Assembly (NCBI GenBank): GCA_016235045.1
Contig: JACRME010000016.1
Span: 124,001 to 188,000, forward strand
DNA from: Nitrosomonadales bacterium
Lineage (GTDB): Bacteria; Pseudomonadota; Gammaproteobacteria; Burkholderiales; Gallionellaceae
Length of the DNA: 64,000 bases
Direction of reading: 5' to 3'
Below are positions 1-64,000 of the stretch, piece by piece. The notes below the pieces were generated by a model. The model saw nothing but the letters and a program-made list of their open reading frames with translations, did no database searches and had not been told where the DNA came from. The position numbers and the translations under genes are program-made. Position 1 is the first letter of the stretch; every line of letters starts with the position of its first letter.

Positions 1-2
1 AT

Positions 3-848
3 TTCCGCACCAACGAGATCAAGGGCTATGACCCGGAGATCATGCCGCACGCCTGGAAGGCCGGTCCGCAGACCGTGCTGCTGCGCAAGCAGCTCGAGGC
101 GATGAAGCCGGGCGGCACCGTCATCCTGTCCATCCCGCTGGCGCCGTTCCGCTGCCCGCCCGGACCGTACGAGCGTACCAGCATGATCGCGATGTACCTC
201 AAGCAGAACAAGCCCGGCTCCAAGATCATCGTGCTGGATGCCAATCCGGATATCGTCTCCAAGAAGGGCCTGTTCCTGAAGGGCTGGAAGAAGCACTACG
301 AGGGCATCATCGACTACCGTCCCGCCAAGAAGGTCACCGAAGTGGACAACAAGAACATGTCGGTGCTGGTCGAGGGTATCGAAGAGATCAAGGGCGATGT
401 CATCAACATCATTCCGCCGCAAAAAGCGGGCGCCATTGCGCACACCGCCGGTCTGGTCGGTGCCGACGGCAAATGGTGCCCGGTGCGCTCCTTCGACTTC
501 GAGTCGAGGAACCATCCGGACATCCATGTCATCGGCGATTCCTCCATCGCGGGTGCGATGCCCAAGTCCGGCTACTCCGCCAACTCGGAAGCCAAAGTCT
601 GCGCCACCAACATCGTGGCGATGATGAACGGCCGCAAGATGACGGAGATGTCCGCGATCAACACCTGCTACAGCTACCTGTCGGCCAAGGAAGCGGTCAG
701 CGTGACCGGCGTGTATCGCGTGAATGCGAGTACACAGGCCATCGAGGCGGTGCCTGGCTCGGTCGGCGTTTCTGCTGATTTGTCAGAGACCGAAGCGATG
801 TACGCGGAAAGCTGGATCAGGAATATCCTGCACGAGATGTCGACCTGA
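3..848 (+). CDS. fccB: Flavocytochrome c sulfide dehydrogenase, flavoprotein subunit (3' part)
   Basis: The reading frame is open from base 3 and has no start in the window, so this is the last about 281 codons of a protein that is usually about 430 aa. The family is a periplasmic FAD protein that oxidises sulfide or sulfane sulfur and passes electrons to a cytochrome c subunit (FccA/SoxE). Visible are the C-terminal part of the FAD-disulfide reductase fold, the flavin-binding C-terminal domain, one cysteine in a Cys-Pro-Pro-Gly-Pro-Tyr context near base 152, and another in Asn-Thr-Cys-Tyr near base 664. These fit the redox-active pair of the family. The cytochrome subunit would lie upstream, outside the window. 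A strong terminator follows. SoxF is the same family and cannot be excluded. Confidence 0.88.
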   Translation, partial: FRTNEIKGYDPEIMPHAWKAGPQTVLLRKQLEAMKPGGTVILSIPLAPFRCPPGPYERTSMIAMYLKQNKPGSKIIVLDANPDIVSKKGLFLKGWKKHYEGIIDYRPAKKVTEVDNKNMSVLVEGIEEIKGDVINIIPPQKAGAIAHTAGLVGADGKWCPVRSFDFESRNHPDIHVIGDSSIAGAMPKSGYSANSEAKVCATNIVAMMNGRKMTEMSAINTCYSYLSAKEAVSVTGVYRVNASTQAIEAVPGSVGVSADLSETEAMYAESWIRNILHEMST

Positions 849-871
849 TTCGGAAATGTAGTTGTCGATCA

Positions 872-907
872 AACCCTGTCTGGAAGTCTGCCAGGCAGGG
901 TTTTTTT
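872..907 (+). terminator. Rho-independent terminator after fccB-like gene
   Basis: A 12-bp stem (aaccctgtctgg pairing with ccaggcagggtt, one G-T wobble) with a 7-nt loop is followed directly by a run of seven T. It sits 23 bp after the stop codon and separates the flavocytochrome gene from the transporter gene. Confidence 0.9.
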
Positions 908-930
908 AGTTGTATAGGGAGATCAAATTC

Positions 931-2034
931 ATGGATGCATCAAACTTAACCACATTCGTTGTCTGGTGTGGATTCGGGCTGGGAGTCGCGTTCGGCTTCA
1001 TTGCTAACAAAACCAATTTCTGCACGATGGGCGCCATCTCGGATGTCGTCAACATGGAACACTGGGGGCGTATGCGCGCATGGCTGCTCGCCATGGCGGT
1101 CGCCATGATCGGCGTCAGCGCGCTGGCCTATGTCAATGCCGTGAATTTTTCCGAAACTCTGTATGCCAGCAAGAATTTCTACTGGTTGAGTTATATTTTC
1201 GGGGGCTTGTGCTTCGGCGTCGGTATGACACTGGCCGGCGGGTGCGCCAACAAGAACCTGGTGCGCTTGGGCGGCGGCAATCTGAGATCGCTTGTGGTCA
1301 TCTTCTTCATGGGCTTTGCCGCGATCGTCACCCTGAAAGGGGTGCTGGGCACTTTCCGCATCAATGTGCTGCAATCGCCTTTCGGCACGCTCTATTTCGA
1401 GAACGGCCAGCTTCTGCCCGCGCTGCTTTCCGGAACCGGCGGCATCACCGCGCAAACCCTGCAGTTGGCGATGACCGGCGCAGTGGCACTGACCATCATC
1501 CTTTTTGTGTACAAGGACGAGAAGTTCCGCAAGAGTTTCAATAATAACCTGTCGGCTTTGATCATCGGCGTAATCGTGGCGGGGAGCTGGTATGTCACCG
1601 GTCATCTCGGTCTGGCGGAAAATCCCGAGACGCTGGAAATGACCTATTTCGGCACCAGTTCCAACCGGCCCGAATCGATGTCGTTCGTCGCCCCATCGGC
1701 TTACAGCCTGGAGTATCTGGCCTATTCGACTGATGTCTCGAAGATCGTCACCTTCGGCATCGCCACCGTCCTGGGTGTCGCCTTCGGCTCGTTCATCTAC
1801 GCGCTGGTCAGCAAGTCCTTTCGCTGGGAAGCTTTTTCTTCCGTGCAGGACATGTTCTTCCACATCGGCGGTGCGGTATTGATGGGCTTCGGTGCGGTCT
1901 GTGCGGCGGGATGCACCATCGGGCAAGGTATCACCGGCATCTCGACGCTCTCGCTGGGGTCTTTGCTGGCGCTTCTGTCCATCATCGCGGGTTCCGCCAT
2001 CACCATGAAGATCCAGCTTGCCAGGATGGAATGA
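931..2034 (+). CDS. YeeE/YedE family sulfur-compound transporter
   Basis: A 367-aa polytopic membrane protein of the YeeE/YedE (sulf_transp) family. The best-studied member, TsuA, imports thiosulfate through conserved cysteines; related proteins sit beside many sulfur-oxidation loci. Both family halves are present: an N-terminal Asn-Phe-Cys-Thr-Met-Gly segment (about residue 30), Gly-Gly-Cys-Ala-Asn near residue 108, and Ala-Ala-Gly-Cys-Thr-Ile-Gly-Gln-Gly near residue 330. The ATG at 931 is preferred over a TTG at 910 because AGGGAG at 916-921 is spaced 9 bp before it. The gene lies between fccB and a sox-linked two-component system. Import of thiosulfate or another sulfur species is an inference from family and context. 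Confidence 0.85.
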   Translation: MDASNLTTFVVWCGFGLGVAFGFIANKTNFCTMGAISDVVNMEHWGRMRAWLLAMAVAMIGVSALAYVNAVNFSETLYASKNFYWLSYIFGGLCFGVGMTLAGGCANKNLVRLGGGNLRSLVVIFFMGFAAIVTLKGVLGTFRINVLQSPFGTLYFENGQLLPALLSGTGGITAQTLQLAMTGAVALTIILFVYKDEKFRKSFNNNLSALIIGVIVAGSWYVTGHLGLAENPETLEMTYFGTSSNRPESMSFVAPSAYSLEYLAYSTDVSKIVTFGIATVLGVAFGSFIYALVSKSFRWEAFSSVQDMFFHIGGAVLMGFGAVCAAGCTIGQGITGISTLSLGSLLALLSIIAGSAITMKIQLARME

Positions 2035-2114
2035 CGGGGAACAACAAGGTTCAGAGCCGGATGATAAAGCCCTCGTTCATTCGAGTGAGCATGCCAAGTT
2101 CTTCGGGCGTTTAA

Positions 2115-2744
2115 TCACGCCCCCTTATTATCGTTGAGCTGCAGCAATAGCTGGGTCAGTTCCGCAGAGGAATTGATGCCCAGCTTCGATTTCAGATTCT
2201 GGCAATGGACCTGGACGGTCCGTTCCGAGATATACAGCCGCATGCCGATCGCTTTGTAGGGCAAACCCTCCACCACGAGCCGTGCAACTTCCATTTCGCG
2301 CAGGGATAATCTGCTCAGGCGTTCCGCCAGCATCGACTTGGTCGCGTTCTCCTTGTGCCGCATGAGGTCGCGCCTGACGGCTTGACTGACGGCGTCGAGC
2401 AAGGTCTGATCCTTGAACGGTTTCTCGATGAAGTCGCTGGCGCCGAACTTCATGGCCTGGACGGCAATGGTGACATCGGCGTGTCCGGTGAGAAAAATCA
2501 CCGGCAAGCGTACCTCGCGTTCATTGAGGGTTCGTTGCAACTCAAGGCCGCTCATCAACGGCATGCGAACGTCGAGGATCAGGCATCCGGGATGGGTAAG
2601 CTCATCCAGAGCCGCCAGGAACGCTTCCGCCGAGTCATAGGCTGCGACCCGCCAGCCGACCGATTCCAGCAGGAACACGAGCGCTTTTCGAAGCGATGCG
2701 TCGTCATCGACAACGATAACGAGCGGGGTTACGCAGTCATTCAT
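2115..2744 (-). CDS. FixJ/TtrR-type response regulator
   Basis: A 209-aa cytoplasmic two-domain regulator. Residues 1-120 are a receiver domain with the acidic Asp-Asp-Asp cluster near residue 14, the phosphoacceptor Asp in Leu-Asp-Val-Arg-Met-Pro near residue 58, Thr in Leu-Thr-Gly-His near 85 and Lys in Glu-Lys-Pro-Phe near 107. Residues 140-205 form a LuxR/FixJ helix-turn-helix. The start overlaps the end of the histidine kinase gene by 8 nt, so the two are translated as a unit. The closest architecture I know is TtrR (tetrathionate) in the FixJ/NarL group. Its likely target is the divergent sox operon, where a palindrome is present. Confidence 0.88.
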   Translation of the reverse strand: MNDCVTPLVIVVDDDASLRKALVFLLESVGWRVAAYDSAEAFLAALDELTHPGCLILDVRMPLMSGLELQRTLNEREVRLPVIFLTGHADVTIAVQAMKFGASDFIEKPFKDQTLLDAVSQAVRRDLMRHKENATKSMLAERLSRLSLREMEVARLVVEGLPYKAIGMRLYISERTVQVHCQNLKSKLGINSSAELTQLLLQLNDNKGA

Positions 2745-4503
2745 TGTTTCGGTATTCCGGCAGGTTGAGTTGGAAGACGAGCCCGGGTTGGGGGTCGCGG
2801 GGATGGACGCTCAGTTTTCCGCTGTGGGCTTCGGCAATACTCTTGCAGATGGCGAGTCCAAGCCCGAGCCCGTCTGGCTTGGTGGTGAAGAACGGCTCGA
2901 AAAGATGATCGAGTGTTTCCGGCGGGACTTGAGGGCCGCGATCGGCAACGGCGATGGTCACGTCATTGCTGGTTTGGTCAAGGACGATATCGATCAAACG
3001 ATTCTCCGGGGACTGGGTAATCATGGCGTCGGCGGCGTTCTTCATCAGGTTGGTCAGCACTTGTTGTATCTGCTGATGATCGGCCTTGAGCATTTTACCT
3101 GCCGGCAGGCGGTTGTCTAAATTAACCGGCGGCAAGGCCGGCAGCATGGTCGAAAAGTTGCCGATGGCTTCATTGACGGTTTCGGCGATCGGGCGAAGTT
3201 CGCTGGCGGCCATGCGCTTTCGCGCGAAGGTGCGCACCTGGCGTACGACTTTGTCGGCACGCTCGGTCTGGGCGACGATTTCCCGGTTCACTTTGCTGAC
3301 CATGTCTGCGTTGACCTGCCCGGAAGCGCAGTTCCTTTCCAGTCCCTGTGCATAGGCGGCGATGGTTGCCAGCGGCTGGTTGAGTTCGTGCGCCAGCGTG
3401 CTGGCCATTTCTCCCAGAATGGAGAGCCTGGCCATATGTTCGGTTTTGATTTGCAGTTTATAGGCATTCGCCCTCGATTCCCGCAGTTCGATGGTGCGCC
3501 GCTTGACCAGGATCTGGACGCGAAAGAAATACACTGCCACGCCGAAAAGAACGAGCAGCGCGGTCAGCAGATAAGGGCGGTAGTTTTTCATCAGCCCGCG
3601 GAAACTGCTGGTCCTGAGTTCGGCATACGGGCCGATCATCAGGTCGCGGTCAAGTTCCAGGATCGGTTGATAGTCGGCCGGGATGCTCCAGGACAAGCCC
3701 TTGATGGAGGGAGGCATGGAGAGCAGGGTCACGGCGACTTTCTTGGCAAGCTCCAGATCCATGTCCCGCGCGGCCGCCAGCGGCCAGTCCGGATAGAGCT
3801 GGGTTGACGGGATACATTTGAAGCCGGGTTCGGGGCGGGGAGACACCACCTTGAAATCGGCAAGTTTCAGCTTGCCCTGTTTTGCCAATTGCTCGATCAG
3901 GCAAGTACGGATGATGGCCACATCGGCCTTGTTTGTGCTCAAGGCATCTACGGCCAGACTCATGGGGAATCCCACGTAGACAAGGTTGGCGTCTCCGGCT
4001 TCAAGATCGACCCCTGCACCCAGCAACTCCCGTGCGGCAGCGAGATAGCCGCCGAAAGCATCATTGGCAACTACCGCGACACGTTTGCCGCGCAGATCGG
4101 ACAGCTTGCTCACATCTTTGCGGTTGGCCAGCGTCAGCACGGTCGAACCCAGCGCTTTTTGCGGCGATGCCGCTTCCGGAAGCATGATGGTGGCGATGCG
4201 CTGGATGCCGAACTCCGAGGCGAGCGCAACGTACTGGGTGCTATTGGTGAGCACGAAGCCCAGTTCGCCTTTACTTACCGCTTCGCGCAATTGCTTGCCG
4301 TTCATCGGCGAGAGTTCGAACTTGTAACCGGGGATGTCGGCTCCGAGCTTTGACTGGATGTCTGCCCAATTGAATAGCACTCCGTCCAGTTCCCGGTATG
4401 ACAACACGCCGATTCGCACAGTGGTCTCGGAAGCAGCGGCGCAAGTCGGAAGGGTTATCAGGAAAGCCGCAAGGAAAAAGCGGGTAATGGCAATGCGGAA
4501 CAT
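2737..4503 (-). CDS. TtrS-like sensor histidine kinase with periplasmic binding domain
   Basis: A 588-aa membrane sensor. After a signal peptide, residues 25-285 form a PhnD/ABC-phosphonate-like periplasmic binding domain, then one membrane segment around residues 300-320. The H-box follows near residue 370 (Ala-His-Glu-Leu-Asn-Gln-Pro-Leu), then a HATPase domain with an Asn box (Met-Lys-Asn-Ala-Ala-Asp-Ala) and a Gly-Leu-Gly-Leu-Gly-Leu-Ala box. This matches TtrS, the tetrathionate sensor. ATG at 4503 is chosen over TTG at 4509 because an AGAGG lies 10 bp upstream of it. The gene is transcribed divergently from soxYZAXB. The ligand is unknown; a sulfur oxyanion is likely from family and neighbours. 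Confidence 0.87.
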   Translation of the reverse strand: MFRIAITRFFLAAFLITLPTCAAASETTVRIGVLSYRELDGVLFNWADIQSKLGADIPGYKFELSPMNGKQLREAVSKGELGFVLTNSTQYVALASEFGIQRIATIMLPEAASPQKALGSTVLTLANRKDVSKLSDLRGKRVAVVANDAFGGYLAAARELLGAGVDLEAGDANLVYVGFPMSLAVDALSTNKADVAIIRTCLIEQLAKQGKLKLADFKVVSPRPEPGFKCIPSTQLYPDWPLAAARDMDLELAKKVAVTLLSMPPSIKGLSWSIPADYQPILELDRDLMIGPYAELRTSSFRGLMKNYRPYLLTALLVLFGVAVYFFRVQILVKRRTIELRESRANAYKLQIKTEHMARLSILGEMASTLAHELNQPLATIAAYAQGLERNCASGQVNADMVSKVNREIVAQTERADKVVRQVRTFARKRMAASELRPIAETVNEAIGNFSTMLPALPPVNLDNRLPAGKMLKADHQQIQQVLTNLMKNAADAMITQSPENRLIDIVLDQTSNDVTIAVADRGPQVPPETLDHLFEPFFTTKPDGLGLGLAICKSIAEAHSGKLSVHPRDPQPGLVFQLNLPEYRNNE

Positions 4504-4575
4504 GAGCAAAAGACCTCTTTTTTTCAGTGGGCAATAACAATCCGATTATACCCGCCCGTGTCTTGCGCTCTGACA

Positions 4576-4593
4576 CTACGCACAAGTGCGTAG
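4576..4593. promoter_or_regulatory. 18-bp palindrome, candidate operator of the sox region
   Basis: CTACGCAC, a 2-bp spacer and GTGCGTAG form a perfect 8+8 inverted repeat in the 243-bp gap between the sensor kinase (minus) and soxY (plus). The arms are short and lack a T-run, so it reads as a dimer-binding site rather than a terminator. The adjacent FixJ-type regulator is the obvious candidate protein; this is inference. Confidence 0.5.
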
Positions 4594-4652
4594 CGAGTTA
4601 CTCGAAGGTGCCAATGTTTTTATTTGCTTCGAAGTCTTATCTTGCCAACATC

Positions 4653-4672
4653 GCTGTTGGCAGTTCTGGCAG
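4653..4672. promoter_or_regulatory. Second inverted repeat upstream of soxY
   Basis: TGCCAACA, spacer TCGC, then TGTTGGCA: a perfect 8-bp inverted repeat 75 bp before the soxY start codon. It could be an operator or a hairpin in the 5' leader of the sox mRNA. No T-run follows, so it is not a classical terminator. Confidence 0.4.
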
Positions 4673-4746
4673 CGTCCTGCTCCCTGGTCGGACCGGGAGA
4701 AGAATCGCATTTCTTTGCAACAGTATTTTTTCAGTGGAGGAAAAGC

Positions 4747-5241
4747 ATGACGAATAGAACAGGACGTGAAGCAATCAATATGGAACGCCGCAAGGCGCTC
4801 AAGACGGGAGGCGGTATCGGACTGATGGCGCTGTTTGGCGCGCTCGGTCTGCTGCAACCCGGCAAGGCGTTTGCGGAGTGGAACAAGACCGCTTTCTCGT
4901 CCAAGAGCATGGATGAGGCGCTGGCCGCACTGGGTGTGACCACGCCTGAGAGCAGCGAGGCAATCAAACTGACCGTGCCGGAGATCGCCGAGAACGGAGC
5001 GGTCGTTCCCGTCACCGTCGTCAGCACCATCCCGGATGTCGAGCAGATATCCATACTGGTCGACAAGAACCCCAACGTGCTGGCGGCCAACTTCACCTTC
5101 CCGCAGGGCACCGAAGGCATGGTCACCACACGCGTCAAGATGGGACAGACCGCCAATGTGGTCGCGCTGGTCAAGGCCGACGGCAAGTTCTACCGCGTCG
5201 CCAGGGAAGTCAAGGTGACCGCCGGCGGTTGCGGCGGCTAA
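4747..5241 (+). CDS. soxY: SoxY, sulfur carrier subunit of the Sox system
   Basis: A 164-aa periplasmic protein that carries the sulfur substrate covalently on a C-terminal cysteine while SoxAX and SoxB act on it. The protein ends in the diagnostic Gly-Gly-Cys-Gly-Gly. A twin-arginine signal is visible (Arg-Arg-Lys-Ala-Leu-Lys, about residues 14-19, then a hydrophobic stretch and an Ala-rich cleavage region), consistent with folded export together with SoxZ. ATG 4747 has GGAGG 7 bp upstream; the ATG at 4780 is less likely. It is first gene of soxYZAXB. Confidence 0.96.
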   Translation: MTNRTGREAINMERRKALKTGGGIGLMALFGALGLLQPGKAFAEWNKTAFSSKSMDEALAALGVTTPESSEAIKLTVPEIAENGAVVPVTVVSTIPDVEQISILVDKNPNVLAANFTFPQGTEGMVTTRVKMGQTANVVALVKADGKFYRVAREVKVTAGGCGG

Positions 5242-5282
5242 CGGTTTCCAGGCTCAATCCAAACGATTAAGGAAAATACATC

Positions 5283-5597
5283 ATGGGCAATCCAATGAAA
5301 ATTCGCGCCGCGGTCAAAGACGGCGTCACTGAAGTCAAAGTCCTCATGCAACACGACATGGAGACCGGTCTGCGCAAGGAAGCAGACGGCACCCTGGTTC
5401 CGGCCTGGTTCATCACCGAGGTGAAAGCGCAGCATCAGGGTCGCACCGTGCTGGAGGCGCAGTATGGCCAATCCATCTCGAAGAACCCCTACCTGCTGTT
5501 CCGTTTCAAGGGCGGTGCCGTCGGCGAAAAGGTCACGGTGAGCTGGACGGACAACAAGGGCGACACGCGCACCGACGAAGCCGCTATCGCGGCATAG
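5283..5597 (+). CDS. soxZ: SoxZ, partner of SoxY
   Basis: A 104-aa protein without its own signal peptide that forms the SoxYZ heterodimer and is normally exported piggy-back with Tat-bearing SoxY. The all-beta family pattern is visible: a conserved His-Asp-Met-Glu-Thr-Gly-Leu-Arg segment near residue 23 and Pro-Ala-Trp-Phe-Ile near 43. It lies 41 bp after soxY and 62 bp before soxA, in the same operon. Length agrees with the family. Confidence 0.96.
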   Translation: MGNPMKIRAAVKDGVTEVKVLMQHDMETGLRKEADGTLVPAWFITEVKAQHQGRTVLEAQYGQSISKNPYLLFRFKGGAVGEKVTVSWTDNKGDTRTDEAAIAA

Positions 5598-5659
5598 GAC
5601 ATGGCAGTCTGAACGGAAGCCGTACAGTCGTGCGGCCGGACTAACTCAGGGAGGCTTAG

Positions 5660-6478
5660 ATGAATACCAGTAATTTAACAAGAATGATTTTGGTATTGGC
5701 ACTGACGGCAAGCGGTTCTGCGCTGGCAGCCGATACTGCTGCATCCGATTCGGACAAGATCGAGCAATACCGCGAGATGATCAGCGACGGCAATCCCGCC
5801 GACTTCGACGAGATGCGCGGCGAAGAGTTGTGGAAGAAGGCGGCTGGCCCCAAACAGGCATCGCTGGAAAAATGCGATCTGGGCAAAGGTCCGGGCGTGG
5901 TCAAGGGGGCGTATGCCGCCTTGCCGCGTTATTTCAAGGATACGAAAATGGTGCAGGATCTGGAGTCGCGCCTGCTGACTTGCATGACCACGCTGCAAGG
6001 CATCCCGGAAGAGGAGATCACCGCCAAACCTTTCGCCAGCGACAAGAAGGCCTCGGATATCTCTTCGCTGGCCAGCTATGTGGTGGGGCAGTCCAAGGGA
6101 ATCAAGATGGCCGTTTCGACCAGGCACCCCAAGGAAAAAGAGGCCTTCGAGATCGGCAGGCGCATTTTCAATTATCGCGCGGGCCCTTATGACTTTGCCT
6201 GTTCGACCTGCCATGCGACCAGCGATGTGCGCATCCGCATGCAGGATCTGCCCAACTTCCATGTCAAGGAAGACGCCCAGGCGGCCTATACCAGTTGGCC
6301 CGCTTATCGCGTTTCGCAAGGCTTGACGCGGTCGTTCCAGTGGCGCCTGAACGATTGCTTCCGTCAGCAACGCTTCCCCGAACCCAAATTCGCCTCGGAA
6401 GTGACAGTGGCACTGACCATGTATCTGGCGGTCAGCGCGAACGGTGCAGAGTATGTGGGCCCAGGCCTGAAACGCTAG
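5660..6478 (+). CDS. soxA: SoxA, c-type cytochrome of SoxAX (single-heme form)
   Basis: A 272-aa periplasmic protein with a cleavable signal (cleavage near residue 24). With SoxX it oxidatively couples thiosulfate to the SoxY cysteine. Only one heme motif is present, Cys-Ser-Thr-Cys-His near residue 180. The N-terminal half instead has two isolated cysteines (Glu-Lys-Cys-Asp and Leu-Thr-Cys-Met), as in monoheme SoxA proteins where they form a disulfide. A further Cys in Asn-Asp-Cys-Phe-Arg near residue 231 corresponds to the persulfidated heme-ligand cysteine. RBS GGGAGG precedes ATG 5660. Confidence 0.94.
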   Translation: MNTSNLTRMILVLALTASGSALAADTAASDSDKIEQYREMISDGNPADFDEMRGEELWKKAAGPKQASLEKCDLGKGPGVVKGAYAALPRYFKDTKMVQDLESRLLTCMTTLQGIPEEEITAKPFASDKKASDISSLASYVVGQSKGIKMAVSTRHPKEKEAFEIGRRIFNYRAGPYDFACSTCHATSDVRIRMQDLPNFHVKEDAQAAYTSWPAYRVSQGLTRSFQWRLNDCFRQQRFPEPKFASEVTVALTMYLAVSANGAEYVGPGLKR

Positions 6479-6490
6479 GAGACGACGATC

Positions 6491-7129
6491 ATGAACGCAA
6501 AACAAATGTTTGGAATCGCTGTGACGGTATGTCTGGCAAGCGCGACTTTTTCAGCCCAGGCCGGTAGCAAAGTGGACAAGGAAGCCATGAAACTGGATGC
6601 CAGGGCCACCGAAATCATCAAGCGCGACTTCCGCGACAAGGGCATCGCCAAGGCGGATCGGGTGAACCAGGATGCATTGCAGGCGGCATGCAGCAAATAT
6701 GAAGACGACGTGCCGGTCGATATGAAGATCAAGCTGGAGGACGAGCAGGCCAAGCAGATCAAGTGGCCGGCCGACGGCAATTTCATGGGCGACTGGAAGG
6801 CCGGGGAGAAGCTGGCCCAAAGCGGAAAAGGCATGACCTGGAGCGACAAGCCGGATGAACCGGCCGGCGGCAATTGCTACAACTGCCACCAGCTTTCGTC
6901 CAAGGAAATCGCCTACGGCACCATCGGCCCCAGCCTGCTGAACTACGCCAAAAAACAAGGCACGCCCGAAAAAGGCCAGCGCCGCGCTTACGGCCGTATC
7001 TACAACGCCAAAGCCTACGCTGCGTGCGCCAACATGCCCCGTTTCGGACACATGGGCATTTTGTCCGAAGCGCAAATCAAGGATCTGGTGGCGTTGTTGA
7101 TGGATCCGGAATCGCCCGTCAACAAATAA
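6491..7129 (+). CDS. soxX: SoxX, c-type cytochrome of SoxAX
   Basis: A 212-aa periplasmic monoheme cytochrome, signal peptide residues 1-25. The single heme motif Cys-Tyr-Asn-Cys-His is near residue 129 and the distal Met lies in the Asn-Met-Pro-Arg-Phe-Gly context near residue 180. The roughly 100-residue stretch between the signal and the heme domain makes it longer than the shortest SoxX proteins; such extended forms are known alongside monoheme SoxA. It starts 12 bp after soxA with TAGGAG as ribosome binding site. Confidence 0.94.
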   Translation: MNAKQMFGIAVTVCLASATFSAQAGSKVDKEAMKLDARATEIIKRDFRDKGIAKADRVNQDALQAACSKYEDDVPVDMKIKLEDEQAKQIKWPADGNFMGDWKAGEKLAQSGKGMTWSDKPDEPAGGNCYNCHQLSSKEIAYGTIGPSLLNYAKKQGTPEKGQRRAYGRIYNAKAYAACANMPRFGHMGILSEAQIKDLVALLMDPESPVNK

Positions 7130-7205
7130 GCTCGCAATGACCTGCCTCCCGCCGTCAGGCCGGGGGCTGGCATCGCGAGTTCCACACATTGGAGAAGGAA
7201 ATTCC

Positions 7206-8930
7206 ATGGACATGAATCGTCGCGAGTTCCTGCAGATACTGGCCATCGCTTCGGCGGGCGGTTTCCTGTTGCACAACAACGAAAGCCGTGCGGCGGGCAA
7301 TGCAGCGGGCATGTATGACCTGCCCCGACATGGCAACGTCAGTCTGCTGCACTTCACCGATACCCACGCGCAACTCAACCCGATGCATTTCCGCGAGCCG
7401 GAAATCAATCTCGGCGTGGGCGCGATGAGCGGCAAGCCGCCGCATCTGGTTGGCAGCGCCCTGCTCAAGCGTTTCGGCGTCAAACCGGGATCGCTCGAAG
7501 CGCACGCTTTTACCAGCCTTGACTATATCCAAGCGGCGCGCACCTACGGCAAGGTCGGCGGCTTCGCCCATCTCGCCACGCTGGTCAAACAAATCCGCGC
7601 CTCGCGTCCGGGCGCGCTGCTGCTGGACGGCGGCGACACCTGGCAGGGCACCGGACAGGCGATGTGGAGCAACGGTCAGGACATGGTCGATGCCTGTCTC
7701 GAACTCGGCGTGGACGTCATGACCATGCACTGGGAATGCACCTACGGCGCGCAGCGCATCAAGGAGGTGGAGGAGGGCGCGCTGCGCGGCAGGATGGAGG
7801 TGGTCGCGCAGAACGTGAAGACCACCGACTTCGGCGATGCGGTGTTCAAGCCCTACGTCATCCGCGAGATCAACACCATCCCGGTCGCGATCATCGGCCA
7901 GGCTTTCCCCTACAGCACCATCGCCAATCCGCGCTACTTCGTGCCGGATTGGTCATACGGCATCCAGGAAGAGAGCCTGCAACTCGTCATCGACGAGGCG
8001 CGCAAGAAGGGCGCACAGGTGGTGGTGCTGCTGTCGCACAACGGCATGGACGTCGACCTCAAGCTGGCCTCGCGCGTGCGCGGGCTGGATGCCATCCTCG
8101 GCGGCCATACCCACGACGGCATCCCGGCGCCCATTCCCGTGAAGAACAGCGGCGGCACCACGCTGGTGACCAATGCCGGTTCCAACGGCAAGTTCCTCGG
8201 CGTGCTCGACTTCGAGGTCAAGGCGGGCAAGGTGGCGGGCTTCCGCTACAAACTGCTGCCGGTGTTCGCCAACCTGCTGGCTGCGGATCCAAACATGGCG
8301 GCGCTGATGCAGAAACACCGCGCGCCGTATGAAGGCAAACTCGGCGAGAAACTGGCAACCACCGACGGCCTGCTCTATCGCCGCGGCAACTTCAACGGCA
8401 GCTTCGACCAGCTCATCCTCGATGCGCTGATGAAGGAGAAGGATGCGCCCATCGCCTTCTCGCCGGGCTTCCGCTGGGGTACCTCGCTGCTGCCGGGTTC
8501 GGACATCACCATGGAGGACGTGCTCAACCAGACCGCCATCACCTACCCCTATACCACGCTGACCGAGATGAAGGGCGAGCAGATCAAGACGGTGCTGGAA
8601 GATGTGTGCGACAACCTGTTCAATCCCGATCCGTACTACCAGCAGGGCGGCGACATGGTGCGCGTGGGCGGGCTGGAATACACCTGCGAGCCGAATGCTG
8701 CGATGGGCAAGCGCATCCAGGACCTGCGCCTCAACGGCAAGCCGCTGGATGCGACCAGGACCTACAAGGTGGCGGGCTGGGCGCCGGTGTCGGAAGCCGC
8801 GCGCGACGCCGGCGGCGAACCGATCTGGGAACTGGTCGCGCGCCATTTGCGTAACGAGAAAGTCGTCAAGGCGACCGCACCCAACGTGCCGAAACTAAAA
8901 GGTGTAACCGGCAACCCCGGCATGATCTGA
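7206..8930 (+). CDS. soxB: SoxB, thiosulfohydrolase
   Basis: A 574-aa periplasmic di-manganese hydrolase of the metallophosphatase/5'-nucleotidase fold that releases sulfate from SoxY-bound thiosulfonate. Metal-site motifs are visible: Asp-Thr-His near residue 50, Gly-Gly-Asp-Thr-Trp near 145 and Gly-Gly-His-Thr-His near 300. The N-terminus has a Tat-like Asn-Arg-Arg-Glu-Phe-Leu-Gln. ATG 7206 follows GGAGAAGG and gives that signal; an upstream in-frame ATG at 7137 would add 23 residues before it and is rejected. Last sox gene of the operon; no soxCD follows. Confidence 0.96.
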   Translation: MDMNRREFLQILAIASAGGFLLHNNESRAAGNAAGMYDLPRHGNVSLLHFTDTHAQLNPMHFREPEINLGVGAMSGKPPHLVGSALLKRFGVKPGSLEAHAFTSLDYIQAARTYGKVGGFAHLATLVKQIRASRPGALLLDGGDTWQGTGQAMWSNGQDMVDACLELGVDVMTMHWECTYGAQRIKEVEEGALRGRMEVVAQNVKTTDFGDAVFKPYVIREINTIPVAIIGQAFPYSTIANPRYFVPDWSYGIQEESLQLVIDEARKKGAQVVVLLSHNGMDVDLKLASRVRGLDAILGGHTHDGIPAPIPVKNSGGTTLVTNAGSNGKFLGVLDFEVKAGKVAGFRYKLLPVFANLLAADPNMAALMQKHRAPYEGKLGEKLATTDGLLYRRGNFNGSFDQLILDALMKEKDAPIAFSPGFRWGTSLLPGSDITMEDVLNQTAITYPYTTLTEMKGEQIKTVLEDVCDNLFNPDPYYQQGGDMVRVGGLEYTCEPNAAMGKRIQDLRLNGKPLDATRTYKVAGWAPVSEAARDAGGEPIWELVARHLRNEKVVKATAPNVPKLKGVTGNPGMI

Positions 8931-8951
8931 GACCGAGTGGAAGGAACGACC

Positions 8952-9458
8952 ATGAACAAGCTGCGTATCACCCTGTCATTGTTGATCGCATTGGCGCTGC
9001 AAACGGCAGTAGCCGCTGAACCCAAGAGCGGCATCAGCTACCACGACGTCAAATTGCAGATCGCGCGCATCCAGGTGGAGGACAGCGTCAGCTTCGACGA
9101 CGCGGTGGAATCGCTCAAGCTGCGCGCCAATCAGCACAACTTGAAATTCGTCGGTGTGAATGCGTTGTACAAGGAGATCGAGGCGCTCACCGGCCAGCCG
9201 TCCAAACGCATGGAGATATTCAATTTCTGCGACGGCCTGGCGGCGAACAGGATGCTCGCCGCGGATCCGATGATGATCGCCTTCATGCCGTGCCGCATCG
9301 CGATACTGGAAGACGCGCAGGGCAAGCGCTGGGTCATCTCGATGATGATGGACCTCGGACTGGTGAAGAAATTGCCCGCCGATGCGCGCATCAGCGCCGA
9401 ACGCGTGATGACGGCGATGAAAGACATGATGGTGGCGGCCAGCAAGGGTGATTTGTGA
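8952..9458 (+). CDS. Periplasmic DUF302 protein downstream of soxB
   Basis: A 168-aa protein with a signal peptide (cleavage near residue 22, Ala-Val-Ala-Ala) and one DUF302 domain with the typical Met-Pro-Cys-Arg-Ile segment and a downstream Met-Met-Met-Asp-Leu near residue 135. DUF302 proteins are often found beside sulfur-oxidation genes but have no established biochemical role. It starts 21 bp after soxB with GGAAGGA as ribosome binding site, so it is probably co-transcribed with sox. A second DUF302 gene lies at 58102. Confidence 0.8.
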   Translation: MNKLRITLSLLIALALQTAVAAEPKSGISYHDVKLQIARIQVEDSVSFDDAVESLKLRANQHNLKFVGVNALYKEIEALTGQPSKRMEIFNFCDGLAANRMLAADPMMIAFMPCRIAILEDAQGKRWVISMMMDLGLVKKLPADARISAERVMTAMKDMMVAASKGDL

Positions 9459-9540
9459 TTGCGGTGCAGGGCGGGTTAGCACAGCGTTTCGTCCCCGAAT
9501 GGGGGAACCCGCCGGATGGTCTGAAATTCAAAACCTAATT

Positions 9541-9636
9541 GCCACAGAGGACACAGAGAGCACAGAGAAAACAGATTGGAACCACCGAAGCTGTGCCTGT
9601 TGCCTTGCGCTCTGTGTACTCTGTGTTCTCTGTGGC
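9541..9636. repeat. Palindromic CACAGAG-type intergenic repeat
   Basis: Two 27-bp arms in inverted orientation, rich in CACAGAG / CTCTGTG, flank a 42-bp unique centre: left arm 9541-9567, right arm 9610-9636. It lies between the convergent DUF302 gene and MBL-fold gene. Repeats with this motif are scattered in genomes of many environmental bacteria; the mobilising enzyme is not in the window. It could fold as a long hairpin in RNA of either strand. Confidence 0.8.
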
Positions 9637-9687
9637 TAAAATGTTATTTGTGTTTCCACATGGGCATGACGTGACCGTCCTGCATCT

Positions 9688-10620
9688 TCACTCCCATTCC
9701 AGTTGCGGATACAGCAGCGCGACGTTGCGGCGGTTGACTGCGTCGAACAGCAGCCATTTGCCCTGCTCCGAGCGGGCGGCGGTCGGGATGGTCTGCTCCA
9801 TGCTCTGGCCCTGTTTGATGGCGTTGCGCACATCGGCCAGCAGGGTTTCGAGGTAACGCTTCTCGTCGTCGAGGGCGGCACCCAGCGCTTTGGCGGTGGA
9901 GCCGTGTCCCGCAACGAAATGCATTGCGGGGGTGGCGCGCAATTGTTCGATCACTTCCAGCCAGCCCTGAATGCTGCCGTCGAGGGAAGGCGTGCGCTCG
10001 ACGAACAGCAGGTCGCCGGTCCACAGGGTCTTGCTCGCCGTATCGAACACGCTCAGGTCGGCCGGGCTGTGCGCGACCGGATGGGCCGTGAGGCGCAGGA
10101 TGCGCCCGCCCAGATCGATTTCGCGCGAGGTTGCGACGGGCAGGGAGGGCGGGATCATTTCGGTTCCGGCGGCATCCTCGCCTACCCACTCGACCTGGTT
10201 GCGCAAATAGGCTTCCTTGCGCAGCGCCATGGCCTCGACCAGTTTGCCGTGGCCGATAAAAACAGGGTTATCCTGCTTGAAAGCGGCATTGCCGAGGGAG
10301 TGGTCGGGATGGACATGCGTGGTGATGACATACAGAATGGGCAGGGTGGAGACTTTGCGTATCGCTTCGCGCAAGCGCGAACCGGTTTTCGGCGAACCGC
10401 CGGTGTCGATCACGGCAATTCCTTTGTTGCCGACCACGAAGCCGATATTGCAGATGTCGCCGCCGTAACCGGCAGTGAGGTCTTTGTGCTCGCCGTGGTG
10501 GACGTAAATGCCGGCCGCGATTTTTTCGACCGGGAACGGTTCAGCGGGTGCAAGGGCGGGGAATAATAAGAACAGGATGAGAAGTTTTGGCATTTGTTGT
10601 GCAAATTTCAATAAAAACAT
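9688..10620 (-). CDS. MBL-fold metallohydrolase, SoxH / quinoprotein-relay type
   Basis: About 310 aa from the chosen start. A signal-peptide-like N-terminus (hydrophobic run ending Leu-Ala-Pro-Ala) precedes a metallo-beta-lactamase fold with the metal motif Thr-His-Val-His-Pro-Asp-His, a later Ala-His-Ser in place of the usual single His, Thr-Gly-Asp-Leu and a final Gly-His-Gly. The family includes SoxH and zinc metallohydrolases of quinoprotein systems; the substrate is unknown. Start is uncertain: ATG at 10620 or 10593 give a signal peptide, while a GTG at 10731 would not; none has a convincing ribosome binding site. Divergent from tusA. Confidence 0.72.
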   Translation of the reverse strand: MFLLKFAQQMPKLLILFLLFPALAPAEPFPVEKIAAGIYVHHGEHKDLTAGYGGDICNIGFVVGNKGIAVIDTGGSPKTGSRLREAIRKVSTLPILYVITTHVHPDHSLGNAAFKQDNPVFIGHGKLVEAMALRKEAYLRNQVEWVGEDAAGTEMIPPSLPVATSREIDLGGRILRLTAHPVAHSPADLSVFDTASKTLWTGDLLFVERTPSLDGSIQGWLEVIEQLRATPAMHFVAGHGSTAKALGAALDDEKRYLETLLADVRNAIKQGQSMEQTIPTAARSEQGKWLLFDAVNRRNVALLYPQLEWE

Positions 10621-10833
10621 ATTATTGTTGCGATGTGCCAGGCATTGAGGAAGCTTGGCGGATGTCGATGGCTCAAGCAGGAATTGCATAACCCGGATAC
10701 GAATAACACCAATGGGGTATCTGTTTTCCACTTATTGGTTATGGACGTTTGTATCGAGTATATTCCTATAATGCTACTCAGTTATAGTGCTGACCCGCAC
10801 TTTTTTTAAACAGTATGAACGAGGGAGAAAACC

Positions 10834-11061
10834 ATGAATTTCGATAAAGAGTTGAACGCACGCGGCCTGTCTTGTCCTTTGCCGATCGTGAAGACCAAGA
10901 AGGCACTGGCCGACATGACATCCAACCAGGTGCTCAAGGTTATTTCGACCGACACCGGCTCGGTCAAGGACATGGCTGCTTTTGCCGAGCAGACCGGCAA
11001 TCCGCTGCTGTCCACTGTTGAAGAGAACGGCGAATTCGTGTTTTACATGAAGAAAAAATAA
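10834..11061 (+). CDS. tusA: TusA-family sulfurtransferase
   Basis: A 75-aa cytoplasmic persulfide carrier with the Cys-Pro-Leu-Pro active-site motif near residue 14. In sulfur oxidisers TusA receives sulfane sulfur, often from rhodanese and DsrE2, and delivers it to DsrEFH/DsrC. It is followed 25 bp later by a dsrE2-type gene, the conserved pairing; the rhodanese gene of some rhd-tusA-dsrE2 loci is not here. A TATAAT at 10767-10772 lies upstream without a good -35, so the promoter is only suggested. Confidence 0.92.
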   Translation: MNFDKELNARGLSCPLPIVKTKKALADMTSNQVLKVISTDTGSVKDMAAFAEQTGNPLLSTVEENGEFVFYMKKK

Positions 11062-11086
11062 TTCAACCAACGACAAGGGAGCGAGC

Positions 11087-11557
11087 ATGGCAAACAAGAA
11101 AATGGCGATCATCGCCACCAAAGGCACACTGGACATGGCGTATCCGCCGTTCATCCTGGCTTCGACCGCGGCCGCACTGGGCTACGACGTACAGGTGTTC
11201 TTCACCTTCTACGGCCTGCAACTGCTGCGCAAGGATCTTTCCAACGTCATGATCAGCCCGCTGGCAAACCCGGCGATGCCGATGCCGGTGCCGATGCCGG
11301 TGATGGTGCAGATGCTGCCGGGCATGGAATCGATGGCGACCATGATGATGAAGCAGAAACTCAAGAAGCATGGCGTCGCCTCGCTGACCGAACTGCGCGA
11401 CCTGTGCCTGGAAGCGGACGTGAAATTCATCGCCTGCCAGATGACTGTCGACCTGTTCGAGTTCGACAAGAGTGAGTTCATCGACAACGTCGAGTACGGC
11501 GGCGCCGCGACCTTCATGGGTTTTGCCGGAGACACCGATATCTGTCTGTTCGTTTAA
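11087..11557 (+). CDS. dsrE2: DsrE2-like sulfur-relay protein
   Basis: A 156-aa DsrE/DsrF-fold protein. The Pro-Met-Pro-rich loop (residues 63-72), the Met-rich segment after it and the Cys in Ala-Cys-Gln-Met-Thr near residue 121 are characteristic of the DsrE2 group, which can bind sulfur and pairs with TusA in sulfur oxidisers. Likely role: membrane-proximal transfer of sulfane sulfur to TusA. It begins 25 bp after tusA. A membrane-inserting hydrophobic stretch (Val-Phe-Phe-Thr-Phe-Tyr-Gly region) is short, so membrane location is uncertain. Confidence 0.85.
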   Translation: MANKKMAIIATKGTLDMAYPPFILASTAAALGYDVQVFFTFYGLQLLRKDLSNVMISPLANPAMPMPVPMPVMVQMLPGMESMATMMMKQKLKKHGVASLTELRDLCLEADVKFIACQMTVDLFEFDKSEFIDNVEYGGAATFMGFAGDTDICLFV

Positions 11558-11624
11558 GTTTGAGGTAGTTGCAACGGGAGACGCCAACGTGGCGCCTTTA
11601 ATTAACTGTCAGGGAGAGTGAAGC

Positions 11625-13067
11625 ATGAGAATTAATAGAATAGCAGCTTCGTTGTTTTCGTTGGGCATGGTGGCTTCGCCATTCGCCTTTGCCACCAACG
11701 GCATGAATCTTGAAGGGTATGGCCCCGTCGCGGAAGCGATGGGCGGTGCTTCCATGGCCTACGACAACGGCACGGCCGCTGTCATGAACAACCCGGCCAC
11801 CTTGGGCTTGATGAAGGAAGACGTGCATTTCGATGCTGCCCTGGGCGTTCTTGCTCCCAGCATTAAAGCGAAGATGCCCGGCGCATCGGCAGATTCCTCT
11901 GCAACCGCTTTCTACATGCCTGCCGTGGGTTACGCCCGCAAGTCGGGACAATGGGTGTACGGCGCTGCCGTCTTTTCTCAAGGCGGCATGGGCACGGAAT
12001 ATGATTCCAACTCCTTCATGGCGGCAGGAACCGGCGAGAAGGTGCGTTCGGAAGTGGGCGTCGGTCGCTTCATCGTTCCGCTGGTCTACAAGCCAAATGA
12101 CCAGGTGACAGTCGGCGGCAGTCTGGATTTCGTCTGGGCGGGTATGGATCTGAAAATGGCGCTGTCGGGCGCGCAATTCGGGGATATGGTGGCTGGACTG
12201 GGCGGTACTCAAACCTACGGCGCCGTCAGCGGCTCCATGGCTGACACCCTGGTAGGCGCATTTACCGTACCGCAAGCAGCGTGCGGCGGGGTGCCTTGCC
12301 TGTCGACGATGAACTGGGCGCGTGTGGATTTCTCCAACAGCAGCGCTTTCACCGGCCAGGCCAAGGGTAACGGTTCCGCCTTCAAGCTGGGCGGCACCTA
12401 CAAAGTCAACGAGCAACTGACTTTGGGTGCGACATTCCACAGCAAGACCTCTCTGGGCGATCTCACGACTACCGGCGCTTCGATGGCGATGAACGTCACA
12501 GGTCCGGCAACAATGGGTACTCCCACCACAATCACAGTAAACGGCAGTGTTGCGGTCAAGAATTTCCAGTGGCCGCAAACGTTTGCTTTTGGCGCTGCTT
12601 ACCAGGCCAACGACCAATTGCTGTTGGTCGCGGACTTCAAGCGCATCGGCTGGAAGGATGTCATGAAGAACTTCAGCATGACCTTTACAGCCAATTCTGC
12701 GCAGGATGATCCAAGCGCAACCGCGTTTGGTCTGGGCGGGCAAGTGGTGAACATGTCGCTGAACCAGAATTGGGATGACCAGAACGTGATCCAATTGGGC
12801 GGCGCTTACAAGTCGTCCGATGCGCTGACCCTGCGTGCCGGTCTCAATATGGCCAACAATCCGGTTCCGGACAAATACATGCACCCCTTGTTCCCGGCGA
12901 TCGCCAAGAACCACCTGACCCTGGGCGCGGGCTACGCTATCAGCAGCAATTCCAAGGTTGACTTCTCGTATGTCTATGTGCCCACGGTGACTGCCACCAA
13001 TGGCTCGGGCATATCGGTAGATTTCGCCGGATACAGCGCCCAACTGCTCTACGCTTACATGTACTGA
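11625..13067 (+). CDS. FadL/OmpP1-family outer-membrane protein
   Basis: A 480-aa beta-barrel protein with a signal peptide (cleavage near residue 23, Ala-Phe-Ala) and the start of the mature chain in the FadL style: Thr-Asn-Gly-Met-Asn-Leu-Glu-Gly-Tyr-Gly, then an Asn-Pro-Ala-Thr segment. The C-terminus alternates hydrophobic residues and ends in an aromatic, as barrel proteins do. FadL proteins pass hydrophobic compounds. Following tusA-dsrE2 by 67 bp and preceding a strong terminator, it may be the last gene of a sulfur-uptake unit, for example for polysulfide or organic sulfur; that role is inference. Confidence 0.85.
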   Translation: MRINRIAASLFSLGMVASPFAFATNGMNLEGYGPVAEAMGGASMAYDNGTAAVMNNPATLGLMKEDVHFDAALGVLAPSIKAKMPGASADSSATAFYMPAVGYARKSGQWVYGAAVFSQGGMGTEYDSNSFMAAGTGEKVRSEVGVGRFIVPLVYKPNDQVTVGGSLDFVWAGMDLKMALSGAQFGDMVAGLGGTQTYGAVSGSMADTLVGAFTVPQAACGGVPCLSTMNWARVDFSNSSAFTGQAKGNGSAFKLGGTYKVNEQLTLGATFHSKTSLGDLTTTGASMAMNVTGPATMGTPTTITVNGSVAVKNFQWPQTFAFGAAYQANDQLLLVADFKRIGWKDVMKNFSMTFTANSAQDDPSATAFGLGGQVVNMSLNQNWDDQNVIQLGGAYKSSDALTLRAGLNMANNPVPDKYMHPLFPAIAKNHLTLGAGYAISSNSKVDFSYVYVPTVTATNGSGISVDFAGYSAQLLYAYMY

Positions 13068-13103
13068 GCAGGGCAAGCCTGAAGGTATCTCCGATACCAA
13101 ATG

Positions 13104-13140
13104 AAAATGGCTGACGAAGAAATTCGTCAGCCATTTTTTT
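13104..13140. terminator. Strong bidirectional terminator after the FadL-type gene
   Basis: A perfect stem of at least 13 bp (AATGGCTGACGAA with TTCGTCAGCCATT) and a 4-nt loop, with A-run before and T-run after, ends transcription from both directions. Confidence 0.92.
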
Positions 13141-13173
13141 GTTTACTGCTGGCATGAATCCGGCTAAGCCGAA

Positions 13174-13270
13174 CATTCCCTCCCCCTTGCAGGGGTTAGG
13201 GAGGGGGTAGAAGCGCTCCGATCCACAACTCTACCCCCATCCCGGCCTTCCCCCTGCAAGGGGGAAGGAG
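13174..13270. repeat. REPIN-like palindromic repeat
   Basis: Two inverted arms, each built around CCCTCCCCCTTGCAGGGG-type sequence (about 13174-13210 and 13230-13270), flank a short centre. This GC-rich extragenic palindrome resembles REP doublets common in beta- and gammaproteobacteria. It lies between the terminator of the FadL-type gene and the end of the TauD-like gene. With the terminator it fills most of the 302-bp gap 13068-13369; the rest (13271-13369) shows nothing I can name. Confidence 0.75.
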
Positions 13271-13369
13271 CGGGTTCGCTCCAATGGATTTTTTGGCATG
13301 AATGTAGACTGGCGAGTAGAAGCTGCGCGAACCTGGGAATGTAGGGTCGGCACCAAATACGTGCTCACC

Positions 13370-14242
13370 TTATGAGAGGATGCGGTCCAGATACCGGGCT
13401 CGATACAGCAAACGCGGCGGATGGGCTGAGTTGTCGCTGAAGGCGGAGCGGTCATGCAGCACGTTGTTGCACAGCAACCCCATGCCGGGTTCGAGGCGCG
13501 CCTTGAAGATGTGCGGCGTGGCGGATGCCAGCAATTTCTCCAGCGCTGCGACTGCGGCTTGCGTCGCGGCATCCTGTTTCCAGGCGATGCTGCGGGTGCG
13601 GGCGGTATAGCGCATATGCAGGTTGCCATCGGCATCCAGCGAAAACACCGGGCCGCTTTGCGCGGCGCGCACGCCGTCGGTCTCGTCCACCCGTTCCGGT
13701 ATGGTCATCGCATCCGGTTGCATCAGCGCCCGGATATGCTGCGGGTTTTCATCGCGCAGCAGCAGGTAAGCCATTTCGTGGTCCATCAGCCGGTTTTCGC
13801 CGCCGCTGGCTGCGTTGCGCACGCAATGCAGCACCATGGCGCGTATCTCGCGCTCCGGCGGGTTGTAATAGCCGTCGGAGTGCCACTTGATCGGGCGGTC
13901 GGTGTAGGGGATGTAGTGCTGGCGCGTGCCGTTGTCGAACACGCGAATCTCCGAGACGCCGTCTTCGCCCGCCAGCCAGTTGGCATCCAGATGCACCAGT
14001 CCGAACTGGGCGCCCAGCAGGCGCGGGATGTCGGTGTCGGCCTCGTGCACCGGGCTGGCGTAGATCGCCATGTTGCAGCGGTGGATGCGCTCGGCGAGGG
14101 CGGCGTGTTCGTTGGGGCTGAGCTGGCGCGGGTCGCGCACTTCGACAACGAGTTCGCTTACCGAGGTTGGGGCGGCGGACAGTTTCCGGTCCCGCCAGCG
14201 CAGGAAACTTTCCGCATCGTTCAAATCGAACTGATTGATCAT
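13370..14242 (-). CDS. TauD/TfdA-family Fe(II)/2-oxoglutarate-type dioxygenase
   Basis: A 290-aa cytoplasmic protein. The iron-binding His-x-Asp is visible in Trp-His-Ser-Asp-Gly-Tyr-Tyr near residue 131, the distal His in Asn-Val-Leu-His-Asp-Arg near residue 263, and an Arg in the C-terminal Pro-Arg-Leu-Leu-Tyr-Arg segment fits the co-substrate site. Family members oxidise taurine, sulfonates, herbicides and other small molecules, so substrate cannot be told. It starts directly after the stop of the preceding 198-aa gene and is last in the six-gene operon with tandem TusA and a DsrC paralogue, which suggests a sulfur-linked substrate. That link is inference. Confidence 0.83.
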   Translation of the reverse strand: MINQFDLNDAESFLRWRDRKLSAAPTSVSELVVEVRDPRQLSPNEHAALAERIHRCNMAIYASPVHEADTDIPRLLGAQFGLVHLDANWLAGEDGVSEIRVFDNGTRQHYIPYTDRPIKWHSDGYYNPPEREIRAMVLHCVRNAASGGENRLMDHEMAYLLLRDENPQHIRALMQPDAMTIPERVDETDGVRAAQSGPVFSLDADGNLHMRYTARTRSIAWKQDAATQAAVAALEKLLASATPHIFKARLEPGMGLLCNNVLHDRSAFSDNSAHPPRLLYRARYLDRILS

Positions 14243-14839
14243 TCAATCCCCGCCAGAGGAGGCACGCCGACGCGGTTTTTTCGGTTCCTCTTCGTTTAAA
14301 CCGCGCAGTGTCTTTTCCACCATTTTGACCGCTTCCGGCGCCTCGAAACTGATCATCGGGTCGATGATCCAGTTGGCGTCTTCCCCGGTCATGACCTCGC
14401 CGATGCAAAAGGCGAGGTAGCGGTAGAACCCGTAATCCGGGCCGTTTTCGTCGTAGCCGAAATCGGCATACTCGCCGGCGCGATGGTTGAGCAGGTCGAT
14501 GAAGCGCTGTTTGCATTGTTTGAGGCCTTCGCCGAGCAGTCGGCTACGGTTCTCGGCGTAGGTCTCGCCCACGCGGTTCGCCAGGTTGCCGGTAAAAACT
14601 AGGCGGTCTTCTGCCGAAAGCTGGCGGTGGGCGATGCGGTCGGCGACCAGGATGAGGAACAGCAGGAATTCCGCGAGGAAATCGAGGTATTGCGGGCCGA
14701 CCTCGATCTCGAATTTCGCTTTGCGCGTGTTCTTGAGCGCGTTATCGGCGATGCGCGAGACCGTGAACGACAGCGCATCCGAAATCTCTTGCGGAGAACG
14801 TTCGCGGCCTTCCTTGAACCAGTTGCTTTTGATGCGCAA
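14243..14839 (-). CDS. Uncharacterised 198-aa protein in the TusA-TauD operon
   Basis: I do not recognise a family. The protein appears mostly helical, with a leucine-rich amphipathic region at residues 50-70, two tyrosine/aspartate-rich turns near 120-140, and a basic disordered tail of Lys-Pro-Arg-Arg-Arg type. There is no signal peptide. Start is TTG at 14839 with AAAGG 7-8 bp upstream; no alternative ATG is in frame upstream. It lies 3 bp after the tandem tusA gene and touches the TauD-like gene, so it is translated in the same unit and may partner either protein. Confidence 0.75.
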   Translation of the reverse strand: MRIKSNWFKEGRERSPQEISDALSFTVSRIADNALKNTRKAKFEIEVGPQYLDFLAEFLLFLILVADRIAHRQLSAEDRLVFTGNLANRVGETYAENRSRLLGEGLKQCKQRFIDLLNHRAGEYADFGYDENGPDYGFYRYLAFCIGEVMTGEDANWIIDPMISFEAPEAVKMVEKTLRGLNEEEPKKPRRRASSGGD

Positions 14840-14842
14840 TGC

Positions 14843-15316
14843 TCAACCTTTGCGAACGTAGAACTCGTGCACACCGGCACCCGCTTCGATAGTCTCGAGC
14901 AAGGTCATGCCGGTGGCGGAGGCCCAGCCGCCGATGTCGGATTGCACGCCCGGACAATCGCTGATCAGTTTCAGAATCTCGCCGTTTTGCATGCCGTTCA
15001 GCAGTTTCTTGGCTTCGACGATGGGGCCGGGGCAGACGGCGCCGCGGATGTCCAGCGTGACGTTGGCGTTGAGCGCATGTCCCATGCCTTTCTGAATGTG
15101 GTAGCCGGTTCCGCCGCCGGGCATTTTCTCCGTCTTCAAAATCTGGTTGCCGGTTTGCTTTGCCCAGGCGAACAGGTCATCCGGCGTGCCGGGACAGTCA
15201 GACACCAGCAGCAGCACCTGTCCGGAGGAAAGTTCATCCATCATGCGTTTGGCGCCGATCAGCGGCCGCGGGCAAGAAAGTCCCTTCATGTCCAGAACAA
15301 CGTTGACCATATCCAT
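14843..15316 (-). CDS. Tandem TusA-domain sulfurtransferase
   Basis: A 157-aa protein made of two TusA domains in one chain. Domain 1 (about 5-78) has Cys-Pro-Arg-Pro near residue 15; domain 2 (about 86-157) has Cys-Pro-Gly-Pro near residue 95. Both retain the persulfide-carrying cysteine. Each domain also has an additional Ser-Asp-Cys-Pro-Gly segment (near residues 40 and 123), giving four cysteines in symmetric positions. TusA is normally a single 75-80 aa domain. ATG 15316 has AAGGAG 6 bp upstream. Likely a cytoplasmic sulfur carrier or intramolecular relay; partner unknown. Confidence 0.88.
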   Translation of the reverse strand: MDMVNVVLDMKGLSCPRPLIGAKRMMDELSSGQVLLLVSDCPGTPDDLFAWAKQTGNQILKTEKMPGGGTGYHIQKGMGHALNANVTLDIRGAVCPGPIVEAKKLLNGMQNGEILKLISDCPGVQSDIGGWASATGMTLLETIEAGAGVHEFYVRKG

Positions 15317-15429
15317 TTGTTTCTCCTTATAACCAGATAGTTGCTGGCATTTCTTGCTGATTTGCTCGAATGGCTGGTTTTGGCAGGATCGGGGGTTATG
15401 CCGAACTGTCAGCTCTCCGATCCTGATTT

Positions 15430-15759
15430 TTAGTAACCGCCCTTGCCGAGTGGTTGCGGCAATCCTGCGATCTTGGCAGCCTGTTTCGCAGGTCCGACCG
15501 GAAACAGATCGTACAACGCTTTGCTGTCCGCTTCAGGCCAAAATTCGTTGACGCCTTTCAGCATGTTGCGGAAATTCGGCGTATGGCCATTTTCCTTGTA
15601 TTCCTCGCGCATGTAATTGATGACCTCCCAGTGCTTTGGGGTCAGCGTTATGCCTTCGGCTGCTGCGATCACGTTCACGACTTCTTCGCTGTAATCCGGC
15701 TCCAGCAGATAGCCTTCGTCATTGGTTTCCAGTTCGTTGCCTGCCACAGTGTATCCCAT
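15430..15759 (-). CDS. DsrC-family protein lacking both redox cysteines (RspA-like)
   Basis: A 109-aa member of the DsrC/TusE family. The Glu-Gly-Tyr-Leu motif near residue 16, the His-Trp-Glu-Val-Ile-Asn core near 42 and the Leu-Phe-Pro-x-Gly-Pro C-terminal arm are conserved. The arm carries Ala where DsrC has its inner Cys and ends in Gly-Lys-Gly-Gly-Tyr with no penultimate Cys. DsrC proteins without these cysteines have been grouped as regulatory (RspA) rather than catalytic. A canonical dsrC with both cysteines lies at 20378. Start ATG 15759 follows an AAGGAAAGG stretch. Confidence 0.9.
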   Translation of the reverse strand: MGYTVAGNELETNDEGYLLEPDYSEEVVNVIAAAEGITLTPKHWEVINYMREEYKENGHTPNFRNMLKGVNEFWPEADSKALYDLFPVGPAKQAAKIAGLPQPLGKGGY

Positions 15760-15788
15760 CGCTTTTCCTTTCCTTTTTAGTAAAAACG

Positions 15789-16370
15789 TCACTCCAGACT
15801 GGAGATGACCTTGTACGGCACAAAAATTCCGCAACCAAACTGCCTTTCACCGCCCAGACCCGCGTATTGGACGCGTAGCGAACCTTCCGGCAACAGGTCG
15901 TGCAACACCAGGCTGTAGCCCTTGATCGTACGTTGCCCATCCGTCAGCACGCGGCGCTGGCCGCAGATCAGGCTGGCTTTTACCTGCATTTCCGCCAGAG
16001 CCGATTCCACGTCGAGCACGAAAGCAACCTCTTCCTCGTCGCCAGTCACCAGTTGCGCATGCAGGGTAGGGTAATGCTGTATCGGCCGGGGCTTGCAAGA
16101 ACCCAGCTGCAATTCGCTTCCCGCCACCTGCAACCGCTGCCGGGCCAGCCCGGAGACGACTTCGACCAGTTCCTGCGGCAGCCGCAGGGCCAATTTGGCC
16201 CGCCTTGGGAGCAGCATTCCTTCCTTGCTTTCCGCCATACGCAACGGAAGGACGCCGATGTTTTCGGCTTCTTCCAGTTGCGGGATGAGCCTGGTCAGTT
16301 CCGCCCACAAGCCGTATGGATAAGCCGAAGGCAGCGTTCCGCCGCTTATATCGAAAACCAGGTCGATCAT
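15789..16370 (-). CDS. Cas6/Cmx6-like RAMP protein without a CRISPR locus
   Basis: A 193-aa protein that resembles the type I-MYXAN Cas6/Cmx6 family in length and pattern: an N-terminal Asp-Leu-Val-Phe-x-Ile-Ser-Gly strand, an Arg-Arg-x-Lys-Leu-x-Leu-Arg-Leu-Pro segment near residue 58, a central Leu-x-Leu-Gly strand, and a C-terminal glycine-rich loop (Gly-Leu-Gly-Gly-x3-Phe-Gly-Cys-Gly-Ile-Phe-x-Pro) near residues 170-183, typical of RAMP RNA-binding proteins. At the N-terminal helix, where related proteins as I recall them carry a candidate catalytic His, this one reads Ala-Tyr-Pro-Tyr. No repeat array or other cas gene is present. ATG 16370 or GTG 16391 (overlapping the upstream stop) are both possible starts. 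Family assignment is from memory of motifs. Confidence 0.68.
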   Translation of the reverse strand: MIDLVFDISGGTLPSAYPYGLWAELTRLIPQLEEAENIGVLPLRMAESKEGMLLPRRAKLALRLPQELVEVVSGLARQRLQVAGSELQLGSCKPRPIQHYPTLHAQLVTGDEEEVAFVLDVESALAEMQVKASLICGQRRVLTDGQRTIKGYSLVLHDLLPEGSLRVQYAGLGGERQFGCGIFVPYKVISSLE

Positions 16371-16387
16371 TTCCGCGGCAGGGGTTG

Positions 16388-16603
16388 TCACTGTTCGCCC
16401 TGATTGTTGGCCCACCGTTGCATGGCGGCCGCCCATTGTCCGGCAGTGTCCGGATCGACATCGAATATGGTAAAGCGCTTGCCTTCCCTGATGCGAACGC
16501 GCAGCATGCTCATACCGCCTTCCGCGTGGTCGATCTGCTGCAATTCGATTTGCTGTCCTCCCAATGGGACATTAAACTTGCCCAGTTCGGTGATTTTCGC
16601 CAT
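16388..16603 (-). CDS. Small 71-aa conserved-looking protein
   Basis: A 71-aa cytoplasmic protein with no cysteine, a basic beta-rich middle (Leu-Arg-Val-Arg-Ile-Arg-Glu-Gly near residues 35-42), then Phe-Asp-Val-Asp-Pro and an amphipathic C-terminal helix with two Trp. I cannot name its family. It is the first gene of the minus-strand operon that continues with the Cas6-like gene, 17 bp after its stop (or overlapping if GTG 16391 is used). The 291-bp divergent gap to dsrA (16604-16894) must hold promoters for both directions; I see no convincing -35/-10 pair there. Confidence 0.68.
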   Translation of the reverse strand: MAKITELGKFNVPLGGQQIELQQIDHAEGGMSMLRVRIREGKRFTIFDVDPDTAGQWAAAMQRWANNQGEQ

Positions 16604-16894
16604 ATCTGCCCTGATAAAGTATGATGAACCGGTTTGGCGCATCGACGAACCCAGTGAATGGGCTAAGTCTAGCGCCAATACCGCCCTGTTTGAATACTAC
16701 TGGGGAAGGAAAAAGTACCACCCTTTAGGGTTACCGCGGATAGCCGCTACGGGTGATGGTTTGGCTTGCCCCGGCACCGTAACATGCATGACCATTAAGA
16801 AACCGGGACGGTAGCCCGTGCCAAAACCCGTAGGATACCGGAATTCCAGCCCCCGCCGGGCACCATAGCGCAACGCGACTGAAAGGAAGACATT

Positions 16895-18190
16895 ATGGCG
16901 AAAAAGATGCATAACACCCCGAATCTGGACGAGCTCGAAAAGGGCAAGTGGCCGAGTTTTGTCACCGGCCTGAAACGTCTGGCCAAAGATAAGGACATCG
17001 CGGTCGACCTGCTGGGTCAGCTCGAGGCCTCTTACAAGACCCGCAAGGGCTACTGGAAGGGCGGCACGGTGGGCGTGTTCGGTTACGGCGGAGGCGTGAT
17101 CCCGCGCTTCACCGAGCTGAAAAATCCCGACGGCACCCCCCAGTTCAAGGATGCGGCCGAATTCCACACGCTGCGCATCATGCCCCCGCCCGGCATGCAC
17201 TACGATACCGACACCCTGCGCAAATTCTGCGACATCTGGGAAAAGCACGGTTCCGGCCTGATCGCTTTCCACGGCCAATCCGGCGACATCATGTTCCAGG
17301 GCTGCAACACCGAGAACGTGCAAAAGGCCTTCGACGAATTCAACGAGATGGGTTTCGACCTCGGCGGCGCCGGCCCCGCAGTGCGTACCTCCATGTCTTG
17401 CGTCGGCGCCGCCCGTTGCGAACAGTCCTGCTACAACGAAGCCCAGGCGCACCGTGCCGTGCTGAACACCTTCCTCGACGATCTGCACCGTCCTTCCCTG
17501 CCGTACAAGTTCAAGTTCAAGTTCTCGGGTTGCCCGAACGACTGCATGAACGCGATCCAGCGCGCCGACATGGCCGTGATCGGAACCTGGCGCGACAACA
17601 TCCGCACCGACGAGGCATTGGCCCAGAAGTGGTTCGCCAAGCACGGCATGGATGAGCTGGTAAACGACATTGTGGCGCGTTGCCCGACCAAGACCTTCCA
17701 GGTCAAGGAACTCGGCAAGATCAAGAAGGGCGAGCACATCTCCAGCGTGGCGGTGAGCGCGACCCATGGCGTCGAGATCGACAACCAGGATTGCGTGCGC
17801 TGCATGCACTGCATCAACGTGATGACCGGCGCACTGGCTCCCGGCAAGGACAAGGGCGCAAGCGTGCTGATCGGCGGCAAGAGCCACCTGAAGATCGGCG
17901 GCCTGATGGGCACCGTGGTGATCCCGTTCATCAAGCTGGATACCGAAGAGGAAGTCGAAGTGCTGGTCGATTTCGCGCAACGCGCCATCGACTTCTTCGC
18001 CGAGAACGCGCTGGAGCACGAGCGTACCGGCGAGATGATCGAGCGTATCGGTCTGGCCAACTACCTCGAAGCGATGGAGATCGACGTGGATCCGGCGATG
18101 ATCAGCTCGCCGCGCATGAACCCCTACGTCCGTACCGACGGTTGGGACGACGAAGTCGCCAAGATCAAAGCCAAGAAGCAAGCTGCTTAA
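16895..18190 (+). CDS. dsrA: Dissimilatory sulfite reductase alpha subunit (reverse type)
   Basis: A 431-aa cytoplasmic siroheme enzyme subunit. With DsrB it forms an alpha2beta2 enzyme which in sulfur oxidisers releases sulfite from DsrC-bound sulfur. Cysteines for the siroheme-coupled [4Fe-4S] cluster are visible in Cys-Val-Gly-Ala-Ala-Arg-Cys near residue 169 and Gly-Cys-Pro-Asn-Asp-Cys near 211. A ferredoxin insertion (Cys-Val-Arg-Cys-Met-His-Cys) sits near residue 300. ATG 16895 has AAAGGAAG about 7 bp upstream. First gene of dsrABEFHCMKLJOPN; the neighbouring dsrEFH and dsrL mark it as the oxidative type. Confidence 0.97.
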   Translation: MAKKMHNTPNLDELEKGKWPSFVTGLKRLAKDKDIAVDLLGQLEASYKTRKGYWKGGTVGVFGYGGGVIPRFTELKNPDGTPQFKDAAEFHTLRIMPPPGMHYDTDTLRKFCDIWEKHGSGLIAFHGQSGDIMFQGCNTENVQKAFDEFNEMGFDLGGAGPAVRTSMSCVGAARCEQSCYNEAQAHRAVLNTFLDDLHRPSLPYKFKFKFSGCPNDCMNAIQRADMAVIGTWRDNIRTDEALAQKWFAKHGMDELVNDIVARCPTKTFQVKELGKIKKGEHISSVAVSATHGVEIDNQDCVRCMHCINVMTGALAPGKDKGASVLIGGKSHLKIGGLMGTVVIPFIKLDTEEEVEVLVDFAQRAIDFFAENALEHERTGEMIERIGLANYLEAMEIDVDPAMISSPRMNPYVRTDGWDDEVAKIKAKKQAA

Positions 18191-18201
18191 GGAGATAGAA
18201 G

Positions 18202-19281
18202 ATGAATGCACCCGTACAGATGCGCAAGCCGAAAGAGACTGGCGTACCGGACAACAAGAAATACATGCATCCCGTGTTGGCGAAGAACTTCGGCAACTGG
18301 AAATACCACGACCGTCCCCGTCCCGGCGTGCTGCACCATGTCTCCCATAGCGGCGACGAAGTGTGGTCCGTGCGTGCCGGTACCCAGCGCCAGATGGATC
18401 TCTACACCATCCGCACGCTGTGCGACATCGCCGACAACTTCGCCGAAGGCCGCGTGCGTTTCACCATCCGTTCCAACATCGAATTCATGGTGTCGGAAGA
18501 GAAGAAGGTCGCCCCGCTGATCGCCGAACTGGAGAAGCATGGCTTCCCCGTGGGCGGCACCGGCAACTCGGTGACCATGATCGCCCACACCCAGGGCTGG
18601 CTGCACTGCGACATCCCCGGCACCGACGCCTCCGGCGTGGTCAAGGCGCTGATGGACGAGCTGATCGACGAATTCAAGCGCGAAGAGATGCCCAACCGCG
18701 TGCACCTGTCCACCTCCTGCTGCGAAATCAACTGCGGCGGCCAGGCCGACCTCGCCATCATCGTGCAGCACACCAAGCCGCCGGTCATCAACCATGACCT
18801 GGTCGCCAACGTGTGCGAACGTCCGGCTGTGGTTGCCCGTTGCCCGGTCGCGGCGATCCGTCCCGCCATGGTCAACGGCAAGCCTTCGCTGGAAATCGAC
18901 GAGACCAAGTGCATGTGCTGCGGCGCCTGCTACCCACCGTGCCCGCCGATGCAGATCAACGATCCGGAGAATTCCAAGCTGGCCATCTGGGTCGGCGGCA
19001 AGAATTCCAACGCGCGCGGCAAGCCCACCTTCATGAAGATGGTCGCTTCCGGTCTGCCCAACAATCCTCCGCGCTGGCCAGAAGTCGGTGCTGCCGTGAA
19101 GAACATCCTCACTGTCTACAAGGCGGATGCCCGTCCGTGGGAGCGCATTGCCGACTGGATCGACCGTATCGGCTGGCCGCGTTTCTTCGAGAAGACCGGT
19201 CTGCCGTTCACCAAGTACCTGATCGACGACTGGCGTGGTTCGCGTACCAACCTGAACGCTTCGACGCACATCCGTTTCTAA
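18202..19281 (+). CDS. dsrB: Dissimilatory sulfite reductase beta subunit (reverse type)
   Basis: A 359-aa partner of DsrA that carries the catalytic siroheme site in this family. Cluster-ligand cysteines occur in Ser-Cys-Cys-Glu-Ile-Asn-Cys near residue 172 and Val-Ala-Arg-Cys-Pro near 214; a ferredoxin-type domain follows with Cys-Met-Cys-Cys-Gly-Ala-Cys-Tyr-Pro-Pro-Cys near residue 237. The gene begins 11 bp after dsrA with AAGGAG as ribosome binding site, so the subunits are made together. Confidence 0.97.
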   Translation: MNAPVQMRKPKETGVPDNKKYMHPVLAKNFGNWKYHDRPRPGVLHHVSHSGDEVWSVRAGTQRQMDLYTIRTLCDIADNFAEGRVRFTIRSNIEFMVSEEKKVAPLIAELEKHGFPVGGTGNSVTMIAHTQGWLHCDIPGTDASGVVKALMDELIDEFKREEMPNRVHLSTSCCEINCGGQADLAIIVQHTKPPVINHDLVANVCERPAVVARCPVAAIRPAMVNGKPSLEIDETKCMCCGACYPPCPPMQINDPENSKLAIWVGGKNSNARGKPTFMKMVASGLPNNPPRWPEVGAAVKNILTVYKADARPWERIADWIDRIGWPRFFEKTGLPFTKYLIDDWRGSRTNLNASTHIRF

Positions 19282-19294
19282 GCGAGGGCATGGA

Positions 19295-19654
19295 ATGAAA
19301 TTCGGAATCGTTGTCAACGAGGGGCCTTATCAGCATCAGGCCAGCGACTCGGCTTACCTGTTTGCCAAGGCCGCCATCGAAAAGGGCCACGAGGTATGGC
19401 GCGTGTTTTTCTACCACGACGGCGTCAACAATGCGTCCCGGCTCACCGAGCCGCCGCAGGATGACCGCCACATCGTGAACCGCTGGGCCAAGCTGGCGGA
19501 AGAGCACAAGGTCGACCTGGTGGTGTGCGTTGCCGCTGCGCTGCGTCGCGGCATCAAGGAAGAGAATCTGGCCCAGGGTTTCCGCATCTCCGGTCTCGGA
19601 CAGTTGGTGGAATCGGGCATCAAGTGTGACCGTCTGGTCACCTTCGGCGATTAA
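19295..19654 (+). CDS. dsrE: DsrE, sulfur-transfer subunit of DsrEFH
   Basis: A 119-aa cytoplasmic protein that builds the DsrE2F2H2 hexamer, taking sulfur from TusA and passing it to DsrC. The active Cys is in Leu-Val-Val-Cys-Val-Ala near residue 75, with the following Arg-Arg-Gly-Ile typical of DsrE. dsrEFH is a marker of sulfur oxidisers rather than sulfate reducers. It begins 13 bp after dsrB. Confidence 0.96.
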   Translation: MKFGIVVNEGPYQHQASDSAYLFAKAAIEKGHEVWRVFFYHDGVNNASRLTEPPQDDRHIVNRWAKLAEEHKVDLVVCVAAALRRGIKEENLAQGFRISGLGQLVESGIKCDRLVTFGD

Positions 19655-19665
19655 GGAGAGACGGA

Positions 19666-20031
19666 ATGAGTGATGCAAAAAAATTCATGTTCGTCAACCG
19701 CAAGGCGCCTTACGGCACGATCTATGCGCTTGAATCGCTGGAAGTGGTGTTGATCACTGCCGCGTTCGACCAGGACGTGTCGCTGGCCTTCCTGGATGAC
19801 GGCGTTTACCAGTTGAAGAAGGGGCAGCAGACCAAGGGCATCGAGACCAAGAACTTCTCGCCCGCTTATCGCGCCCTGGAAGACTACGATGTCGAGAAGC
19901 TGTACGTCGAAAAGGAAGCCATGGATGCGCGCGGGCTGACCGAAGAAGACTTCATCGTGGACGTCACTGTGCTCAGCCGTGCCGAAATGGGCAAGTTGAT
20001 GGATGAGCAAGACGTGGTCTTGAGTTTCTAA
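19666..20031 (+). CDS. dsrF: DsrF, subunit of DsrEFH
   Basis: A 121-aa member of the DsrE/TusC fold. The Asn-Arg-Lys-Ala-Pro-Tyr-Gly segment near residue 10 and the central Asp-x-Asp-Val-Ser-Leu-Ala-Phe strand are characteristic of DsrF/TusC. No cysteine is visible in the chain, consistent with a structural role beside DsrE in the hexamer. Eleven bp separate it from dsrE and nine from dsrH. Confidence 0.95.
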   Translation: MSDAKKFMFVNRKAPYGTIYALESLEVVLITAAFDQDVSLAFLDDGVYQLKKGQQTKGIETKNFSPAYRALEDYDVEKLYVEKEAMDARGLTEEDFIVDVTVLSRAEMGKLMDEQDVVLSF

Positions 20032-20040
20032 GGGGGAAGC

Positions 20041-20337
20041 ATGTTACATATCATCAACCAATCGCCCCTGAACAGCAGCACGCTGGACACCTGCCTGAAT
20101 ACGGCGAGCGGCGGGGACATCCTGCTCATCGAAGACGCGGTCTATGCGGCAACCAAGGGCAATGCCGCCGAAGCCAAGCTGCGCGCGGCAAACGGCAAGT
20201 TCAAGGTACATGTGCTGATGCCCGATCTGGAAGCACGCGGTCTCGGCGACCGCATGATGGACGGCATATCGGCGGTGGACTACGGCGGTTTCGTCGAACT
20301 GGTCGCCAACAGCAAAAATTGCCAATCCTGGCTTTAA
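20041..20337 (+). CDS. dsrH: DsrH, subunit of DsrEFH
   Basis: A 98-aa DsrH/TusB-family protein: it starts with Met-Leu-His-Ile-Ile-Asn and has one Cys in Asp-Thr-Cys-Leu near residue 18, at the position of the conserved DsrH cysteine, plus a second Cys near the C-terminus. It completes the DsrEFH sulfur-relay hexamer. RBS AAGGGGG precedes ATG 20041 immediately after dsrF. Confidence 0.95.
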   Translation: MLHIINQSPLNSSTLDTCLNTASGGDILLIEDAVYAATKGNAAEAKLRAANGKFKVHVLMPDLEARGLGDRMMDGISAVDYGGFVELVANSKNCQSWL

Positions 20338-20377
20338 TTCAGAATCTTTAATTGCAACACATAGAAGGAGAAACAGC

Positions 20378-20713
20378 ATGCCGAACATCGAAGTCGCTGG
20401 TAAGAGCTACGAAACAGACGAAGAAGGTTACCTGGTCAACCTGGCCGACTGGAACACGGACGTCGCCAACTACATGGCGCAGACCGAGAACATCACCATG
20501 ACCGACCAGCACTGGGAAGTCGTCAACTTCCTGCGCGAGTATTTCGAGGAATACCAGATCGCTCCGGCCGTGCGCGTGTTGACCAAGGCCATCGGCAAGA
20601 AGCTGGGCGCGGAGAAGGGCAACAGCGAATACCTGTATGGCCTGTTCCCGTACGGCCCCGGCAAGCAGGCGTGCAAGATCGCCGGTCTGCCCAAGCCCAC
20701 CGGTTGTATTTAA
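20378..20713 (+). CDS. dsrC: DsrC, sulfur-carrying substrate protein of DsrAB
   Basis: A 111-aa protein with the full DsrC C-terminal arm: Gln-Ala-Cys-Lys-Ile-Ala-Gly-Leu-Pro then Thr-Gly-Cys-Ile. Both redox cysteines are therefore present, the penultimate one and the one 10 residues earlier. It receives sulfur from DsrEFH and presents it to DsrAB; the resulting trisulfide or disulfide links to DsrMKJOP. GGAGAAAC lies upstream of ATG 20378. Compare the cysteine-less paralogue at 15430. Confidence 0.97.
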   Translation: MPNIEVAGKSYETDEEGYLVNLADWNTDVANYMAQTENITMTDQHWEVVNFLREYFEEYQIAPAVRVLTKAIGKKLGAEKGNSEYLYGLFPYGPGKQACKIAGLPKPTGCI

Positions 20714-20740
20714 TTCAGGTCTAGCGATAGGGATTCACTC

Positions 20741-21472
20741 ATGGCGAGCATCGTTTTTGCGATCCTGTTCTACCTCGCTACGCTGTTGTTCGTCGTAGGT
20801 TTGCTCTATCGCATCGGCACCTACGCCCGCACCCCGGCTCCGCTGAAGATACCGACCACACCCGCGCCGACCACCACGGGCGGCGTGGTGTTGCGCATGA
20901 CGCGCGAGGTGGTGTTCTTCGAAAGCCTGTTCAAGTCCAACCTGTGGATTTGGGGGCTGGGCATGATGTTCCATGCCAGCCTGGCGCTGGTGGTGGTGCG
21001 CCATCTACGCTACTTCACCGAGCCGGTGTGGACCTGGGTCGCGATCGCCCAGCCGTTCGGCATGTACGCCGGCATCACCATGCTGCTTGGATTGCTCGGG
21101 TTGTGGGGACGCCGCTTGTTCGTCGAGCGCATCCGCTACATCTCGACGCCGTCCGATCACCTGATGCTGCTGTTGCTGATCGGCATTGCCGCTTCCGGGC
21201 TGATGATGAAATTCGTCGCGCATACCGATGTGATCGCGGTGAAGGGATATTTCCTCGGCCTGATGCATTTCAATGTGCAGGTGTTGCCGTCCGACCTGTT
21301 GTTGGTCGTGCATCTGTCAATGGTTGTAGCGCTCCTGGTCGTGTTCCCCTTCAGCAAACTGCTGCACGCGCCGGGGGTCTTTTTCTCACCCACGCGCAAC
21401 CAGAAGGACAATCCGCGCGAGGCGCGTCATCTGAGTGCCTGGGCTGCCAAACTGGAATCGGAGAAGAACTGA
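20741..21472 (+). CDS. dsrM: DsrM, membrane cytochrome b of DsrMKJOP
   Basis: A 243-aa NarI-like protein with about five or six membrane helices, the first at residues 1-25, and His residues in helices suited to bis-His b hemes (for example Phe-His-Ala and Arg-His-Leu near residues 77-88). It exchanges electrons with DsrK on the cytoplasmic side and the quinone pool. The stop codon ends one base before the dsrK start, indicating translational coupling. Confidence 0.95.
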   Translation: MASIVFAILFYLATLLFVVGLLYRIGTYARTPAPLKIPTTPAPTTTGGVVLRMTREVVFFESLFKSNLWIWGLGMMFHASLALVVVRHLRYFTEPVWTWVAIAQPFGMYAGITMLLGLLGLWGRRLFVERIRYISTPSDHLMLLLLIGIAASGLMMKFVAHTDVIAVKGYFLGLMHFNVQVLPSDLLLVVHLSMVVALLVVFPFSKLLHAPGVFFSPTRNQKDNPREARHLSAWAAKLESEKN

Positions 21473-21473
21473 A

Positions 21474-23003
21474 ATGGCAGATATCGTAGCGCCAGCCTAC
21501 CGCACCATCCCCATCATCCCCGCGCTGATACCCGGCGCCATGGAAGGGAAGGGGCCGTTCGTCGCCAGCGAGAAGATCAACGAAGCCATCGGCTTCCCCG
21601 GTCAACTGGTGGAAGACTGGCATGACAAGGCCATCGCCAAGATGGGCGAACTGCTGAACAAGTACCGTTCGTTCAGGGTGTTCATGGATGCCTGCGTGCA
21701 TTGCGGCGCCTGCACCGACAAGTGCCACTATTTCATCGGCACGCAAGACCCGAAGAACATGCCGGTGGCGCGCCAGGACCTGATGCGCAGCGTGTACCGC
21801 CGCTACTTCACGATTCCCGGCAAGCTGTTCCCCAAACTGGTCGGCGCGCGCGACCTCACGCGCGAAGTGCTGGACGAGTGGTTCAACTATTACCACCAGT
21901 GCTCCGAGTGCCGCCGTTGCTCGGTGTTCTGCCCCTATGGCATCGACACCGCCGAGATCACCATGGCGGCGCGCGAGATCCTCGACTCCATCGGCTACGG
22001 CCAGAAATACTCGAACGAGATCATCGGCAAGGTGCACAAGATCGGCAACAACCTCGGCCTGCCCGGCCCGGCGCTGAACGACACGCTGGAAGGTCTGGAA
22101 GAGGACGTCAAGGATGCCACCGGTATCGACATCCGTTTCCCCATCGACGTGAAAGGCGCCGAAGTGCTGCTGGTTACGCCGTCGGCCGACTTCTTTGCCG
22201 AACCGCATATAGAGAGTTTGATCGGCTACGCCAAGGTGTTCCATGCCACCGGCACCAGTTGGACGCTGTCCTCATTGGCATCCGAAGCGGGCAACTTCGG
22301 CATGTTCATCGGCAACTACGACCAGTTGCGCAAGATCGCGCTGCGCATCCGCGAGGCGGCGCTGGAACTCGGCGTCAAGCGCATCGTGGTCGGCGAGTGC
22401 GGCCATGCCTGGCGCGTTGCCTACAGTTTCTGGAACACCCTCTCCGGCGTGGGCGGCGGTGCGGGCGAAGTGGATCGTTTTGCGCAGATGCTGCAGAAGC
22501 AACTCGACCATCGCTACAAGCAACCGACGCATATCTGCGAGTTCACCTGGGATATGATCGAGCGCAAGGCACTGACGTTCGACAAGTCGAAGAACGACAA
22601 GCACATCATCACCTTCCACGATTCGTGCAACGTGGCGCGCGGCTCGCGCATGGGCGACCTGCCCGGCGGACAGTTCGAGATCCCGCGCAATATCATCAAG
22701 GCGGTGGCCAACAATTTCGTCGAGATGGCGCCCAACACCACGCGCGAGCAGACCTTCTGCTGCGGCGGGGGAGGCGGTGTGCTGACCGACGACCTGCTTG
22801 AGTTGCGCGTCAAGGGAGCGTTGCCGCGCATGGAAGTACTGAAGCAATCGGTGGACGAGCACGGCGTCAATTTCATGGCGACCATCTGCGCGATCTGCAA
22901 GGCTCAATTTACCAAAGTCCTGCCCATCTACGGTTTCGACCGCAAGATGGTGGGCGGAGTACATCAACTGGTCAGCAATTCGATCGAGTTGGGTCAGAAA
23001 TAA
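21474..23003 (+). CDS. dsrK: DsrK, HdrD-like iron-sulfur subunit
   Basis: A 509-aa cytoplasmic-face subunit that handles oxidised or reduced DsrC. Two [4Fe-4S] motifs occur in Cys-Val-His-Cys-Gly-Ala-Cys-x3-Cys near residue 76 and Cys-Ser-Glu-Cys-Arg-Arg-Cys-x3-Cys near 143. The C-terminal half has the heterodisulfide-reductase-type CCG signature (Cys-Cys-Gly-Gly-Gly-Gly-Gly near residue 429) and Asp-Ser-Cys-Asn near 384. ATG 21474 is chosen because GGAGAAG lies upstream and it abuts dsrM; an in-frame ATG at 21435 would extend into dsrM. Confidence 0.96.
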   Translation: MADIVAPAYRTIPIIPALIPGAMEGKGPFVASEKINEAIGFPGQLVEDWHDKAIAKMGELLNKYRSFRVFMDACVHCGACTDKCHYFIGTQDPKNMPVARQDLMRSVYRRYFTIPGKLFPKLVGARDLTREVLDEWFNYYHQCSECRRCSVFCPYGIDTAEITMAAREILDSIGYGQKYSNEIIGKVHKIGNNLGLPGPALNDTLEGLEEDVKDATGIDIRFPIDVKGAEVLLVTPSADFFAEPHIESLIGYAKVFHATGTSWTLSSLASEAGNFGMFIGNYDQLRKIALRIREAALELGVKRIVVGECGHAWRVAYSFWNTLSGVGGGAGEVDRFAQMLQKQLDHRYKQPTHICEFTWDMIERKALTFDKSKNDKHIITFHDSCNVARGSRMGDLPGGQFEIPRNIIKAVANNFVEMAPNTTREQTFCCGGGGGVLTDDLLELRVKGALPRMEVLKQSVDEHGVNFMATICAICKAQFTKVLPIYGFDRKMVGGVHQLVSNSIELGQK

Positions 23004-23018
23004 CGAGGAGAAGCAAAC

Positions 23019-24989
23019 ATGTCAGCAGTCAGCGAAACCCCGCAAAAACTCACGTTCCGCCGTTACAAGGATGGCGACAACAAAGTCCGCCGCCTGAACG
23101 ACAAGATTTTCCAGGCCGGCTGGTCGTACAAATGCCCGACCTATATCCAGTCGACGCCGCCCTGCCAGGGCAGCTGCCCGGCGGGTGAGGACATCCGCGG
23201 TTACCTCGGAATCGTGCGCGGTACCGAGAAGGTGCCGAACGGCGCCGACGGCAAGCCGGTCATGCCGTGGCAGGAATACGCCTGGCGCCGCCTGACCGAA
23301 GCCAACCCGTTCCCGGCCGTGATGGGCCGCGTGTGCCCGGCGCCGTGCGAAAGCGGCTGCAACCGCAACGAAGTGGAAGACCATGTCGGCATCAACTCGG
23401 TCGAGCACTTCCTCGGCGAATACGCCATTGCCAACAAACTCAAGTACGTCAAGCCGGACGTCAAGTCTTCCGGCAAGAAGGTCGCCATTCTCGGCGGCGG
23501 CCCTGCCGGCCTGTCCTGCGCCTACCAACTGGTGAAGCTGGGCCACGACGTCACCGTGTTCGACGAGCATGACCAGCTCGGCGGCATGATGCGTTACGGC
23601 ATCCCCGGTTTCCGTACCCCGCGCGACGTGCTCGACGCGGAAATCCAGCGCATCCTCGACCTCGGCGTGAAGACCCGCCTGAAGACGCGCGTCGGCAGCG
23701 ACATCACCATGGATCAGATCAACAAGGAATTCGACTCCGTGTTCCTCGGCATGGGCGCACAGGCCGGTCGTGCGCTGCCCATCGCCGACAGCGCCGCGCC
23801 CAACGTGGTGACCGCGACCGCCTTCCTGCAAGCCTTCAACGAAGGCCGTCTGCAGCACGTCGGCAAGCGCGTGGTCGTGGTCGGCGGCGGCGATACCTCC
23901 ATCGACGTGGCGACCGTGGCGCGCCGTCTGGGTCACATCAAGCATGCCAATCCGTCCGATGCCGAACAAGCCATCGCCGGACGCATGGCGCACGACGTTG
24001 CCGAAATTTCCGCCAAGGAAGGCGCCGAAGTCGCGCTGACCTCGGTGTTCGACATCGACAAGATGCAGGCCAACAAGCACGAGATCGAGCAGGCGCTGGC
24101 CGAAGGCATCTACATCCTCGGCGGGCTGGCTCCGGTCGCCGTGGTCAAGGATGCCAATGGCCGCGCTACTGCGCTGCGCGTGGTCAAGTGCGAAGCCAAG
24201 TTCGTTTCCGGCCGTCTGGAAATCAAGAACATCGAAGGAACCGAATACAACATCGAAGCCGACCTGATCGTGTCCGCTATTGGCCAGGCTGTGGATTTCA
24301 CCGGACTGGAAGCGTTCAACAACGGCAAGGGCGCGGTCTCGACCGACCGCAACTATGTGGTAAACGGCCAGAAGGGCGTGTTCGCCGGCGGCGACGTGAT
24401 CCGTCCGCACCTGCTGACCACCGCAGTCGGCCACGGCTCCATCGCCGCCGACGGCATCCACAGCTTCCTGCAGGGCAAGGATCTGGAGAAGCGTCCCAAG
24501 ATCGACGCGCACCAGTTCGACCTGATGCGCAAGCTGGCCGAGAAGGGGCTGGAGCCGAAACTGGCGGAAGAGCCGATGCGCGGAACCTGCAACTCCAACG
24601 TGGCGGTGCATAACTTCGACAACCGTTCCGACCGCTACATCATTCCGCACGACAAGCTGTTCCTCGGCCATTTCGGCTACACGCCGCGCAACATCCGCGG
24701 CGTGATCACGCTGGACAAGCAGAGCGCGCTGGGCAACTTCCAGGATCGCCTCGGCGTGCTGGGCGAGAAAGAGGCCGTTGCCGAAGCCAAGCGCTGCATG
24801 AGTTGCGGCATGTGCTTCGAGTGCGACAACTGCGTGGTGTACTGCCCGCAGACCGCCGTGTCGCGCGTGAAGAAGACCGAAGCGACGCTGGGCCGCTACG
24901 TGACGACCAACTACGACAAGTGTATCGGCTGCCACATCTGCGCCGACGTGTGTCCGACCGGTTACATTCAAATGGGTCTGGGTGAGTAA
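23019..24989 (+). CDS. dsrL: DsrL, NAD(P)H-linked iron-sulfur flavoprotein
   Basis: A 656-aa cytoplasmic protein related to the small subunit of glutamate synthase. In sulfur oxidisers it couples DsrAB to NAD(P)+. The N-terminal Cys-rich region (residues 40-125) fits GltD-type clusters; a FAD Rossmann motif Gly-Gly-Gly-Pro-Ala-Gly is near residue 158, a nucleotide motif Gly-Gly-Gly-Asp-Thr near 288, and two C-terminal [4Fe-4S] ferredoxin motifs near 594 and 635. A large antisense frame covers it but has no gene character. The last base of its stop is the first base of dsrJ. Confidence 0.96.
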   Translation: MSAVSETPQKLTFRRYKDGDNKVRRLNDKIFQAGWSYKCPTYIQSTPPCQGSCPAGEDIRGYLGIVRGTEKVPNGADGKPVMPWQEYAWRRLTEANPFPAVMGRVCPAPCESGCNRNEVEDHVGINSVEHFLGEYAIANKLKYVKPDVKSSGKKVAILGGGPAGLSCAYQLVKLGHDVTVFDEHDQLGGMMRYGIPGFRTPRDVLDAEIQRILDLGVKTRLKTRVGSDITMDQINKEFDSVFLGMGAQAGRALPIADSAAPNVVTATAFLQAFNEGRLQHVGKRVVVVGGGDTSIDVATVARRLGHIKHANPSDAEQAIAGRMAHDVAEISAKEGAEVALTSVFDIDKMQANKHEIEQALAEGIYILGGLAPVAVVKDANGRATALRVVKCEAKFVSGRLEIKNIEGTEYNIEADLIVSAIGQAVDFTGLEAFNNGKGAVSTDRNYVVNGQKGVFAGGDVIRPHLLTTAVGHGSIAADGIHSFLQGKDLEKRPKIDAHQFDLMRKLAEKGLEPKLAEEPMRGTCNSNVAVHNFDNRSDRYIIPHDKLFLGHFGYTPRNIRGVITLDKQSALGNFQDRLGVLGEKEAVAEAKRCMSCGMCFECDNCVVYCPQTAVSRVKKTEATLGRYVTTNYDKCIGCHICADVCPTGYIQMGLGE

Positions 24990-25357
24990 TGAGACTGCTA
25001 GCCTCTTTGCTGTTGTGCCTGTGCATTCCCGCGGCCTGGGCGGCTGAAGCGAACGCGCCCAAGCTGGACATCGGCCTGGGCGGCCAATGCGTGAAAGACA
25101 CGCAGTGGATGCGCAAGAATCACATGCACCTGCTCAAGCATCAGCGCGAAGAGACGGTGCGCAAAGGCATACGCGAGGAAAAAGATGCCCTGAAAAATTG
25201 CGTGGAATGTCACGCCAGTGCCGGCGATAACAGCGTGACGGCGCGCGAAGACAGTTTCTGCGTCGGTTGCCACCGTTATGCCGCGGTCAAGATCGACTGC
25301 TTCGAATGCCACGCCAGCAAACGCAAGGCAACGCTCGCCAAGAAGGATGAACAATGA
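24989..25357 (+). CDS. dsrJ: DsrJ, triheme cytochrome c
   Basis: A 122-aa periplasmic protein with an N-terminal hydrophobic signal or anchor (residues 1-18). Three CxxCH motifs are visible: Cys-Val-Glu-Cys-His near 71, Cys-Val-Gly-Cys-His near 91 and Cys-Phe-Glu-Cys-His near 104. It belongs to the DsrMKJOP complex, where its electron partner is not firmly established. ATG overlaps the dsrL stop (TAATG), and its end overlaps dsrO by 4 nt. Confidence 0.95.
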   Translation: MRLLASLLLCLCIPAAWAAEANAPKLDIGLGGQCVKDTQWMRKNHMHLLKHQREETVRKGIREEKDALKNCVECHASAGDNSVTAREDSFCVGCHRYAAVKIDCFECHASKRKATLAKKDEQ

Positions 25358-26070
25358 GCGATATCAATACTCAACGCAGGCAGTTCCTGAAGACCTCGGC
25401 AGGCGCCGCAGCGGTCGCCATTGCGCCGGGGATGTTGCTGTACCAGGTTGCGCACGGCAACACGCAAGCGGCCAGTTCGAAAGTGCGCTGGGGCATGTTG
25501 ATCGACACCACGCAGTGCAAGGAAGGCTGCAACGACTGCGTTGGCGCCTGCAACAAGGAGAACGGTCTGTCGGGCGGCACCAAGGCGACCGATCCGCAAT
25601 GGATACGCAAGATCGAGCTCAAGGATATCGGCAGCGGACGCGTGACCTCGCTGCCGATGATGTGCCAGCATTGCGAGCATCCCCCCTGCGTAGACGTGTG
25701 CCCGACCCAGGCTTCGTTCAAGCGCGCCGACGGTATCGTGCTGGTGGATCGCCACCGCTGCATCGGCTGCCGCTATTGCATGATGGCCTGCCCGTACAAG
25801 GCGCGCTCGTTCGTGCATGAACCGCTGGAAAACCAAAACCCCGACGTGCCGCGCGGCAAGGGCACGGTGGAAGCCTGCTCGCTGTGCGTGCATCGCATCG
25901 ACAAGGGCCAGATCCCGGCCTGCGCCGAAGCATGCGAGAACAAGGCCATCCTGTTCGGCGACCTCAACGATGCCAACAGCGAAATCCACAAGAAGGTGCG
26001 CAGCGTCGCATCCGTGCAGATACGTGCCGACCTGCAACTGAATACCGGCGTCCGTTACCAAGGGCTTTAA
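25354..26070 (+). CDS. dsrO: DsrO, periplasmic ferredoxin-like subunit
   Basis: A 238-aa iron-sulfur protein with a twin-arginine signal (Arg-Arg-Gln-Phe-Leu-Lys, residues 7-12). About sixteen cysteines in ferredoxin groupings (near residues 54-64, 106-118, 137-149 and 172-193) would hold four [4Fe-4S] clusters as in HmcB/NrfC-type proteins. It transfers electrons between DsrJ and DsrP on the periplasmic side. The start overlaps dsrJ by 4 nt. Confidence 0.95.
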   Translation: MSDINTQRRQFLKTSAGAAAVAIAPGMLLYQVAHGNTQAASSKVRWGMLIDTTQCKEGCNDCVGACNKENGLSGGTKATDPQWIRKIELKDIGSGRVTSLPMMCQHCEHPPCVDVCPTQASFKRADGIVLVDRHRCIGCRYCMMACPYKARSFVHEPLENQNPDVPRGKGTVEACSLCVHRIDKGQIPACAEACENKAILFGDLNDANSEIHKKVRSVASVQIRADLQLNTGVRYQGL

Positions 26071-26073
26071 ACC

Positions 26074-27255
26074 ATGGCTGATCTTTCCGCACTGCGTTCC
26101 ATGAATCGTCTGTTTTACGTGCTGCTGGCCCTGGGCGGGCTGGTTGCGCTGGGCGGCGCCTATGCCGTGTTCATGATGGAGCATCACGGCCACGTCATCT
26201 CCGGCATGAACAACCAGATCGTGTGGGGCATGCCGCACGTGTTTGCGATCTTCCTGATCGTCGCGGCTTCCGGCGTATTGAACGTTGCCTCGATCGGCTC
26301 GGTGTTCGGCAAGGCCATCTACAAGGCGCGCGCGCCGCTGGCCAGCCTGCTCTCCATCGCCATGCTGTCGGGCGGCCTGGCCGTGCTGATGCTGGACCTG
26401 GGCAGGCCCGACCGCATCATCGTCGCCGCCACCAACTACAACCTCACCTCGGTATTTGCCTGGAACGTGGTGCTGTATTCCGGCATGTTTTCGCTCGTCA
26501 TCGTCTACCTGTGGACGATGATGGAACGCCGCATGAACATTTTCAACAAGGCCGCCGGCCTGGCCGTGTTCGCCTGGCGCTTTATCCTCACTACCGGTAC
26601 CGGCCTGATTTTCGCCTTCCTCACCGCGCGTCAGGCCTACGGCTCGGCATTGCTGCCACCGATGTTCATCGTGCTGTCGTTTGCCTGGGGACTGGCGGTA
26701 TTCCATGTGGTGCAGGCCGTGATCTACGCATGGAACGAGAAAACCCTCGATCCGGCGATTCTGCACCGCAAAAAGAACCTGCTCGGCGTGTTCGTCATCG
26801 GTTCGCTGTACATGGTCGCCGCTTACCATCTGACCAACCTGTATTTTGCGCACCAAACCGCGTTTGAGAATTTCATCCTGCGCGATGGCGGCATGTTCCC
26901 CAATCTGTTCTGGTGGGGCTATATCGTGATCGGCAACCTGATTCCATTGCTGCTGATCTATGCTCCCGGGCTGGGCAAAAACAAGTCCGTAATGGCGGCG
27001 TCCTTGCTGGTGGTGTTGGGTGCGTTTGCTTTGCTGTACGTATTCATCATCGGCGGACAGGCTTTTCCGCTCAGCATCTTCCCCGGCTATGAAGTCAGCA
27101 GCAGTTTCGCCGACGGACAGATCGCCAGCTACCAACCTTCGCTCTACGAATTCCTGCTGGGCTTCGGCGGACTGGCGATCGCCTTCATCATCACCACCGT
27201 CAGCGTGCGTGTGCTGAATTTCATGCCGCAGGACAAGCCGTACATCTCGGACTGA
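26074..27255 (+). CDS. dsrP: DsrP, NrfD-like integral membrane subunit
   Basis: A 393-aa protein with about ten hydrophobic helices, of the NrfD/HmcC type, which interacts with quinones. It starts 3 bp after dsrO and completes the DsrMKJOP membrane complex. A conserved Tyr-x-Leu-Thr-Ser-Val-Phe-Ala-Trp-Asn stretch near residue 122 fits the family. Length is as expected. Confidence 0.94.
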   Translation: MADLSALRSMNRLFYVLLALGGLVALGGAYAVFMMEHHGHVISGMNNQIVWGMPHVFAIFLIVAASGVLNVASIGSVFGKAIYKARAPLASLLSIAMLSGGLAVLMLDLGRPDRIIVAATNYNLTSVFAWNVVLYSGMFSLVIVYLWTMMERRMNIFNKAAGLAVFAWRFILTTGTGLIFAFLTARQAYGSALLPPMFIVLSFAWGLAVFHVVQAVIYAWNEKTLDPAILHRKKNLLGVFVIGSLYMVAAYHLTNLYFAHQTAFENFILRDGGMFPNLFWWGYIVIGNLIPLLLIYAPGLGKNKSVMAASLLVVLGAFALLYVFIIGGQAFPLSIFPGYEVSSSFADGQIASYQPSLYEFLLGFGGLAIAFIITTVSVRVLNFMPQDKPYISD

Positions 27256-27274
27256 GTTCAGCCGGAAGTCTGCC

Positions 27275-28681
27275 ATGAACCGCATGCTGATCTCGGCAGC
27301 ACACAAATCCTCCGGAAAAACCATGGTAAGCATCGGTCTGTGCGCGGCGCTTGCCGCGCGCGGCCACGTGGTGCAGCCGTTCAAGAAAGGCCCCGACTAC
27401 ATCGACCCGATGTGGCTCAGCCAGGCCGCCGGGCGATCCTGCTTCAACCTCGACCTTTACCTGATGGAGCGCGACGACATCGTCGCCACCTTCGACCGCC
27501 ACAGCGCCGAGGTGAATCTGGTCGAGGGCAACAAGGGTCTGTACGACGGACTCGCGCTGGACGGCAGCAACAGCAACGCCGCGCTGGCCAAGCTGCTCGA
27601 CCTGCCGGTGGTGCTGGTGATCGACGCGCGCGGCATGACGCGCGGCATCGCGCCGCTGATCCTCGGCTACCAGGCCTTCGACCGCGACATCGACATTGCC
27701 GGCGTGATCCTCAACAACCTCGGCGGCCGTCGCCACGAATCCAAGCTGCGCGAAGTGATCGAGCATTACACCGACGTGCCGGTGATCGGCGCCATCCAGT
27801 ATGACGAGCGCCTCTCCATCGAGGAGCGCCATCTCGGCCTGATGCCCAGCAACGAATCGCATGTCGCCGCCTCCAAGATCAAGCAGATCGGCGAGGCCAT
27901 CGCCGAGCAGGTCGATCTGGACAAGCTGCTGGAACTGTCGCGGAAAGAGCCGCTGGCCGTCCCGCACAAGGCGGTAGTGAGCCCGCTGCCCTGCGGCGAC
28001 AAGGTCAGGATCGCCATCGCGCGCGACCGCTCCTTCGGTTTCTATTACGCCGACGACCTCGAAGCGCTGGAGGCGGCGGGCGCGGAACTGGTGCCGTTCG
28101 ACGCGCTGCGCGACGCGCAACTGCCGGAAGTGGACGGGCTGTACATCGGCGGCGGTTTTCCCGAGACCTGTGCCACCGAACTGGAAGCCAACGCCAGCCT
28201 GCGCGCCGGTATCAAGCAGGCCATCGAAAACGGCCTGCCGGCCTATGCCGAATGCGGCGGCCTGATGTACCTGTCGCGCGGCATAGAGTACGAAGGACGC
28301 AATTACGAAATGGTCGGCGCCATTCCCGGCGACGTGAAGATGCACGCCAAGCCCATCGGCCGCGGCTATGTGCACCTGAAGGAAGCGGAGGCGCACCCGT
28401 GGCCGCGCCCGGATACACCTGCCAAACAGATCAAGGCCCACGAGTTCCACTATTCCAGCCTGGAGAACCTTCCGTCGGACTCGCGCTTCGCTTACCATGT
28501 CGAGCGCGGTTACGGCATCGACGGCGACCGCGACGGGCTCATTCTGCATAACCTGCTGGCTTCCTATACCCACCTGCGCACCATCGGCAGTTGCTACTGG
28601 GCGACCCGCTTCGTCGCTTTCGTCCGGCGGTGCAAGGAGCAGCAGGGCAAACCAATTTCAACTATCGGGAAATCGCTATGA
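27275..28681 (+). CDS. dsrN: DsrN, CobB/CbiA-type amidase for siroheme
   Basis: A 468-aa cytoplasmic enzyme of the cobyrinic acid a,c-diamide synthase family. In dsr clusters it amidates siroheme to siroamide for DsrAB. Residues 1-220 hold an ATP-binding domain (Ser-Ser-Gly-Lys-Thr near residue 12, a P-loop-like site); the C-terminal half is a class I glutamine amidotransferase with Glu-Cys-Gly-Gly near residue 327 supplying the catalytic Cys and a His near 390. The ATG lies 19 bp after dsrP. Its stop overlaps the next start (ATGA). Confidence 0.94.
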   Translation: MNRMLISAAHKSSGKTMVSIGLCAALAARGHVVQPFKKGPDYIDPMWLSQAAGRSCFNLDLYLMERDDIVATFDRHSAEVNLVEGNKGLYDGLALDGSNSNAALAKLLDLPVVLVIDARGMTRGIAPLILGYQAFDRDIDIAGVILNNLGGRRHESKLREVIEHYTDVPVIGAIQYDERLSIEERHLGLMPSNESHVAASKIKQIGEAIAEQVDLDKLLELSRKEPLAVPHKAVVSPLPCGDKVRIAIARDRSFGFYYADDLEALEAAGAELVPFDALRDAQLPEVDGLYIGGGFPETCATELEANASLRAGIKQAIENGLPAYAECGGLMYLSRGIEYEGRNYEMVGAIPGDVKMHAKPIGRGYVHLKEAEAHPWPRPDTPAKQIKAHEFHYSSLENLPSDSRFAYHVERGYGIDGDRDGLILHNLLASYTHLRTIGSCYWATRFVAFVRRCKEQQGKPISTIGKSL

Positions 28682-29280
28682 CACAGCAACGCTATCTGGC
28701 AGCCATCGCTGCCTTCGACAAAGCCAACGCCGAAGATCCGAACAAGGAAACGGCCGACGGCAAGGAATATCCCAAGGAACTGCTCTACGCGCAGCGCATG
28801 ACCGAGATGCAGGAGCGTTATGCGCCCGAGGCATCCGAAGCGGTGAAGCTGGCCTGCCGCGCCCAGCACATCCAGCGCTGGAAGACCCCGCGCAGCAACT
28901 ATCCCATGGACCGCAACGGCTACCTGCAATGGCGCACCGGGCTGTACAAGTTCCACGCCGAGACCGCCGGTCGCATCATGAAAGAAGCCGGCTACGACGA
29001 CGAGATGATCGAACGCGTCAAGTCCATCGTCGGCAAGAAGGCGCTCAAGGTGAATCCGGAAACGCAAATGATGGAAGACGTGGTGGACCTGGTGTTCATC
29101 GAACACTACATGCTGCATTTCGCCCAGCAGAAGCCGGACTACACCGAGGAGAAGTGGATCCCCATCATCAAGAAGACCTGGGACAAGATGTCCGACCGCG
29201 CGCATGACTTCGCGCTGGCGGGAAAGATCAAGCTGCCGGAAGCGCTGGTGCCGCTGATCCTGAAATCGATCAAGGGTTAA
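28678..29280 (+). CDS. DUF4202 family protein
   Basis: A 200-aa soluble protein of the DUF4202 family, which is common beside siroheme and sulfite/nitrite reductase genes but has no proved function. Visible are an N-terminal [10 protein letters not shown] segment, a His-Ile-Gln-Arg-Trp motif near residue 63, and a His-Asp-like helix Phe-Ile-Glu-His-Tyr near 143, giving the appearance of an all-alpha protein with several conserved His and Asp. ATG 28678 overlaps the dsrN stop by 4 nt; cysG follows 1 bp after its stop. Co-translation suggests a role in siroheme handling (inference). Confidence 0.85.
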
Positions 29281-29281
29281 C

Positions 29282-30661
29282 GTGGATTTTCTGCCGATCT
29301 TTGCCAAAGTAAAAGGCAAGCCCTGCCTGGTGGTGGGCGGGGGCGAGGTCGCCAAACGCAAGGCAGGCGTGCTGCTGGAGGCGGGCGCGCAGGTGCGCGT
29401 GGTGGCCCCCGAGATCGATGCCGAGTTGCAGGCTGAAAAAGGCGTCGAGGCCATCGCCGCGCGTTTTGAGGAAGGACACCTGGACGGCATGATGCTGGTC
29501 GTCGCTGCCACCAACAACCGCGAAGTGAACAAGCTGGTCTCCCTGCTGGCGCAGGCGCGCAACATCCCGGTGAACGTGGTCGACGATCCCGAGTTGTGCA
29601 GCTTCATCATGCCGGCCATCCTCGACCGTTCGCCGCTGATGATCGCGTTCTCCAGCGGCGGCGCTTCGCCGGTGCTGACGCGCATGATGCGCGGCAGGCT
29701 GGAGACGATGATCCCGCAGAATTACAGCCGCCTGGCCGCCTTTGCCGAGCGCTTCCGCGAACTGGTCAAGAGCCGCGTCACCAATCCGCCCAAGCGCCGC
29801 ATCTTCTGGGAGAACGTGTTCGAAGGCGTGGTGGCCGAAAAGGTGCTGACCGGCGACGAGGCGAGCGCCGAAGCGATGCTGCAACAGATGCTGAAGAACG
29901 AGGACAACATCCGGCGCGGCGAGGTATACCTGGTCGGCGCCGGTCCCGGCGATCCCGACCTGCTCACGTTCCGCGCGCTGCGCCTGATGCAGAAAGCCGA
30001 TGTGGTGGTATACGACAACCTGGTGTCCAAGCCCATCGTCGAGATGACGCGGCGCGATGCCGAGCGCATCTACGTCGGCAAAAAGCGCGACGACCACACG
30101 CTGCGCCAGGAAGAGATCAACGACCTGCTGGTGCGTCTGGCCAAGGAAGGCAAGCGCGTGCTGCGCCTCAAGGGCGGCGACCCGTTCATTTTCGGGCGCG
30201 GCGGCGAGGAGATCGAGACGCTGGCGGAGGAGGGCATCCCGTTCCAGGTGGTGCCGGGTATCACCGCCGCCTCGGGTGTTGCATCCTATGCCGGTATACC
30301 GCTGACGCACCGCGATTACGCGCAGTCCTGCATGTTCGTCACCGGCCATCTGAAAGACGGCACCATGAATCTGGACTGGGATGCGCTGGCGCGCCCGAAA
30401 CAGACCGTGGTGGTGTACATGGGGCTGCACGGCCTCGACACCCTGTGCGCCAAGCTCATCGAGCACGGCCTGCCGGATTCCACGCCCATCGCCATCGTGC
30501 AGCAGGGCACCACGCAAAACCAGCGTGTCATCTCCGGCACGTTGAAGACCTTGCCGGGAATTGCAGAACGCGAGAAACCGCAAGCCCCCACGCTCATCAT
30601 CGTCGGCGGCGTGGTCACGTTGCGCGAGAAACTGGCCTGGTTCCATCCGCAAAAATCTTGA
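29282..30661 (+). CDS. cysG: Siroheme synthase, trifunctional CysG
   Basis: A 459-aa enzyme that makes siroheme from uroporphyrinogen III. Residues 1-150 are the NAD-dependent precorrin-2 dehydrogenase/ferrochelatase domain (Gly-Gly-Gly-Glu-Val-Ala near residue 19); residues about 215-455 are the SAM uroporphyrin-III methyltransferase (Val-Gly-Ala-Gly-Pro-Gly-Asp-Pro near 219, [10 protein letters not shown] near 298). Start is GTG at 29282, one base after the DUF4202 stop. Position at the end of dsr indicates dedicated cofactor supply for DsrAB. Confidence 0.95.
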
Positions 30662-30704
30662 AGAGTTGTTCCGTAGTTCAATATAACAATCAGGGAGAGA
30701 AACG

Positions 30705-31604
30705 ATGGTACGAATGACGATCAAGAAAATGTTGCTGGCGGCGTTGTTTCTGTCGGTCGGTGCTGCGCAGGCCGACGATGTGAAACTCAAGCCTTTTGTG
30801 CTGGGCTCGAAAAGCGAGGGCACGGTAGCCGAGAAATCAGCCCAGGTGAAAACGGCGTTGACGACGGCCGGATTTACCGTGGTCGGCGAATATGCCCCCT
30901 ACGCGGGCGCCGACATCATCATTGTCACCAATGACGAACTGAAAACGAATGCGGCTGCTTCCGATGCCGGTGGTTACGGGGCAGTGCAGCGCGTGTCGGT
31001 TACCGAGGCAGGCAAGGAAGTACAGGTGAGCTATACCAACCCGGTGTACATGTCGCATGTGTATCGCATGAGCGGAGACCTCGCCGGCGTGGCGGCAGCA
31101 CTGGAGAAGGCGCTGGGCAGGGTGGAGGAGTTCGGCGCGCAAGGCATGACGGCAAAGCAGGCGCGCAAATACCATTACACCATCGGTATGGAGTATTTCG
31201 ACGAGCCCAGCGAACTGGCCGAATATGCAAGCTACGAAGAGGCAGTACAAGCGGTTGATGCCAAACTGGCAAGCAACCAGAACGGCGTGACCAAGGTTTA
31301 TCGCGTCGATATCCCGGGCAAGCAGGAAAGCGTGTTTGGCGTGGGCATGAAAGGCAGCGACGACAACAAGGCCATGGACGACAAGTTCATCATGAACGAG
31401 ATCGATTTCCGCGACCTGAAGTCCACCGCGCACTTGCCGTATGAAGTGCTGGTTTCCGGCAACAAGGTGTATGCGCTGTATGCGCGTTTCCGCATCGCAA
31501 TCAACTTTCCCGACCTCAGCATGATGGGCAAGAACAGCTTCATGAACATCATGAAGGCGCCGGAAGCGATCCGCAAAGCGCTGCAAAATACCGTTAAGAA
31601 ATAG
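30705..31604 (+). CDS. Uncharacterised 299-aa exported protein
   Basis: No family is certain. A signal peptide (residues 1-23, ending Ala-Gln-Ala) predicts a periplasmic protein. The body has a Glu-Lys-x3-Val-Lys-x-Ala-Leu helix near residue 45 and a following Gly-Phe-Thr-Val-Val-Gly-Glu-Tyr strand that are reminiscent of DUF302 in layout, but the usual Pro-Cys-Arg core is absent; the chain has no cysteine. The C-terminal half looks like a separate alpha/beta domain. A possible promoter is TTGAAG (30658-30663), 18 bp, TATAAC (30682-30687). Ribosome binding site AGGGAGAG. It may be the first gene of a small unit running to 32877. Confidence 0.75.
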   Translation: MVRMTIKKMLLAALFLSVGAAQADDVKLKPFVLGSKSEGTVAEKSAQVKTALTTAGFTVVGEYAPYAGADIIIVTNDELKTNAAASDAGGYGAVQRVSVTEAGKEVQVSYTNPVYMSHVYRMSGDLAGVAAALEKALGRVEEFGAQGMTAKQARKYHYTIGMEYFDEPSELAEYASYEEAVQAVDAKLASNQNGVTKVYRVDIPGKQESVFGVGMKGSDDNKAMDDKFIMNEIDFRDLKSTAHLPYEVLVSGNKVYALYARFRIAINFPDLSMMGKNSFMNIMKAPEAIRKALQNTVKK

Positions 31605-31621
31605 TTTTAATCGGAACTCGC

Positions 31622-32194
31622 ATGGTCACGGAATTGATAAATTCAGTTAAGGCGGGGGAAATCTCCGCGGTGCACCGGATGTTGGCTGCCGGGGCGGACG
31701 TCAATTCGCGTGACGGCGAGGGAGCAACCTTGCTTATGCTGGCGGCACATGCGGGCGACATGGCGATGGTGAAGTCGCTGATCGAGGGCGGTGCGGACGT
31801 TAACGCCAGCGATGAGCGGGGCTGGACTGCCTTGTCCAAGGCGGTGTACAACACGGAGCTCAAGTGCGGATTTGCCGATGTGGTGAATACGCTGATCGGG
31901 GCGGGCGCAAGCATCGAGACGACCATTGGCTATGGCGTGCGGCCGTTAATGCTGGCAGCAGGGTATGGCGAAACCGATGTGGTCGAGGCGCTCCTGCGTG
32001 CCGGTGCGGATGTGCTGGCCCGCAACGAGGGGGGATATACCGCCCTGATGATGGTGAAACAGAAGCATTATGTAGATGTAATCAACCTGTTGCATGAAGC
32101 GGAGCAGTCGGCCGGAGTCGGGGAGGGCAGTTGCGCCAGCAAGAACGCTCCCGGTTCCAACGTCATCACGTTCATGAAGCGTCCCGGCGCGTAA
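31622..32194 (+). CDS. Ankyrin-repeat protein
   Basis: A 190-aa protein with about four ankyrin repeats across residues 10-155; each shows the Gly-Ala-Asp-Val or Gly-Gly-Ala-Asp-Val turn, with Leu-Met-Leu-Ala-Ala helices between. No signal peptide is visible, so it probably acts in the cytoplasm as a protein-binding scaffold. It begins 17 bp after the 299-aa exported protein. Downstream of dsr-cysG it may bind a Dsr component, but that is speculation. Confidence 0.82.
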   Translation: MVTELINSVKAGEISAVHRMLAAGADVNSRDGEGATLLMLAAHAGDMAMVKSLIEGGADVNASDERGWTALSKAVYNTELKCGFADVVNTLIGAGASIETTIGYGVRPLMLAAGYGETDVVEALLRAGADVLARNEGGYTALMMVKQKHYVDVINLLHEAEQSAGVGEGSCASKNAPGSNVITFMKRPGA

Positions 32195-32209
32195 TCGCAG
32201 GAGGCAAGC

Positions 32210-32437
32210 ATGCCCTACTATATTTACCGCGTGACCGAGTTTCCCATCCGCAAACTGGAAAAGCTGGAACAGCATGACGTTTACCGGGACGCATCGGCCC
32301 GGGTAAAGAAAATGCGCACCGAAATGACTGAAGGCTCACCCGCATTGCTGAAGATGATTCACGCCGAGTCCGAATTGCAGGCCGAGGATCTGCTCAACCA
32401 GGTGCGAGAACCAGCCCCTCAGCTCGGGGACGATTGA
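32210..32437 (+). CDS. Small uncharacterised 75-aa protein
   Basis: A charged 75-aa soluble protein, likely helical in residues 15-70 with a heptad-like Leu pattern and a Glu/Asp-rich C-terminus. It opens with Met-Pro-Tyr-Tyr-Ile-Tyr-Arg-Val, a hydrophobic strand. GCAGGAGG lies before ATG 32210, 15 bp after the ankyrin gene. I cannot name a family. Translation continues into the next gene through near-contact of stop and start. Confidence 0.65.
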   Translation: MPYYIYRVTEFPIRKLEKLEQHDVYRDASARVKKMRTEMTEGSPALLKMIHAESELQAEDLLNQVREPAPQLGDD

Positions 32438-32442
32438 ACCTC

Positions 32443-32877
32443 ATGGATGAGGCTGCCTTCCGGCGGAAATTATCGGAAGCAATCGAACGCCCTTGCACGT
32501 TTGAAAAAGCAGTATTGGGAAATTGCGTCTCCTGCGCCTGTTCGCAACGGATTCAAATCGCCGAGCGCGAACTGGTGACCTGCCAGAATCCCGTCAGCCT
32601 TTCCCGATGTACCGAGTTACACGAATTGCTGCGGCATGGCTTTGCGTTTGCGCTGGGAAAAATCCATGGCGATTCGGTTTTATCCCATAGCCAGGAAATG
32701 CGGGTTCAATGCGGCGGCTTGGCGGGACTGCAGCAAGTCATGAATGACACCCCGCAAGTCGACAACGTGGACGCACTTCTGGTTGACGCCTTGCAGAAGT
32801 GGGGCGAATTGGCGGATATCCCGTATTCCGAAGTCGTGCATGCTGCGGCAAGCTGCTACAAGGGGCGGCATGGATAA
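32443..32877 (+). CDS. Cysteine-rich uncharacterised protein
   Basis: A 144-aa soluble protein with five cysteines grouped in the first 55 residues (Pro-Cys-Thr, Asn-Cys-Val-Ser-Cys-Ala-Cys-Ser, Thr-Cys-Gln) plus Ser-Arg-Cys shortly after, a pattern that could ligate zinc or an iron-sulfur cluster. I do not recognise the family. ATG 32443 is chosen with GGGGA 12 bp upstream; a TTG at 32434 overlapping the previous stop is possible. It is the last gene before the convergent housekeeping block. Confidence 0.65.
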   Translation: MDEAAFRRKLSEAIERPCTFEKAVLGNCVSCACSQRIQIAERELVTCQNPVSLSRCTELHELLRHGFAFALGKIHGDSVLSHSQEMRVQCGGLAGLQQVMNDTPQVDNVDALLVDALQKWGELADIPYSEVVHAAASCYKGRHG

Positions 32878-32991
32878 TATTATACGGTTTGACATAATAT
32901 ACATTATGCGCACATTCGGGATATTCAGGCAGGCAGCGCGGCCATCGTCGCGGCCGTCTATTGGTAGCCTTTCCGCAGTTGGTTCAATGCA

Positions 32992-33759
32992 TTAGGCTTG
33001 TTTCAGAAACAATCGCATGAAATTACGGCTGGTTGCCAATCCGACTTCTTCCACCGGGATGTTGCGCAACCGCGCGATTTCTTCCGCCACATATTTTACG
33101 TAGGCTGGCTGGTTGGTTTTTCCGCGGTACGGCGTCGGCGCCAGGTAAGGCGAATCGGTTTCTATCAGGATTTTGTCCAGCGGGATGGTTTGGGCAACTT
33201 CCTTGACAAGGGTTGCATTCTTGAAAGTAACGATTCCGGAAAACGATATATGGAAGCCCAGATCGATGGCCGCTTTTGCAGTATCCAGGTTTTCGGTAAA
33301 GCAATGCATCACGCCGCCTGCGCTTCCCGCATTTTCCTCTGCCATGATGCGCAGGGTATCTTCCGCCGCCGACCGGGTATGAACGATAAGCGGCTTGCCG
33401 CATTCCCGTGCGGCGCGGATATGGGTGCGAAAACGTTCGCGCTGCCAATCGAGATTTCCGGTCAGGCGGTAATAATCCAGCCCCGTCTCACCGATGGCGA
33501 TGACTTTGGGATGCCGGGCTAAATGCACCAATTCGGACTGGGTCGGTTCGACCTTCAGTTCGTAATCCGGGTGCACGCCTACCGAGGCATACAGGTTGTC
33601 GTGGCGCTCGGCCAGTTCAAGCACCTGCGGGAAGGTCGCCAGTTCGACGGAAATGCACAGCGCATGCGAAACCGCATTGGCCTTCATGTTGGTCAAAATG
33701 ACATCGAGGTCCTTGGCCAAGTCCGGAAAATTCAGGTGGCAATGCGAATCGATAAACAT
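32992..33759 (-). CDS. tatD: TatD-family metal-dependent hydrolase/DNase
   Basis: A 255-aa amidohydrolase-fold protein with metal ligands in Ser-His-Cys-His near residue 5, Glu-Thr-Gly-Leu-Asp near 91, His-Thr-Arg near 127 and the Glu-Thr-Asp-Ser-Pro-Tyr-Leu motif near 203. It is the YcfH-type member found after holB in proteobacteria. ATG 33759 is chosen over the longer frame, which would extend through holB. Last gene of the minus-strand lipid/replication block. Confidence 0.93.
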   Translation of the reverse strand: MFIDSHCHLNFPDLAKDLDVILTNMKANAVSHALCISVELATFPQVLELAERHDNLYASVGVHPDYELKVEPTQSELVHLARHPKVIAIGETGLDYYRLTGNLDWQRERFRTHIRAARECGKPLIVHTRSAAEDTLRIMAEENAGSAGGVMHCFTENLDTAKAAIDLGFHISFSGIVTFKNATLVKEVAQTIPLDKILIETDSPYLAPTPYRGKTNQPAYVKYVAEEIARLRNIPVEEVGLATSRNFMRLFLKQA

Positions 33760-33767
33760 GGGTTGGC

Positions 33768-34772
33768 TCAGGCTGCGAACAACTGGCGATACGCCAATAA
33801 CAGGGATTCCAGGAACAGTTTGGGGTTGAGCGGATGGAAAGCGGCACGGCGTGCTTCCTGCAATTCTTTCTGGAACCGCATCAGCGCCGCGGTCGAGATG
33901 CCATTTGACAATTTGACGAGTTCGGCCGTCTGATCGGGGAAGTAACGCACCGATCCGGCCAGCTTGGCGCTGGCCAGATCGTGGCACCACTGTTGCAGGC
34001 AATGAATGACGAACACCGGCGCACTGCGTTGCAGACTGTCGGCCAGTGCCAAAGCGTCCATTTTTGCGGGGTGGCGGATGGCGCCCAGCAGGATGCCGCG
34101 CTCTTCCGCCCCCTCGCCCGACTCCGCCCAATCCAGCGCCTGCAGGGGGGCGAATCCGGTTTGCGCCAGCGCGTGTTCCGGGTTCTCGACTCCCTGTTGG
34201 GCAAGCCAGGCTGCGCCGGCCCCGCGTGTCGGGGTGTGCAGCGCGAAACTGAGACTGCGGCTGAGGATGGTCGGCAAGAGTTGTTGCGGTTTGTGGGTGA
34301 CCAGCAGGAACAGCAATTTATCCGTCGGCTCTTCCAGCGTTTTGAGCAGGGAGTTGGCCGCATTGTTGTTCATGGCCTCGGTGGGATGGATCAGCACCAC
34401 GCGGTAGCCGCCGCAATGGGCGGACAGGTTGGCAAAAGTCGACAAGTCGCGTATCTGGTCCACCGAGATTTCGCGCGATGGTTTTTTTCCGCCGGGCTTT
34501 TCCTCGCCGTCTTCAACGGAAAGCGCTTCGGGCTGGATGAGTCGGAAATCGGGATGGCTGTCCTGTTCAAACCAGTGACACGAGTTGCATTCCTGGCAGG
34601 GGATGCCATCGGCTCGCGGCCTCTCGCAAAGCATGGCTTGGGCAAAATTCAGCGCGAGGTCGAGCTTGCCTATCCCTTGCGCGCCTTTCAGTAACAGCGC
34701 GTGCGGCAGTCTGGCGCGCAGCCCTTGCAGGGCTTGCCAGGATTCCGTCTGCCAGGGATAGAGTGGTTTCAT
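33768..34772 (-). CDS. holB: DNA polymerase III delta prime subunit
   Basis: A 334-aa clamp-loader subunit. Residues 1-180 show the AAA+ fold with a degenerate P-loop Gly-Ala-Gln-Gly-Ile-Gly-Lys near 33, a zinc-binding Cys cluster (Cys-Gln-Glu-Cys-Asn-Ser-Cys near 60) and the sensor region; the C-terminal part is the clamp-loader collar. It starts one base after tmk ends and is 8 bp before tatD, the usual tmk-holB-tatD order. Confidence 0.94.
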   Translation of the reverse strand: MKPLYPWQTESWQALQGLRARLPHALLLKGAQGIGKLDLALNFAQAMLCERPRADGIPCQECNSCHWFEQDSHPDFRLIQPEALSVEDGEEKPGGKKPSREISVDQIRDLSTFANLSAHCGGYRVVLIHPTEAMNNNAANSLLKTLEEPTDKLLFLLVTHKPQQLLPTILSRSLSFALHTPTRGAGAAWLAQQGVENPEHALAQTGFAPLQALDWAESGEGAEERGILLGAIRHPAKMDALALADSLQRSAPVFVIHCLQQWCHDLASAKLAGSVRYFPDQTAELVKLSNGISTAALMRFQKELQEARRAAFHPLNPKLFLESLLLAYRQLFAA

Positions 34773-34773
34773 T

Positions 34774-35382
34774 TCAAAGCGATGCGACTATCTTTGCCAG
34801 GTCTTGCTTAACTTCCGGCATGGTCTTTTCGGCATGGATGACGGCAAAACGTTGCGGCGTTTTGGCTGCGCGGGCGAGGTAGGCCTGACGCACGCGCTCG
34901 AAAAATTCGCCGTGTTCCTGTTCGAAGCGATCCAGGCTCACATTGTTGGACAGACGCTGGCGCGCTATCTCGATCGGGATGTCGAACAGCAAAGTCAGGT
35001 TGGGCTGCAAGTCGCCATGAACCCATTGCTCCAGTTGCTCCAGTTTGGCCAGCGGCACTCCCCTGCCCCCGCCCTGGTAGGCGAAACTGGCGTCGCTGAA
35101 ACGGTCTGAAATCACCCAGGTTCCGCGCTGCAAGGCAGGGCGGATGACCTGTTCCACATGCTCGCGGCGTGCCGCGAACATCAGCATGGCCTCGGTTTCC
35201 GCGTGCATCGGATGGTGCAGCAGTATATCGCGCAATTTTTCACCCAACGGCGTTCCGCCGGGTTCGCGCGTCACCAGCAGTTCAATGCCACGCTGGCGCA
35301 AAGTGTCGGCGAACCATTCCAGATGGCTGCTCTTCCCTGCCCCGTCCACGCCCTCGAATGTAATGAATTTGGCTTTGCTCAT
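34774..35382 (-). CDS. tmk: Thymidylate kinase
   Basis: A 202-aa enzyme phosphorylating dTMP. The P-loop Gly-Val-Asp-Gly-Ala-Gly-Lys-Ser is near residue 10, Thr-Arg-Glu-Pro-Gly-Gly-Thr near 38 and Asp-Arg-Phe-Ser-Asp-Ala near 92, all diagnostic. The start overlaps mltG by 4 nt. Confidence 0.96.
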
Positions 35383-36386
35383 TTTGTTGGCTTTGCTTGT
35401 TTAAGCTGGTAGGTATTGACCGCATTATTGTGTTCGACCAGCGAACTGGAAAACTGCGAACTGCCGTCGCCGCGCGCCACGAAATAGAGCGCTTTGCTTG
35501 GCGCCGGATGCAACACCGCCTGGATGGCCGCCAATCCCGGCAAGGCAATCGGCGTTGGCGTCAGTCCGTCGCGGGTATAGGTGTTGTAGGGAGTATCGCG
35601 CAGCAAATCGCGTTTGCGCAAGTTGCCATCGAATTTGCTGCCCAGGCCGTAGATGACGGTCGGGTCGGTCTGCAAGCGCATGTGTTTGCGCAGCCGGTTG
35701 ATGAATACCGAGGCAATCATGGGGCGGTCGGCGGGTGTCCCGGTCTCCTTTTCCACGATGGAGGCCAGGATCAGGGCTTCATAGGGCGTTTCGAACGGCA
35801 GGTTGGCATCGCGCTTTTTCCAGTTTTCCTGCAAATAGCGTTGCATCAATTGATAAGACCGCTTCAACACCATGATGTCGCTGCTGCCTTTGTCGAAGAT
35901 ATAAGTATCGGGGAAAAACAGGCCTTCTGCCGCGCGCTCGCTGGCGCCGATGCGCTTGAGTATTTCGGCGTCGGACAAGGCGGCGCTATCGTGACGCAAC
36001 GTGGGTTCGGCATTCAATGCGGCACGCAACTGCTTGAATGTATTTCCCTCGATAATGGTCAGCGAGCTTTGTTCGACCTGGCCTTTGCTGATCATGTTCA
36101 GCAATTGCAGCGGCGTGACCTCGTGTTCCAACTGGTAGTTGCCCGGTTTGATCTGCGTTGCTTTGCGCATTCCCCGGCCCAGCAAAACGAATAGCCATTC
36201 GTTATTCAGTCCGCCGGCTTGCCGGATTTGGTGCGCCGCGCTTTTCAGGCTGCTTCCCGGTTTCAGGGTGAACACGAAGGGCACCCGTTCGAGCGGGATC
36301 GGCGTGCGCGCGTAGTAGGCAAACAGTCCTGCCACGACGACCAGGAAAAACAACAACCACAGCAGCGCTTCCTTAATGACGCTCAT
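35379..36386 (-). CDS. mltG: Endolytic peptidoglycan transglycosylase MltG (YceG)
   Basis: A 335-aa inner-membrane protein with one N-terminal transmembrane helix (residues 7-25), a LysM-like region and the YceG catalytic domain whose Glu lies in Ser-Ile-Val-Glu-Lys-Glu-Thr-Gly near residue 212. It cleaves nascent glycan strands. It overlaps pabC by 14 nt and tmk by 4 nt, as in the conserved pabC-mltG-tmk-holB arrangement. Confidence 0.95.
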
Positions 36387-37182
36387 CGTTCAACCATTCC
36401 TGTATTTTCCACGCCATCGGATGCTGGGTGCGCCGGTAGCCGGCGAGTTCGCGTACCGGCCACAAGCCGAACACGCTGTTGACCAGGAATATCTCGTCGG
36501 CCTGAACCAGTTCTTCCAGGTGGAAATCGGCCGCTTTGCAGGTGACGCCATGCTGTTTGGCCCAATCCATCACCCGCTCTCGCTGCACGCCCGCCACGCC
36601 GCAACGGGACAAGTTCGGCGTGTACAGGATATTGCCGCGCAACATGAACAGGTTGCTGCGGGTTCCCGAAATGACATATCCGGAGACGTCGCACAGCAAA
36701 CCTTCCGGCACATCCCTATCCTGCCATTCGCTGGCGGCAAGCACGTTTTCGAGGCGGTTGAGATGCTTGATTCCGGCCAGCAGGAGTTGATGCCCAAGGC
36801 GAATCTTGCACGCATGCATACGCACGCCGGCCCTGGCATAGTCGGCCGGATAAGCCGTGGCAGGGGCGATGCTGAGGATGCGGGTAGCCTCGGATTGCGC
36901 GGCAGGCGAGTAACCCCTGGAGGAAACGCCGCGCGTGACGATGATTTTGGCTACGCCATCGGCCAGGGTCTTGCCCAACTGCTGCAGTTCGCTGGAGAGT
37001 ACCAGCGCAGACGGGCAAGGTATATTGAGCGAGCCGCAATCGCGTTGCAGCTTGGCGTATTGGCGTTCCCAGCAGACGGGACGGCCGGCTTGCATGCGCA
37101 GGGTGCGGAACACCCCGTCGCCATAGGCCAGGCCGCGATCTTCTGCATTGATGGTGTTGCCCGGCGCGCCGTTGATCAGCAT
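36373..37182 (-). CDS. pabC: Aminodeoxychorismate lyase
   Basis: A 269-aa PLP enzyme of fold type IV that forms 4-aminobenzoate for folate. Arg-Gly-Leu-Ala-Tyr-Gly-Asp-Gly-Val-Phe near residue 18 and a Lys in the Ile-Lys-His-Leu-Asn-Arg-Leu-Glu segment near 140 fit the family. Start ATG 37182 is preferred over the GTG codon directly before it. It lies 12 bp after fabF. Confidence 0.93.
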   Translation of the reverse strand: MLINGAPGNTINAEDRGLAYGDGVFRTLRMQAGRPVCWERQYAKLQRDCGSLNIPCPSALVLSSELQQLGKTLADGVAKIIVTRGVSSRGYSPAAQSEATRILSIAPATAYPADYARAGVRMHACKIRLGHQLLLAGIKHLNRLENVLAASEWQDRDVPEGLLCDVSGYVISGTRSNLFMLRGNILYTPNLSRCGVAGVQRERVMDWAKQHGVTCKAADFHLEELVQADEIFLVNSVFGLWPVRELAGYRRTQHPMAWKIQEWLNDERH

Positions 37183-37194
37183 CACGGCGCGGGA

Positions 37195-38427
37195 TCAGAC
37201 CTTGCGGAATACCAGAGAACCGTTGGTTCCGCCGAAGCCGAAATTGTTGTTCACCGCCACATCGATGTTCATCTTGCGTGCCGCATTGGCGCAGTAGTCC
37301 AGATCGCACTCGGGATCCTGCTCGAAGATGTTGATGGTGGGTGGTGATATCTGGTGATGGATCGCCAGCACGCAGAACAGGGATTCGATACCGCCCGCTC
37401 CGCCCAGCAGGTGACCGGTCATCGATTTGGTCGAGTTCACCACCAGCTTTTTGGCGTGGTCGCCGAAAGCCAGCTTGATCGCTTCGGTCTCGTTCTTGTC
37501 GCCCAGCGGGGTCGAAGTGCCGTGCGCGTTGACGTATTGCACTTGATCCGCATTCAGACCGGCATTGCGCAAGGCGTTGACCATGCTGCGTTTTGGTCCG
37601 TCGGTGCTGGGTGCCGTCATGTGGTAGGCATCGGCGCTCATGCCGTAGCCGGAGAGCTCGGCATAGATCTTTGCGCCACGCGCCTTGGCATGTTCGTATT
37701 CTTCCAGCACCAGCACGCCGGCGCCCTCGCCCATGACGAAACCGTCCCTGTCCTTGTCCCACGGACGGCTGGATGTGGCCGGGTCGTCGTTGCGGGTGGA
37801 CAGCGCCTTGGCGGAAGAGAAGCCGCCGATCGCCAGAGGTGAGATGGTCGATTCGGCACCGCCGGCAATCATCACGTCGGCATCACCGTATTCGATGATG
37901 CGATAGGATTCGCCAATACTGTGCGTACCGGTGGTACAGGCGGTGACCACGGCGAAATTCGGGCCCTTCAGTCCGTACATGATGGACAGGTTGCCAGAGA
38001 TCATGTTGATGATGGTGCCGGGAATGAAGAACGGCGAAATCTTGCGCGGACCTCCGGCGAGGAAATCGTTGTGCGTTTCTTCGATCATCGGCAGGCCGCC
38101 GATGCCGGAGCTGATGCACACGCCGATACGCTCGGCGTTCTGTTCCGTGACGACCAGACCGGAGTCCTTGAATGCTTCCATCCCGGCAACGAGGCCGAAA
38201 TGAACGAAGCGATCCATGCGCCGGGCATCCTTGGGGGGAAGGTGTTGGTTTACGTCAAACCCATTGACCTCGCCCGCCACCTGGCAGGCGAAGGCACTGG
38301 GATCGAAGCGCGTGATGCGCCCGATACCGGATTTGCCTGCCACGATGTTTTGCCATGTTTCGGCAACCCCAAAACCGACGGGCGTAATTGCGCCCAATCC
38401 GGTCACTACCACTCTGCGCCTAGCCAA
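37195..38427 (-). CDS. fabF: 3-oxoacyl-ACP synthase II
   Basis: A 410-aa condensing enzyme of type II fatty-acid synthesis. The active Cys is in Thr-Ala-Cys-Thr-Thr-Gly near residue 164, with His in Asn-Ala-His-Gly-Thr-Ser and His in Gly-His-Leu-Leu-Gly downstream. Start is TTG at 38427: it gives the family N-terminus (Arg-Arg-Arg-Val-Val-Val-Thr-Gly) and has a GCGGAG upstream. Gap to acpP is 43 bp. Confidence 0.96.
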   Translation of the reverse strand: MARRRVVVTGLGAITPVGFGVAETWQNIVAGKSGIGRITRFDPSAFACQVAGEVNGFDVNQHLPPKDARRMDRFVHFGLVAGMEAFKDSGLVVTEQNAERIGVCISSGIGGLPMIEETHNDFLAGGPRKISPFFIPGTIINMISGNLSIMYGLKGPNFAVVTACTTGTHSIGESYRIIEYGDADVMIAGGAESTISPLAIGGFSSAKALSTRNDDPATSSRPWDKDRDGFVMGEGAGVLVLEEYEHAKARGAKIYAELSGYGMSADAYHMTAPSTDGPKRSMVNALRNAGLNADQVQYVNAHGTSTPLGDKNETEAIKLAFGDHAKKLVVNSTKSMTGHLLGGAGGIESLFCVLAIHHQISPPTINIFEQDPECDLDYCANAARKMNIDVAVNNNFGFGGTNGSLVFRKV

Positions 38428-38470
38428 ACTGGACTCCGCTACGGAAAGAAACGATTGGATTCAGAAAAAA

Positions 38471-38704
38471 TTACTTGGAATGAGCGTTGACGTAGTCGAG
38501 CGCCTGTTGCACGGTGGTGATCTTCTCTGCATCTTCATCGGGAATCTCAACGCCGAATTCTTCTTCCAAGGCCATCACCAGTTCCACGGTATCCAGAGAG
38601 TCGGCGCCCAGGTCGTTCACAAAGGAAGACTCGTTCTTGACTTCGGACTCGTTCACACCCAGTTGCTCAGCTACGATTTTCTTGACGCGTTGTTCGTTAG
38701 ACAT
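38471..38704 (-). CDS. acpP: Acyl carrier protein
   Basis: A 77-aa acidic helical protein carrying the phosphopantetheine site Asp-Ser-Leu near residue 36 in the Gly-Ala-Asp-Ser-Leu-Asp-Thr-Val context. Length and sequence are canonical. AGGAG precedes ATG 38704, and a good promoter of its own lies upstream, as expected for a protein needed in large amounts. Confidence 0.98.
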
Positions 38705-38746
38705 CCCTGATTCTCCTACTCTGATTAAAGTTCAAAAAGCGCGAGC

Positions 38747-38774
38747 ATTCTACCAAACTTGCGCCGATTTCCAA
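38747..38774 (-). promoter_or_regulatory. Sigma-70-type promoter of acpP
   Basis: On the minus strand, TTGGAA (38774-38769), a 16-bp spacer and TAGAAT (38752-38747) lie 43 bp before the acpP start codon, inside the 140-bp fabG-acpP gap. Confidence 0.6.
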
Positions 38775-38844
38775 AACACCACATTACTTCATGCATCCAG
38801 CCGCCAATATGCTTGCTACTATGATCAAGATGCAACTTCCACCA

Positions 38845-39582
38845 TCAAGACATGACCATGCCGCCATCGACGTTGATGACTTGGCCGGTCACGTAATCCG
38901 ATTCTGCGCCGCATAAAAAGGCCACCGCATCGGCAACATTGTCGGCACTGCCAAAAGTACCGGCGGGAATGTTATCGACAAAATGCTGTTTCACGTCCGC
39001 CGGCAGCTTCTCGGTCATTTCCGTATTGATAAACCCGGGAGCAACCGCATTGACTTGAATGTTGCGCGCGGCAAATTCGCGCGCCAACGTCTTGGTCAGG
39101 CCGATCAGGCCGGCCTTGGACGCGGCATAGTTCGCCTGTCCGGCATTGCCCATCTGTCCAACCACCGAGGCGATATTCACGATCTTGCCCGCGCGTTGCT
39201 TGAACATCTGTTTGTTAACCGCTTTGCATACATTGAAAGCACCGGTCAAATTGACGGAAAGAACCATATCCCACTCTTCCGGCTTCATGCGCAGGAACAG
39301 GTTGTCTTTGGTAATACCCGCATTGTTGACAACCATATCGAGACTGCCGAACGTGGAAATCACGGTTTCGACGGCCTTTTCAACCGAGTCCAGCTTGGTG
39401 ACATTGGCTTCCAGGCTGATGGATTTAACCCCAAGCGCCTCGATTTCTTTCACCGTGTCAGGAGCCAGGCCCATATCCAGAATCGCGACGTTGGCTCCCC
39501 GACGGGCCAGCTTGAGCGCAATCGCTTTGCCGATACCCCGGGCGCCGCCGGTAACAAGAGCTGTTTTTCCTTTTAGACTCAT
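38845..39582 (-). CDS. fabG: 3-oxoacyl-ACP reductase
   Basis: A 245-aa short-chain dehydrogenase. The NADPH motif Gly-Gly-Ala-Arg-Gly-Ile-Gly is near residue 13 and the catalytic Ser with Tyr-Ala-Ala-Ser-Lys near residues 139-156. ATG 39582 is preferred to the adjacent ATG 39585 because AGGAGG would sit too close to the latter. Part of fabH-fabD-fabG-acpP-fabF. Confidence 0.96.
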   Translation of the reverse strand: MSLKGKTALVTGGARGIGKAIALKLARRGANVAILDMGLAPDTVKEIEALGVKSISLEANVTKLDSVEKAVETVISTFGSLDMVVNNAGITKDNLFLRMKPEEWDMVLSVNLTGAFNVCKAVNKQMFKQRAGKIVNIASVVGQMGNAGQANYAASKAGLIGLTKTLAREFAARNIQVNAVAPGFINTEMTEKLPADVKQHFVDNIPAGTFGSADNVADAVAFLCGAESDYVTGQVINVDGGMVMS

Positions 39583-39619
39583 CATTTCCTCCTTAGCACG
39601 ACCTGCGAAAACCACGAAA

Positions 39620-40552
39620 TTATATGAGTATACCCAAAGCCGACTTCAATGCTGCGCCGTCGTTGATGGCCATGGCCTGCTGGCTGGCGTCGATGCGTTT
39701 ATTCAAGCCTGCCAGCACCTTGCCCGGTGCGCATTCCACATTATGCGTAATGCCTTGTTTGCCGAATTCAATTACGGTTTCCACCCAGCGCACCGGCGAA
39801 TACAACTGGCGCACCAGCGCATCCTTGATTTTGGCGGCATCGCTGTAAGCCGCAACGTCAGCGTTGTGCAGCACCGGTGTTGCGGGAGTTTGCACGGTGA
39901 CATTGTCCAGATACGCGCGCAACTGCTCCGCCGCGCCTTTCAGCAGGCTGCAATGCGACGGCACGCTCATCGGCAGCATGATCGCGCGCTTCGCGCCCTT
40001 GGCCTTGGCCAGTTCCATGCCGCGCTCGACTGCGCCGCGATTACCCGCGATGACCACTTGCCCGGCAGAATTGAAGTTTACCGCTTCCAGCACCTCGCCC
40101 TGCGCCCCTTCGGCACAGACGGCGCGCACCGCATCGTCGTCCAGACCGAGGATGGCGGCAATGCCGCCCACGCCTTCGGGCACGGCCGTTTGCATGCATT
40201 GCGCGCGGTAGCGCACCAGCGGCAGGGCGTCGGCAAAGCTCAGCGCGCCCGCCGCGACCAGCGCGGTGTATTCGCCCAGACTGTGTCCGGCCATGAGGGT
40301 GGCTTTTGCGCCATTCTGCGATTGCCATGCGCGGTAAACGGCAACACCGGCAGCCAGCATAATGGGTTGCGTATTGACCGTGGAATTCAGATCGGCATCG
40401 CTGCCCTCGGCGACCAGTTGCCACAGATCCTGTTTCAGCACATCGGAAGCTTCGGTAAAGGTATCGCGCACGGCGGCGAATTCGGCGTAGCCGTTCATCA
40501 TGCCGCGCGATTGCGAGCCTTGGCCGGGAAATACGAAAGCGAATTTGGTCAT
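39620..40552 (-). CDS. fabD: Malonyl-CoA:ACP transacylase
   Basis: A 310-aa enzyme that loads malonyl groups onto ACP. Gly-Gln-Gly-Ser-Gln near residue 10 and the nucleophile Ser in Gly-His-Ser-Leu-Gly-Glu-Tyr near residue 91 are diagnostic, with the catalytic His near 200. It sits between fabH and fabG. Confidence 0.96.
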   Translation of the reverse strand: MTKFAFVFPGQGSQSRGMMNGYAEFAAVRDTFTEASDVLKQDLWQLVAEGSDADLNSTVNTQPIMLAAGVAVYRAWQSQNGAKATLMAGHSLGEYTALVAAGALSFADALPLVRYRAQCMQTAVPEGVGGIAAILGLDDDAVRAVCAEGAQGEVLEAVNFNSAGQVVIAGNRGAVERGMELAKAKGAKRAIMLPMSVPSHCSLLKGAAEQLRAYLDNVTVQTPATPVLHNADVAAYSDAAKIKDALVRQLYSPVRWVETVIEFGKQGITHNVECAPGKVLAGLNKRIDASQQAMAINDGAALKSALGILI

Positions 40553-40647
40553 AATGAATAAGTCGTTAGTTATTGGTCGTTGTCCTTAGCTGGTGATCGA
40601 AGTTGGATTCAAACTGGCGACCAACTGCTAACGACTTCCAACTGTAT

Positions 40648-41577
40648 CTACCATTTGATTAAGACTGCGCCCCAGGTGAATCCGCCACCGATGGCTTCCA
40701 TGACAATGTTTTGTCCGGCCTTGATACGGCCGTCGCGCACCGCCGTGTCCAGAGCCAGGGGGATCGAAGCTGCCGAGGTGTTGCCGTGATTGGCAACGGT
40801 CACCACAACGTTGGCCATATCCAGGCCAAGTTTCTTGGTGGTGGCTTCGATGATGCGGATGTTGGCCTGGTGCGGCACCATCCAGTCAATGTCGGAACCG
40901 CTCATTTTCTGGTCTTCCAGCAACTCATCCACGACGCTGCTCAACACGTTGACGGCGAACTTGAATACCGCCTTGCCGTCCATGGCGATCTTCGGGTCGG
41001 CTTTCAATAAATCGCGATGCTGGCCGTCGGCATGCAGTTTGGCTGCCACGATGCCGGGCTCGCCGGAAGCGCGCAAGACAACCGCGCCCGCTCCGTCACC
41101 GAACAGCACGCAGGTGGTGCGGTCGTTCCAGTCCAGCAAGCGCGACAACACTTCGGCGCCGACCACCAGTACCGTCTTCGCCTGGCCACCGCGAATGTAC
41201 AAGTCCGCCGTATTCAACGCATAAACGAAACCGCCGCATACTGCCTGCATGTCAAAGGCCGGGCCGCCGTTCTTGATTCCCAGCTTGTCCTGCAAGATAC
41301 AGGCCGTGCTGGGAAACTCCATCTCAGGCGAAGTGGTTGCCACGATGATCATGTCGATCTCGTCGGCCTGGATTCCGGCCGCTTCGATCGCCTTGCGGCT
41401 GGCATGCAACGCCAGGTCGCTGGTCAACTCACCGTCCGCCGCAAAATGGCGCTCGACGATGCCGCTGCGAGTAAATATCCAGTCGTGCGAGGTATCGACC
41501 ATCTTTTCGAGATCGTAATTGGTCAGCACCCTGGCTGGCAGATAACTGCCGGTGCCGATAATCCTGGAATAAATCAA
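40648..41577 (-). CDS. fabH: 3-oxoacyl-ACP synthase III
   Basis: A 309-aa enzyme that starts fatty-acid chains from acetyl-CoA. The catalytic Cys is in Ala-Val-Cys-Gly-Gly-Phe near residue 110, His in Pro-His-Gln-Ala-Asn near 236 and Asn in Asn-His-Gly-Asn-Thr near 268. Start is TTG 41577, overlapping the plsX stop by 4 nt with GGAGAGG upstream; no ATG gives a family-like N-terminus. Confidence 0.95.
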
Positions 41578-42611
41578 AGCGCCTCTCCTGCGGTTTGTTG
41601 GCGTGCGTGATGCCATTTTTCGACGTGCTCGCTGATGTGATTCAGCATGCCGCCGCGCGCTTCTTCGGCGGCGCGCTCGATGGCACATATAAATGCGAAT
41701 GCATCGGCGGAACCGTGGCTTTTTACCACGATGCCTTTGAGGCCGAGAAAACTGGCACCGTTGTAGCGGCGATGATCCAGCCTGTGCTTGAAGGCTTTGA
41801 GTACCGGCATGGACACCAGCGCCCCCAGTTTGGTGAACCAGTTCTGGCTGAAACCTTCTTTCAGGAAGCCGCCCATCATCTTGGCCACCCCTTCGGCGGT
41901 CTTGAGGGCGACATTGCCCACAAATCCGTCGCACACCACCACATCGGTGATGCCCTTGAAGATATCGTCCCCTTCCACGTTGCCGTAGAAATTGAGGTCG
42001 CTGGCCTGCAGCAGCTCGGCCGCCTGCTTGACGATCTCGTTACCCTTGATGTCTTCGCTGCCGATGTTCAACAGACCGATCGTGGGTTGTTCCTTGTGTT
42101 CCAGCGCGGACACCAGCGTGCTGCCCATCAGGGCAAACTGCAACAGGTGCTCGGCGGTGCAGTCCACGTTGGCGCCCAAGTCCAGCATACAGACCTGCCC
42201 TTTGACGGTGGGCAAAAAGGAAGCGATGGCGGGACGGTCGATGCCGGGCAGGGTTTTCAGCACGTAACGCGCTGTGGCCATCAAGGCCCCGGTGTTGCCC
42301 GCACTGACGCAAGCCGACGCTTCGCCGTTCTTGACCAGGTTGATGGAGACGCGCATGGAAGAATCTTTTTTGCCGCGCAAGGCGGCCTGCGGCGATTCAT
42401 CCATGCCGACCACTTCGGTGGTCGCGTGAATGCGCAGACGGGTGCGGTCGGAAAAACCAAGTCTTCCCAACTCCGCTTCAATGGCCTCGGGCAGGCCGAC
42501 CAGTACAACCGTATCGTCAGGATGTTTCTTCAGGTAAGCGACCGCCGCAGGCACGGTTACCCGTGTCCCGTGGTCGCCACCCATGGCATCAATAGCTATC
42601 GTGATATCCAC
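41574..42611 (-). CDS. plsX: Phosphate acyltransferase PlsX
   Basis: A 345-aa peripheral membrane enzyme that makes acyl-phosphate from acyl-ACP for phospholipid synthesis. The N-terminal Ile-Asp-Ala-Met-Gly-Gly-Asp, the Ala-Gly-Asn-Thr-Gly-Ala segment near residue 103 and Gly-Phe-Val-Gly-Asn near 228 are characteristic. It lies between rpmF and fabH, the standard order. Confidence 0.96.
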
Positions 42612-42689
42612 TGGGCGATCCTCTTGGGCGAGAAATGGACAGAGTTCGGCTCTCGCAAAACGGAGAGCTTCGCAAAGGACCGAATGGGC

Positions 42690-42869
42690 TTATTCGCCCT
42701 TGGTCTTGACGACTTTCTTGCCGCGATAGTAGCCGCTGGGGCTGATGTGATGGCGCAGATGCGGTTCGCCCGTGGACGGCTCGATGGCCAGTGCCGGGTT
42801 GGTCAAGAAATCATGCGCGCGATGCATCCCGCGTTTGGACGGGGATTTTTTATTCTGCTGAACAGCCAT
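42690..42869 (-). CDS. rpmF: Ribosomal protein bL32
   Basis: A short gene encoding 59 aa: Met-Ala-Val-Gln-Gln-Asn-Lys-Lys-Ser then Lys-Arg-Gly-Met-His-Arg-Ala-His, later [11 protein letters not shown] and a Lys-rich end. This is the bL32 pattern; the zinc-binding cysteines of some L32 proteins are absent, as is common in betaproteobacteria. It follows yceD by 25 bp; stop TAA at 42690-42692. Confidence 0.96.
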
Positions 42870-42894
42870 TATCTACTCCTCACAAAAACCAGTA

Positions 42895-43374
42895 TTACTT
42901 CTTTAATCCAGCCAGCACCGCGAACGGGCTTGCCTTCTGTTGTAAACCATTCGTTGCCGCTGCACATTTCCCCTCAGGATGCCTGGGGGCAAACGGCAAG
43001 CCCAACACCAACTCTTCTTCGATCAACGCCAGCACATCCAGCCTGGGGTCGGCCTCGATGGCATCCACCTCGTCGTCGTCTTCCACCTCACCCAGCCTGT
43101 CGGCCGGGAGCAACAGCAGGCGTGACGTCATATCCACCGGATATTCCAGCTCGCCCAGACAACGCTGGCACTTCAAGGTGCATGACCCTTGCAGTGAAAT
43201 CCCCAACATGTCGCTGTCGCCTTCGCGGAAGCCACTTACTATATAAGTCAGTGAACCGCCGGAATTCGCCAACACATCGCCCAGTCTGGATAGCTCGGAC
43301 ACCGCTATCTCGCCGCGTATTTCCCTGCCGTTTCGGGCAAAGTCCACGCTGTCTATGAAAGGCCGTGCAAACAT
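42895..43374 (-). CDS. yceD: YceD/DUF177 family, 23S rRNA accumulation protein
   Basis: A 159-aa protein of the DUF177 family, linked to 23S rRNA/ribosome assembly and nearly always upstream of rpmF. The Cys-x2-Cys-like Leu-Lys-Cys-Gln-Arg-Cys-Leu near residue 68 and an acidic Glu-Asp-Asp-Asp-Glu-Val near 98 are typical. The ATG at 43374 aligns with the family N-terminus yet has no ribosome binding site, and the upstream promoter would start RNA only about 3 bp before it. Confidence 0.92.
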   Translation of the reverse strand: MFARPFIDSVDFARNGREIRGEIAVSELSRLGDVLANSGGSLTYIVSGFREGDSDMLGISLQGSCTLKCQRCLGELEYPVDMTSRLLLLPADRLGEVEDDDEVDAIEADPRLDVLALIEEELVLGLPFAPRHPEGKCAAATNGLQQKASPFAVLAGLKK

Positions 43375-43383
43375 GAGGCGCGC

Positions 43384-43412
43384 ATGATATATATTCCGAC
43401 CTCCCCTGTCAA
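43384..43412 (-). promoter_or_regulatory. Strong sigma-70 promoter of yceD-rpmF-plsX-fab
   Basis: On the minus strand, TTGACA (43412-43407), a 17-bp spacer and TATCAT (43389-43384). The expected transcription start falls near 43377, almost at the yceD ATG (43374), suggesting a leaderless or near-leaderless message. Confidence 0.7.
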
Positions 43413-43432
43413 AGAAGCCTTTTAGGAATATC

Positions 43433-44017
43433 TTGAATTCTCAGCCTCTTGTCCTTGCCTCGACCTCCATATATAGAAGTCAGCTACTTTCCACCCTGCA
43501 AATCCCTTTCCAGACCGCCGCGCCCGATGTGGACGAAACGCCGCTTCCCGGGGAAAGCGCGGAGCAGACCTCCTGGCGCCTGTCGCGAACCAAGGCAGAA
43601 GTGGTGGCCAAGCGTTTTCCCGATGCGCTGATTATCGGCTCCGACCAGGTGGCCTTGCTGGACGGGCAACAAATCGGCAAACCGCTCAATCACGACAATG
43701 CCGTACTCCAGTTGAGCGCCATGCGCGGCAGGACAGTGGACTTCTATACCGCGCTGACGCTGCTGAATGCGGCCAGCGGCGCGATGCAGACCGATGTCGC
43801 CATCACCAAAGTCGGCTTTCGCAGCCTGAGCGACGAGCAGATCGAACGCTACCTGAAAAAGGAGCAGCCCTATCACTGCGCCGGGAGCGCCAAATCCGAA
43901 GGTCTGGGCATTGCCCTGATCAGCAGCATCAGGGGCGACGACCCGAATGCCCTGATCGGCCTGCCATTGATTTTATTGGTCAGCATGCTTGAAAAACAAG
44001 GGGTTAGGATTTTATAG
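43433..44017 (+). CDS. Maf-family nucleotide pyrophosphatase (YceF type)
   Basis: A 194-aa house-cleaning nucleotidase. The Leu-Ala-Ser-Thr-Ser-x2-Arg motif near residue 9, Asp-Glu-Thr-Pro near 34 and Gly-Ser-Asp-Gln-Val near 69 define the Maf family; the YceF subgroup acts on m7GTP. Start is TTG at 43433 with TAGGAAT upstream; no ATG fits the conserved N-terminus. It is divergent from yceD, as in E. coli. Confidence 0.92.
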   Translation: MNSQPLVLASTSIYRSQLLSTLQIPFQTAAPDVDETPLPGESAEQTSWRLSRTKAEVVAKRFPDALIIGSDQVALLDGQQIGKPLNHDNAVLQLSAMRGRTVDFYTALTLLNAASGAMQTDVAITKVGFRSLSDEQIERYLKKEQPYHCAGSAKSEGLGIALISSIRGDDPNALIGLPLILLVSMLEKQGVRIL

Positions 44018-44040
44018 CCCCCGTTAGCTGAAATTTCTTG

Positions 44041-44069
44041 TTGCGACTGGAATTCCTTTCTGGTATTAA
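44041..44069 (+). promoter_or_regulatory. Candidate promoter of dksA
   Basis: TTGCGA (44041-44046), 17-bp spacer, TATTAA (44064-44069), 40 bp before the dksA start codon. Confidence 0.5.
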
Positions 44070-44109
44070 AGCGCGCTTGAAAAATTTAGCAGCCCTTGGA
44101 GACGAATCA

Positions 44110-44532
44110 ATGCCCGTACAAGCCAGCAAAACAACTGCCCCCTACAAGGCCAAAAAAGGCGAGGCGTACATGAACCCCAGCCAGCTAGAGCACTTTCGCG
44201 GCATTCTGAACGAGATCAAGCTGGGCCTGAGCCAGGACATCGACCGTACCGTGCATACCATGCAGGACGAAGCGACCGTGTTTGCCGACCCCAACGACCG
44301 TGCCAGCCAGGAATCGGACATGAGCCTCGAATTGCGCAATCGCGACCGCGAACGCAAGCTGATCAAGAACATCGACAAAATGCTGGCGCGGATCGACTCC
44401 GGCGACTATGGCTACTGCGACAAATGCGGCGTCGAGATCGGCCTGAGCCGTCTGGAAGCCCGTCCGACAGCCACTTTGTGCATCGACTGCAAGACACTGG
44501 ACGAAATCAGGGAACGCCAAGTCGCTAAATAA
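44110..44532 (+). CDS. dksA: RNA polymerase-binding transcription factor DksA
   Basis: A 140-aa regulator that binds the RNA polymerase secondary channel and works with ppGpp. The coiled-coil with its Asp-rich tip (Asp-Pro-Asn-Asp-Arg-Ala near residue 66) and the C-terminal zinc finger (Cys-Asp-Lys-Cys and Cys-Ile-Asp-Cys, residues 101-126) are visible. ATG 44110 has TTGGAGAC upstream; a longer frame from 44038 lacks these signals. Confidence 0.96.
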   Translation: MPVQASKTTAPYKAKKGEAYMNPSQLEHFRGILNEIKLGLSQDIDRTVHTMQDEATVFADPNDRASQESDMSLELRNRDRERKLIKNIDKMLARIDSGDYGYCDKCGVEIGLSRLEARPTATLCIDCKTLDEIRERQVAK

Positions 44533-44556
44533 GACTGCGGCGCGAGCAGCAAATAA

Positions 44557-44583
44557 AAATCCCTGCCAAGGCAGGGATTTTTT
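44557..44583 (+). terminator. Terminator after dksA
   Basis: AAATCCCTGCC / GGCAGGGATTT hairpin with a 2-nt loop and T-run, 25 bp after the dksA stop. Confidence 0.92.
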
Positions 44584-44601
44584 ATGCCGCAAAGAAAATG
44601 T

Positions 44602-44675
44602 TGGAGGCGCGACCCAGAGTCGAACTGGGCTCATCGGATTTGCAATCCGGTGCATAACCGCTTTGCTATCGCGCC
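44602..44675 (-). tRNA. tRNA-Cys (GCA)
   Basis: 74-nt cloverleaf on the minus strand: acceptor GGCGCGA/TCGCGCC, anticodon loop with GCA, T-loop GTTCGACTC, discriminator T and encoded CCA (44602-44604). It lies downstream of tRNA-Gly on the same strand. Confidence 0.96.
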
Positions 44676-44696
44676 GTCAGGCTAATTGCATAGTAG

Positions 44697-44729
44697 CAAA
44701 AATTATGGGAAAGCCCGAAAGCTTTCCCA
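44697..44729 (-). terminator. Hairpin with T-run between tRNA-Gly and tRNA-Cys
   Basis: TGGGAAAGC and GCTTTCCCA pair around a 6-nt loop; read on the minus strand the stem is followed by ATAATTTTTG. It looks like a weak terminator located between two co-directional tRNAs. Confidence 0.55.
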
Positions 44730-44736
44730 AGTTATC

Positions 44737-44812
<76 letters not shown>

Positions 44813-44828
44813 AAAAAACGAAGTCCGC

Positions 44829-44856
44829 ATTATATGGATATCGAACTTCGTGTCAA
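44829..44856 (-). promoter_or_regulatory. Consensus promoter of tRNA-Gly (and tRNA-Cys)
   Basis: On the minus strand a perfect TTGACA (44856-44851), 16-bp spacer and perfect TATAAT (44834-44829), ending 17 bp before the tRNA-Gly 5' end. Confidence 0.85.
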
Positions 44857-44881
44857 GAAATTCAACGCAGTTATTTTGTTT

Positions 44882-44911
44882 TTGTTCGAGTCCGGCCCGC
44901 CTCTGTATAAT
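44882..44911 (+). promoter_or_regulatory. Promoter of tRNA-Leu
   Basis: TTGTTC (44882-44887), 18-bp spacer and TATAAT (44906-44911), 45 bp before the mature tRNA 5' end and divergent from the tRNA-Gly promoter. Confidence 0.7.
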
Positions 44912-44956
44912 GCGCCGCTCATGAATTCCGAGGCAACGCTTCGAAAACACGCATCG

Positions 44957-45048
44957 GCCCGAGTGGTGAAATTGGTAGACACAACGGACTTAAAATCCGT
45001 CGCAACCGTAAAAAGTGCGTACCGGTTCGATTCCGGTCTCGGGCACCA
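44957..45048 (+). tRNA. tRNA-Leu (UAA)
   Basis: 92-nt class II tRNA with a long variable arm: acceptor GCCCGAG/CTCGGGC, anticodon TAA in the loop of GGACTTAAAATCC, T-loop GTTCGATTC, encoded CCA at 45046-45048. Confidence 0.96.
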
Positions 45049-45057
45049 AACCGTCGC

Positions 45058-45081
45058 ATGCCAATATCGGAATATTGGCAT
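45058..45081. other. Hairpin after tRNA-Leu
   Basis: ATGCCAATAT, loop CGGA, ATATTGGCAT: a perfect 10-bp stem 10 bp after tRNA-Leu. There is no T-run, so it may be a processing or factor-dependent end, or an operator. The remainder of the 270-bp gap to HU shows only a weak TTGCCA (45249) with TAACAA 16 bp later as possible HU promoter. Confidence 0.5.
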
Positions 45082-45318
45082 ATCCTGAGAATTCAACCGC
45101 TTTTCGGGTTATTCGCGTCCCGGCGCGGGATTTTCGCGATTCCGGAAACAGCCCATCCGGACGATTTCATCGTGTACGCCGATCTCGCGGCGAGAATCCG
45201 GCCGGATTTTGGTCTGGAACAATTAACACTAATGAGTGCACATCCCTATTGCCAACTAATCATTTATACATAACAATTCGCGCCGGTACTTCAACCATAA
45301 CCAACGGAGCTATCACAT

Positions 45319-45603
45319 ATGAACCGCAAAGAACTGATCGACGCACTGGCAGATAAAACTGGTAGCAGCAAGGCAGACGCTGACCGCAACATCGCTGCTC
45401 TGATCGATATCATCACCGCCACTCTGAAGAAGGGCGACAACGTAGCACTGGTTGGCTTCGGTACATTCGAAGTGCGTAAACGTGCAGCACGCAATGGCCG
45501 CAACCCCGCCACTGGCGCAGCGCTCAAAATCAAGGCTTCCAAGGCTCCCGCATTCAAGGCCGGCGCCGGCCTCAAAGCTGCTGTGAACGGCGGCAAAAAG
45601 TAA
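45319..45603 (+). CDS. hupB: DNA-binding protein HU-beta
   Basis: A 94-aa nucleoid protein. The Gly-Phe-Gly-Thr-Phe-Glu-Val-Arg segment near residue 46 and the DNA-arm Arg-Asn-Gly-Arg-Asn-Pro-Ala-Thr-Gly near 58 are canonical for HU. The Ala/Lys-rich tail is slightly longer than the E. coli form. It is followed by a strong terminator, so it is monocistronic. Confidence 0.96.
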   Translation: MNRKELIDALADKTGSSKADADRNIAALIDIITATLKKGDNVALVGFGTFEVRKRAARNGRNPATGAALKIKASKAPAFKAGAGLKAAVNGGKK

Positions 45604-45629
45604 TATTGCCCGTCACCGCATCAAATGCG

Positions 45630-45658
45630 CAGCCCCTCTTTGGAGGGGCTGTTTTTTT
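45630..45658 (+). terminator. Terminator after hupB
   Basis: CAGCCCCTC / GAGGGGCTG stem, TTTG loop and seven T. Confidence 0.93.
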
Positions 45659-45912
45659 GCGCCGGGCTCTCGTGCGGGTGAATCGGATCGAGCCATGGCG
45701 CAACGATGCGCCGGGGAAAGTCAGCCTCAATAGGGTACAATCCGCGTCCGGAATTTGTTCCGCAAGCGACGCGCCGTCATTGGCAGGCCGGGGAATCAAA
45801 AATCGCAATTTGCAGAACACGACACGCGGCAACCTGCTGAAATTCAACATCGTGCTACAGGATTAATCCATCGAGACCAGAGCAATCACTGCCGGTCACG
45901 GACACATTATTG

Positions 45913-47901
45913 ATGTCAAACAAGCTGAATCCCACCCAACGCGAAGCAATCAAGTATCTTGGTTCCCCCCTGCTGGTGCTGGCCGGAGCGGGCAGCGGCA
46001 AGACGCGCGTGATCACGCACAAGCTGGCCTACCTCATTGAAGAATGCGGCTACGCGCCGCGCAACATCGCCGCCATCACCTTCACCAACAAGGCCGCCAA
46101 CGAGATGCGCGAGCGCGTCGGCAAGCTGCTGGGCGGGGGCGAAGCCAAGGGGCTGACCATCAGCACCTTCCACGCGCTGGGCATGCAGATTCTGCGCGAG
46201 GAAGCGCCGCTGCTCGGCTACAAAAAGCAATTCTCCATCTTCGATACGGCCGACACCGGCAAGATCGTGAGCGAGCTGCTGGGCAGTCCGGACAAACAGG
46301 AGATACGCACAGCGCAAAGCGTGATGTCGAACTGGAAGGCCGCCTTCCTTACGCCCGAACAGGCCGCCAGCCTGGCCGAAAACGAAGAACAGCAGCGCAT
46401 CGCCCTGCTCTACGCGCGCTACCAGGAGACGCTGCGCGCTTATCAGGCGGTGGACTTCGACGACCTGATCCGCCTGCCGGTGGAGTTGTTCAAGACGCAG
46501 CAGGAAGCGGCCGAACGCTGGCAGCACCGCTTCCGCTACCTGCTGGTGGACGAATACCAGGACACCAACGACTGCCAGTACCAGATGATGAAGCTGCTGG
46601 CGGGCGACCGCGCCGCCATCACCGCCGTGGGCGACGACGACCAGGCCATCTATGCCTGGCGCGGCGCCAGCACCGCCAACCTCTCCAACCTGCAGAAGGA
46701 CTACCCCAACCTGCGCGTCATCAAGCTGGAACAGAACTACCGTTCCTCGCAGCGCATCCTGCAAAGCGCCAACCACCTGATCAGGAACAACACCAAGCTG
46801 TTCGAGAAGAACCTGTGGAGCGAACATGGTCCCGGCGATCCGGTGCGCGTGTTCGCGGCCAAGGATGAAGAGAACGAGGCGGAATCGGTGGTGCTGCGCC
46901 TGCTGGCGCACAAGTTCGAGCACAACGCGCGCTTCGCCGATTACGCCATCCTGTATCGCAGCAACCACTTGTCGCGGGTGTTCGAGGAACAACTGCGCAC
47001 GCACAAGGTGCCCTACACCGTCAGCGGCGGCACCTCCTTCTTCGACAATGCCGAAATCAAGGACCTCACCGCTTACCTGCGCCTGATCGCTAACCCGGAC
47101 GACGATCCCGCCTTCATCCGCGCGATCACCACGCCCAAACGCGGCATCGGCAACAGCACGCTGGAAAAACTGGCCGGCTATGCCGCCACCCGCCACATCA
47201 GCCTGTTCGAAGCCGCCTTCGAACCCGCGATGGCGGAGGAATTGCAGGCACGCCAGCACGAGGATCTGGTCACCTTCTGCAATTTCATCAACCGCATGCA
47301 GGCCCGGGCCGAGAAAGAACCGTGCAACGAAGTATTGAACGACCTGATGAACGCCATCGACTACGAGGCCTGGCTGTTCGACAGTTTCGACCCGCGCCAG
47401 GCCGAGAGCAAGTGGAAGAACGTGCAGGACTTCGTCGGTTGGATGAACCGCAAGTCCGAGGCCGACGAGAAGACCATGATCGCGATGACACAACTGATCG
47501 CGCTGCTCAACCTGCTCGAATCGCGCGAGCAGGAGACCGATGCGGTGTCACTCTCCACCCTGCATGCCGCCAAAGGGCTGGAGTTCGGCCATGTGTTCCT
47601 GGTCGGCGTGGAGGAGAACATCCTGCCGCACGAGCGTAGCGAATCGCCGGAGCAGATAGAGGAAGAACGCCGCCTGATGTATGTGGGAATCACCCGCGCT
47701 CAACGATCATTGCAGATCAGCTATTGCACGCGGCGCAAACGCGGCAAGGAACACACGGGGTGCGATCCCAGCCGTTTCATCGCCGAACTGCCGCAGGCGG
47801 ATATCGTTTACACAGGAGTGGTGACAGTGGGCAATGCCCCTGCGGTGAGCAAGGAAGAAGGGATGGACAAGCTGGCCAGACTGAAGGCGATGCTGAAATA
47901 G
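45913..47901 (+). CDS. rep: ATP-dependent DNA helicase Rep
   Basis: A 662-aa superfamily 1A helicase. Walker A Gly-Ala-Gly-Ser-Gly-Lys-Thr near residue 25, Walker B Asp-Glu-Tyr-Gln-Asp near 216, Gly-Asp-Asp-Asp-Gln-Ala-Ile-Tyr near 240 and the late motif Val-Gly-Ile-Thr-Arg-Ala near 595. Length and the Asn-Pro-x-Gln-Arg-Glu-Ala N-terminus match Rep rather than the longer UvrD. ATG 45913 directly follows an in-frame TTG at 45910. Confidence 0.94.
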   Translation: MSNKLNPTQREAIKYLGSPLLVLAGAGSGKTRVITHKLAYLIEECGYAPRNIAAITFTNKAANEMRERVGKLLGGGEAKGLTISTFHALGMQILREEAPLLGYKKQFSIFDTADTGKIVSELLGSPDKQEIRTAQSVMSNWKAAFLTPEQAASLAENEEQQRIALLYARYQETLRAYQAVDFDDLIRLPVELFKTQQEAAERWQHRFRYLLVDEYQDTNDCQYQMMKLLAGDRAAITAVGDDDQAIYAWRGASTANLSNLQKDYPNLRVIKLEQNYRSSQRILQSANHLIRNNTKLFEKNLWSEHGPGDPVRVFAAKDEENEAESVVLRLLAHKFEHNARFADYAILYRSNHLSRVFEEQLRTHKVPYTVSGGTSFFDNAEIKDLTAYLRLIANPDDDPAFIRAITTPKRGIGNSTLEKLAGYAATRHISLFEAAFEPAMAEELQARQHEDLVTFCNFINRMQARAEKEPCNEVLNDLMNAIDYEAWLFDSFDPRQAESKWKNVQDFVGWMNRKSEADEKTMIAMTQLIALLNLLESREQETDAVSLSTLHAAKGLEFGHVFLVGVEENILPHERSESPEQIEEERRLMYVGITRAQRSLQISYCTRRKRGKEHTGCDPSRFIAELPQADIVYTGVVTVGNAPAVSKEEGMDKLARLKAMLK

Positions 47902-47960
47902 TCCTGGCTTCCCCAACTGTCCGCGGCCCGGTGCGACGGCATCTGCGGACGGCGACCCCG

Positions 47961-48359
47961 CTACTTGCCCGCCACCTCGTCGAACAGCGCTGCGGCCGTT
48001 TCAGCCAGTAATGCGACATCCAGCACGCCGATGCATTCCTCTGCGACTTCGATTCCGGTCAGCACGCTGGGACGCTCCGCTTCGGCGATCTCCCACACGC
48101 CGCTTTCATCGCCGCGTGCGCGCACGGCAAGCAGCGTGTTGATGGTGCTGTCCAGCAATTCGACGGCGTTGGGAATTTGGGTGTTCTTTTGCACCAGCGC
48201 GGAGCGGACGACGGAGATGGCCGCCGCAAGACGCCCGAAAGCGGTGACGCTGAAGCGTCCCTCGCATGCGGCTTGGTATGGCAGGTGCATATCCATTGCG
48301 TAGATGTCCTTAAGCCCTTGGGTAACGGGTACGCGCAACGGCGGTCGTTTCTTGGTCAT
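47961..48359 (-). CDS. Uncharacterised 132-aa protein
   Basis: A soluble, probably all-helical protein with a basic N-terminus (Met-Thr-Lys-Lys-Arg-Pro-Pro-Leu-Arg) and no signal or metal motif. I do not recognise the family. It sits alone between rep (convergent) and the CYTH-CHAD gene (same strand, 70 bp upstream). Base composition is like its neighbours. Confidence 0.6.
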   Translation of the reverse strand: MTKKRPPLRVPVTQGLKDIYAMDMHLPYQAACEGRFSVTAFGRLAAAISVVRSALVQKNTQIPNAVELLDSTINTLLAVRARGDESGVWEIAEAERPSVLTGIEVAEECIGVLDVALLAETAAALFDEVAGK

Positions 48360-48429
48360 GCTGTGCTGCCCTTTCCAGTTAATTGGTCTTTCTCTTCCGG
48401 CGCCGTTCTGGTGCCGCGAATATCGCGAT

Positions 48430-49917
48430 TCAGTCCCAGAATCCTTTTTGCGCCACGAACCGTTGCCACGCCTTGCCGAACTCGGCTACGCGCTCGGCAT
48501 AGTCATGTTCCATCCAGCCGCGTATGAGCGCGAGTGTATCGTGCCGCGCCGCGTTATCCAACTCGTTCAGCAGGCGATGCGCCACCGCGATGTCGTTCAG
48601 GATACCCAGAACGTCCTGCAACTCGGCCAACGCCGCCTCATAGTCTTTGGTCCGGGATTCATTGAACAGCGAACCGAACATTTCGGCACTGTAACGCAGC
48701 TTTTTGCAGGATATGCGCAAGGCATGTAGCTGCGCCGCATTTTCGCCGGACAATTCCTTGCCATGTTTAAGGACTTGCTTGCTGCGTTTCTCCAAAACCT
48801 CGCTGGCGAACCGGTCAAGCCCGGTTTCGACTGCGCCCCGTTGTTCTCCGTGCATCCAGGCACCGAAGCGCAGCAACATGCGCTGGAATTCCGGCGCAGC
48901 CAGGCTGTTTTCCATGCCGGCATGCTGTTTTTTTCGCGCCTGCTCGCTCACGTGCAATATCTCGCGGAGTCCGGCGTGTTCAGGCAGACGGGTGCAAATC
49001 GGCGCCAGCGTCTGGGTGACGAACACATCCCATTCGCGCGAACGCCCCAGATCCATGCACAGCTTTGCCACTTGCGCGCGCAGTACGGTCAATTCATCGC
49101 CGCCGACATGGCGCTGCGCAATGGAGAGCGCGACGCGCAAGCGGCGCAAGCCGACGCGCACTTGATGCAGGTACTCTTCGTCCACCCTTAATAATGCGCC
49201 CGGCACGTTGGACTGCACATGAGCCAGGCACGCGTCAATCAGGCTTTGCAGTGCGCCGGCAATGCTTTGCGATTTTTTCAGCGGGGGAAACCGGCCTTTG
49301 CTGACGGAAGGTTTGGCCGCAGAAAACAGCAGGTAGCCATATTCCGCCTTGCTGGTGTGTTCCACTTGCAGCGGCACGATGTCCAGCAAGGTCTGCGCGA
49401 GTTTGAAGAGTTGCCGCGGCTGGCCGGATTTGAGTTCGAGTTCCAGTTCCGAGATCGGACAACTGGATTGTCCGGCGCGTATTTCGCCGCTGTCCATGCA
49501 CAGCTCGATCTGCGCACCTTCGTAGGCCAGCAACCTGACATTGCGGGTAAAGTCGGTGACGAATACCGGCTGCAAACGGTTGCGCACGCCGTTGGGCAGT
49601 TCGCCGCCGCAGGCCTTGAGCGCGGCGAAATCGAGTTGTTCTGCCGGTACGGCGGTCTCCCATTCGTTGCGCTGATGCAGCCCTGCACTCACCTGCCCGC
49701 CGCCTTTCAACGTCTGCAACCATTGCTTGCCGACCCGGCGCAAGCGCAAGGCCATGGCACGACGGCGCAACTCGAGATCGTTGGTGTCGTAGTAGATGCT
49801 GTAAAGCTTGAGTGTGCGGGCGCGCTGGGCGGAAAGCGAGCGGAAGATCGGGTGGCGCTTGAGCTTTTGCAGGTGCTCGGGCGAGATGTGCAGCTTGAGT
49901 TCGGTTTCGATGGCCAC
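48430..49917 (-). CDS. CYTH-CHAD domain protein (polyphosphate-binding type)
   Basis: A 495-aa protein. Residues 1-200 are a CYTH triphosphate-tunnel domain opening with the Glu-Thr-Glu-Leu-Lys-Leu motif; residues about 215-490 are a CHAD helical domain with conserved His (Leu-His-Gln-Val-Arg-Val-Gly-Leu-Arg-Arg-Leu-Arg near 252 and His-Ala-Leu-Arg-Ile-x-Cys-Lys-Lys-Leu-Arg near 400). CHAD domains bind polyphosphate and CYTH domains hydrolyse triphosphates. Start is GTG 49917, 7 bp after the TPM gene stop. Confidence 0.9.
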   Translation of the reverse strand: MAIETELKLHISPEHLQKLKRHPIFRSLSAQRARTLKLYSIYYDTNDLELRRRAMALRLRRVGKQWLQTLKGGGQVSAGLHQRNEWETAVPAEQLDFAALKACGGELPNGVRNRLQPVFVTDFTRNVRLLAYEGAQIELCMDSGEIRAGQSSCPISELELELKSGQPRQLFKLAQTLLDIVPLQVEHTSKAEYGYLLFSAAKPSVSKGRFPPLKKSQSIAGALQSLIDACLAHVQSNVPGALLRVDEEYLHQVRVGLRRLRVALSIAQRHVGGDELTVLRAQVAKLCMDLGRSREWDVFVTQTLAPICTRLPEHAGLREILHVSEQARKKQHAGMENSLAAPEFQRMLLRFGAWMHGEQRGAVETGLDRFASEVLEKRSKQVLKHGKELSGENAAQLHALRISCKKLRYSAEMFGSLFNESRTKDYEAALAELQDVLGILNDIAVAHRLLNELDNAARHDTLALIRGWMEHDYAERVAEFGKAWQRFVAQKGFWD

Positions 49918-49924
49918 GATGGAC

Positions 49925-50425
49925 TCAGATCAGGACGGGTTTATCCGGCAATTCGTTGATCTTGTCCGCGCCGCTGTGCGGGTAATGCCGCGCCAGATGT
50001 GAGCCCACCGTGCGCACCCCGGCGATGACGCCTTCTTCGAACCGGCCCTGGCGGAATGCGGCTTCCATTTCCTGACACACCGCTTCCCAGGTTGCCTGTC
50101 CCAACCTGGCATGCACACCGCGATCCGCGACGATTTCGACATCGCGATCCGCCAGCAACAAGTAGATCAGCACGCCGTTGTTCTGCTCGGTATCCCAGAC
50201 ACGCAGGTGCGCGAACACCTCGATGGCGCGTTCGCGCGCGGTCTGCCCGGCAAACAATGGCCCGATGTCGAGGGCGGATTCGACGGCAAACCGGATCTGT
50301 CCGGCATGGGTCAGTTCCACTTCGGCAATGGCCTGCTCGATTCTTTTCAGCGACGCGCGCGGAAACTTTCGGCGCATGGCGGCCTGGCTGGCAGAAAGAT
50401 GTTTAAAGATGCGTTTGATGTTCAT
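49925..50425 (-). CDS. TPM-domain protein (cytoplasmic type)
   Basis: A 166-aa protein with one TPM/YgcG-like domain (residues 20-150) but no signal peptide. The Asn-Asn-Gly-Val-Leu-Ile-Tyr-Leu-Leu segment near residue 82 and a His-Ala-Arg-Leu-Gly turn near 103 fit the family. It commonly follows LemA and a membrane YgcG-like gene, as here, and overlaps the latter by one base (TAATG). Function of this third member is not settled. Confidence 0.85.
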   Translation of the reverse strand: MNIKRIFKHLSASQAAMRRKFPRASLKRIEQAIAEVELTHAGQIRFAVESALDIGPLFAGQTARERAIEVFAHLRVWDTEQNNGVLIYLLLADRDVEIVADRGVHARLGQATWEAVCQEMEAAFRQGRFEEGVIAGVRTVGSHLARHYPHSGADKINELPDKPVLI

Positions 50426-51282
50426 TACCAACCTCCCGATGCGCCACCGCCACCGAAGCCCCCGCCGCCGCCGCCGAATCCACCTCCGCCGAATCCACCC
50501 CCGCCTCCGGAACCGCCGCCCCATCCGGTTGGAAACGAAGAACCGCCGCCGCGACTCGATCCGAACAGCAGGGAAAGCAGGAAAGCGATGGCTGCCGCCA
50601 GTCCGGCCCAGAACAGCGAAACCACGGCAAACCAGACCAGTGCGCCGATCACCCCGCCCACGACCAACCCGCTCGGCAGCAACCCCAGCCATTGGCGCAA
50701 CACGATGTTGCCAAAAAAGAAAACCAGGAAAACGAATTCAAACGTGTTTCCCAGATCGAAATCCGAACGGTTCTGGCGGGCTGGAACCGGCGGCGGCAAT
50801 GCCTCGCCGTCGATCACTTTGACGATGGCGTCGAGTCCGGCATCGATGCCGGCATAGAACTCGCCCCCCTTGAAAAAAGGGGTGATGATTTCGGACACGA
50901 TGCGTTTGGCCGTGGCATCGTTCAGCGCGCCTTCCAGGCCGTAACCGACCTCGATGCGCAGCATGCGGTCATCCTTGGCAATGAGCAGCAATGCCCCGTC
51001 GTCCACGCCCTTGCGTCCCAGCTTCCACGCCTCGGCCACACGCATGCCGAATTGCTCGATGGTTTCCGGCTGCGTGCTGGGCAACATGAGCACGGCGATC
51101 TGCGAGCCCTTGCCGGACTCGAATGCCGCCAATTTATTCTCCAGCAACTGCTTTTGCCCGGCATCGAGTGTGCCGGTCAGATCGGTGACGCGTTGCGAAA
51201 GTACGGGAACGGCAACCTCGGCTTGCGCTGTGCCGCACAGCAGCAGCGCAAGCAGAAGCAGTTGCGTCCAGAGACGTTTCAT
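50425..51282 (-). CDS. YgcG-like TPM-domain membrane protein
   Basis: A 285-aa exported protein: signal peptide 1-22, TPM domain 25-155 with Asp-Asp-Gly-Ala-Leu-Leu-Leu near residue 92 and Gly-Tyr-Gly-Leu-Glu-Gly near 113, two membrane segments around residues 180-235, then a Gly-rich tail of repeated Gly-Gly-Gly-Phe-Gly ending Gly-Gly-Trp. This tail is typical of the family. It follows lemA with no gap. Confidence 0.9.
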   Translation of the reverse strand: MKRLWTQLLLLALLLCGTAQAEVAVPVLSQRVTDLTGTLDAGQKQLLENKLAAFESGKGSQIAVLMLPSTQPETIEQFGMRVAEAWKLGRKGVDDGALLLIAKDDRMLRIEVGYGLEGALNDATAKRIVSEIITPFFKGGEFYAGIDAGLDAIVKVIDGEALPPPVPARQNRSDFDLGNTFEFVFLVFFFGNIVLRQWLGLLPSGLVVGGVIGALVWFAVVSLFWAGLAAAIAFLLSLLFGSSRGGGSSFPTGWGGGSGGGGGFGGGGFGGGGGGFGGGGASGGW

Positions 51283-51888
51283 TTACCTGGCAGGTGCTGC
51301 CTTGGGTTCCGAGAAATCCAGCTTGGGCGCCTTGGAGATAGCCTTCTCGTCTTCCACGGTGAGCGAAGGCTTGACGCTGTAGCTGAACATCATGGCCGTC
51401 AGGTTGGTCGGGAATGAGCGCGCCAGCACGTTATAGTCCTGCACCGCCTTGATGTAGCGGTTGCGCGCCACAGTGATGCGGTTTTCCGTGCCTTCGTATT
51501 GCGCCTGCAGGTCGCGGAAACCGGCGATCGACTGGAGCTGCGGATATTTTTCAACTACCACCATCAGCCGCGACAGCGCCGAGGACAATTCGCCCTGCGC
51601 TGCGTTGAATTGCGCAAATGCCTTGGGGTCGTTGATCAGCTCGGGCGTGGCCTGAATGCTGCCGACCTTGGCGCGCGCCTCGGTGACGCGGACAAGAATC
51701 TCTTTCTCCTGGGCAGCGGCGCCCTTGACGATCTCGACCAGATTGGGAATCAGGTCGGCACGCCGCTGGTACTGGTTCAGCACTTCGGCCCAGTCGGCCT
51801 TGATCTGCTCGTCGTATTTCTGGAAATCGTTGTAGCCGCAACCGCTCAACAACGCCGTCATCAGTATCGCCAAAAATGCACGCATCAT
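51283..51888 (-). CDS. LemA family protein
   Basis: A 201-aa helical envelope protein with a lipoprotein-like signal (Leu-Leu-Ser-Gly-Cys, Cys near residue 17) and the LemA core Tyr-Gln-Arg-Arg-Ala-Asp-Leu-Ile-Pro-Asn-Leu-Val near 40. It is first of a lemA-TPM-TPM unit. ATG 51888 has AAGGAG 5 bp upstream. Role in bacteria is poorly known. Confidence 0.92.
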   Translation of the reverse strand: MMRAFLAILMTALLSGCGYNDFQKYDEQIKADWAEVLNQYQRRADLIPNLVEIVKGAAAQEKEILVRVTEARAKVGSIQATPELINDPKAFAQFNAAQGELSSALSRLMVVVEKYPQLQSIAGFRDLQAQYEGTENRITVARNRYIKAVQDYNVLARSFPTNLTAMMFSYSVKPSLTVEDEKAISKAPKLDFSEPKAAPAR

Positions 51889-51933
51889 CGAATCTCCTTA
51901 GTTGAACCGGGACTGCACGGGAAAAATATAGCA

Positions 51934-53148
51934 CTAAACCGCCTGCCCTGCCGCGTAGGCAGACGACCAGGCCCACTGAAAATTGTAACCGCCGAGCTGG
52001 CCGGTGACATCCAGCACTTCGCCGATGAAATACAAACCCGGCACTTCGTTGCATTCCATCGTCCTGGAAGACAGCGCGCACGTGTCCACGCCGCCGCAGG
52101 TTACTTCCGCCTTGCTGTAGCCGAGCGTGCCGGTCGGCGTGATCTGCCAGGCCTTCAGCCTGTCGGCCAATATGCGCAAGTCCTTATCCGCATACTGGTT
52201 GAGCGGCTTGTTCTGCAGCCATTGCGTGGCGACGATCTCGGCCAGGCGCTTGGGCAGATGCTGGGAGAGAAAGTTGCTCAGCAGCATTTTGCTGCCGCGT
52301 TGTTGCGCAAACATGTCGTGCGGATCGCGATCCGGCAGCAGGTCGATGGACAGCGGCTTGCCCGGTTCCCAGTAGGAGGAGATTTGCAGGATGGCCGGAC
52401 CGCTCAGGCCGCGATGAGTGAACAGCAGGTTCTCGCGGAAGCGGTGCTTGCCGAAACCCACCACCGCCTCCAGCGAGGCGCCGGACAGTTCGGCGTAAGG
52501 CGCCCATTCCTGCGGATGGAAAGTGAGCGGAACCAGCCCCGGCTTGAGTTTGGTCATGGGTACGCCGAATTGTTCGGCCACCTTGTAACCGAATGGCGTG
52601 GCGCCGATCTTGGGGATGGAAAGGCCGCCTGTGGCGACGACCAGCGAGGTTGCGCGATATTTTCCGCGCGGGGTAGTTACAAAAAAATCTTCCCCTCTCC
52701 CCTGCCCCCTCTCCCTCTCCCCTGAGGGGCGAGGGGAAGAAATGTTGTCCACGCTGCACGGCATGCACCAGCGCACCCCAGCCGCATCGCATTCCGACTT
52801 CAGCATGGCGATGATAGCTTCCGATCCGTCGTCGCAAAACAGTTGGCCCAGCGTCTTTTCGTGATACTTGAGGCCATGCTTGTCCAGCATGGCAATGAAA
52901 TGTTGCGGGGTAAAACGCGCCAGGGCCGAGCGGCAGAAATGCGGATTCTGCGAGAGATAATTTTCCGGCTTGGCATTGAGGTTGGTGAAGTTGCAGCGCC
53001 CGCCGCCGGAAATGCGGATCTTCTCGGCGAGTCTGGACGAGTGGTCGAGCAGCAGCACCGAACGTCCGCGCTGTGCGGCGGTCAGGGCGCACAGCATGCC
53101 CGCCGCGCCTGCGCCGACGATCAGGACATCGGTCTGGTTGACGTTCAT
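51934..53148 (-). CDS. HI0933/BaiN-family NAD(P)/FAD-dependent oxidoreductase
   Basis: A 404-aa flavoprotein of the HI0933 family. FAD motif Gly-Ala-Gly-Ala-Ala-Gly is near residue 12, the Gly-Gly-Gly-Arg-Cys-Asn-Phe-Thr-Asn segment near 48, and Ala-Thr-Gly-Gly-Leu-Ser with Lys-Ile-Gly near 170. The physiological substrate is unknown for most members. Residues about 137-153 (Pro-Arg-Pro-Ser-Gly-Glu-Arg-Glu-Arg...) are encoded by a palindromic repeat inserted in frame. ATG 53148 overlaps the stop of the upstream hydrolase gene. Confidence 0.9.
   Translation of the reverse strand: MNVNQTDVLIVGAGAAGMLCALTAAQRGRSVLLLDHSSRLAEKIRISGGGRCNFTNLNAKPENYLSQNPHFCRSALARFTPQHFIAMLDKHGLKYHEKTLGQLFCDDGSEAIIAMLKSECDAAGVRWCMPCSVDNISSPRPSGERERGQGRGEDFFVTTPRGKYRATSLVVATGGLSIPKIGATPFGYKVAEQFGVPMTKLKPGLVPLTFHPQEWAPYAELSGASLEAVVGFGKHRFRENLLFTHRGLSGPAILQISSYWEPGKPLSIDLLPDRDPHDMFAQQRGSKMLLSNFLSQHLPKRLAEIVATQWLQNKPLNQYADKDLRILADRLKAWQITPTGTLGYSKAEVTCGGVDTCALSSRTMECNEVPGLYFIGEVLDVTGQLGGYNFQWAWSSAYAAGQAV
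52688..52740. repeat. GC-rich palindromic repeat inside a coding sequence
   Basis: CTTCCCCTCTCCCC at the left and GGGGCGAGGGGAAG at the right form imperfect inverted ends around a CCCTCTCCCTCTC core. The class is common between genes in proteobacteria. Here it keeps the frame of the surrounding flavoprotein gene and adds about 17 residues. Confidence 0.75.
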
Positions 53149-54041
53149 CAATGCGGCACGGCGTAGCGCTGGACAAACTCGCTTACCGCAGCGCGGTATT
53201 CCAGCGGAGCAACCATGCCGCTGTTGCCGTGGTCGCCGCCTTCGATCAGTTTCAGGTATTTCGGCTGCGGCGCGCTTTCGAACAGCCGCTGGCTCATCTG
53301 GTAAGGCACGCGGCTGTCCCAGGTGCCGTGGATAAAGAGCATGGGCACCTTCATCCGGCTGATCTTGCCGATCGAATCGAAGCGCTGGTTCAACAGCAGG
53401 TCGACCGGCAGGTAGGCATACTTGCGTTCGGCCATGTCCATCATCGACGTAAAGGTGCTTTCGGCGATGACCCCGGCTGCATCCGGGTGATGCAGGGCCA
53501 GGTTGAGCGCGATCGCGCCGCCCAAAGAATGTCCGTAGATGAATGTGCGTTTTGGGCCAATGCTTCGTTGCCGGATCAGGTAGCGCCAGATCGATTCCGC
53601 ATCTTCATACATCCCGGCCTCGGTGGGCTTGCCGCCGGTGCTTTTTCCATATCCGCGATAATCGACCATCAGCAGGTTGTATCCCATGCCGTGAAAGCGC
53701 GCCGCATTGCCCAGATCATGTGCGGCGCCAATGTTTCTTTCGGTGCCGTGCAGATAAAGCAGGGTCGGCGCATCGGTGCTTTCCGCCGGAATCCACCAGC
53801 CATACAGTTCTCCCTGGTCTGCCCCGCTGCCGGACGAAATATGCACCTCTTCGAATTTCATGCCCAGCCGATCCGGCGTGGTTTGCAACAGCAGCGCCGG
53901 TTCGTAAATGCGCTGCCGCTGTGTCGCCCACATATAGGCGCATACGCCGAGATAGCCCAGCACTGCCAGCATCAGCGCCCAGCGGATGCGCCTCGACCAC
54001 TTCAGGATCACGCCTGTCCGTCCAGCCTCGTCCAAATGCAT
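53148..54041 (-). CDS. Alpha/beta hydrolase, membrane-anchored
   Basis: A 297-aa protein with one N-terminal transmembrane helix (about residues 22-42) followed by an alpha/beta-hydrolase domain. The nucleophile Ser is in Gly-His-Ser-Leu-Gly-Gly near residue 165, Asp in Gly-Thr-Trp-Asp-Ser near 240 and His in Gly-Asp-His-Gly near 271. Similar to the YfhR/BEM46 group; substrate unknown. Start is uncertain: ATG 54041 overlaps dnaQ by 34 nt, while GTG 54011 would overlap its stop by 4 nt and lose ten residues. Confidence 0.83.
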   Translation of the reverse strand: MHLDEAGRTGVILKWSRRIRWALMLAVLGYLGVCAYMWATQRQRIYEPALLLQTTPDRLGMKFEEVHISSGSGADQGELYGWWIPAESTDAPTLLYLHGTERNIGAAHDLGNAARFHGMGYNLLMVDYRGYGKSTGGKPTEAGMYEDAESIWRYLIRQRSIGPKRTFIYGHSLGGAIALNLALHHPDAAGVIAESTFTSMMDMAERKYAYLPVDLLLNQRFDSIGKISRMKVPMLFIHGTWDSRVPYQMSQRLFESAPQPKYLKLIEGGDHGNSGMVAPLEYRAAVSEFVQRYAVPH

Positions 54042-54709
54042 GCTCCCCTGCTTGATTTCTCTATGTCCTGCAATTGCGCCAAATGCAGCGCCAATTCCTC
54101 CTCGCTGGCAGGCAGGACGCGCACGCTCAGGCGGATCGGTTCGCCGCTTGCCGAGAATTGCGCGCCGTCGTCCTCTGCGCTTTCTTCGCCGAGCAGGCTT
54201 TCCTGCCCGCGCGTCATGCCCAGATACACTTCCGCCAGCAACTCGGTATCCAGCAATGCGCCGTGCAGGGTGCGGTGCGAATTGTCGATCTGGTAGCGGT
54301 CGCACAGGGCATTCAGGTTGTTCTTCTTGCCCGGGTGCAGTTCTTTGGCCACCTTCAGGGTGTCGGTCACCTGGTTATTCAGCGGCGGCAATCCGGCCAG
54401 CGCCAGTTCCGCGTTCAGGAAGCCGATATCGAACGGCGCGTTGTGGATGATGAGTTCCGCGCCGGCAATGAATTCCAGCAATGCCGGCGCCACCTCGGCA
54501 AACTTGGGTTCGTCCTGCAGGCGATCCAGCGTCAGCCCGTGCACCGCCGCCGCACCCTCGTCGATCTCGCGCTCCGGATTGAGGTAACGGTGAAAGGTGC
54601 GATTGGATACCTTGCGCCCGTCCATCTCGATGGCCGCGACTTCGATGATGCGGTGTCCCTGCTTGGGATCGAGACCGGTGGTTTCCGTGTCCAGCACAAC
54701 CTTACGCAT
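54008..54709 (-). CDS. dnaQ: DNA polymerase III epsilon subunit (3'-5' exonuclease)
   Basis: A 233-aa proofreading exonuclease. The DEDDh motifs are visible: Asp-Thr-Glu-Thr-Thr-Gly near residue 7, His-Asn-Ala-Pro-Phe-Asp near 93 and His-x3-Leu-Asp-Thr near 148. The C-terminal about 50 residues would bind the alpha subunit. Its start overlaps the end of rnhA by 8 nt; the rnhA-dnaQ pair is conserved. Confidence 0.95.
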
Positions 54710-55163
54710 TGCCGCCTCCCTGCACCGACTCCACACCGCGATTGGCAAGCTGGTCGGCGCGCTCGTTGCCGTCATGCCCGGCGTGACCTTTGACCCAAAC
54801 CCATTCGACGTGGTGCTGTTCCGCCAGCGCATCCAGCCTGCGCCACAAGTCTTCGTTCTTCACCGGCTTCTTGTCGGCCGTCTTCCAGCCGCGCAGCTTC
54901 CAGCCATGCACCCACTCGCTGATGCCCTGCTGCACGTATTTGGAGTCGGTATGCAGGCGCACATGGCAGTGGCGTTTTAATGCTTCCAATGCGGAAATCG
55001 CCGCCAGCAGTTCCATGCGGTTGTTGGTGGTGTGCGCTTCGCCGCCGAACAACTCGCGTTCCTTGCCCTTGGTCCGCAGCAGCGCCCCCCATCCGCCCAC
55101 GCCGGGATTGCCCTTGCAGGCGCCGTCGGTGAAAATTTCAACCACATCCTGCATGCTGTTCAT
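54702..55163 (-). CDS. rnhA: Ribonuclease HI
   Basis: A 153-aa enzyme cutting RNA in RNA-DNA hybrids. Catalytic acids are in Phe-Thr-Asp-Gly-Ala near residue 13, Met-Glu-Leu near 50, Thr-Asp-Ser near 72 and Asn-Glu-Arg-Ala-Asp near 136; the basic protrusion Lys-Leu-Arg-Gly-Trp is present. ATG 55163 overlaps the methyltransferase stop by 4 nt. Confidence 0.96.
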
Positions 55164-55912
55164 TTTTGTTCGTTCGTTTTCTGGGTGATTCTGTTGTTGT
55201 TCAGCTTGGGCGTCACCGGCAGCAGTTTGCTCACCAAGCCCTTGTTCCATTGCGGCTTGATCAGGCGCATGCCCGGTACGCGCTTGATCGCGTGCAGGAA
55301 ATACACGCCGCCGCTCACCGCCCACCAGCGATCCCCCGCCTTTTCCATGAAGGCGAAACGATCCAGCCATTTTGTGTGATGCAGCGGCGGTGCATAGGCG
55401 GCAAAACGGCCGCCCGCGACCTCGAATCCGAGCAGTGCCAGCCAGTCCTTCAGGCGCGGTAGCCCGATAAAATGTCCGCGCCACGGGTAGCCTTGCTTTT
55501 TGCCGAGGACGCGACGCGCTCCCCACAGGCTGTACGGATTGAACCCACTGATGATCAGGCTGCCCTCCGGTCTCAGCACGCGTTCCACTTCGCGGATGAT
55601 CCGGTGCGGGCTGTCGGCAAATTCCAGAACATGCGGCAGCAGCACCAGGTCCAGACTGTCGCAGGCAAACGGCAATTCATCGCAGCACAAACGCACGTCG
55701 TTGCCGACCTGGTTTCCCGCCGTGAAACGCAGCGGCATACGGCTGCTGCGCAGAAAGTCCTGCTCCGGCGAGCCCAATTGCAGGGCGTTGAAACCGAAAA
55801 TATCGCTCACCGTGTGGTCGAAATAGTCCTGTTCGCGCGTGAGCACATAGCCGCCTTGCTCAGTGGCGAACCATTCGCTCAAAGTCTTCGCGCTTAACTT
55901 ACAATTCGGCAT
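55160..55912 (-). CDS. SAM-dependent class I methyltransferase
   Basis: A 250-aa Methyltransf_11-type protein, usual upstream neighbour of rnhA in proteobacteria and divergent from gloB. The Leu-Pro-His-Val-Leu-Glu-Phe segment near residue 92 and [10 protein letters not shown] near 117 are characteristic; the N-terminal SAM loop Gly-x-Gly motif is not recognisable, so the glycine-rich site is degenerate. Substrate unknown. ATG 55912 lies 18 bp from the gloB ATG. Confidence 0.85.
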
Positions 55913-55930
55913 CGGGTTCCTGTTTCCATC

Positions 55931-56692
55931 ATGCTTAAGATCACCGCCATCCCGGCCCTGGAAGACAACTACATCTGGCTGCTCCAGGGCGAACGCCATG
56001 CCGCCATCGTCGATCCGGGCGAGGCCGCGCCCGTGCTGGACTTCCTGGATAAAAACGGCCTGCAACCGGATGCCATCCTGTGCACCCACCGCCACCACGA
56101 CCATGTCGACGGCATCGAGGAGTTGCGCGAAGTATATAACGTGCCGGTGTACGGGCGAAGCCATCCGAAGAATCCCCATATTACCCATGACTTACGCGAA
56201 GGGGATCGACTCCGGCTGGACGGGTTGGACATCGAATTCGACATCATCGAAACCCCCGGCCACCTCGACGGCCATATTGCCTTCATCGCTCCGGGCATCC
56301 TGTTTTGCGGCGATGTGATGTTCGGCGCGGGTTGCGGCAGGAATTTCGAGGGGACGCTCGCGCAGTTGCACCATTCGCTGCAGCGCCTGGCTGCGCTTCC
56401 TGACGATACGCAGGTCTACTGCGCCCATGAATACACGGCCTACAACCTTCCTTTCGCACACGCCTGCGAGCCGGGCAACCCGGACATCCTTCGCCGCATC
56501 GCCGAAACCCGCCGCCTGCTCGCTGAAAATCGCCCCACCGTCCCTTTTACCATCGCGCTGGAAAAAGCCACCAACCCCTATCTGCGCTGCACGAAGCCGG
56601 AACTTGTCGGGACGCTGCAAGCACACGGCCTGGCGGACACCAGCGAACTTGCCGTATTTGCCGCCTTGCGCGACTGGCGCAGTCGTTTTTGA
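55931..56692 (+). CDS. gloB: Hydroxyacylglutathione hydrolase (glyoxalase II)
   Basis: A 253-aa binuclear metal hydrolase that completes methylglyoxal detoxification by releasing D-lactate and glutathione. The metal motif His-x-His-x-Asp-His is in Thr-His-Arg-His-His-Asp-His near residue 54, with later His in Gly-His-Leu-Asp-Gly-His, Asp in Cys-Gly-Asp-Val and His in Cys-Ala-His-Glu-Tyr. The C-terminal HAGH domain is complete. The gloB/methyltransferase/rnhA/dnaQ group is conserved. Confidence 0.95.
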   Translation: MLKITAIPALEDNYIWLLQGERHAAIVDPGEAAPVLDFLDKNGLQPDAILCTHRHHDHVDGIEELREVYNVPVYGRSHPKNPHITHDLREGDRLRLDGLDIEFDIIETPGHLDGHIAFIAPGILFCGDVMFGAGCGRNFEGTLAQLHHSLQRLAALPDDTQVYCAHEYTAYNLPFAHACEPGNPDILRRIAETRRLLAENRPTVPFTIALEKATNPYLRCTKPELVGTLQAHGLADTSELAVFAALRDWRSRF

Positions 56693-56721
56693 TTGCGGGA
56701 ACAGGCGTTCTAGTTTATCCT
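56693..56721 (+). promoter_or_regulatory. Promoter of tRNA-Ser
   Basis: TTGCGG (56693-56698), 17-bp spacer, TATCCT (56716-56721), starting right after the gloB stop and ending 12 bp before the tRNA. Confidence 0.6.
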
Positions 56722-56733
56722 GCGCGCCCTTTC

Positions 56734-56825
<92 letters not shown>

Positions 56826-56830
56826 ATTGA

Positions 56831-56856
56831 AACCGTCCCATGAGGACGGTTTTTTA
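56831..56856 (+). terminator. Terminator after tRNA-Ser
   Basis: AACCGTCC / GGACGGTT stem with CATGA loop and a T-run, 6 bp after the tRNA. Confidence 0.92.
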
Positions 56857-57164
56857 TTTCCAAAACCATCATCTCAGCAGGTTACCTCAGCCCGATTGCG
56901 ACGGATATGGCAGTTTTGTCACGCCAATTACGTCAGTCGCTCTGCGGGCAATTTCCGTAACGTTTTGCGCAGCGTTCTCTATCCATTTGATAAGAATCGA
57001 TATTGATCGTCGGAACATCAATGGCACAGTGATTGCTGTGTAGTACGTGTCGTACAACCGGTTTGTAACCTCCCTGATTGGACGCTCCCGTCCGTCAGTC
57101 TCAACCTGTGGCGCAGTGCGCCACAGGTTTTTTTTGATGTGGTTTATGGAAATTGATCATTGAA
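56857..57164. other. Gene-free stretch with an orphan terminator
   Basis: About 300 bp without a plausible protein gene. It contains GC-poorer sequence to about 57060 and a strong terminator at 57103-57136, which lies upstream of the 57165 gene. Since the tRNA-Ser already has its own terminator, the second may end a small RNA started inside this stretch. I see no convincing promoter. Confidence 0.4.
57103..57136 (+). terminator. Orphan Rho-independent terminator
   Basis: AACCTGTGGCGCA and TGCGCCACAGGTT form a perfect 13-bp stem with a single-base gap at the tip (so a smaller real loop opens by fraying), followed by a run of T. No annotated gene on the plus strand ends just before it. Confidence 0.85.
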
Positions 57165-57599
57165 ATGAAAGACGTTTCATCGCGAAACTTACGAGTCCTC
57201 AAAGTCCTGCTCGCGATTTTCGTGCTGGGGGCAGTCTACTGGTTCGGGCTTCGCTCCGACCCTAAAGTCGTGCAACTGAATCGGGCAATTCAAAACACGG
57301 GGAGTCCGGCTTTGCGCGACTACCCCTACTCATTCAGCGTAGTGCGCCTGGAAGGCGGCACCGCAGTAATGGGTACCCCGCGTTCACCCGAAGTACCGGT
57401 GTATCGCATGATAAGTGCGATCTATCCCTATTTGTCCGGAAAGTCGCCAGACAATCCCGATTTCATCGCGGCAGAAAAGGAATTGGCGCAAGTACAGTCC
57501 GAAGCACGCCAGATCATTCTCGGCCAGCCGGGCGTCACCAGCGTGAAATGGGAGCTTGACCGGAATTGGCTGATCGCCAACAGAATTCAACTCAATTGA
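57165..57599 (+). CDS. Uncharacterised membrane-anchored protein
   Basis: A 144-aa protein with one N-terminal hydrophobic segment (about residues 14-30) and a soluble, probably periplasmic domain. No metal or catalytic motif is visible and I cannot name a family. The start is uncertain: ATG 57165 has no clear ribosome binding site, while TTG 57153 has GGAAA close by. It precedes the NifX-like gene by 28 bp and probably belongs to the same unit. Confidence 0.6.
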   Translation: MKDVSSRNLRVLKVLLAIFVLGAVYWFGLRSDPKVVQLNRAIQNTGSPALRDYPYSFSVVRLEGGTAVMGTPRSPEVPVYRMISAIYPYLSGKSPDNPDFIAAEKELAQVQSEARQIILGQPGVTSVKWELDRNWLIANRIQLN

Positions 57600-57627
57600 A
57601 CCAAGGAGTGCAACAGGAGGAACCAAG

Positions 57628-58014
57628 ATGAAGATCGCCGTCAGTAGCCAAAATTTTAAAAGCGTGACCGGCCATGCCGGCAAAAGTCGCCGTTTCATCA
57701 TTTTCGATGTCGGGACGCCCTGCGATATTCCGGAGGTGGTGTGGCTCGATCTGCCCATGGAAATGTCTTTCCATGAATTCTCCGGCGAAAAGCATCCGTT
57801 GGACGATATGGACGTGATCCTGACGGCGAGTGCGGGCCACGGATTCGTGAATAAACTTGCGCAGCGCGGCGTCAGGGTCATCACTTGCGGGGAAAGCGAT
57901 CCGCACAAGGCGGTACGGGATTTTCTGACGGGGTCGGTCAAACCGGCCAACCCGCATGCTCACCTGATGCATGAACGGCACGAAAGTATGCACACGGGTT
58001 GTTGTTGCAATTAG
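57628..58014 (+). CDS. NifX/NifB-domain (dinitrogenase FeMo-cofactor-type) protein
   Basis: A 128-aa protein with the Di-nitro-FeMo-Co domain seen in NifX, NafY and many small proteins not linked to nitrogen fixation. The N-terminal Ile-Ala-Val-Ser-Ser and His-Ala-Gly-Lys-Ser segments and Phe-x2-Phe-Asp-Val near residue 27 are typical. It ends in a His-rich stretch and three consecutive cysteines (Gly-Cys-Cys-Cys-Asn), which could bind a metal or cluster. AGGAGG precedes ATG 57628. No nif genes are nearby. Confidence 0.78.
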   Translation: MKIAVSSQNFKSVTGHAGKSRRFIIFDVGTPCDIPEVVWLDLPMEMSFHEFSGEKHPLDDMDVILTASAGHGFVNKLAQRGVRVITCGESDPHKAVRDFLTGSVKPANPHAHLMHERHESMHTGCCCN

Positions 58015-58101
58015 TTTTACGCAGGCACAGGCTGCAATGAATCGAATTCAAGATTCATGCAGCAATAACATTTGAAATATTTCTATGGGGAGGTTTACAA
58101 A

Positions 58102-58650
58102 ATGCTGAAAGTCATCGGCGGTTTTTTCGCGGGTATCGTTGTCGTTGCGCTGCTCGTTTACAACTATGCGGGCAACCTGATGTTCAGGGAGATTCCCAGC
58201 CCGTTCGGAGTGGAGGAGACGGTCGCCCGCATCCAGCAGAACATCCAGAACGCCGGAAACGGCTGGTCGTTGTCGGGCCTGCGCAACGCGGCCAAGCCTA
58301 TCGAGGCGGACGGCGGCAACGTGCTGCCGGTGCTGATGATCGAGGCATGCAGCACCAAATATTCCGGGCCTATCCTCAAGGACGACTCGCTGCGTTTCCT
58401 CTCCAACCTGATGCCCTGCAAAATCTCGGTGTACAAGAAGAGTGACGGCAAAACCTACATCGGCATGATGAATGCGGAACTGATCGGCAGCCTGTTCGGC
58501 ACCATGGTGGGGGGGATCATGAAGCACGTTGCGGCAGACCAGGCCAGGTTCGTCGTGTTCGATGCGAGCAAGCCTGCGCCTGCGATGATCAAGGGCACGC
58601 CCGGTGCGGCCAGTGGCGGTTCCGGCGCCGGTGCGGCGGGTGGTTGCTAA
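58102..58650 (+). CDS. DUF302 protein, membrane-anchored
   Basis: A 182-aa protein with an N-terminal hydrophobic anchor (residues 4-22) and a DUF302 domain; the family core Met-Pro-Cys-Lys-Ile-Ser-Val-Tyr lies near residue 104. A Gly/Ala-rich tail ends in Gly-Gly-Cys. GGGGAGG lies 8 bp before ATG 58102. It sits 59 bp upstream of the octaheme cytochrome gene, echoing the DUF302 gene after soxB. Confidence 0.8.
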   Translation: MLKVIGGFFAGIVVVALLVYNYAGNLMFREIPSPFGVEETVARIQQNIQNAGNGWSLSGLRNAAKPIEADGGNVLPVLMIEACSTKYSGPILKDDSLRFLSNLMPCKISVYKKSDGKTYIGMMNAELIGSLFGTMVGGIMKHVAADQARFVVFDASKPAPAMIKGTPGAASGGSGAGAAGGC

Positions 58651-58709
58651 GGCAATCAACCGAGCAGCGACCATACCGTATCCACACCCAGTTCAACCAA
58701 GGTGACAAC

Positions 58710-60374
58710 ATGTTATCAAGACTCAAATTCATCCTGCCGTTAGCGGCAGCAAGCGCGCTGCTGGCAGTGCCCGCAGCATTCGCCGTACCCGCCAAGCCGG
58801 AGGCCATGATTGCGCCGCAAGCGCAGACAACGCCTCAAGTCCAGGCTGAAGCGGTTGGCAAACCGAAAGCCGCGTCCACCGGCGATCACAGCAAGTTCAA
58901 GGAACTGCAAAAGAACTTCAAGACCGGCCCGGAAGTCACGCAAGCATGCCTGACTTGCCACACCGAAGCCGCCAGGCAAGTGCAGCACACCAAGCACTGG
59001 ACGTGGGAATCCACCGATCCCAAGACCGGACAGGTGCGCGGCAAGAAAAACATCATCAACAACTATTGCACCTCCCCCGTCTCGAACGAAAAAGACTGCA
59101 TGGCCTGTCATGCGGGTTACGGCTGGAAGGACAACAGCTTCGACTTCAAAGTCGAGAAGAACGTGGACTGCCTGATCTGCCATGACACGACGGGTACCTA
59201 TCGCAAGCTGCCGGGCGACGCCGGACATCCGGTGTACAAGCGCGTGGAATTTCCGAAGGGATCGGGCAAGTTCGTCGAGCCTGCCGACCTGAAGAAGGTG
59301 GCGCAGAGCATCGGCATGCCCAGCCGCAGCAACTGCGGTTCCTGCCACTTCTTTGGTGCAGGCGGCAACGGCGCCAAACACGGCGACCTCGATGCCTCGC
59401 TGCAGCATCCCGGTAAATACCTGGACGTGCACATGAACGAGAAGGGGTTGAATTTCTCCTGCGTCACCTGCCACGCCACCTCCAGCCATGAAGTCTCCGG
59501 CAGCCGTTACAACGTGGCGGCCGCAGTCGAAGGGCCGGCGCACATACGCGGCAAGAAAGACGAATCGCCCGCCGCCTGCCAGTCCTGCCACAGCGACAAG
59601 CCGCACCATGAGTCCAGGCTCAACCAGCATACCGACAAACTCGCCTGCCAGACCTGTCACATCCCGCTCTACGCACGCAACGAGATCGGTACCGAGGCAA
59701 GCTGGGACTGGTCGCAAGCCACCATCATGGGACCGGACGGCAAGCCGACGGCAAGCAAAGACAGCGCCGGGCGCCGCAAATTCGACACCAAGAAAGGTAC
59801 CTGGGTGTGGGATTCCCACGTCATTCCCGAATACCGCTGGTATAACGGCGTTTCCACTTACAAGGTGATCGGCGACAAGATCGATCCCTCCAGGACCGTG
59901 CAGATCAACGAAGTAGGCGGCAGCCCGAACGATCCCGATTCGCGCATCTGGCCCACCAAGGTACACCGCGGCAAACAGCCTTACGACAAAGTGAACAACT
60001 ATCTCACCGTGCAACATACTGCCGGCGAAGACGCCACCGCGCTATGGCACAACTTCGACTGGCAGAAAGCGATCGGTACCGGCATGAAAACCGCCGGTCT
60101 GAAATACAGCGGCGAATACGGCTTCGTCGATACCGAGATGACCTGGCCGATCACCCACATGGTCGCGCCCAAGCATGATGCCTTGTCCTGCGCCCAGTGC
60201 CACAGCAAGCACGGACGTCTGCAAGGAATCGAAGGCGTGTATCTGCCATCCCGAGATAACAACAAATGGCTCGACCTGGCTGGCTGGACGCTGGTCCTGC
60301 TGTCGCTGATCGGCGTGCTGATCCACGGCGGCCTGCGCATCTACACCGGCAAGAACAAAGGACAACACAAATGA
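58710..60374 (+). CDS. Octaheme c-type cytochrome, tetrathionate-reductase (Otr) family
   Basis: A 554-aa exported multiheme protein: signal peptide 1-25, eight CxxCH motifs (near residues 79, 130, 154, 210, 251, 290, 313, 494) and a C-terminal transmembrane helix (about 523-545). The heme spacing, with a long gap before the last heme, fits the Otr family, whose Shewanella member reduces tetrathionate, nitrite and hydroxylamine in vitro. Natural substrate here is open. It overlaps the following cytochrome b gene by 4 nt. The C-terminal helix suggests attachment to that partner. Confidence 0.88.
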   Translation: MLSRLKFILPLAAASALLAVPAAFAVPAKPEAMIAPQAQTTPQVQAEAVGKPKAASTGDHSKFKELQKNFKTGPEVTQACLTCHTEAARQVQHTKHWTWESTDPKTGQVRGKKNIINNYCTSPVSNEKDCMACHAGYGWKDNSFDFKVEKNVDCLICHDTTGTYRKLPGDAGHPVYKRVEFPKGSGKFVEPADLKKVAQSIGMPSRSNCGSCHFFGAGGNGAKHGDLDASLQHPGKYLDVHMNEKGLNFSCVTCHATSSHEVSGSRYNVAAAVEGPAHIRGKKDESPAACQSCHSDKPHHESRLNQHTDKLACQTCHIPLYARNEIGTEASWDWSQATIMGPDGKPTASKDSAGRRKFDTKKGTWVWDSHVIPEYRWYNGVSTYKVIGDKIDPSRTVQINEVGGSPNDPDSRIWPTKVHRGKQPYDKVNNYLTVQHTAGEDATALWHNFDWQKAIGTGMKTAGLKYSGEYGFVDTEMTWPITHMVAPKHDALSCAQCHSKHGRLQGIEGVYLPSRDNNKWLDLAGWTLVLLSLIGVLIHGGLRIYTGKNKGQHK

Positions 60375-60976
60375 ACACAGTAAACCGCATTTACCTCTAC
60401 AAACGCTATGAGCGTTTCTGGCACTGGTCGCAGGCCCTGCTGGTCATCTCCATGCTGATCACCGGCTTCGAGGTGCATGGCAGCTATCATCTGTTCGGTT
60501 TCGAAACAGCGGTAAGCCTGCATACCCTCTTCGCCTGGACATTGCTGACGCTCTGGGCGTTCACCATCTTCTGGCAGTTCACCACCGACGAATGGAAGCA
60601 ATACATCCCGACGCTGAAGAAAGTGGATGCCATGGTGCGTTATTACACCTTCGGCATTTTCCGCGATGCGCCCAACCCGTTCCAGAAAACGGCGGACAAG
60701 AAACACAACCCGCTGCAGCGCCTGGCGTATCTGGCGCTGCTGTCGATGCTGTCGCCGGTCATCTGGGGTTCCGGACTGATTTACCTGTTCTACGCCTACT
60801 GGAAGAGTTGGGGCGTGGATGCCTGGCTGAATCTGGAAGCGGTGGCATTCATCCACACTGCCGGCGCCTTCATGATGCTGGTGTTCTTCATCGCCCACGT
60901 CTACCTGACCACCACCGGCCATACGCCGACCGCGCACATCAAGACGATGATCACGGGCTGGGAAGACGTGGATTGA
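60371..60976 (+). CDS. Cytochrome b partner of the octaheme cytochrome
   Basis: A 201-aa integral membrane protein with about four helices and His residues suited to b heme (Trp-His-Trp near 19, His in Ser-Leu-His-Thr-Leu near 50, His in Phe-Ile-His-Thr and Ala-His-Val-Tyr near 160-175). It resembles the Ni/Fe-hydrogenase/cytochrome b561 group. ATG overlaps the octaheme gene stop (ATGA), so the two likely form a quinone-linked periplasmic redox complex. Confidence 0.88.
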   Translation: MNTVNRIYLYKRYERFWHWSQALLVISMLITGFEVHGSYHLFGFETAVSLHTLFAWTLLTLWAFTIFWQFTTDEWKQYIPTLKKVDAMVRYYTFGIFRDAPNPFQKTADKKHNPLQRLAYLALLSMLSPVIWGSGLIYLFYAYWKSWGVDAWLNLEAVAFIHTAGAFMMLVFFIAHVYLTTTGHTPTAHIKTMITGWEDVD

Positions 60977-60994
60977 CCTGCTTGACGCTGCAAA

Positions 60995-61025
60995 CAAAAA
61001 GCCGCTACTTGTAGCGGCTTTTTTA
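60995..61025. terminator. Bidirectional terminator
   Basis: AAAAAGCCGCTAC / GTAGCGGCTTTTT with a 2-nt loop, between the convergent cytochrome b and TlpA-like genes; A-run and T-run make it work both ways. Confidence 0.93.
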
Positions 61026-61041
61026 TTCCTGCCGTCCCGGA

Positions 61042-61908
61042 CTATTTGCCGGAACGTGCCGCCACATCGCGCAGCAGCGGCAAAAATTGCGGCCAGTGCA
61101 TCACCGGGCCGTTATTGGCAAACACGACAACTCCATGCTTGTCCAGGATGTAAGTAGTGGGAAAGACGGCGGCGAGGTCGCGGTCGCGGATCTGGTTGCC
61201 GTCCGCCAGCCTCAGCCAGTCCATCGAACTGCTCGTCACGCCCGAATCGTGGAACGGCAACTGCAAATGCTGTTGCCGTGCCCACTTGCGCGACTGCGCG
61301 AAACCCTCCCGCACCTGCAGCAACACCAACCGGATATCCGGGTAGGCGTCCAATTGCCGATACAGCTTCTGCAATTCGGGCATTTCGCTGCGGCAAGGCG
61401 AACACCAGGAACCCCAGAAATGCAGCAATACCACTTTGCCGCGCAAATCGGCCAGCGTCATGGACTTCCCGGCAGCGCTCCTGAATGCCAGATTGTAAAA
61501 GCGCTCGCCGCGATTCAGTCCGGCATGCGCCCGATCAGCCTCCCTTCGACTCAGGTACGGCCCCCAAAGGCGGGACCACGCCCGGGCATCGAACACCACC
61601 CTGTCATCCACCGCGTACAAGACGCAGGCTTGACCGTTCTCCTCACCGCAAGCGCTCAACGTGCTTTGCTGTGCCGATTCTGCGGACGATTCGCCCCCTT
61701 TCCACGACCATGCGCCTCCGGGGGCAATGGCGAAGGCACGGTGTTTGTCGAAGGTGAGGAAGTCCCGATAGCCTTCCCGCCCCGCGCTGTCGAGATGGGG
61801 AACTGCTTCCACATCGTCCAGCGCAGCAGCCAGCGTTGTCGTGTGCGAAAAAACGAAGCATATTGCCGCCAGGAAACCCTGGCGCAACAAACCGGGCGAA
61901 TCAGGCAT
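61042..61908 (-). CDS. TlpA/ResA-like periplasmic thioredoxin-fold protein
   Basis: A 288-aa exported protein. After a signal peptide (residues 1-29) comes an N-terminal domain of about 115 residues without recognised family, containing two cysteines (Ala-Cys-Gly and Ala-Cys-Val). Residues about 145-285 are a thioredoxin-like domain with Trp-Cys-Ser-Pro-Cys near 175. TlpA-type proteins reduce disulfides during cytochrome c or oxidase maturation, or act in sulfur metabolism. Its start overlaps the thioredoxin gene by 8 nt. Confidence 0.85.
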   Translation of the reverse strand: MPDSPGLLRQGFLAAICFVFSHTTTLAAALDDVEAVPHLDSAGREGYRDFLTFDKHRAFAIAPGGAWSWKGGESSAESAQQSTLSACGEENGQACVLYAVDDRVVFDARAWSRLWGPYLSRREADRAHAGLNRGERFYNLAFRSAAGKSMTLADLRGKVVLLHFWGSWCSPCRSEMPELQKLYRQLDAYPDIRLVLLQVREGFAQSRKWARQQHLQLPFHDSGVTSSSMDWLRLADGNQIRDRDLAAVFPTTYILDKHGVVVFANNGPVMHWPQFLPLLRDVAARSGK

Positions 61909-62269
61909 TGGTCTCGTGGTGTGTAATCAGTTTGTCAATAAACTGGCGTAGAAAGCGATCCGGCTGCGAGCTGTGGAAACGGTCCAACTCCACTCCGCGG
62001 CTATAGGCAATGACGGTCGGAAACCCGCGGACTTTGTGTTTTCCAGCGATGCGCATATTCTCGTCCGCATCCACCTTGGCCAAAAGGAATTTCCCGTCAT
62101 ATTCTTTAACCAGCCTTTCCAGATGGGGGCCGAGCACCTTGCAGGGTGCGCACCAGTCGGCACCGATGTCGAGCAGGATGGGGGTTTCCTGCGAACGGGC
62201 GACCACGCGCTCGTCGAAATTTTCTTCTTCCACGTCGTATGTAAAAGGATGGGGGTCGTGCATGTGCAT
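61901..62269 (-). CDS. Thioredoxin
   Basis: A 122-aa cytoplasmic thioredoxin with Asp-Trp-Cys-Ala-Pro-Cys-Lys near residue 39 (Ala in place of the usual Gly) and cis-Pro in Gly-Phe-Pro-Thr near 83. A His-rich N-terminal extension (Met-His-Met-His-Asp-Pro-His) is unusual. AAGGAAC lies upstream of ATG 62269. It is co-transcribed with the TlpA-like gene and divergent from hoxF. Confidence 0.88.
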   Translation of the reverse strand: MHMHDPHPFTYDVEEENFDERVVARSQETPILLDIGADWCAPCKVLGPHLERLVKEYDGKFLLAKVDADENMRIAGKHKVRGFPTVIAYSRGVELDRFHSSQPDRFLRQFIDKLITHHETNA

Positions 62270-62355
62270 AAGTAATCTGTTCCTTTGGGTGCTGTTTATG
62301 AGGATTAGGGGTACACTACCCCAATACGTTTCGGGGATGTACTAACGGCAACGCT

Positions 62356-64000
62356 ATGCTACCAGACAACGATATGCGTTTTAATGCTTCCGGGCAGGTA
62401 TGGCTGGATAAACTGGTCGTACAGCACGCCAGCGATGCATCCAGGCTGCTGCAAATCCTGCTGCAAGTGCAAGAGCGCTTCGGATACATCCCGCATCAGG
62501 CCATTTCGAGACTGGCCGAAAAGCTGACCATCCCGCTCGCCCGCATCGAAAGCGTGGCTTCGTTTTACTCCTTCCTGCACCTGCAACCGCACGGCGAATA
62601 CCGCGTCCTGTTCTCCGACAACATCACCGACCGCATGCTGGGCAGCCAGGCCTTGATGGATCAGATGTGCCAGTTGCTGTGGCTGCAGCCCGGCAGAGTT
62701 TCCGAAGACGGGTTGGTCAGCATTGGCCCTACTTCATGTACCGGCATGTGCGACCAGGGGCCGGCACTGCTGGTCAACGGGCGCGCCATCACGTGCCTGA
62801 CCCACCAGCGCGTGCAGGAAATTGCCCAACTGATACGCAACCGCACGCCGTTGGCCGACTGGCCCGCCGATTTTTTCCGTGTCGAGGACAATATCCGCCG
62901 CGGCGGCCTGCTGCTCGACAACAAGCTGAGTCCCGGGGCGGTGCTGCATGCGGCCGTTGCGCTGGGGGGCGACGCCATTGTCGAGCAGGTCAAGGCATCC
63001 GGCTTGCGCGGTCGCGGCGGCGCAGGCTTCCCCACCGGCATGAAATGGGAAGCCTGCCGCAAGGCGGCTGGCAAAGAACGTTATGTGGTGTGCAACGCCG
63101 ACGAAGGCGAACCGGGCACGTTCAAGGATCGGGTTCTGCTCACGCAGCAGGCGGATCTGGTATTCGAAGGCATGACGCTGTGCGCCCTGGCGGTCGGCGC
63201 CAGAAAAGGCTTCCTGTACCTGCGCGGCGAGTATCGTTACCTGCTCGAACCCCTGCAGGCGGTACTGCAGCGCCGCCGCAAGGACAACCTGCTGGGGAAC
63301 AAAATCCTTGGCAAGAGCGGATTCGATTTCGACATCGACATCCACCTCGGTTCCGGCGCCTACATCTGCGGCGAAGAATCGGCGCTGATCGAATCGCTGG
63401 AAGGCAAACGCGGCGTACCGCGCAGCCGGCCGCCCTTTCCGGTCACGCACGGTTATATGCAGCAACCCACCGCCGTGGACAACGTCGAGACCTTCTGCCA
63501 GGCCGCGCTCGCACTGCATATGGGCGCGGACAAATACCGCGCCGTCGGTACGGAAAAATCCAGCGGCAGCAAACTCATTTCAGTCTCCGGCGATTGCCCG
63601 CGTCCCGGCATCTACGAATATCCGTTCGGCGTATCCGTGCGCGAAGTGCTGCAGGATTGCGGCGCCGTGAACACGCGCGCCGTCCAGATCAGCGGCCCGT
63701 CCGGCGTGTGCGTGCCGGAAAGCGAATTCGGACGCAAGCTGGGCTTCGAAGACCTGCCCACCGCCGGCGCATTCATGGTGTTCGACGACAGCCGCGACAT
63801 GTTCGAAGTGGCGCGCAATTACGTGCATTTCTTTGCGCACGAGAGCTGCGGCTTCTGCACCCCTTGCCGCGTCGGCACCTCGATGCTGAAACAGACCATG
63901 GACAAGATCGCCGACGGACACGGCACGCAATACGACCTGAAAGAAATCGAGAACCTGGACCGCGTGTTGCAAACCAGCTCCCACTGCGGCCTCGGGCGCA
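62356..64000 (+). CDS. hoxF: HoxF-type diaphorase subunit (NuoE-NuoF fusion), 5' part
   Basis: Open to the window end (about 548 residues, no stop). Residues 1-155 are a NuoE-like domain, residues about 185-548 a NuoF-like FMN/NAD domain: Arg-Gly-Arg-Gly-Gly-Ala-Gly-Phe (NADH/FMN) near 218, Asn-Ala-Asp-Glu-Gly-Glu-Pro-Gly-Thr near 247, Gly-Ala-Tyr-Ile-Cys-Gly-Glu-Glu near 333, and the start of the N3-type [4Fe-4S] site Ser-Cys-Gly-Phe-Cys-x2-Cys near 497 with Cys near 545. This fusion is typical of HoxF of NAD-linked [NiFe]-hydrogenase; related formate dehydrogenase subunits cannot be excluded. The NuoE domain keeps Cys-x3-Cys near residue 128 but lacks the first cysteine pair. No strong ribosome binding site precedes ATG 62356. 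Confidence 0.85.
   Translation, partial: MLPDNDMRFNASGQVWLDKLVVQHASDASRLLQILLQVQERFGYIPHQAISRLAEKLTIPLARIESVASFYSFLHLQPHGEYRVLFSDNITDRMLGSQALMDQMCQLLWLQPGRVSEDGLVSIGPTSCTGMCDQGPALLVNGRAITCLTHQRVQEIAQLIRNRTPLADWPADFFRVEDNIRRGGLLLDNKLSPGAVLHAAVALGGDAIVEQVKASGLRGRGGAGFPTGMKWEACRKAAGKERYVVCNADEGEPGTFKDRVLLTQQADLVFEGMTLCALAVGARKGFLYLRGEYRYLLEPLQAVLQRRRKDNLLGNKILGKSGFDFDIDIHLGSGAYICGEESALIESLEGKRGVPRSRPPFPVTHGYMQQPTAVDNVETFCQAALALHMGADKYRAVGTEKSSGSKLISVSGDCPRPGIYEYPFGVSVREVLQDCGAVNTRAVQISGPSGVCVPESEFGRKLGFEDLPTAGAFMVFDDSRDMFEVARNYVHFFAHESCGFCTPCRVGTSMLKQTMDKIADGHGTQYDLKEIENLDRVLQTSSHCGLGR

Follow-up and report, generated by a model that had tools for sequence, protein, structure and literature searches.

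TusA, DsrEFH and DsrC are homologous to the relay that makes 2-thiouridine in tRNA. Besides the DsrC/TusE/DsvC family, cysteine-less regulators known as RspA are a point of comparison. Schemes of Dsr-based sulfur oxidation usually omit the Cas6-containing module described here. The available part of the Allochromatium vinosum genome paper names no Cas6, TauD or DUF6967 gene with the reverse dsr cluster, dsrABEFHCMKLJOPNRS (PMC3368242). The cas6 gene is treated as a CRISPR gene in the available text of PMC5944118, PMC5728499, PMC10952691, PMC5109826 and PMC4046663. In the available portion of a study of mangrove metagenome-assembled genomes (MAGs), the text names Burkholderiales and Chromatiales MAGs with dsr genes, and the legend of its Fig. 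3B has cas6 coloured among the dissimilatory sulfur genes of proteobacterial MAGs (PMC10989796). Our search of the open literature, with subscription papers outside its scope, found no account of this module or of what it does.

A six-gene operon divergent from dsrA

The window, the whole 64-kb stretch of DNA analysed here, comes from a Gallionellaceae genome (G000, 95% complete). It carries six packed minus-strand genes back to back with dsrA:

16895..18190, plus strand: dsrA, the divergent partner of the operon (TIGR02064, 491 bits, above the cut-off)
16667..16801, no strand: conserved non-coding block that separates the two divergent start codons (24-sequence alignment)
16388..16603, minus strand: operon gene 1, DUF6967 protein, 71 aa (PF22295, E 4.8e-32)
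15789..16370, minus strand: Cas6/Cmx6-family RAMP protein, 193 aa (PF09559, E 6.5e-55; TIGR02807, above the cut-off)
15430..15759, minus strand: cysteine-less DsrC paralogue (DsrC-like), 109 aa, C-terminal KGGY (PF04358, E 3.7e-34)
14843..15316, minus strand: tandem TusA (TusA-TusA), 157 aa, two CPxP motifs (PF01206, E 9.9e-38, in two stretches)
14243..14839, minus strand: all-helical protein, 198 aa, TTG start (no Pfam family)
13370..14242, minus strand: TauD/TfdA-like 2-oxoglutarate/Fe(II) dioxygenase, 290 aa (PF02668, E 1.1e-18)

The intergenic distances from DUF6967 to TauD are 17, 29, 113, 3 and 0 bp. On the other side dsrB, E, F, H, C, M, K and L follow dsrA up to position 24989, with 9–40 nt between successive genes from dsrA to dsrM. 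A TusA-DsrE2 pair lies near the operon (10834–11557). The original prediction had described this layout from the letters alone, and all six reading frames were found where it placed them. Profile matches bore out a DsrC as the third gene, a tandem TusA and a TauD-like dioxygenase, and the translation of the DsrC-like gene holds no cysteine. The 71-aa reading frame likewise stood, but its description as a protein of unknown family did not, as PF22295 identifies it as DUF6967.

The module accompanies dsrA

DUF6967, Cas6 and the DsrC-like gene are divergent from dsrA in all 20 loci from the same genus, and the operon is therefore more than a chance arrangement. Across 120 Gallionellaceae genomes, Cas6 and dsrA occur together in 68, Cas6 alone in none, dsrA alone in two (both with broken contigs at the site) and neither in 50, so Cas6 is absent from every genome of the family without dsrA. 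The dsrA count comprises 65 genomes above the cut-off and five with partial genes (G006, G021, G030, G072 and G075). A dsrA-profile match at E ≤ 0.001 was seen in 102 of the 120; in 32 genomes there are weak matches only, as in controls such as E. coli, and we assigned these to other sirohaem reductases. Among 67 Gallionellaceae loci with dsrA (G043, whose cluster spans two contigs, is not counted), DUF6967 is present in 66, Cas6 in 65, the DsrC-like gene in 64, TusA-TusA in 54, and the 198-aa protein and TauD in 63 each. Missing genes fall at contig ends, except for nine real absences of TusA-TusA.

Over 399 Burkholderiales genomes, DUF6967 and dsrA are found together in 76, DUF6967 alone in none, dsrA alone in 11 (seven read, four left out) and neither in 312. 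We read 40 loci from the 67 DUF6967 genomes outside the family. Cas6 lies beside dsrA in 35 of these, and the other five clusters lack Cas6 and keep other module genes. The 198-aa protein is present in 40/40 and TusA-TusA in 16/40, and several of these other betaproteobacterial modules include a tandem rhodanese.

Within the class Gammaproteobacteria, PF09559 was found in 117 genomes besides that of the window. Eighty of them were tested for dsrA, which is present in 76 (72 above the cut-off) and lies within 5.2 kb of Cas6 in 57. As the 37 Cas6-centred stretches from the class were hand-picked, 17 of them with dsrA places already known, the fraction beside dsrA was taken from the 80-genome distance count instead. 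Five genomes of 1.0–1.1 Mb keep Cas6 (G544, G646, G758, G790 and G853); Cas1 is absent from the four that were tested, and at the three of these loci that were read (L319, L333 and L335) Cas6 is beside dsrA. A few genomes, including G537 and G613, have Cas6 away from dsrA. At the three such loci that were read, two of them from one family, the neighbour is RNase III (G613, G827) or a SpoU-type rRNA methylase (G537). A sample of the phylum gave PF09559 in 2/234 genomes, the window's and G161, a dsr genome, and so says little about Alphaproteobacteria.

The variable neighbours (TusA-TusA and TauD) and the few dsrA-distant Cas6 genes are what one might expect of passengers, genes without sulfur function that chance or common ancestry has left next to dsr. 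Such an origin is nonetheless barely credible for a module that many families in two lineages of Proteobacteria retain, as do genomes of 1.0–1.1 Mb, and that is missing from all 50 Gallionellaceae genomes that lack dsrA. The dsr-linked Cas6 copies are moreover under purifying selection, with dN/dS of 0.08–0.20 in 11/11 close pairs. The gene order, whose lack of conservation in other sulfur oxidisers would have counted against the original prediction, is kept far beyond the genus, in other Burkholderiales and Gammaproteobacteria. The six genes form a conserved module that is accessory to the reverse (oxidative) Dsr locus.

Proteins encoded beside Cas6

The DsrC-like protein scores 117.8 bits with PF04358 (cut-off 24.9) and has no Cys in its 109 aa, so that the conserved C-terminal cysteine(s) are missing; its gammaproteobacterial relatives end in RKGGY. 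The CPxP motifs of TusA-TusA are CPRP and CPGP. In the TauD-like protein H121, D123, H263 and R277 are each kept in 64/65 sequences, and we take the first three to be the HxD...H iron ligands and R277 the 2-oxoglutarate Arg. The 198-aa protein is predicted to be all helical (pLDDT 90). Its window copy has no match in Pfam, where only single relatives gave stray matches, and none among PDB sequences (best E 0.064); the predicted model found no PDB fold at E ≤ 0.001. A gammaproteobacterial 70-aa protein aligns with DUF6967 (hhalign E 0.0034, probability 9.5%), which is suggestive only of a remote DUF6967.

With homologues of TusA, DsrEFH and DsrC side by side at the locus, the module could be a dedicated thiolation system for tRNA or other RNA, in which the Cas6-like protein would hand RNA over to a relay of the Tus kind, with TusA-TusA, with DsrEFH in the place of TusBCD and with DsrC in that of TusE. 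We consider this improbable, given that the operon DsrC paralogue lacks Cys, that TusA-TusA is missing from nine otherwise complete Gallionellaceae clusters and was found in 16 of the 40 from other Betaproteobacteria, and that Pfam and NCBIfam profiles found no thiolase or adenylating family among the six genes.

A Cas6-family protein with a RAMP fold

The 193-aa protein scores 186.5 bits with PF09559 (Pfam cut-off 26.7) and 141.2 bits with TIGR02807 cas6_cmx6 (NCBIfam cut-off 98.85). A profile search could have placed it in a non-RAMP family; instead it confirmed the Cas6/Cmx6-like assignment of the original prediction. Its predicted structure (pLDDT 94.1) adopts the double ferredoxin-like RAMP fold known from solved Cas6 structures. 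Foldseek matched the model to the CAST Cas6 8fcu_B (E 3.3e-17, TMq 0.89), and the RNA-bound Cas6 3pkm_A gave a TMq of 0.69.

The glycine-rich loop GxGxxRxxGCG (G171, G173, R176, G179, C180 and G181 in the window copy) is kept in every group and in most of the 160 Cas6 sequences compared. The His that opens helix 1 (position 17), presumably the general base of the Cas6 family, is present in 53/53 gammaproteobacterial rows (51 distinct, G690 and G740 having been entered twice), 25/35 other betaproteobacterial and 5/5 CRISPR copies. The window copy has Y17, and Tyr occupies the position in 65/66 Gallionellaceae relatives. A second His (41) is found in 51/53 gammaproteobacterial rows. Conserved charged columns (≥85%) are basic to acidic in ratios of 9:3 in Gallionellaceae, 6:3 in other Betaproteobacteria and 11:2 in Gammaproteobacteria, and 8:5 in five CRISPR Cas6 proteins used for comparison. 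The median net charge is −3.7, −0.7 and −3.8 in the same three groups versus +6.3 in the five CRISPR proteins, and the median pI is 6.2 in Gallionellaceae versus 9.4. RNA binding by the protein is plausible, with conserved charged residues that are mostly basic on proteins that are acidic overall.

Independence from CRISPR

The name of the family TIGR02807, 'type I-MYXAN Cas6/Cmx6', would suit a CRISPR gene that has strayed here and goes on maturing crRNA. That explanation is very improbable. Cas1 has no match in the window's genome, the 64-kb window holds no direct-repeat or CRISPR array, and no cas3, cas8/cmx8 or cas7 adjoins the Cas6-family gene at this locus, where the neighbours are DUF6967 and the DsrC-like gene. 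Over the 120 Gallionellaceae genomes Cas6 shows no association with Cas1 (p=0.26), and in a tree of 54 of the 161 Cas6 sequences one 100/99 branch separates the dsr-linked from the CRISPR copies. Five of six plasmid relatives, which served as controls, adjoin cas3, as against the 57/80 copies of the class that lie near dsrA; none of 18 pattern matches was viral. In view of the missing Cas1, the lack of association with it, the tree and the array-free window, we rejected the idea that the gene of this genome stems from CRISPR.

Since the genome lacks Cas1 and the gene tracks dsrA and not Cas1, the Cas6-family protein should not be read as CRISPR equipment. Two points of the original prediction, a RAMP protein in a sulfur-trafficking operon and its co-occurrence with dsrA, here without a tie to Cas1, are thereby upheld; its further suggestion, a regulatory or RNA-modification module such as one for RNA regulation or tRNA-thiolation control, is tentative. 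We are almost certain that a CRISPR-independent Cas6 lineage is a nearly constant member of the module in the sampled Betaproteobacteria and Gammaproteobacteria.

Non-coding sequence

Of the 35 invariant columns in the 24-sequence alignment, 34 fall inside 16667..16801. RNAalifold, run on one strand of the dsrA-DUF6967 gap, gave seven pairs in the 24 sequences, none with changes on both sides. With no compensatory pairs in this gap, we read the block as probably consisting of DNA control sites. Rfam found four tRNAs only in the 64-kb window, and none of its 19 sub-threshold matches between 13100 and 17000 lies in the conserved intergenic block. A hairpin in the gap between the DsrC-like gene and TusA-TusA (15317–15429), whose length among 55 sequences ranges between 9 and 178 nt, is strong in the window and was rejected, as it is not common to the folds inspected.

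A possible role in RNA-level control

The boldest reading, to which we give a probability of about one in three, is that a Cas6-type ribonuclease lineage that left CRISPR, or was never part of it, has become fixed in the lithotrophic sulfur oxidation of Betaproteobacteria and Gammaproteobacteria. There it would recognise a specific cellular RNA, and in most lineages cut it, so that dsr expression is coupled to the condition of the sulfur carriers; the Gallionellaceae form would be a non-cutting RNA-binding regulator. In our main explanation, the Cas6-like protein would keep its RAMP groove, with conserved Arg, Lys and His and the glycine-rich loop, and would bind there one particular RNA that belongs to sulfur oxidation, either a dsr message or a small RNA. 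This RNA-level part is the least secure, and we put it slightly short of an even chance. It would tie output to carrier state, with the cysteine-less DsrC paralogue as a sensing or adaptor partner that carries no sulfur on a C-terminal Cys. The gammaproteobacterial copies, with the helix-1 His, would cut the target; the Gallionellaceae copies, with Tyr, might bind without cutting or cut via other residues. Sulfur state, modification or scaffolding could be the contribution of the remaining members (DUF6967, TusA-TusA, the helical protein and the dioxygenase). The available text on a relative, Sideroxydans lithotrophicus ES-1, reports dsr and sox genes up on thiosulfate (PMC8788666).

We favour an RNA-level explanation because of the conserved order, the co-occurrence with dsrA, the fold and family, the split in the tree and the purifying selection, and because the conserved charged columns are mostly basic, with the glycine loop kept in all groups and His17 in most copies outside Gallionellaceae. 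A nucleic-acid site is also favoured by the RNase III or rRNA-methylase-type genes beside dsrA-distant Cas6. The explanation is weakened by the negative net charge, by the loss of the presumed catalytic His in Gallionellaceae, and because no RNA target was found in the intergenic block or the DsrC-TusA gap, with the dsrA-to-dsrM gaps of the window at 9–40 nt. The five of 40 other Burkholderiales clusters without Cas6, and the distance of Cas6 from dsrA in G537 and G613, weaken it further.

The RAMP fold might instead have been reused at the protein level, without RNA, as a scaffold or adaptor that works with the cysteine-less DsrC and TusA-TusA, either steering persulfide sulfur between DsrEFH, DsrC and DsrAB or helping DsrAB to mature. 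The acidic character of the proteins fits this, as do the retention of the gene after loss of the presumed catalytic His and the nature of the stable neighbours (sulfur carriers, a dioxygenase and unknown proteins, with the tandem rhodanese in several other Betaproteobacteria). Most of the conserved charged residues are nevertheless basic, the helix-1 His and the glycine loop known from RNA-cutting relatives are among what is conserved, and His 41 persists in nearly all gammaproteobacterial rows. We regard such a scaffold as a possible, still tentative alternative.

The near-constant presence of Cas6 marks an unrecognised part of the pathway in the sampled groups, perhaps one of RNA-level control, and the module points to an unexplained second job of a Cas6-family protein in sulfur metabolism. 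If it does recognise RNA in sulfur oxidation, Cas6 would here serve metabolism and not defence, and would do so as widely as the reverse Dsr pathway occurs in these groups. The His copies, presumably catalytic, and the Tyr copies, presumably not, form a natural pair for asking how an RNA-processing fold enters metabolism, and the module offers a lead to the roles of DUF6967, the 198-aa helical protein and the cysteine-less DsrC. For 'type I-MYXAN Cas6' annotations in sulfur oxidisers, the neighbours should be checked before the gene is counted as CRISPR equipment.

Comparison with known systems

The mangrove MAGs are an independent sighting of cas6 together with dsr genes; in the available text cas6 is mentioned once, in the legend, with no comment on it and no conservation, module or function given (PMC10989796). 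The window shares the order dsrABEFHCMKL with A. vinosum. The operon has TusA domains in common with TusA-DsrE2/rhodanese sulfur-transfer genes, but here TusA is in tandem and alongside Cas6. Its DsrC-like protein shares the DsrC profile with the DsrC/TusE/DsvC family and differs in lacking any cysteine, with the C-terminal KGGY common to the betaproteobacterial and gammaproteobacterial copies. Finally, the window protein has its family, fold, glycine loop and Arg63 in common with type I-MYXAN Cas6/Cmx6 and the type I-B CAST Cas6 (8fcj/8fcu). Unlike these, it is not beside cas genes, sits in a genome without Cas1, is acidic and not basic, and stands apart in the tree, and the Gallionellaceae copies have Tyr in place of the helix-1 His.

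Organization of the operon

The six closely packed minus-strand genes divergent from dsrA that were proposed in the original prediction were borne out, with intergenic gaps, counted from the dsrA side, of 17, 29, 113, 3 and 0 bp. The features are as follows:

16895 (start), plus strand: dsrA, divergent partner of the operon
13370–16603, minus strand: six-gene operon, back to back with dsrA
gene 1 from the dsrA side, minus strand: DUF6967 protein, 71 aa
gene 2, minus strand: Cas6/Cmx6-family protein, 193 aa
gene 3, minus strand: DsrC-like protein with no cysteine at all, 109 aa
gene 4, minus strand: tandem TusA (TusA-TusA), 157 aa
gene 5, minus strand: protein without a family, 198 aa
gene 6, minus strand: TauD-like dioxygenase, 290 aa

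Downstream of the operon (10834–13067) lie genes for TusA, DsrE2 and an outer-membrane-protein-like ORF, which recur near the module in many relatives, and adjoining TusA-DsrE2 is a SoxH-related quinoprotein relay zinc metallohydrolase 2 (9688–10731; TIGR04559, 384.6 bits). The dsr run ends with a CobB/CobQ-like amidase (27275–28681, dsrN-like), followed downstream by a CysG-type sirohaem synthase (29282–30661).

The product of gene 2 had been described as a Cas6-like RAMP protein, and this identity was upheld. It exceeds the cut-offs of both PF09559 (186.5 bits, cut-off 26.7) and TIGR02807 (141.2 bits, cut-off 98.85). A profile built from 64 dsr-linked copies matched 8fcj_B, the Cas6 of a type I-B CAST, at E 3e-32. 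The predicted structure (pLDDT 94.1) gave a TM of 0.89 to 8fcu_B and of 0.69 to the RNA-bound Cas6 3pkm_A. Judged by family and predicted fold, the protein is a true Cas6-family member.

Conservation of the module

The gene order is kept in other sulfur oxidizers. DUF6967, Cas6 and the DsrC-like gene are divergent from dsrA in all 20 same-genus loci, and the arrangement extends far outside the genus. Within Gallionellaceae, 67 of 68 stretches contain dsrA and 65 of these 67 have Cas6, both misses being broken contigs.

Among 399 Burkholderiales genomes, dsrA was found in 87 and DUF6967 in 76, all of them inside the 87. Outside the family 67 genomes have DUF6967, and in the 40 loci read both dsrA beside DUF6967 and the 198-aa protein were always present, together with Cas6 (35), TauD (33), the DsrC-like gene (30) and TusA-TusA (16). 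Three of the five loci lacking Cas6 (L249, L252, L253, L257 and L270) come from a single genus (L252, L253 and L257). Among the seven genomes read of the 11 that have dsrA but no DUF6967 match, Cas6 adjoins dsrA in five, and the contigs of the other two break at or just after dsrA. Five beta loci (L233, L234, L235, L240 and L243) carry a tandem rhodanese between the DsrC-like and 198-aa genes (PF00581, E 1e-30, in the one locus scanned), and four of these lack TusA-TusA. Extra dsrA copies in five Burkholderiales stretches (L355–L359) have no recognized dsrB or other dsr genes around them, and in four further stretches (L360–L363) a second dsrAB pair lacks both dsrEFH and the module.

In the class-wide draw PF09559 was found in 118 of 369 genomes. 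A dsrA match at E ≤ 1e-40 was found in 76 of 80 tested Cas6 genomes, and in 72 it exceeds the cut-off. No more than 5.2 kb separates the two genes in 57 of the 80; 1 has them at a distance of 42 kb on a single contig, 18 have them on separate contigs, and 4 gave no dsrA match. In these last four (G572, G598, G631 and G690) TauD lies beside Cas6, and the contig runs out no more than 400 bases past TauD, at the expected place of dsrA. Among 37 Cas6-centred stretches of our own choosing, dsrA is divergent and adjoining in 27. The gammaproteobacterial order from dsrA is TauD, a 70-aa protein, often a 270-aa protein, Cas6 and a DsrC-like protein ending in RKGGY, with the 198-aa protein, where found, farther along. 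Four gammaproteobacterial loci (L304, L306, L307 and L310) show more conserved families of ∼70, ∼270 and ∼100 aa, none with a Pfam match over the cut-off.

Two genomes (G537 and G613) have no module gene in the stretch around dsrA, and Cas6 is therefore truly elsewhere there. In G613 (L320, 8785–10171) and G827 (L334, 8678–10041), which represent one family, Cas6 is divergent from an RNase III gene and has a thioredoxin-like gene on the opposite side, and in G537 (L312, 8467–10029) it follows a SpoU-type rRNA methylase gene. RNA-related neighbors were thus seen in all three loci of this kind that were read away from dsrA.

Independence from CRISPR

Co-occurrence with the dsr locus, suggested as a check, was found across 120 Gallionellaceae genomes: 68 have both Cas6 and dsrA, none has Cas6 alone, 2 have dsrA alone and 50 have neither. 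The two exceptions arise because contigs are broken there; in G037 the contig ends within 1 base of the DUF6967 match, and in G072 just the 3′ part of dsrA is left, where a contig ends. Against Cas1 the same genomes gave 26 with both, 42 with Cas6 only, 26 with Cas1 only and 26 with neither (p = 0.26). No Cas1 match was found in the genome carrying the window (95% complete), no direct-repeat array within the 64-kb window, and no cas family by Pfam among ten flanking ORFs in four dsrA-less stretches (L312, L320, L327 and L334).

Five genomes of 1.0–1.1 Mb have Cas6 (G544, G646, G758, G790 and G853). It adjoins dsrA in the three whose loci were read (G544, G790 and G853), and Cas1 is absent in all four tested. 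Retention in genomes this small is hard to square with a defense gene. The evidence says that the Cas6-like gene of the window is not CRISPR equipment.

Six plasmid relatives were found, all cyanobacterial, and five adjoin cas3. The sixth, on Gloeobacter morelensis pGMOR1, has a PAPS-reductase-family gene, a cupin and hypothetical genes as neighbors; neither cas3 nor any other cas gene occurs in the stretch shown, which is perhaps another non-CRISPR setting of the family.

The intergenic region

The gap between dsrA and DUF6967 contains a non-coding block (∼16667–16801) that is strongly conserved over 24 aligned sequences and has repeated GGGTnA-like words. An RNA element was considered here and rejected, as RNAalifold gave 7 pairs with 0 compensatory changes over the 24 sequences and Rfam gave no match. 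The block probably contains DNA sites through which a regulator would act on both operons. A hairpin between the DsrC-like and TusA-TusA genes was not common to the relatives' folds examined. No RNA target thus emerged from either gap.

Descent, active site and proposed role of the Cas6-like protein

In a 54-row tree, a branch with support 100/99 separates 48 dsr-linked Cas6 sequences from the Gloeobacter copy and five CRISPR copies; the gammaproteobacteria form one group (100/98) and the other betas do not. With these six outside rows alone, the order of the CRISPR and dsr forms is not readable from the tree. The dN/dS was 0.08–0.20 in 11 of 11 close pairs, and among the module proteins Cas6 often shows the lowest conservation. 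The Cas6-family protein is a near-constant, selected and CRISPR-independent part of the reverse Dsr locus, and we infer that it serves sulfur oxidation.

Residue 17, the first of helix 1, is His in all five CRISPR copies, in 53/53 gammaproteobacterial rows (51 distinct) and in 25/35 other betas, and Tyr in 65/66 Gallionellaceae relatives and the window copy. We take His17 to be the catalytic base, by analogy with studied Cas6 proteins. A second His (residue 41) occurs in 51/53 gammaproteobacterial rows, 25/35 other betas, 2/66 Gallionellaceae and 0/5 CRISPR copies. All groups retain Arg63 and the glycine loop, and His104 (65/66), Cys136 and His157 (both 66/66) are specific to Gallionellaceae.

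Conserved charged columns are mostly basic in the dsr-linked proteins (basic to acidic 9:3 in Gallionellaceae, 6:3 in other betas and 11:2 in gammaproteobacteria; 8:5 in CRISPR copies, n = 5), which favors a putative nucleic-acid site. Their acidic-to-neutral overall charge (median pI 6.2, 7.1 and 6.2, respectively) speaks against CRISPR-like RNA binding. Under the main rival explanation, the protein would take part in sulfur relay or DsrAB maturation at the protein level. In our view it most likely binds a cellular RNA; this binding would make dsr output depend on sulfur-carrier state, and the cysteine-less DsrC paralog may be its partner. A regulatory role for the paralog is by analogy not far-fetched, given work, cited in PMC5944118, in which DsrC of A. 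vinosum binds the DNA that lies upstream of the dsr genes. In Sideroxydans lithotrophicus ES-1 dsr and sox genes are up on thiosulfate (PMC8788666), and the account of this response there does not mention module genes. The dsr genes of this strain carry the tags Slit_1675-1686, and their neighbors immediately past dsrA would presumably be Slit_1687-1692.

We found no account of the module, of how far it is conserved or of what it does, and the subscription literature, which was outside the search, may hold one. The legend of Fig. 3B in an mLife paper of 2023 (PMC10989796) colors cas6 among dissimilatory sulfur genes of mangrove MAGs; the gene is named once, in that legend, and the surrounding section gives no comment. 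This weakens a claim to first sighting and leaves those on extent and CRISPR independence unaffected. Where cas6 stands alongside dsr terms in PMC5944118, PMC5728499, PMC10952691, PMC5109826 and PMC4046663, it is used for CRISPR.

The window protein has its sequence family and predicted fold in common with the Cas6 of type I-B CAST (8fcj/8fcu). The five CRISPR Cas6 copies, however, are basic (median pI 9.4) with His17 in 5/5, whereas the dsr-linked copies of Gallionellaceae have a median pI of 6.2 and, in 65/66, Tyr17.
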